Shown here: piece after piece, positions 1 to 20,817 of the stretch
How positions within the stretch are numbered: position 1 is the stretch's first letter
Layout of the letters: each line of letters begins with the position of its first letter
Virus record (IMG/VR): IMGVR_UViG_3300042479_000976
Location: 1-20,817 of that record
Source: a virus
Length of the DNA stretch: 20,817 bases
Strand: one strand, 5' to 3'
Notes under the pieces: generated by a model
Databases searched by the model: none
Seen by the model: the letters and a program-made list of their open reading frames with translations, nothing else
What the model was told of the DNA's origin: nothing
Position numbers and translations under genes: made by a program

Positions 1-988
1 CTAATTTTGTTTTTTCATCTTTAGCTTCTGTTAATAAGGATTGGTAATCCATAACAATTTCTGTGTCAGGAGTTTTTAAGTTTCCACTATATTTTCCTCT
101 AACACGAGCTAAAGTTTCTTTAGCATAGGCGGTGAACCAACGTCTAACCCACTGTTGAGCGGGTGCATTTAACTCTTCCCATGTCAAGTCTTGAATGGGA
201 ACATCTGAAGGTAATTTAATAACGTCAGGATTGTCTCTTAAACAATCTGCCCTACTATCAGGTGTTGTTTCGTAATACCAATACCACACGGCTTTACCGG
301 CATATAGTGAGTAGTTATTCCAATTGAATCTTCCTCCTGGGGTATTGTATAAGTGAATTAATCTCTTACCATCAGGTAAACCTGTGATACGATAAGTTAA
401 TGAACCACCCAAAATTCTATTCAAAATGTTTGCTTCTTGTGCTCTTAATAGATAATCAAAACCACTCATCATAAAGTATGAACCAACATTACCAAACTGA
501 GCATAACCAGCTTGAGATGCACCTAATCCAACGCCACCAAATCCACCACCTATACCACCAAACAAGGCCAAACTTTGTGAAGATTGGTTTGAGAACCATA
601 ATAGTTCATTAACTTCCCTACCCGCAGGAATCTCATAGGTTTGTGTATTAGCACTTAAAATGAAATAATCCTTCTTTAAAACCCAAGGACCTTTTGTTTG
701 TAATCCAACAATTTTTGAATATGAATACGAAAATTGGTCTTCTAAATTCATGGTACGAGTAATCAAAGCTTGCGCAACTGATTTTTCACTCATGTTCAAG
801 TTAACTAAGTTAACCCAATTAGATTCAATTAACCAATCAAGGGTATATTGTTCATAATCTTGAACAGACAGTTCCATTAAGGAATCTAACATTTCATCCT
901 CAAGTTCTACACTTCTAAGGGGAGCACCTAATTGGTGTTTAATCCTTGTATAGATTTTACTTCTTTCTGGTTCGGGTATTACTGGCAT
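1..988 (-). CDS. gp13-like neck (head-completion) protein, partial at left edge
   Basis: An open frame starts at the ATG at 988 and runs off the left edge without a stop, giving at least 329 residues (T4 gp13 is about 309). Near the N-terminus, LGAPLRSVELEDEMLDSLM resembles the opening helix of gp13-type neck proteins, in which a LGAP motif precedes an acidic helix. The C-terminal part, with WVRRWFTAYAKETLARVRGKYSG, matches the WxxxYATALxKxxxGxNLxKxxG pattern known at the end of that family. Such proteins join the filled head to the tail. A glycine-rich stretch at about residues 152-168 is unusual. The assignment rests on remembered family patterns, not an alignment. The gene is transcribed away from the gp14- and gp15-like genes, unlike in T4. 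TATTTATA lies four bases or fewer before the ATG and no Shine-Dalgarno is seen. Confidence 0.55.
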   Translation of the reverse strand, partial: MPVIPEPERSKIYTRIKHQLGAPLRSVELEDEMLDSLMELSVQDYEQYTLDWLIESNWVNLVNLNMSEKSVAQALITRTMNLEDQFSYSYSKIVGLQTKGPWVLKKDYFILSANTQTYEIPAGREVNELLWFSNQSSQSLALFGGIGGGFGGVGLGASQAGYAQFGNVGSYFMMSGFDYLLRAQEANILNRILGGSLTYRITGLPDGKRLIHLYNTPGGRFNWNNYSLYAGKAVWYWYYETTPDSRADCLRDNPDVIKLPSDVPIQDLTWEELNAPAQQWVRRWFTAYAKETLARVRGKYSGNLKTPDTEIVMDYQSLLTEAKDEKTKL

Positions 989-991
989 ACC

Positions 992-999
992 TATAAATA
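992..999 (-). promoter_or_regulatory. TATTTAT leader motif before the gp13-like gene
   Basis: Read on the minus strand the site is TATTTATA, ending three bases before the ATG. It belongs to the set of TATTTAT sites in gene leaders of this window. If it were a -10-like box, the transcript would start at or inside the start codon, so either the message is leaderless or the motif acts otherwise. Confidence 0.35.
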
Positions 1000-1007
1000 C
1001 TTTAAAA

Positions 1008-2534
1008 TTACTTAATGTGGTATAATAAGTCGTTCTTGTCAAATACATACTGACCAAGAACTATTTCAGGTCGGTTTCTAAAGACTAAAACATTTTTACC
1101 ACGAATAAAAACCATCCAATCAACTTTATATTTGTCAATTTCTCCTGTTTTTGTGACAACTAACTTTTCATCCTCGGGAATAAGTTCATCAAAACCTTTT
1201 ACCTGTGCGGTAATTTTTCTTCCTTTGTGGACGATTTCTAAATCAATTTTTTTATAAGCGTCTTTCTCTTTACCCGCACCTGCAGCAATTTCAACAGTAG
1301 TTTCAGGTAATTTAGTTTCCAAAACTTTTTTTGCCATCTCTTCTCTCTTGATTCCGATGGAATCTTTTTCCTTAAGAGTTGCCATAATATTCTTAAATGT
1401 GTACGATGTTTTAGAGAAAATTCTATCTTGGAACTTTTCAATGTAGTTACACATTCTCTTCATTTCAGTAATCTGTTCGGCAGGAGTTTTCAATTCAAAA
1501 GATATTGGTTCTTGACCCATCTGACCTTGAATGACTTTATTCAAATCATTAACCACGATACAGAAAACCGAGTAGTTTGTGTTCATATAGTTAATAACTG
1601 AACGACCTGGTTTTTCCAAATTATAAACACCGGGTATTTCACCATCTTCTCTTTTGGTGTGATACTTGTCAGCAAAAACTTTTTGATGGACTTTGATGAT
1701 TGTGTTTTTGTAAATGTTTCTTGCGTTTTTGTTTACGTTGAATAAAACACGATAAGTTTCAATATCGTCTCTTGAACATCCCTCGGATTTTGCTTCTTTC
1801 AAAAGTTCCCCCATTTCTACGGATTCTAATAATGATGTTTCAGTTTTCATTTTGTACAAGTTAGTGACAAAATCCCAATTAATCACAGACCAAAAGTTTT
1901 TTACATACTCATCTCTCTTATTTTTGTATTTGAGATAATAGGCGTGTTCCCAAACATCCAACCCCAATAATGGATAACCCCCACCTTCAATGATGTTCAT
2001 CAGTGGGTTGTCTTGGTTTGGGGTAGACATAATTTTAAGGGTTCCCTTGTTGGTTAACACCAACCACACCCAACCTGAACCGAATCTTTCTTTAGCAACA
2101 GTTTCAAATTGTTGTTTGAATTTTTCATAGGTACCAAAGTCTTTCTTGATAATATCTTCCAGCTCTTTGGTAATCTTCATTTGTTTTGGTGTTAACATGT
2201 TCCAAAACAAAGCGTGGTTAAAGGCACCACCTGCGTTATCTCTAATACCTTTTGGGTAACGAGAAATGTTTCTGATTATTTTTTCAAGGTCTTGGTCACC
2301 TTTTCTTTTTTTCAGTAATTGATTTAATTTGTTAACGTAACCCTTGTAATGTTTGTTGTAATGAACATCCATTGTTTCGGGGTCAATAAATCTACTGATG
2401 GCTGAATAGGCGTACGGAAGTTTCTCAATTCCGATTTTTTTCATTTCTTTGATTAGAACTTTAACCTCTTCTTTTTTTTGTTCGTGTAGAATCTTCTTTT
2501 CAAGTTTTTCTACTGATTCTTGTAATTGTTGCAT
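1008..2534 (-). CDS. Superoxide dismutase (Fe/Mn family) fused to a PD-(D/E)XK nuclease-like domain
   Basis: This is a 508-residue chimera. Residues about 37-228 form a complete Fe/Mn superoxide dismutase, which converts superoxide to oxygen and hydrogen peroxide. It opens with LPYAYSAISRFIDPETMDVH. The metal ligands are H58, H107 (in NHALFW), D193 and H197 (in DVWEHAYY). GSGWVWLV is present. Glycine at 103 together with Q174 in NQD matches the Mn-type rather than the Fe-type pattern. Normal family members are about 200 residues. Residues about 235-398 are not recognised. Residues about 399-508 look like a restriction-endonuclease fold: a helix, then D431, then Q444-x-K446 as in the D...QxK variant of Mrr-type enzymes, then a hydrophobic VDWMVFI strand. 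The first 35 residues are a charged helix. No signal peptide is seen. The ATG at 2534 is supported by the intact SOD start. The SOD call is firm, the nuclease call tentative. Confidence 0.88.
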   Translation of the reverse strand: MQQLQESVEKLEKKILHEQKKEEVKVLIKEMKKIGIEKLPYAYSAISRFIDPETMDVHYNKHYKGYVNKLNQLLKKRKGDQDLEKIIRNISRYPKGIRDNAGGAFNHALFWNMLTPKQMKITKELEDIIKKDFGTYEKFKQQFETVAKERFGSGWVWLVLTNKGTLKIMSTPNQDNPLMNIIEGGGYPLLGLDVWEHAYYLKYKNKRDEYVKNFWSVINWDFVTNLYKMKTETSLLESVEMGELLKEAKSEGCSRDDIETYRVLFNVNKNARNIYKNTIIKVHQKVFADKYHTKREDGEIPGVYNLEKPGRSVINYMNTNYSVFCIVVNDLNKVIQGQMGQEPISFELKTPAEQITEMKRMCNYIEKFQDRIFSKTSYTFKNIMATLKEKDSIGIKREEMAKKVLETKLPETTVEIAAGAGKEKDAYKKIDLEIVHKGRKITAQVKGFDELIPEDEKLVVTKTGEIDKYKVDWMVFIRGKNVLVFRNRPEIVLGQYVFDKNDLLYHIK

Positions 2535-2549
2535 TGTAAGGTATTTCTT

Positions 2550-2557
2550 TATAAATA
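2550..2557 (-). promoter_or_regulatory. TATTTAT leader motif before the SOD fusion gene
   Basis: On the minus strand the sequence is TATTTATA, 15 bases before the ATG at 2534 and inside the 39-base gap after the SNF2 gene. The spacing would suit a -10-like late promoter box with a very short leader. No -35-like element is evident. Confidence 0.4.
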
Positions 2558-2573
2558 ATAGAAAGAACCCATT

Positions 2574-4331
2574 TTACCTTCTTTGACTTATACTCTTTAG
2601 AATTTCTTCCACAATATTTGTATCATCCTGTTGAATATCACCCATTACCGTTCCGATAATCCGCTTTTTAACATTTAAAATATCGTAAATAATTCCTTCA
2701 ATTGTATTGTCAAAAATTGGATAATACACCAAGACATTGTTTTTTTGTCCATATCTGTATGCTCTATCTTCAGCTTGAGAGTGGTCTGATGGAAGGAATG
2801 AAAGGTCATTCATAATAACCGCCTCACCTGATGTTAAGGTAATACCCACACCCGCAGCTTTGATGTTGCCAACAAAAACTTTAACCTTTTCATCTTCTTG
2901 GAATCTATCCACAGAATCTTGTCTTTGTATCTTGGACATTTGTCCATCAAGTCTAACTGCAGATTTTCCAAAGTGTTCAACAATGGTTTCCAAAGATTTG
3001 GTAAAGTTACAAAAAATAATAACTTTTTTTCCTTGTTCTATAATGTTCTCGGCAATTTCAATTGTATGTTGAGTCTTCTCCTCGGCAATCACCTGTCTTA
3101 CCTCGGTCAATTTGGTAAACTGAATTGAAAGGTTTTTACTTTCTTCAGGGTTTTTTTCGTACCAATTATAATAGTCACCCATAACTTCCTCGTATTTTTT
3201 TGAACGAAGTCTAAGGTAAACTGGTGTTATGATTTTATCGGGTAAATCCAACACGTCTTCTTTTAATCTTCTTAAAACGGTTGATGAGGTTCTGTCCCTC
3301 AATTCTTCCAAATGCGATGCCCCCATCACATTCCATACTTTTCTATTTCCAACTTTGAATTGGTAACCTGAGCAATAACGAACCACGTAAGCCATCCAAT
3401 TCTTTGCCACGGGTGAATCCACCAATGACAATAGATTGAAGTAATTAATGGGTCGTGAGGTCATAGGAGTACCCGTTAACAACCATAGTCTATCCACGTT
3501 CTTAACCAAATCATTAATTAGTTTGGTTCTTTGAGCTTGGACGTTTTGAACATAGTGAGCTTCATCAATAATAACCAAATCAAACTTTGATTTAAAAATT
3601 AAAGATTTCTCGTTGTCTTTTGTATCGTGAAAATTCTTGATGATGTCGTAGTTCATTATCAAAATGTCGTGATTCTCAGAAAAGTTCTTACCATCACAAA
3701 CATAACTCGTCTTATCAGAATACAGTAGGAATTCTCTTTGCCAGTTAATTTTAAGAGTTGCCGGACAAATAATTAAAATCTTTTTTGCCCCCGTCTCCAA
3801 CGCTGCGATGATTGTTGATGTGGTTTTACCCAAACCCATATCATCCGCCAAGATATACTTCTTATTTTTTAAGAGTTCTTCAATAGCAACCTTTTGGTGG
3901 TCCAACGGAGGACGGTGTGAATACTTGGAATAATCAATTTCTTTAATTTCAACTTTATTGTCTTTAATCAAAGATGCTTTGGGAATCCAAAAATCGGTAA
4001 ATGAATCGGCCTCAAAAAACTTACCCCACACATGATATGCTTTGTCTTTTTCAGCCAAGAGTTTTTCAACCCAAATCCTTTCAGGAATCTGAAGAAGAAA
4101 TTTGTCGTTGGCAAGTTTGTTTGCAAAGTACGAATCAAGGACAACCCACTTTTTCGCAACCTTGGGGGTCTTGTCTTTGTTGGTTAAAATATATTCCGAC
4201 TGAGCCCTTGTTGGATAAAACTTAGGATTTAATTGGAGTTTGTGTTTTAGGTTAATAATATAGTTATTTGCACCCTCATAACTTTCAAGTGCGGTAATTG
4301 CTTTGGATTCTATTGTAAGACTAATTCCCAT
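2574..4331 (-). CDS. SNF2-family DNA helicase/translocase (SMARCAL1/HARP-like)
   Basis: This 585-residue superfamily 2 ATPase shows all core SNF2 motifs (numbered from the ATG at 4331): RPPLDHQ at 140-146, Walker A DDMGLGKT at 163-170, DEAH at 256-259, LTGTP at 285-289, a motif V-like GNIKAAGVGITLT at about 488-500 and QAEDRAYRYGQ at 519-529. The last motif and the compact helicase core resemble the SMARCAL1/HARP-like branch, whose members remodel or anneal DNA at forks. An ATP-dependent role on phage DNA is inferred. The frame is open up to a TTG at 4364, but no ATG lies in that extension and the ATG at 4331 gives a sensible N-terminus. The gene lies 39 bases upstream of the SOD fusion on the same strand, so co-transcription is likely. 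It is a different subfamily from T4 UvsW, although it could fill a similar repair or recombination role. Confidence 0.88.
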   Translation of the reverse strand: MGISLTIESKAITALESYEGANNYIINLKHKLQLNPKFYPTRAQSEYILTNKDKTPKVAKKWVVLDSYFANKLANDKFLLQIPERIWVEKLLAEKDKAYHVWGKFFEADSFTDFWIPKASLIKDNKVEIKEIDYSKYSHRPPLDHQKVAIEELLKNKKYILADDMGLGKTTSTIIAALETGAKKILIICPATLKINWQREFLLYSDKTSYVCDGKNFSENHDILIMNYDIIKNFHDTKDNEKSLIFKSKFDLVIIDEAHYVQNVQAQRTKLINDLVKNVDRLWLLTGTPMTSRPINYFNLLSLVDSPVAKNWMAYVVRYCSGYQFKVGNRKVWNVMGASHLEELRDRTSSTVLRRLKEDVLDLPDKIITPVYLRLRSKKYEEVMGDYYNWYEKNPEESKNLSIQFTKLTEVRQVIAEEKTQHTIEIAENIIEQGKKVIIFCNFTKSLETIVEHFGKSAVRLDGQMSKIQRQDSVDRFQEDEKVKVFVGNIKAAGVGITLTSGEAVIMNDLSFLPSDHSQAEDRAYRYGQKNNVLVYYPIFDNTIEGIIYDILNVKKRIIGTVMGDIQQDDTNIVEEILKSISQRR

Positions 4332-4404
4332 CTCGTATTTATTGGTACGTAGGTTTATACACAAACATATTAAATATAATAAATAAGAATGTATTTATCA
4401 ATAT
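4332..4404. promoter_or_regulatory. Divergent intergenic control region
   Basis: This 73-base AT-rich gap separates the leftward SNF2 gene from the rightward gp14-like gene. It carries TATTTAT on the plus strand (4392-4398, six bases before the ATG at 4405) and TATTTAT on the minus strand (4385 down to 4379, 47 bases before the ATG at 4331). Divergent initiation from here is the simplest reading. No hairpin terminator is seen. Confidence 0.5.
4392..4398 (+). promoter_or_regulatory. TATTTAT leader motif before the gp14-like gene
   Basis: TATTTAT ends six bases before the ATG at 4405. If it acts like a T4-type late -10 box, transcription would begin at about the A of the ATG, giving a leaderless message. 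Confidence 0.4.
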
Positions 4405-4920
4405 ATGTCAGATAAGTTAGTCCCTATTACAAGATTAGGTAAATTCTTTGGTGGTGAAGATTACTCTTTGGATGTTGCCATGGGTTCGGAATGGCTTGAG
4501 GGTGACATGAATTTTACGGTTATTCTCTATAGAATAGATAGATATAAAACTCTACAGGACGATGTATATGGGGAGGTACCCGAAGGAGGTATCCAATTTC
4601 TTGCTCCTGTAGAAATTAAAGGATTGGTTCAAATCTTAGCTCCTACAGCACAAAAGTTAGGTACAAGTAGAATTGAACAAAATGAACCAGGTAATATGAA
4701 GTTTTCTATTTACCAATCTTATTTGGATGAACTACAAGTTGAAATTCAAATGGGGGATTACTTGGGTTATTATGAAACTGAAAGTAAAGTTAGATACTAT
4801 TCAGTAGCCGATGACGGAAGGGTCGTTTCAGACAATCGTCATACTTATGGAGGTTATAAACCATTTTACAGGACTATTATTGCAACACCTGTAAGTCAAA
4901 ATGAATTCTTTGGTACGTAA
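4405..4920 (+). CDS. Neck protein, gp14-like candidate
   Basis: This 171-residue soluble protein has no signal peptide or membrane segment. It is not firmly recognised. The C-terminal half has the pattern of a small virion joint protein: a hydrophobic stretch followed by QVEIQMGDYLGYYETESKVR and then aromatic-rich strands. It recalls the GDxIY segment followed by an ELFEI-like strand of T4 gp14, although T4 gp14 is longer (about 256 residues). Its place immediately upstream of a gp15-like gene matches the T4 order 13-14-15. Its stop (TAA, 4918-4920) overlaps the next start by one base, which implies translational coupling and joint assembly. It could instead be another head-closure or tail-terminator protein. 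Confidence 0.45.
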   Translation: MSDKLVPITRLGKFFGGEDYSLDVAMGSEWLEGDMNFTVILYRIDRYKTLQDDVYGEVPEGGIQFLAPVEIKGLVQILAPTAQKLGTSRIEQNEPGNMKFSIYQSYLDELQVEIQMGDYLGYYETESKVRYYSVADDGRVVSDNRHTYGGYKPFYRTIIATPVSQNEFFGT

Positions 4921-5966
4921 TGGCATTTCCAAAACAAATTAAAACGAATATTAATTTAGTTCCATCAAAAACTCTTTCGGCAAGGAGAGAACAATTATTG
5001 GAGTTTATCAACAAAGACGGAACCTATCTTCCTCAAAGTGTTTTACATGCTGATTTGGATTTAGGTATGTTGGAGTTTGTAAAGACGGAATTGAAAACTA
5101 CCGTATCGGGAAAAGATATTAATGTTGTTGACAAGATTATAACTAATCAAAGATGGTCTCAATTCACAGAAACTTGGAATTTTAAAGACCCTGACTTTAA
5201 CGTACAACTCCCGTTTATTACGGTGGTTCGTCAACCTGAAGTAAAATACGGAACTAACCCTTCAACCCAATACACTATTCCAAATAGAAAACAATTTTAT
5301 TATGCAACGGTTCCTACTTGGAATGGAAACCAAAAAGGGTTTGATGTTTATACAATTCCACAACCTGTTCCTGTTGATTTAAATTTTCAAGTAAAAATTA
5401 TGTGTAACAGAATGAGAGAGTTGAATACATTTAACAAAAATGTTCTTCAAACTTTTTCATCTCGTCAGGCATATACTTTTATTAAAGGTCAGTATGTTCC
5501 AATCATTATGAATAACATAACTGATGAGTCGGTAACTGAAATTGAGAGAAGACAATATTATATTCAAAGTTACGACTTCACTATGTTGGGTTATTTAATT
5601 GATGAAGAAGAATTTGAAGTAAAACCTGCAGTGGCTCGTGTTGTTCAATTATTTGAGACCGATGTTAATGTTGCTAAGGGTAGAAGAGCCGAAATATTTC
5701 CACCAAACCCTAACGAATTTGAATATCGTTTATTTTACACTTCGGGTAACACAACCTTGATTGATAACCAAGTTGATTACAGAATTAATTTAAGTTTGGT
5801 ATCAACAAACAACGTTAGTAGTTGGGATGTTACAATTAATGGAGATTTTTATGGAAGTAATTTAGATACCATTCAATTGAATACTGGTGACATTTTACAG
5901 GTGGATATTACGAAAGATAATGTGGGTGAAGAGGCGTTAATTTTATACAACGCCAAACTAGTTTAA
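4920..5966 (+). CDS. Tail sheath stabiliser/tail completion protein, gp15-like
   Basis: This 348-residue protein (T4 gp15 is 272) would cap the tail tube and sheath at the head-proximal end. The region at about residues 140-240 follows the gp15 pattern: proline-rich entry (IPQPVPVDLNFQVKIMCNRM), a helix with LNTFNKNVLQTF, a YVPIIM strand, then ERRQYYIQSYDFTMLGYLI, paralleling the RRRIEWSLTFEVNGW strand of T4 gp15. After about residue 250 there is an extra beta-rich extension of roughly 95 residues rich in Asn, Thr and Ser, with no counterpart I recognise in T4. Its ATG overlaps the stop of the previous gene (TAATG). Its stop overlaps the stop of a convergent small gene at TTAA (5963-5966). 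Confidence 0.6.
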   Translation: MAFPKQIKTNINLVPSKTLSARREQLLEFINKDGTYLPQSVLHADLDLGMLEFVKTELKTTVSGKDINVVDKIITNQRWSQFTETWNFKDPDFNVQLPFITVVRQPEVKYGTNPSTQYTIPNRKQFYYATVPTWNGNQKGFDVYTIPQPVPVDLNFQVKIMCNRMRELNTFNKNVLQTFSSRQAYTFIKGQYVPIIMNNITDESVTEIERRQYYIQSYDFTMLGYLIDEEEFEVKPAVARVVQLFETDVNVAKGRRAEIFPPNPNEFEYRLFYTSGNTTLIDNQVDYRINLSLVSTNNVSSWDVTINGDFYGSNLDTIQLNTGDILQVDITKDNVGEEALILYNAKLV

Positions 5967-6127
5967 TCCTCTCCGTAAATGTCTTTTTTCACTTGGCAAT
6001 TGTCGTAGATGAGTTTTTCAACAAATTTATGAATTTTTAAACCTTTATCCTCACAATACTTTTTTAATACAGTATGTGCCTTTTCAGATATTTTTAGGTT
6101 CTTGATATTGTCATGGTTAGTTTTCAT
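5963..6127 (-). CDS. Small ribbon-helix-helix-like DNA-binding protein
   Basis: This 54-residue protein is encoded opposite to the tail genes. A short strand (about residues 7-13, NIKNLKI) is followed by a helix containing EKAHTVLKKYCEDKG, a turn, and a second helix, HKFVEKLIYDN. This is the size and layout of an Arc/MetJ/ParG-type ribbon-helix-helix regulator, which binds DNA as a dimer through the paired strands. The frame continues upstream to a TTG at 6187, but that extension is hydrophobic and starts without an ATG, so the ATG at 6127 is preferred. The gene is convergent with the gp15-like gene and shares the TTAA stop overlap. Its leader faces the gp18 leader. A role in controlling the adjacent tail operon is inferred from position only. 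Confidence 0.65.
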   Translation of the reverse strand: MKTNHDNIKNLKISEKAHTVLKKYCEDKGLKIHKFVEKLIYDNCQVKKDIYGED

Positions 6128-6208
6128 AAAGTATGAAAAAAGGTAGAAAAAAATCTGCCAGTTTATTAATACATATTTAAAAGTCAAGTTTTTTGTATTT
6201 GAAATGAA

Positions 6209-6215
6209 TATTTAT
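6209..6215 (+). promoter_or_regulatory. TATTTAT leader motif before the sheath gene
   Basis: TATTTAT lies 35 bases before the gp18 ATG, within the 123-base gap (6128-6250) between the divergent RHH and sheath genes. The intervening leader is A-rich and lacks a Shine-Dalgarno. The spacing is nearly the same as at the tail tube gene (36), suggesting the two major tail proteins share a control arrangement. Confidence 0.5.
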
Positions 6216-6250
6216 CTATAAAATAAAACCGCACAAGAAAAAATTAATCA

Positions 6251-9200
6251 ATGGCAACAGCACAAGCTAATCAGAAAGTATTTGTATCTCCAGGTGTTTA
6301 CACTTCGGAAACCGATTTGTCTTTCGTAGCCCAAAGCGTAGGTGTAACTACTTTGGGTCTAGTTGGTGAAACATTAAAGGGTCCAGCATTTGAACCTATT
6401 TTTATAACCAACTTTGACGAATTTCAAACATTCTTCGGAGGTACCGTTCCTGAAAAATTCATTGGAACGCAAATCCCTAAATATGAAGCCGCATATATTG
6501 CAAAGGCATATCTACAACAATCTAACCAATTATTCGTAACAAGAGTTCTTGGTTTATCAGGTTATGATGCGGGTCCTTCTTGGTCTATTAGAGTGACCGC
6601 TAACGTAGATGGTACGACAATCGGGGTAGATACGGATGTTGTAGCATTAGACTTTACTGCAGTAGTAACTGGTAACACAGGTGTTAGTAATGTTTTAAAC
6701 TTTACAACTCCATTACCTGACGTTATTGCTGACAATCTTAACATTCAATACTTGTTAAACAATGGCTCAACAAGCACTTACAACAAAGATATTTTTAATT
6801 TTATTTTAGGTGTTTCAGGTAACACAAATATTACAGGTACTACGTTGAATGTTTATGGTTCAATTCCTGAAACAGAATACAATGACTTGTCTGCACAATA
6901 CACAACTTTGGGTAACGTATTCAGTGTTGATAGTATGAACTTATTGTTTAACGATTTAACAGATTCTGTTAATGACCCTTGGTATTATGCAACTTTCACA
7001 AATTATTCTAATAATAGTTACTCAGGTTTTTCTTGGGATTACGCGGTTACGGATTTCACTACAGGTGGAACAGGAAATTTTGACGTAACTTTATCAGGTA
7101 CTGTTTATTACTACAGTGGAACTGCTTATACAGAGTACAATAACTTAGTTGTTGCAACTCTTCGTTCAAGAGGTATTTCAGTGTATGATGCTAACAATCA
7201 TGGTCCTGTTTATCAAGTAACAGGATTGACTGACTTGGATATGATTTGTACCGGAGCGTATTCGGGTGTTACAAATAGTCCATTCTCAACCTTCCTATTA
7301 AGTGGTGTTACTTATGAAAATAAAACATTCCAATTTGAAACTTCATTTGGTAGTGTTGATGCAAATTACATCACAAAGGTTCTTGGTATTACTAACTTCT
7401 CAAAATCAAGAACTGAGGTTCCTATTTATGTTGAAGAGTCATATCCAGGTTTATTAAATTATGCATATAACAAAGGATTTATTAAAGGATTAAACTGTGA
7501 TTTGATTGCTTTACCTGAAGCTAGGGATAAAAATTCAACAACTTCTATTGCTTGGTTCTTGGACCAATATCAAACACCAAAGACTCCATTTGTTGTATCT
7601 GAGTTAAGAGGTAACAAGGTTTATAACTTATTTAGATTTGCATCAATTTCAGATGGTGGTTCTGCAAACACAGAAGTTAAAATTTCAATCGCTAACATTT
7701 CATTCTCAAATCAAACTTTTGATGTTTTAGTTAGAGATTTCTTTGACACAGATGCAAATCCTGTTGTTTATGAAAAATACACAAACTGTACTATGGACCC
7801 AGGTTCTAACAGTTTTGTTGCTAAAAAGATTGGTTCTGCTAATGGTGAGTTTCCGTTAGTATCTGCTTACATCATGATTGAACTTTCTGATGAAGCACCA
7901 ATAGACGCATTACCTTGTGGTTTCCGTGGATTTGAAGAAAGAGTTTACGATAGTGTATCAAACCCTTCACCATTCCCTGTAATCAAAAACAAGTACTTCT
8001 TCCCAGGTGAAACAATCTTTGACCCCCCATTTGGAAGTACATACGGTGGAGCAAACATCGTGTCTTCAAGTGGTGACGTTGTAAGAAGAACTTACCTTGG
8101 TATGTCTTCACAATTTGGGGTTGACTCTGACTTATTACAATACAAAGGTAAACAAAACCCTGTAGTAGGTTGGGATACTGCAACTGAATCAGCACCATGG
8201 AACTACCAAACTCAAGGTTTCCACATGGACTCAGGAGCGACTGTTGTTACTATTAGTAACTTTGAAGTAACAAGTGGTACACCAGCGTTTGTTTGTGGTA
8301 TTGCAAGTTTTGATGGTGAACCAACAACTCAAGATAATCCATATTACTTCTTATACTCAAGAAAATATACATTCTGCTTCCAAGGTGGATTTGACGGATG
8401 GGATATCTACAGAGAGTTTAGAACAAACCAAGACAGATTTATGTTGGGTGCATCAGGATACTTACAAGGTTCTACACCTACTCAAAGATATCCGACAGCA
8501 TCTGGTGACGGTACGTTCAAGAGAATCGTTGTGGCGAACAATACACAAGATTTTGCAAACACCGACTACTACGCTTACTTACTTGGTATCTTGTCATTCA
8601 ATAACCCTGAATCAACAAACATCAACGTATTTGCAACTTCAAGTATTGATTACGTTAACAACTCTAACTTGTGTGAAACTGCAATTGGTATGGTTGAAAA
8701 TGAAAGAGCTGACTCGGTTTACATCGTGACAACTCCTGACTACAACATGTACACTTCAGACGGTGGTTCTCAATACGAAATTATCTACCCACAAGAATCG
8801 GTTGACAATTTGGATGATACAGGTATTGATTCATCATACACAGCAACTTACTACCCATGGATTTTGGAAAGAGATACTGTTAACAACACTCAAATATACT
8901 TACCACCAACAGGTCAAGTTTGTAGAAACTTAGCGTTGACTGACAACATTTCATTCCCATGGTTCGCATCGGCGGGTTACACAAGAGGTCTTGTTAACTC
9001 AGTTAAGGCAAGATTGAAACTTACACAAGAAGATAGAGACACCTTGTATCAAGGTCGTATTAACCCAATCGCAACCTTCTCTGATGTTGGAACCGTAATT
9101 TGGGGTAACAAAACTCTTCAAGTTAAAGATTCGGCTCTTAACAGATTGAACGTAAGAAGATTGTTGTTACAAGCTCGTAAATTGATTTCAGCGGTGGCAG

Positions 9201-9451
9201 TTAGATTGTTGTTTGAACAAAATGACGAAATCGTAAGACAACAGTTCTTGGATTCGGTTAACCCTATCCTTGACGCAATCAGAAGAGACAGAGGTCTTTA
9301 TGACTTCCGTGTAACAGTAAGTTCTTCACCTGAAGATTTGGATAGAAACACATTAACAGGTAAAATTTACTTAAAACCTACGAAAGCACTTGAATTCATT
9401 GATATTGAATTCTTCATCACTCCAAGTGGAGCTTCGTTTGAAAATATCTAA
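6251..9451 (+). CDS. 18: Tail sheath protein (gp18 family), unusually long
   Basis: This is the contractile sheath subunit that polymerises around the tail tube and shortens on infection. The N-terminus has the hallmark SPGVYTSETDLS, followed by LGLVGETLKGPA and FQTFFGG. A conserved central segment at about residues 457-545 contains SISDGGSANTEVKI and FFDTD...CTMDP. The C-terminal core, about residues 865-1066, contains LYQGRINPIATFSDVG, the IWGNKTLQ strand and RRLLLQARKLISAVAVRLLF, ending in an acidic beta hairpin with SSPEDLDRNTLTGKIYL. The 1066 residues far exceed T4 gp18 (659). The excess falls mainly at about residues 110-410, a Gly/Thr/Asn/Tyr-rich, probably beta-structured region expected on the outer face, plus added material at about 560-860. 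A strong terminator follows the stop. No Shine-Dalgarno is seen before the ATG. Confidence 0.95.
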   Translation: MATAQANQKVFVSPGVYTSETDLSFVAQSVGVTTLGLVGETLKGPAFEPIFITNFDEFQTFFGGTVPEKFIGTQIPKYEAAYIAKAYLQQSNQLFVTRVLGLSGYDAGPSWSIRVTANVDGTTIGVDTDVVALDFTAVVTGNTGVSNVLNFTTPLPDVIADNLNIQYLLNNGSTSTYNKDIFNFILGVSGNTNITGTTLNVYGSIPETEYNDLSAQYTTLGNVFSVDSMNLLFNDLTDSVNDPWYYATFTNYSNNSYSGFSWDYAVTDFTTGGTGNFDVTLSGTVYYYSGTAYTEYNNLVVATLRSRGISVYDANNHGPVYQVTGLTDLDMICTGAYSGVTNSPFSTFLLSGVTYENKTFQFETSFGSVDANYITKVLGITNFSKSRTEVPIYVEESYPGLLNYAYNKGFIKGLNCDLIALPEARDKNSTTSIAWFLDQYQTPKTPFVVSELRGNKVYNLFRFASISDGGSANTEVKISIANISFSNQTFDVLVRDFFDTDANPVVYEKYTNCTMDPGSNSFVAKKIGSANGEFPLVSAYIMIELSDEAPIDALPCGFRGFEERVYDSVSNPSPFPVIKNKYFFPGETIFDPPFGSTYGGANIVSSSGDVVRRTYLGMSSQFGVDSDLLQYKGKQNPVVGWDTATESAPWNYQTQGFHMDSGATVVTISNFEVTSGTPAFVCGIASFDGEPTTQDNPYYFLYSRKYTFCFQGGFDGWDIYREFRTNQDRFMLGASGYLQGSTPTQRYPTASGDGTFKRIVVANNTQDFANTDYYAYLLGILSFNNPESTNINVFATSSIDYVNNSNLCETAIGMVENERADSVYIVTTPDYNMYTSDGGSQYEIIYPQESVDNLDDTGIDSSYTATYYPWILERDTVNNTQIYLPPTGQVCRNLALTDNISFPWFASAGYTRGLVNSVKARLKLTQEDRDTLYQGRINPIATFSDVGTVIWGNKTLQVKDSALNRLNVRRLLLQARKLISAVAVRLLFEQNDEIVRQQFLDSVNPILDAIRRDRGLYDFRVTVSSSPEDLDRNTLTGKIYLKPTKALEFIDIEFFITPSGASFENI

Positions 9452-9459
9452 TAAAAAAC

Positions 9460-9485
9460 AAAGTGGGGTTTCGGCCCCACTTTTT
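9460..9485 (+). terminator. Intrinsic terminator after the tail sheath gene
   Basis: A perfect nine-base stem, AAAGTGGGG (9460-9468) with CCCCACTTT (9475-9483), encloses the six-base loop TTTCGG and runs directly into a T tract. It begins eight bases after the sheath stop codon and would limit transcription into the HAD gene. Confidence 0.88.
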
Positions 9486-9492
9486 AGCCGTT

Positions 9493-9500
9493 TATAAATA
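9493..9500 (+). promoter_or_regulatory. TATAAATA directly before the HAD gene
   Basis: TATAAATA, identical to the T4 late -10 consensus, abuts the ATG at 9501. It is the reverse complement of the TATTTATA form seen at other genes here. As a promoter it would start transcription inside the coding region, so its role is uncertain. Confidence 0.25.
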
Positions 9501-10316
9501 ATGAATAGAATTAAAGAAGGTTTTGAAGGTAAGGCACCAGATTTAAAATACTATGCCTTTGATTGGGATGACAACATCGTTCACATGCCAACCAAGATAG
9601 TTTTGGAAGACACTTCAGGTGACGAGGTGGAAATGTCAACTGAAGACTTTGCAACTTTTAGAGACAGAATTGGGAATGAACCATTTGATTATATGGGTAG
9701 AACAATCAAAGGTTATGCTGAAAAACCATTTAGAAATTTTAAAGTGGAGGGTGACAAACAATTTTTGATAGATGCTATGAGGGCAAAACCAGGTCCGGCT
9801 TGGGATGATTTTAAAGAGGCAATCAATAACGGTTCCATTTTTGCGATAATCACTGCGAGGGGTCACAACCCAAAAACCATCAAAGAGGGTGTATACAATT
9901 ACATCATTAACAACTATGAGGGTATTGATAAAAAAGAGTTATTAAAAAACTTAAAAAAATATCGTGATTTTGTGGGTGAAGAAGAAATGACGGATGAAGA
10001 ATTAATTCGTTCTTACTTAGAACTCAACAAATATAATCCGGTAAGTTTCGGTGAGGGTTCCGCGGCAAACCCTGAAGAACTTAAAGTAACGGCTATGGAA
10101 GATTTTGTAAGATATGTGAAATCCATGGCGGCACTTTTACAAAAAAGTGCAATACTTAAAAAAGATATTGCCAATAAATTTTCTCCTAGAATGCCTTTAA
10201 TTGGCTTTTCAGATGATGATATTAAGAATGTAGATGTAATGAAGAAACATTTTGATAAAATCAAAGAACCAATTAAGGTATATTCTACTAAAGGAGGAAT
10301 TAAAAAAGAATACTAG
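9501..10316 (+). CDS. HAD-superfamily phosphatase-like protein
   Basis: This 271-residue protein carries HAD motifs. Motif I is FDWDDNI with D21 as the expected nucleophile and D23 as the acid/base. Motif II is IITARGH with T118. The acidic motif IV is IGFSDDD with D238-D239 as metal ligands. A lysine for motif III is likely in the 190-225 region (K195 or a nearby lysine), but I cannot fix which one. HAD enzymes mostly remove phosphate from small molecules, nucleotides or nucleic-acid ends. The substrate here cannot be told. An insertion of about 90 residues between motif I and motif II would be a cap. It is not the DVDGT form of T4 polynucleotide kinase. The gene sits between sheath and tube genes that are adjacent in T4, and follows a terminator, so it looks like an accessory insertion. 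Confidence 0.75.
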   Translation: MNRIKEGFEGKAPDLKYYAFDWDDNIVHMPTKIVLEDTSGDEVEMSTEDFATFRDRIGNEPFDYMGRTIKGYAEKPFRNFKVEGDKQFLIDAMRAKPGPAWDDFKEAINNGSIFAIITARGHNPKTIKEGVYNYIINNYEGIDKKELLKNLKKYRDFVGEEEMTDEELIRSYLELNKYNPVSFGEGSAANPEELKVTAMEDFVRYVKSMAALLQKSAILKKDIANKFSPRMPLIGFSDDDIKNVDVMKKHFDKIKEPIKVYSTKGGIKKEY

Positions 10317-10383
10317 AACTAGACCTAGTGAAGATATAGTTTTTTCAAAAACAAAGTAAAGGGAAAAATTTTCACACAGGTAG

Positions 10384-10390
10384 TATTTAT
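10384..10390 (+). promoter_or_regulatory. TATTTAT leader motif before the tail tube gene
   Basis: TATTTAT lies 36 bases before the gp19 ATG, in the 110-base gap after the HAD gene. It is followed by an A-rich leader without a Shine-Dalgarno. The spacing matches that at the sheath gene (35). Confidence 0.5.
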
Positions 10391-10426
10391 AATAAAAGAT
10401 AAAAAATTTAAAGAAATTAAAACAAC

Positions 10427-10915
10427 ATGGCTGATTTATTAATGAAAATGCCCATACCTTACGAACCGAAGCGTCAAAACCGCTTTATCCTAAGGTTTCC
10501 TTCTTCGTTAGGTATTAACGAATGGTTTGTTGAATCAACAAAACGTCCATCAATCAAAATTAATTCAACTGAGATTCAGTTTTTGAATACATCAACATTT
10601 GTTGCTGGTAGATTTAACTGGGATGAAATTCCGGTTACCTTCCGTGACCCAATTGGTCCATCTGCGGCTCAAGCTCTTATGGAGTGGGTTCGTTTACATG
10701 CTGAATCGGTGACAGGTCGTATGGGTTACGCTGCGGGTTATAAAAAAGATATTGACCTTGAGATGTTAGACCCAACAGGTGTTGTTGTTGAAAAATGGAT
10801 TTTGTACGGAACATTCCTAACAAATGTGGATTTCCAAACACTTAACTATTCCCAAGATGGATTAGCAACAATTTCTTGTAGTTTAAGACCTGACCGTTGT
10901 GTTTTAATTTACTAA
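10427..10915 (+). CDS. 19: Tail tube protein (gp19 family)
   Basis: This 162-residue protein is almost the same length as T4 gp19 (163) and would form the inner tube inside the sheath. Features of the tube fold include an N-terminal basic NRFILRFPSSLG strand, a WFVESTKRPSIK segment, the FNWDEIPVTFRDPIGPSA turn, a helix with LMEWVRLHAES, and a final beta hairpin with FLTNVDFQTLNYSQDG and SLRPDRCVL. Its place downstream of the sheath gene and upstream of hub genes fits the T4 order, apart from the HAD gene between. The leader reads AAAACAAC before the ATG, with no Shine-Dalgarno. A perfect-stem terminator follows 35 bases after the stop, as expected for a high-copy structural gene expressed on its own short message. 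Confidence 0.92.
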   Translation: MADLLMKMPIPYEPKRQNRFILRFPSSLGINEWFVESTKRPSIKINSTEIQFLNTSTFVAGRFNWDEIPVTFRDPIGPSAAQALMEWVRLHAESVTGRMGYAAGYKKDIDLEMLDPTGVVVEKWILYGTFLTNVDFQTLNYSQDGLATISCSLRPDRCVLIY

Positions 10916-10919
10916 TTTC

Positions 10920-10926
10920 TATTTAT
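10920..10926 (+). promoter_or_regulatory. TATTTAT motif downstream of the tube gene
   Basis: TATTTAT occurs four bases after the gp19 stop and 57 bases before the gp26-like ATG, but upstream of the terminator hairpin. If it starts transcription, the transcript would meet that hairpin after about 20 bases, so it could act in an attenuation arrangement. Confidence 0.3.
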
Positions 10927-10950
10927 TTACTTTTTTAAATCAATATATTT

Positions 10951-10980
10951 AACCGTAGAACCAAACTCTACGGTTTTTTT
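10951..10980 (+). terminator. Intrinsic terminator after the tail tube gene
   Basis: A nine-base perfect stem, AACCGTAGA (10951-10959) with TCTACGGTT (10967-10975), has the seven-base loop ACCAAAC. The stem's last two Ts begin an unbroken T run to 10980. The next gene starts only four bases later, so messages reading through carry this hairpin next to the start codon. Confidence 0.88.
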
Positions 10981-10983
10981 ATT

Positions 10984-11724
10984 ATGGAAGATATATCACA
11001 ATACGGACAAGAAAATTTCTCAATGCCACATGACGTGGTTCAATTACCTTCAAGAGGTATTTTTTATAAAAACAAAAAAAGTTCTGTCAAGGTAGGATAC
11101 CTAACCGCAGCAGATGAAAATATTTTGATGGGGAGAAGTGAAGATGTTACCATGCAACTTCTTAGAAATAAATTGTATGAACCAGGTATGAAACCTGAAG
11201 AGTTACTTGAGGGTGATATTGAAGCAATTTTAATTTTTTTAAGAAATACATCTTTCGGACCTGAAATGGAAATGTCTTTGAAAGACCCTGTAACGGGTAA
11301 TGAATTCAAAACACAAGTTTTGTTGGATGAATTAAACATCAATAAAGGGGTTGAACCTGATACTGATGGTACATTTTCGGCGACTTTACCTGTATCAGGT
11401 GTTCAAGTTAAATTAAAACCACTTACTTATGGTGATGGTTTAGAACTTAGAAAAATATTTGAGTCATACCCACAAGGTAGGGTTGTTCCAAGAGTTACGA
11501 TGAGATTAGTAAAAGAAATTCAAAGTATTAATGGAAGTACTGATAAGGGTGAAATTACAAAATTTGTAGAACAGATGCCAATCGCTGACTCTAAATTCAT
11601 TAAAAAATTTATGAATGAAAATGAACCAAGATTGGATATGGAAAGAATTGTTATGGCCCCGTCAGGAGAAAAACTCACAGTGAATGTTGGGTTTGGGGTC
11701 GAATTTTTTCGTCCTTTCTTCTGA
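10984..11724 (+). CDS. Baseplate hub protein, gp26-like (T4 baseplate family)
   Basis: This 246-residue protein (T4 gp26 is about 208) begins with a short acidic segment followed by VVQLPSRGIFY. The LPSRG motif and the following strand are the family signature of T4 gp26-type hub proteins. A predicted helical region with LTAADENILMG, then LLEGDIEAILIFLRNTSFGPE, then LKPLTYGDGLELRKIF, also fits that family. The protein would act in assembly of the central hub of the baseplate. The ATG lies directly after the tube-gene terminator with no Shine-Dalgarno. The last 41 bases overlap a small gene in the +1 frame, which may be expressed separately or by frameshifting. Confidence 0.7.
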   Translation: MEDISQYGQENFSMPHDVVQLPSRGIFYKNKKSSVKVGYLTAADENILMGRSEDVTMQLLRNKLYEPGMKPEELLEGDIEAILIFLRNTSFGPEMEMSLKDPVTGNEFKTQVLLDELNINKGVEPDTDGTFSATLPVSGVQVKLKPLTYGDGLELRKIFESYPQGRVVPRVTMRLVKEIQSINGSTDKGEITKFVEQMPIADSKFIKKFMNENEPRLDMERIVMAPSGEKLTVNVGFGVEFFRPFF

Positions 11725-11863
11725 TTATAGAAAGTCTCAAATAGACGAATTTTATTATTTGAAGACGTTACTTGGTGTTTCATACCAAGAATTTTTAATA
11801 ATGCCTATCTTTATTAGGAAGTATCTTTTGAATAAATGGATTGAAGATAAATCTCAAAAATAA
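11684..11863 (+). CDS. Small overlapping gene after gp26-like, gp51-type hub-assembly candidate or frameshift extension
   Basis: A 59-residue open frame lies in the +1 frame relative to the gp26-like gene, starting at an ATG 41 bases before that gene's stop and ending with TAA at 11861-11863. The sequence after the overlap reads DEFYYLKTLLGVSYQEFLIM followed by a basic amphipathic helix and an acidic end. The aromatic helix, the xSYQEFLIMPI turn and the basic helix resemble the short downstream partners of tail-assembly genes, and loosely the short gp51-type hub-assembly proteins. It fills almost all of the gap to the next gene. It may start at its own ATG, or be joined to the gp26-like protein by a +1 shift at TTTTTTC (11704-11710), where tRNA-Phe could move from TTT to TTC. 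The coding call is firm, the function uncertain. Confidence 0.65.
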   Translation: MLGLGSNFFVLSSDYRKSQIDEFYYLKTLLGVSYQEFLIMPIFIRKYLLNKWIEDKSQK

Positions 11864-11873
11864 CAAAAGAATC

Positions 11874-11880
11874 TATTTAT
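11874..11880 (+). promoter_or_regulatory. TATTTAT leader motif before the tape-measure candidate
   Basis: TATTTAT lies 13 bases before the ATG at 11894, in a 30-base gap. The same spacing occurs before the 1684-aa baseplate gene. Confidence 0.45.
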
Positions 11881-11893
11881 TTAGAAATTCAAC

Positions 11894-13633
11894 ATGGCTG
11901 ACAACAATCCGAATGATTTTAATAGTATGGGTGATGTATTCAAGGCATATCAAGATACCTTGAACTTTAAAGACACCATAGATAAAATCTATACGGGAAT
12001 TAATAATATTAATAAGTCTTTTGGTGATAGTAGATTAAGAGCTGTTGAGTTTTCAAACGCTATTAGTGATTCTGCATCAAGTTTAGTCCGTGTTGGTGCT
12101 TCTCTTGATGATATTGATACAACAATTATTGCTATCAGTGAAGGTGCTCGTAGAAATGTAATTGAAACTACAGACACAATCACTGAAATTTATGCCGCGG
12201 CACAACTTATTGGCCAACAAGCAGACCCAGCAAGACTTGTTGAGAATTTCCAAGCTGCGGGATATGAAATATCACAAGTTGGGGAAACAGTTGCCGAATC
12301 CATTGGATATGTTCAAAGTTTAGGACTTAATTCAAGAAAAATCATGCAAGACGTTGTCAATAGCATGGAATACATGAATAGGTTTAATTTTTCTGATGGT
12401 GTTGTTGGATTGACAAAAATGGCTGCACAGGCATCTATGTTACGATTTGATATGGCAACCACCGCCAAATTCGCTGACAGTGTTATGAATCCACAAGGTG
12501 CTATTGAAATGGCATCTGCGTTCCAAAGATTGGGTGTTATGGCGGGTGATTTAGTTGACCCGTTTGTGTTGATGGACAAATCAATTAACGACCCAGCAGG
12601 ACTTCAAGATAGTTTAATTAATCTCACCAAGCAATTTACAATGTTTGACGAAAAGACTCAATCATTTAAAATTGCGCCGGGAGCTCAAAGACAAATTAAA
12701 GAAATAGCCGAAGCTGCGGGAATGACCGCCGCTGAATTTACAAAAACCGCACTATCTGCCGCTGACATGGATAGAAGACTTGGTCAGATTAATCTTGGTA
12801 TTAATGCAACTGAAGAAGAAAAAATGTTGGTTGCCAACATGGCTAAGATGGGTACGGGAGCTTTTAAGGGTGACTATGTTGTTCAGATTAAAGACGATGA
12901 AGGCAAGGACCAAACGAAAAGGTTAAGTGACTTACAATCAGAAGAATTCCAAAAATTAAGGGAAATTCAAGAAAGTGCTCCAAAAACAGTTGAAGAAATA
13001 CAAAGGTCTCAACTTGGTGTGATGGAAACGATACAAAGAGATTTGGCGGCATTACCAATCCAAATTGGATATGCTATTGGTGGACAATCAGCAATTATTA
13101 GAGGTGCTGAAGCAACTAAAAGAATTGGGGATGACATTGCAAGTGCCTTATATTCTAAAGGGGTTTTAGGTAGTGGTGAAGACTCAAGAAAATTCTTTGA
13201 AGCTGTTGGTGATGATTTTCAAGACTTGCTGGTTAAAGCATCTCAAGGAGACACAAAGGCACTTGAAGGTGTTACAAAAAGATTGGATGAGAAGTCCTCT
13301 CAACTTGAAAGTGGGGTTTATGCAAGATTTACAGAATTTGTATCTCAACTTGGTATTGAAAAACCTAGGGATTCTATAGAACAGTCTTATAACAATTTGA
13401 CTAGTGGGATAGTTCAAAAGGCAAAACAAAGTGCTGCTAAAGAACAATCGGCTAACCAACAAAAAGATGTGAATATTAATGGTCAAGTAAGATTTGTTAT
13501 TGATGCACCTGTGGGTGTTGATACTGCCAGACTTACACAATATGTTCAAAGTCCTGAATTTAGAAATGCGTTAGTAAAAGTTCTTGGTGAAATAGATGAA
13601 AATGGTACGAAACCACTTCCATCAAGAAAATAA
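11894..13633 (+). CDS. Tail tape-measure/hub protein, gp29-like candidate
   Basis: This 579-residue protein is close to the length of T4 gp29 (590), the tape measure that sets tube length and joins the hub. It is largely helical by composition, rich in Ala, Gln, Asp and Ser, with repeated alpha-helical stretches (for example FSNAISDSASSLVRVGASLD and AAGMTAAEFTKTALSAADMD). It has no clear enzymatic motif or signal peptide. The C-terminal part ends in a conserved-looking beta segment, INGQVRFVIDAPVGVDTARL, followed by a short helix. Its location after gp26/gp51-type genes and before baseplate genes fits a hub/tape-measure role. The family identity is inferred from length, composition and context, not from a diagnostic motif. 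Confidence 0.55.
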   Translation: MADNNPNDFNSMGDVFKAYQDTLNFKDTIDKIYTGINNINKSFGDSRLRAVEFSNAISDSASSLVRVGASLDDIDTTIIAISEGARRNVIETTDTITEIYAAAQLIGQQADPARLVENFQAAGYEISQVGETVAESIGYVQSLGLNSRKIMQDVVNSMEYMNRFNFSDGVVGLTKMAAQASMLRFDMATTAKFADSVMNPQGAIEMASAFQRLGVMAGDLVDPFVLMDKSINDPAGLQDSLINLTKQFTMFDEKTQSFKIAPGAQRQIKEIAEAAGMTAAEFTKTALSAADMDRRLGQINLGINATEEEKMLVANMAKMGTGAFKGDYVVQIKDDEGKDQTKRLSDLQSEEFQKLREIQESAPKTVEEIQRSQLGVMETIQRDLAALPIQIGYAIGGQSAIIRGAEATKRIGDDIASALYSKGVLGSGEDSRKFFEAVGDDFQDLLVKASQGDTKALEGVTKRLDEKSSQLESGVYARFTEFVSQLGIEKPRDSIEQSYNNLTSGIVQKAKQSAAKEQSANQQKDVNINGQVRFVIDAPVGVDTARLTQYVQSPEFRNALVKVLGEIDENGTKPLPSRK

Positions 13634-13647
13634 AATTTTGATATCTG

Positions 13648-13654
13648 TATTTAT
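13648..13654 (+). promoter_or_regulatory. TATTTAT leader motif before the 1684-aa baseplate gene
   Basis: TATTTAT lies 13 bases before the ATG at 13668, in a 34-base gap after the tape-measure candidate. It would head a unit that includes the next two coupled genes. Confidence 0.45.
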
Positions 13655-13667
13655 AGAATAAAATAGT

Positions 13668-16600
13668 ATGCCAAGTCCATTAGATTTTCCTAGTTCCGAG
13701 GTTTTTAGAAAGAAACTTATTGTTAGGAACCTTGTGCCATACAAAAAGTCGCCATCAAGTATTACCCCTCCGATTAACTATGAGACAATCCTTAGGGATA
13801 TGGCTCCTACGGACAGTAATGATGCGTTAATTGACAATCCAACTTTTGCCAACCAAGCATATCCTCTTAACCAATATGGTAGAGATGGTGGATATATTCA
13901 GGTACCTGATGTTAACACCCTTAAGAATACAAACTCAAACGAGGGGGAGTATGATTACACCGATGCAACAATCATCAACGAAAGTCAACGAGCTGCTCGT
14001 ACAGGTTTCCCTGGTATTCAAGGTGCTTGGTTACCACTTAATCCATTTGGTGGAACAAACACACAGAATCAGTTATATGATTCAGGATTGTTCTTCACCC
14101 AATTAGAAATTTTACAAAACAGACATGGTAGAGGTTCTAATAACCAACCATATCCTGATACATTTAATGCTTCATCATATAGAGCATCATCACTTATTTT
14201 GAACCCCGACCCCCAAGGTTCGGATGGTTTGTTATCAAATGACTCTTACTTAGCAAAAATCAGTGCCAGTTTCTACAAGGAACAGTTCTTATTCAATGCT
14301 GCAAGAGAAATAAGACGAAACACATTAGGAAGAATAAACTTCCTTAATGTCAACGGAGGTGCAAATATCCTCAATATCTTAACAGGTAGGGTTCCAATTT
14401 TGGAACCAAACTACACCATCACACAACCAACATCATTGTTGGGTGCGTCAGCCGATTTATTAAATAGGGTTTCGGGAACTTATGTTCCACTATCTACAAT
14501 ACCAGGAAGTTATTTTGACACAAGTATTAACCCCCAAAATCAGGGAACCACACAGCAATTGTTTGGTGCTTATGCGGGGGCTAACTTGGCATCGGGAATC
14601 GGGAGATTCTTCGGTAGACTTTTTGGTTCACCTAAGACAGGTTCGGTGTTGTTTTTGGAAAACACCGGAGCCGGTCAAAAGTCTATATTGTTTAAAAACT
14701 TAGAATACAACATTTATAGACCAAACTATTCAAAGAATATCTTTGATAGAGTTGCAGGGATTCTAAGACCCGCAACAGAAAACTCAGGGTTTTATTATGT
14801 TGGTTCAGAGACTTCAGAACCGAGTAATGTATTCTCACCCGTTGGTGATGTACCTACCGACCAATTCGGAAGAGAGGTCAAAGCACCTGTTTACGGACCG
14901 TCAGAACTTTCACAACTTTATGAAGGACCTGGTAAAGCTCTTAGACTTGGGGCTAACGGACCGACATACAGTAGTGGTGGGGGTATTGAAGGTGGTTTCA
15001 CTTGGGTATCACCAAAATTCAGAGGAAATGCTGGTAAGTATGTAAGTCCTGGTGGAGACCCAACAAGTGAAGACCCTGACTTTGGACCTGCAGGATACGG
15101 TCCAACTGAATCAACAAACTACACCTTCAGACAAGGTTCTATCTTGGATGATACCCAACGTATCATTGATTCACAGCCAAGAGGAGGTAAGAGATTCCAA
15201 CACGTAGGAAATGCTATTGACCAAGTATCCAAGGTATTTAACGATGGATATAAAGAAATTACCAAAGGTTCAAAAGTTGTTCGCTATGTTGGTGAAATCG
15301 GTCAAGAAAGAGGTGCCGAGTATTGTAGAATCTTCACCAAAGATACACCATACCTTCAGTTTAATGACTTGCAGAAAACCGATGGTATTACCACACAAGG
15401 TAGAAAGTTTGCTTATTCCGTGTTTGATAACACATATAACTTAAACATTGCACCAAACAAAAGAGAAGGTGGGCAAGACTCTACTAATATAGTGGGGGGA
15501 TATCCATTTGGTGGTGGGTTCTATGCTAAGAAGTATATGTTCTCGTTGGAGAATTTGGCATGGAGAACATCAAACAAACCAGGTCTATCGGTTCAAGATT
15601 TACCTGCCTGTGAACGTGGTCCGAATGGGGGTAGAGTAATGTGGTTCCCACCATATGGTTTAACATTCAACGAATCAACCAGAGCTGGTTTCAAACAGAC
15701 TGATTTCATTGGTCGTCCTGAACCTGTATACACTTACAATAATACGTCAAGAACGGGTCAATTAACTTGGAAGATTGTTGTTGACCACCCATCTGTATTA
15801 AACATGTTGGTTAACAAGGTATTATCAAACGAAGTTCTTAAGAGTAGAGTAGATGGTATATTGGAGTCATTCTTTGCAGGTTGTAGAAAATATGACTTGT
15901 ATGAATTGGCTCAAAAATATTATACAATCAACCCACGAGACATTTTTGAAATACAACAAAAATTATCAACTAAAAATGTTACAACCGAAGAGGTTCGTTA
16001 TTTAACAAACACCATTCAAACAGGTAATGATGCGACTACTGGTGGGGGTGGAAATGGTGCTGGTGTACAAGTTAATGATGGTAACAGTTCACAGACAGGT
16101 AATTCAAGTGAGAAATTCACAGGTGATATCGGAGCATTGTATTTTGATAACGATATTCCTAAACCAAACATTCCTGTTGAAAGTTATTTAACATACTACG
16201 CTGCTTACACGTCACAAACAACCAAAAATAGTTATCAATCACAGGCAAATGTTGATGAAAGAGAACCTATTAAGACTTTTTATACAAGTATTATAGAATC
16301 AAATAAAATCAAAATTGATTCTAAAGTTAATTTAATGAAACAAAAATTATCACAAGGTGGTATTCTTGAGATAGTTTTAGTTGGTAGTGCATCATCCCCA
16401 GCAAACGAAACCTATAATGACGCTTTATCACAAAGAAGAATAAATGCAGTAAAGAAATATTTCTTAGAAACATTAGGTCTTCAAACGTATTTGGATAACA
16501 AACAAATAACTTTTGTTGAGATTGCTGATGGTGAAACAATTGTTATTCCTGAGTCTGAAATTGGGGATGTTGTTAACATTTTTGATGAGGTAAATTGTAC

Positions 16601-18722
16601 AAAAAATCTTGTGGGTCAAGATAAAATTTATTCAACAAATGCCATGGCATGTAGAAGAGTAAAACTTACTGTTAACGACAAAACACCGGTACCTGTTCAA
16701 CAACCATCAAAGATTGACCCAACACAACCAAGGGTTCAAGAACAATTAACAACTGTTGTTAATTCCAAAACCGTTGTTCAACAAGTTATAACAGAAGAAA
16801 CTGTTCTTAGAGACAACATTACTAAGAGAGTTTTAAGAAGTTTATTATCTGAATGTGATTATTTTGAGGTGATTAAACAAGAGACACCAATGGTGTACGA
16901 TAACCTCAAAGAGAAGTTAAAATTTTTCCACCCATCATTTCACTCAATCACACCTGAAGGATTAAACAGTAGACTTACATTTTTACAACAATGTATGAGA
17001 CCTGGTGATACAATACCTACGGTCAATTCTGAAGGACAATTAGAATATAATAACGCCATTAACACCGCATTTGGTGCACCTCCGGTATTGGTTTTAAGAG
17101 TTGGTGACTTTTTCCACTCTAAAATTATTCCTGATAACCTTTCACTTACTTATGAAGGTTTAGATTTAAACCCTGAAGGTATTGGGGTTCAACCTATGAT
17201 TGCTAACGTCACTTTATCATTTAGTTTTGTTGGTGGACAAGGTTTAAAAAGTGCTGTAGACAAACTACAAAACGCATTAACATTTAACTTCTACGGTAAC
17301 ACAGAAATTTATGATGATAGGGCAGACGCGACTGATGATAGTTATAAAGTTTTAGACCAACAATTTGTAAAGAATTTAGGATTAGAAGTACCACCACCAA
17401 CGATTAACCAAGTTGAAAATACAAGACCACAATCTAACTTAGAGACTATTGGTAAGGTTTTAACCACTGAAACAAATGAAAACGGTGTTCAATACGGAAC
17501 GATAGAATATAAAACATTAATGACCCAATTAGTTGGAAGTACTCAAAATTATTTTGCAACAATTGTTAATAAAACTAAAGATGTTAATAGTCAATATAAC
17601 AACGCAATTAGACAATTGTTCCCAATACAAAGAAATTACACTGATGGTTACATATTGGCTTATAGTTCAAATGACATTGTAAACATTTACGGTAAACCAA
17701 TTAATTTCCAAAAAACTGTTGATGATTTATTTTCTCAATATATTAGTAATATAGATTCTGAAAATGGTTTTGTTGGGTATATGAATACTACCGAATTCAA
17801 TTTCTCAAAAAAGGCGTTGAGACAATTGAAACAAAATATGAAAACATTTGTTACAGAAAAACAGAATAGTTTTGTTAATCCATTATCAACAATTATTCAG
17901 AGTATAACAAATGCACAAACACAATACATACAATTACTTGCAAGAACAAATGTTATTACATACAATCCATTATCTGCGAGTGAAGGTACCGATGGATATC
18001 AACAAACAAATGGACTTGAAGTAATTTATAATATTTCGGGTACAACTGCAATCCACAGTTCATCAGTTGGTGTTACAAACACGTATGAAGAAATAAGTGC
18101 GGATTTTGAAAAAATTGCTAATAATTTAGAGGCGTTTGACGATGCTTGTCAAATTGATTTTCAAACAACAATTAATGGTGTGGCTTATACCGGTATGTTT
18201 GTCACCGACCCACTTCAGGCTAACGAGGTTACTCAAAATGTTTTTGTTCCGTTTACAAAGGATGATTGGTGGAATGAAAATGCAAAACGTAGGGAATATG
18301 CTTTATTATCAAAAGATGTTATTGACCAAAAACTTTATGAAGCGTTTGAAAATGCTATTATTGGTAATATTATAACCAATAAAGATTTAGTTGGTGAAGG
18401 TAAAGATGATTTTCAAAATAAATTCAGAAATTATTGGCAAAAAGATTCTCGTAGAGTATATTCTAAAGAAGATGAGGTTACAAAAGCTTGGATTAATGAA
18501 TTTGAAAAATCTCCGATGATAAACCCCATAAACTTTTTGAATTACACGCCATTCCCATTGGACAAGAAAAGAGTATTCACATATGAAGTTTCATCAACTC
18601 CAACGGCAGAACAGAAGACATACATTAAAGATTTGGGATTAAAGAATAATACTAATACGGATACATCTAAGTGGGCAACCATAAACGGAAGTGTTATAAC
18701 AACTAAAGTAGAATTACTATAA
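13668..18722 (+). CDS. Giant baseplate protein with an embedded OmpA-like domain
   Basis: This 1684-residue protein is not confidently matched to one T4 gene. The N-terminal 600 residues are Asn/Gly/Tyr-rich and probably beta-structured. Around residues 645-715 a FPPYGLTFNESTRAGF segment is followed by YTYNNTSRTGQLTWKIVVDH. A similar pattern recurs at about 1148-1215 (NLSLTYEGLDLNPEGIGVQP, then strands ending SFSFVGGQG). Between them, after a Gly-rich linker (about 788-815), residues about 820-985 resemble an OmpA-like peptidoglycan-binding domain: LYFDND at 824-829, then GSASS at 906-910 and N917, with LSQRR at 920-924. The usual aspartate of the GxTD/GHxD strand is a serine. A Pro/Gln-rich linker follows. 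The C-terminal 400 residues are helical and charged. It lies upstream of the gp53-like gene and is coupled to it by TAATG. A baseplate or tail-initiator role is inferred from context. Confidence 0.6.
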   Translation: MPSPLDFPSSEVFRKKLIVRNLVPYKKSPSSITPPINYETILRDMAPTDSNDALIDNPTFANQAYPLNQYGRDGGYIQVPDVNTLKNTNSNEGEYDYTDATIINESQRAARTGFPGIQGAWLPLNPFGGTNTQNQLYDSGLFFTQLEILQNRHGRGSNNQPYPDTFNASSYRASSLILNPDPQGSDGLLSNDSYLAKISASFYKEQFLFNAAREIRRNTLGRINFLNVNGGANILNILTGRVPILEPNYTITQPTSLLGASADLLNRVSGTYVPLSTIPGSYFDTSINPQNQGTTQQLFGAYAGANLASGIGRFFGRLFGSPKTGSVLFLENTGAGQKSILFKNLEYNIYRPNYSKNIFDRVAGILRPATENSGFYYVGSETSEPSNVFSPVGDVPTDQFGREVKAPVYGPSELSQLYEGPGKALRLGANGPTYSSGGGIEGGFTWVSPKFRGNAGKYVSPGGDPTSEDPDFGPAGYGPTESTNYTFRQGSILDDTQRIIDSQPRGGKRFQHVGNAIDQVSKVFNDGYKEITKGSKVVRYVGEIGQERGAEYCRIFTKDTPYLQFNDLQKTDGITTQGRKFAYSVFDNTYNLNIAPNKREGGQDSTNIVGGYPFGGGFYAKKYMFSLENLAWRTSNKPGLSVQDLPACERGPNGGRVMWFPPYGLTFNESTRAGFKQTDFIGRPEPVYTYNNTSRTGQLTWKIVVDHPSVLNMLVNKVLSNEVLKSRVDGILESFFAGCRKYDLYELAQKYYTINPRDIFEIQQKLSTKNVTTEEVRYLTNTIQTGNDATTGGGGNGAGVQVNDGNSSQTGNSSEKFTGDIGALYFDNDIPKPNIPVESYLTYYAAYTSQTTKNSYQSQANVDEREPIKTFYTSIIESNKIKIDSKVNLMKQKLSQGGILEIVLVGSASSPANETYNDALSQRRINAVKKYFLETLGLQTYLDNKQITFVEIADGETIVIPESEIGDVVNIFDEVNCTKNLVGQDKIYSTNAMACRRVKLTVNDKTPVPVQQPSKIDPTQPRVQEQLTTVVNSKTVVQQVITEETVLRDNITKRVLRSLLSECDYFEVIKQETPMVYDNLKEKLKFFHPSFHSITPEGLNSRLTFLQQCMRPGDTIPTVNSEGQLEYNNAINTAFGAPPVLVLRVGDFFHSKIIPDNLSLTYEGLDLNPEGIGVQPMIANVTLSFSFVGGQGLKSAVDKLQNALTFNFYGNTEIYDDRADATDDSYKVLDQQFVKNLGLEVPPPTINQVENTRPQSNLETIGKVLTTETNENGVQYGTIEYKTLMTQLVGSTQNYFATIVNKTKDVNSQYNNAIRQLFPIQRNYTDGYILAYSSNDIVNIYGKPINFQKTVDDLFSQYISNIDSENGFVGYMNTTEFNFSKKALRQLKQNMKTFVTEKQNSFVNPLSTIIQSITNAQTQYIQLLARTNVITYNPLSASEGTDGYQQTNGLEVIYNISGTTAIHSSSVGVTNTYEEISADFEKIANNLEAFDDACQIDFQTTINGVAYTGMFVTDPLQANEVTQNVFVPFTKDDWWNENAKRREYALLSKDVIDQKLYEAFENAIIGNIITNKDLVGEGKDDFQNKFRNYWQKDSRRVYSKEDEVTKAWINEFEKSPMINPINFLNYTPFPLDKKRVFTYEVSSTPTAEQKTYIKDLGLKNNTNTDTSKWATINGSVITTKVELL

Positions 18723-19045
18723 TGGCGTTAGGATATTATAACAGATACAATCTTTTTTACATAAATGGTGAACAAACTGTTGTCCCTTATGTTACTGTAC
18801 CTACAAAACCTTCAGATAAGGTTTATGTTTATAAAGTTGGTGTGAGTAGATTAGATAAAGTTTCTCAAGAATATTATGGTACACCATTCTTCGGTTGGTT
18901 GATACTACAGGCAAATCCTCAATATAGTGGTATGGAAAATAATATATTTGACGGTGCTATATTGAGTATTCCATATCCTTTAGTAACTTCATTACAAGAT
19001 TATAAATCAGCTGTAGAGGCACACTTCTTTTATTATGGTAGGTAA
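18722..19045 (+). CDS. Baseplate wedge protein with LysM-like fold, gp53-like
   Basis: This 107-residue protein starts at an ATG overlapping the previous stop by one base (TAATG). Residues about 40-85 carry a LysM/tail-protein-X pattern: VSRLDKVSQEYYGTPFFGWL, then LQANP, then DGAILSIPYP. This matches the RxDxIxxKYYGxPxxxWxIxxAN...GxxLxIP pattern of T4 gp53-type wedge proteins, but the protein is shorter than T4 gp53 (196). Such proteins join wedges into the baseplate ring and do not necessarily bind peptidoglycan. It is soluble with no signal peptide. Its stop overlaps the start of the next gene by 11 bases, so three baseplate genes in a row are likely translated in a coupled way. Confidence 0.7.
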   Translation: MALGYYNRYNLFYINGEQTVVPYVTVPTKPSDKVYVYKVGVSRLDKVSQEYYGTPFFGWLILQANPQYSGMENNIFDGAILSIPYPLVTSLQDYKSAVEAHFFYYGR

Positions 19046-20817
19046 TGGTTTATCAGACAACTCAGGGAACATTTTTGTTGAGGCGGCGTATAACAATGTT
19101 ATATTAGTTGACCCTAACAAAACATGGCGTATTGCATCTAATGGACAACAAGTTGTTGAAGAAAGATTAGTTGACCATGAGAACTTAGTAATGTATGCTA
19201 ATCTTGAAGCCGAAATCCTCCCAAGAACAAAGTTGGCATTGGGTGCAACCCCACAAGATAATATTAGAACGGTATCACTGGCGAAGATTAATTTTCTTCG
19301 TCCTAATGATGAAGACTATCTAAATACGGGATATTACGATGATTTAACAGGTTTAGGTTCAACAGAAAAGAAAGCTAGATTACAGAGATATGAAGATTTA
19401 GTGGATACCACTGATGGAAAAAAATATTTTAAACAAAGATTCCAAACTAATTTAGGGGGTACTGTTGACCCCGGTTTATTGGGTATTACAAGTATTGAGG
19501 CTAGAACAAATCTATCATTTATTCCTGAGGTAACGATAAGATTAGAAGATGTTCAGGGTAGAGCTTTATTTGAACTTGGTGACCAATCACCTTACGCAGC
19601 ATTTTTCAATTTACCATATCCTGTCTTTTATTTAACAATGAAAGGATATTATGGTCAAGCAATTAGATATCAATTAAACTTACACAAATTTAGTGCTGAC
19701 TTTAACTCTATGAGTGGTAATTACTTGGTTACCCTTCAGTTTTTTGGTTACAAATATAATATCCTTAATGAGATTGCGATGGGACACTTAGTTGCGGTTC
19801 CTCACATGTATGAAACAGCATTTAATTTCTCAAAAACAATTGGTGGTGAAACAACTTTGAATGGTGAATCAGAAACACAAGTAATTAATACCGCTCAGAA
19901 TATATCATCGTCAACACAATTAAACTCAACAATTAGTATTGATACGATTGATGCTCGTGGATTACAAAAAATTAATGAAGTATATTCAGAATATGTTGCA
20001 AAACAGTTAATACCTGCAGACTTCCCAAGATATACTGTTGCACAACTTCAATATAAATTGATGAAGTTGGAACAAACAATCTTGGATGTTTACAAAGATA
20101 AGGCCGATTTACAACCACTAACCGATGCTGAAGATTATAGAAAGGGGTTGTTAGGTTATTATGAAAAAGTGAGAGGTTCCAAAACTTCATGGTTTGCGGA
20201 ATACATGGGTCAAAATCCTTATTATTTAATTAATTCTGATAATAGGGTTTATACGTTTAAACAAAATGAAATAAGTTTTATTAAAAGAGGTGAGAGTAAA
20301 TTAAAATCTTTAGTTCTTGAAGGTAATACCGCCTTAAATGAAAACGCCACTTTTGGTTCTATAAAAGGAAGTGCTAATTATAAAATAACAAATCAAATAA
20401 CTTACAACACGTTTACAATATTCCAACCATTGGATATTGATTGGAGACGTACTTTCATTGCTCAAACAGGTATTGTAAATCCAACTGCGGTTCAGATATC
20501 TCAATTCCAAGCATCCGAAATATTAAAATGGGGTGTTAGAGGTGAGGTTACACAAGAAGGTATTAAAGAAGTAAAACTACCGTTCTTTACCTTTGATGGA
20601 CCCGGTAGGTTTGAAAGCATGATAAGAGATATGGAAGGACAACTCAATACAAAACAAAATACTATTGAGTTGGAAATTTCGGAAAAACTTCAAAAAACGA
20701 TTTCATCGCCAACAACTGGTATTGGATTCATTCCAAATGTTAGAAATGTTTTGGCAGTTATAATGGCATCTACAGAAGCATTTATCAGATTAATGAATGA
20801 CGTTCACTCAAAGGCTT
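19035..20817 (+). CDS. Large baseplate structural protein, partial at right edge
   Basis: An open frame begins at the ATG at 19035 inside the end of the gp53-like gene and continues to the right edge without a stop (594 codons seen). It has no signal peptide. The segment at about residues 165-245 has beta-rich virion-like sequence: TIRLEDVQGRALFELG, then FFNLPYPVFYLTMKGYYG, then LHKFSADFNSMSGNYLVTLQ. A helical, charged segment follows at about 315-385. I do not recognise a specific T4 counterpart. Position directly after the gp53-like gene and coupling by an 11-base overlap argue for a baseplate component. The true end lies beyond the window. Confidence 0.65.
   Translation, partial: MVGNGLSDNSGNIFVEAAYNNVILVDPNKTWRIASNGQQVVEERLVDHENLVMYANLEAEILPRTKLALGATPQDNIRTVSLAKINFLRPNDEDYLNTGYYDDLTGLGSTEKKARLQRYEDLVDTTDGKKYFKQRFQTNLGGTVDPGLLGITSIEARTNLSFIPEVTIRLEDVQGRALFELGDQSPYAAFFNLPYPVFYLTMKGYYGQAIRYQLNLHKFSADFNSMSGNYLVTLQFFGYKYNILNEIAMGHLVAVPHMYETAFNFSKTIGGETTLNGESETQVINTAQNISSSTQLNSTISIDTIDARGLQKINEVYSEYVAKQLIPADFPRYTVAQLQYKLMKLEQTILDVYKDKADLQPLTDAEDYRKGLLGYYEKVRGSKTSWFAEYMGQNPYYLINSDNRVYTFKQNEISFIKRGESKLKSLVLEGNTALNENATFGSIKGSANYKITNQITYNTFTIFQPLDIDWRRTFIAQTGIVNPTAVQISQFQASEILKWGVRGEVTQEGIKEVKLPFFTFDGPGRFESMIRDMEGQLNTKQNTIELEISEKLQKTISSPTTGIGFIPNVRNVLAVIMASTEAFIRLMNDVHSKA

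Follow-up and report, generated by a model that had tools for sequence, protein, structure and literature searches.

The window, that is the whole 20,817-base stretch of a virus record analysed here, is a genome fragment of a contractile-tailed phage. The tail genes are all encoded on the + strand, beginning with the tail sheath (6251–9451; PHROG 23, E 3.6e-54). This is followed by a tail tube protein (10427–10915; PHROG 4542, E 5.5e-25), a T4_baseplate family protein (10984–11724; PF12322 E 9.4e-10, PHROG 150 E 7e-15) and a likely tape measure of 579 residues (11894–13633). The latter has no family match of its own in Pfam or PHROG and is assigned by its position, which corresponds to that of the gene annotated as tape measure in Flavobacterium phage immuto. 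Its downstream neighbour is a giant protein of 1684 residues (13668–18722), an open frame whose full length is conserved in relatives from IMG/VR. The operon continues with a gp53/LysM-like baseplate wedge protein of 107 residues (18722–19045; PHROG 7145 E 1e-4, LysM NCBIfam E 0.02) and a long downstream protein. An earlier, sequence-only reading had described the giant as a baseplate protein, and the sheath, tube and T4_baseplate genes upstream and the gp53/LysM-like gene downstream do place it in a tail/baseplate operon. In 335 of 342 loci the giant gene has the gp53/LysM-like gene directly behind it, and a tube gene lies upstream in most.

Among the other genes of the window, a 271-residue protein encoded between the sheath and the tube (9501–10316, + strand) shows HAD-like motifs by eye (FDWDDN, ITARG and GFSDDD) and has no credible family match. 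A homologue sits upstream in locus L078, where it gives a second OmpA match (13 bits) that was judged to be due to chance. On the strand opposite to the tail genes, positions 1008–2534 encode a 508-residue protein with an Fe/Mn superoxide dismutase domain (Pfam Sod_Fe_C E 1e-40), in which the expected metal-ligand motifs are present by eye and which is fused to a C-terminal part of ~280 residues without a known family. In the phage collection it is matched over the dismutase part only (less than 40% of its length), by records several of which resemble bacterial DNA. A SNF2-family helicase (2574–4364, − strand; PF00176 E 4e-27) adjoins this fusion.

The giant protein contains a conserved core in two halves, here given with their coordinates on the + strand. 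The N-side half (residues 480–750, 15105–15917; GGRVMWFPPY...FIGRPEPVYTYNNTSRTG...VVDHPSVLN) has a column identity of 0.7–0.9 and is present in distant relatives. The C-side half (residues 1046–1240, 16803–17387; HPSFHSITPEGLNSRLTFLQQC...LNPEGIGVQPM...) has a column identity of 0.75–0.9 over most of its length, with motifs that are invariant in distant relatives. Between the two halves lies an OmpA_C-like domain (residues ~822–1008, 16131–16691), which is preceded by a Gly/Ser/Asn-rich linker (~785–817, 16020–16118; per-column conservation 0.36–0.5) and followed by a poorly conserved Pro/Gln-rich linker (~1003–1036, 16674–16775). The proposal of a module tethered by Gly-rich (~790–817) and Pro/Gln-rich linkers is thereby upheld. 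Per-column conservation in the OmpA part and linkers is mostly 0.35–0.6, as against 0.7–0.9 over most of the core halves. Neither core half has a credible match in the PDB or PHROG by profile search, or in Pfam, and no homology of the core to a baseplate protein of known structure was found in these three collections. A profile comparison with the tube protein gave a probability of 0.1, leaving a tube-like fold without support, and an AlphaFold model of residues 560–1290 has a core pLDDT of 52, which is too low for placing the module in the core. Pfam matches of the giant frame to VacA2 and lipase (E 0.01–0.2) were judged to be chance.

The identity of the inserted domain rests on profiles and on its predicted structure. 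In the profile search that had been proposed with the sequence-only reading, Pfam OmpA matches the whole giant protein with an E-value of 7.4e-4 and the isolated domain with 5.1e-5, although the domain's score of 24.0 bits, like that of the whole-protein match, is below the gathering cut-off of 27.2 bits. The same family is matched by the domains of 35 of 46 relatives at E ≤ 0.1, with the next family matched by only 7. A profile of these 46 domains aligns to OmpA/Pal chains in the PDB from E 1.5e-5, with the segment legsaSapasksYNkeLskrRids in register with the motif of the solved domains. AlphaFold predicts a βαβαββ fold (pLDDT 91.2, pTM 0.87), for which the top PDB folds in Foldseek are OprF, A. 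baumannii OmpA and PorE (probability 1.00, TM by target 0.52–0.62), along with further OmpA domains. From profiles and model together, residues ~822–1008 are confirmed to form a complete predicted OmpA_C-like domain, as had been claimed for this 1684-residue protein. Of the extent first assigned to it (16126–16620), the end fell ~25 residues short, since the domain runs to ~1008 (near 16691) and includes a last strand, ACRRVKL, at residues 994–1000 (16647–16667).

This last strand, which is also a strand in the AlphaFold model, is the counterpart of the OmpA NRRVEI strand, and both C995 and R996 are found in 139 of 141 family members. C977 (16596–16598) is kept in 139/141, as is C995 (16650–16652), and this co-conserved Cys pair near the last strand presumably recalls the disulphide of the E. 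coli OmpA C-terminal domain. The first strand, LYFDND (residues 824–829, 16137–16154), is similarly well conserved, with Y825 in 125 and F826 in 119 of 126 unique relatives, and is probably the counterpart of the Phe–Asp pair lining the diaminopimelate (DAP) pocket in PorE (PMC7192894). Helix 2 carries the N..L[SA]..R motif and the last strand the RRV, and N917, L920, R924 and R996 are nearly invariant in the family. An extension of ~50 residues with helices lies between strand 1 and the long main helix. The predicted fold, the motif order and the spacing of the Tyr/Asn/Leu/Arg crevice all match those of OmpA_C-like peptidoglycan-binding domains (A. baumannii OmpA 3td3–3td5, OprF 5u1h, PorE 6top and Pal), from which the phage domain differs in this extension, in a Ser for the DAP-contacting Asp, and in its location inside a viral tail protein.

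The motifs LYFDND (824–829), GSASS (906–910), N917 and LSQRR (920–924) occupy in the translated frame exactly the positions first reported for them. Within GSASS (16383–16397), S909 (16392–16394) lies under the D of GHTD in the HMMER alignment, and the Ser at the Asp-contact position is therefore as originally described. The rest of the DAP pocket motif, YNxxLSxxR, is formed by Y916, N917, L920, S921 and R924 (16413–16439). In PorE the DAP contacts include Asp576, Tyr583, Asn584, Ile587 and Arg591 (PMC7192894), and their offsets of +7, +8, +11 and +15 from the Asp are exactly those of Y916, N917, L920 and R924 from S909. Similarly, the TagL contacts Asp486, Asn494, Leu497 and Arg501 (PMC8253398) map by exact spacing to S909, N917, L920 and R924. 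Of the features of a canonical DAP-type pocket, the Asp that bonds the DAP amino group is absent from the window's domain (S909), and the Arg that salt-bridges the DAP carboxylate (R924) and the Asn contact (N917) are present.

Among 141 non-redundant members (<90% identity), position 909 is Ser in 134, Asn in 3, Asp in 2 and Gln in 2, while R924 is kept in 139 and N917 in 137. The two Asp members are sisters nested among Ser members in a midpoint-rooted tree of the core. In a sample of 54 inserts from the wider superfamily, the window's domain included, the position is Ser in 42, Gly in 6, Thr in 4 and Asp in none, with L920 retained in 49 and R924 in 51. Because Ser predominates in both sets and Asp is confined to 2/141 and 0/54, the loss of the Asp is ancestral, an old and stable variant of the pocket and not recent decay. 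The suggestion that binding is altered or lost can be narrowed accordingly: alteration is the more likely, and loss the less likely, since the rest of the DAP pocket is retained and the Ser is fixed family-wide and in distant relatives. The conservation of the pocket residues other than the Asp in the family, and of the Leu and Arg also throughout the superfamily, means that the crevice has been kept for something.

A first scan found relatives in 557 IMG/VR stretches, of which the best 80 of 557 were kept, and further scans from diverged members added relatives that include contigs of 317–321 kb. The OmpA profile is matched by 306 of the 308 full-length IMG/VR proteins having both core halves; the remaining two (L167 and L168) have a degenerate copy retaining the final CRRV strand, and degenerate copies also occur in L314 and L319. 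Distant homologues in genome collections come from a contig in a Prochlorococcus single-cell genome (L325), a rumen Bacteroidales MAG contig (L324) and a Paludibacteraceae MAG contig (L326), and relatives overall were found in contigs assigned to Prochlorococcus, Holophagaceae and Bacteroidales. These distant homologues and further viral loci have the same two core halves with 153–977 residues between them. What fills this slot is usually OmpA-like, in the Prochlorococcus and rumen Bacteroidales contigs too. The wider-superfamily inserts mostly share ~15–25% identity; Pfam OmpA is matched at E ≤ 0.01 by 27 of the 54 sampled, most of the others show the motif by eye, and at least two homologous inserts score above the Pfam cut-off (L376, 39.6 bits; L367, 30.4 bits). 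In one homologue (L387) the OmpA domain is absent and the slot holds only a low-complexity linker which, together with the few degenerate copies, indicates that the domain is dispensable in some lineages. The longest insert, of 977 residues at the OmpA site in L393, carries the motif GATKQD...LADRRA together with a long extension that looks helical. A scan with the Bacteroidales homologue L324 gave no pattern match, and tblastn against 50,697 phage records, using as queries the giant protein, the C-core, the OmpA domain and two distant homologues, gave no significant relative.

The proteins at the same gene position in Flavobacterium phage immuto (716 residues) and Microcystis phage Mel-JY01 (2255 residues) sit between a long upstream gene, annotated as the tape measure in immuto, and a LysM-like protein of ~100 residues. 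They have in common with the giant family a core motif of the type GRxExxYTYxxxxR (hhalign probability 89, E 2e-6). In a first comparison the alignment of the core to these proteins runs across the point where the OmpA insertion was excised; a second comparison of the core to immuto, with more diverged sequences, covers the N-side half only. No OmpA-like domain was found in either syntenic protein. As the core halves are conserved (0.75–0.9) around a variable domain that the syntenic proteins lack, the OmpA-like module is best taken to have been inserted, on flexible linkers, into an older protein of the baseplate operon, whose core it divides in two. The baseplate label itself follows from the gene order, with its gp53/LysM-like neighbour, and from the remote similarity to the immuto and Mel-JY01 proteins, from which we infer that a large clade of uncultured phages with contractile tails has the giant as a conserved component of its baseplates. 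In T4 the gene order is 29-48-54, and by analogy the place of the giant gene after the tape measure makes a gp48/gp54-like tube initiator an attractive identity, kept here as a lead. The Mel-JY01 protein (L081, 26592–33359) also carries a long array of ~45-residue repeats (FDWDGKREQAP...FDISKRNTFVGFHTFAQLYDTKYVPESSI).

The inserted module has diverged more rapidly than its surroundings. In the few available pairs of ~95% identical relatives, dS is ~0.5 in the OmpA domain and ~0.15–0.25 in its flanks, and the nucleotide identity of the domain is 87–91% as against ~94–97% around it. In such close pairs the C-terminus of the tape measure is the most diverged segment in the tail genes compared, with 77–82% nucleotide identity as against ~95%. 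The C-terminal third of this gene (13000–13600) resembles a swapped module. That the OmpA-like module and the C-terminus of the tape measure rank among the stretches of the tail region that differ most is as expected of host-facing parts, and gives a hint, from few pairs, that host-facing segments are exchanged or undergo diversifying replacement. Distance matrices for the OmpA domain and the core correlate with a Spearman coefficient of 0.40–0.50, compared with 0.67 for the N-core against the C-core, which fits a module that evolves faster, or in part independently, without proving exchange. The dN/dS ratio in the domain is 0.06–0.12, and this low value, a mark of purifying selection, indicates that the domain is functional.

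An OmpA-like fold with an Asp-to-Ser change in a conserved tail protein suggests contact of the tail with the cell wall of the host in the course of infection. The module is most likely wall-contacting, with an altered pocket, and we would give even chances to its binding a stem-peptide-like ligand and engaging the wall during passage of the tube. In such a mechanism the module would bind the stem peptide of host peptidoglycan, at the diaminopimelate end, in the usual OmpA/Pal crevice. With Ser in place of the Asp whose hydrogen bond holds the DAP amino group, recognition would be weaker or different, and the bound module could dock the end of the tail to the wall, or steady it there, during passage of the tube. 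This explanation builds on what the analysis shows of the domain's identity, its predicted fold, its insertion, the ancestral Ser, the retained pocket, the purifying selection and the tail operon; from there we infer the baseplate location of the module, its exposure to the wall, its binding and the timing. Its fullest form is put forward tentatively: a wall latch within a core baseplate protein of widespread, uncultured, large contractile-tailed phages, whose ancestral Ser-type OmpA-like pocket, when the end of the tube passes through the periplasm, may grip the peptidoglycan of the host or some variant of it, and which diversifies faster than the core. The wall-contacting explanation is supported by the fold, the exact pocket spacing, the existence of cellular Ser-type proteins, the insertion into a conserved core, the tail-operon context and the divergence between close relatives. 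Against it, the Asp conserved in canonical peptidoglycan binders of the OmpA family is missing, the conserved Asn, Leu and Arg could be retained for folding, and some lineages dispense with the domain.

The main rival, itself a possible reading that falls short of being probable, is that in the baseplate the fold acts between proteins, as a spacer or for docking to the wedge, hub or tape measure, and binds no peptidoglycan. The near-complete lack of the DAP-contacting Asp agrees with this, and the extra helices, the ~50-residue extension and the conserved Cys pair suggest family-specific contacts. However, in a superfamily of such low identity conservation is highest at L920 and R924, and for the most part at N917, none of which a mere spacer would need, and the module varies faster than the core. 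It is unlikely, but consistent with an almost uniform Ser alongside a retained carboxylate-binding Arg, that the pocket recognizes, as a co-receptor, another small amino- or carboxyl-bearing group, for instance a modified stem peptide or a component of the outer membrane or surface. The cellular GYASPEG proteins described below have the same change and the relatives' contigs are assigned to the three different groups given above, although the Ser variant has no established ligand to favour this reading. Finally, an acquired OmpA domain that has lost binding and is drifting would account for the missing Asp and the four degenerate members, but is very improbable and is disfavoured by the low dN/dS and by retention of the domain in 306/308 proteins and across deep relatives.

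Contractile tails are usually thought to deal with peptidoglycan, after piercing of the outer membrane, by means of lysozyme domains. If the wall-contacting reading is true, an OmpA-like module in a core baseplate protein would represent a non-enzymatic way to engage the wall, occurring in hundreds of environmental phages, with none of the 50,697 phage records searched yielding a relative. A close parallel is the peptidoglycan-binding domain of TagL from type VI secretion (5m38), which is OmpA-like and ties a contractile injection machine to peptidoglycan, and whose binding-required Asn, Leu, Ser and Arg are also present in the phage domain. Unlike the phage module, TagL is an inner-membrane accessory protein that holds the machine to its own cell's wall, has the Asp, and is separate from the baseplate polypeptide. 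Annotated OmpA-domain proteins of phages (e.g. R9ZWT8 of Cellulophaga phage phi17:2) similarly place such a domain in a phage protein, but they are separate and shorter (~330–480 residues) and match weakly in structure (E 0.02–0.12). Anchoring of contractile machines by OmpA-like domains and phage OmpA-domain proteins are thus already known. We found no earlier description of a core baseplate protein with an OmpA-like insertion, still less of one that is fixed throughout a large clade of uncultured phages; within our incomplete coverage of the literature, no paper reporting such a domain within a phage baseplate protein was found, nor an established ligand for a Ser-type OmpA pocket.

The phage module also draws attention to a naturally occurring Ser-type OmpA pocket, common to some cellular proteins of Bacteroidales, within one small and well-predicted domain. 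Two (L415 and L417) of the 28 OmpA matches in two Bacteroidales genomes, both above the Pfam cut-off, are cellular OmpA-family proteins with the motif GYASPEG...N..LS..RA. They have in common with the phage domain the Ser at the Asp position followed by N..LS..RA. In both, GYASPEG replaces GHTD, giving a cellular Ser-type variant of the pocket.
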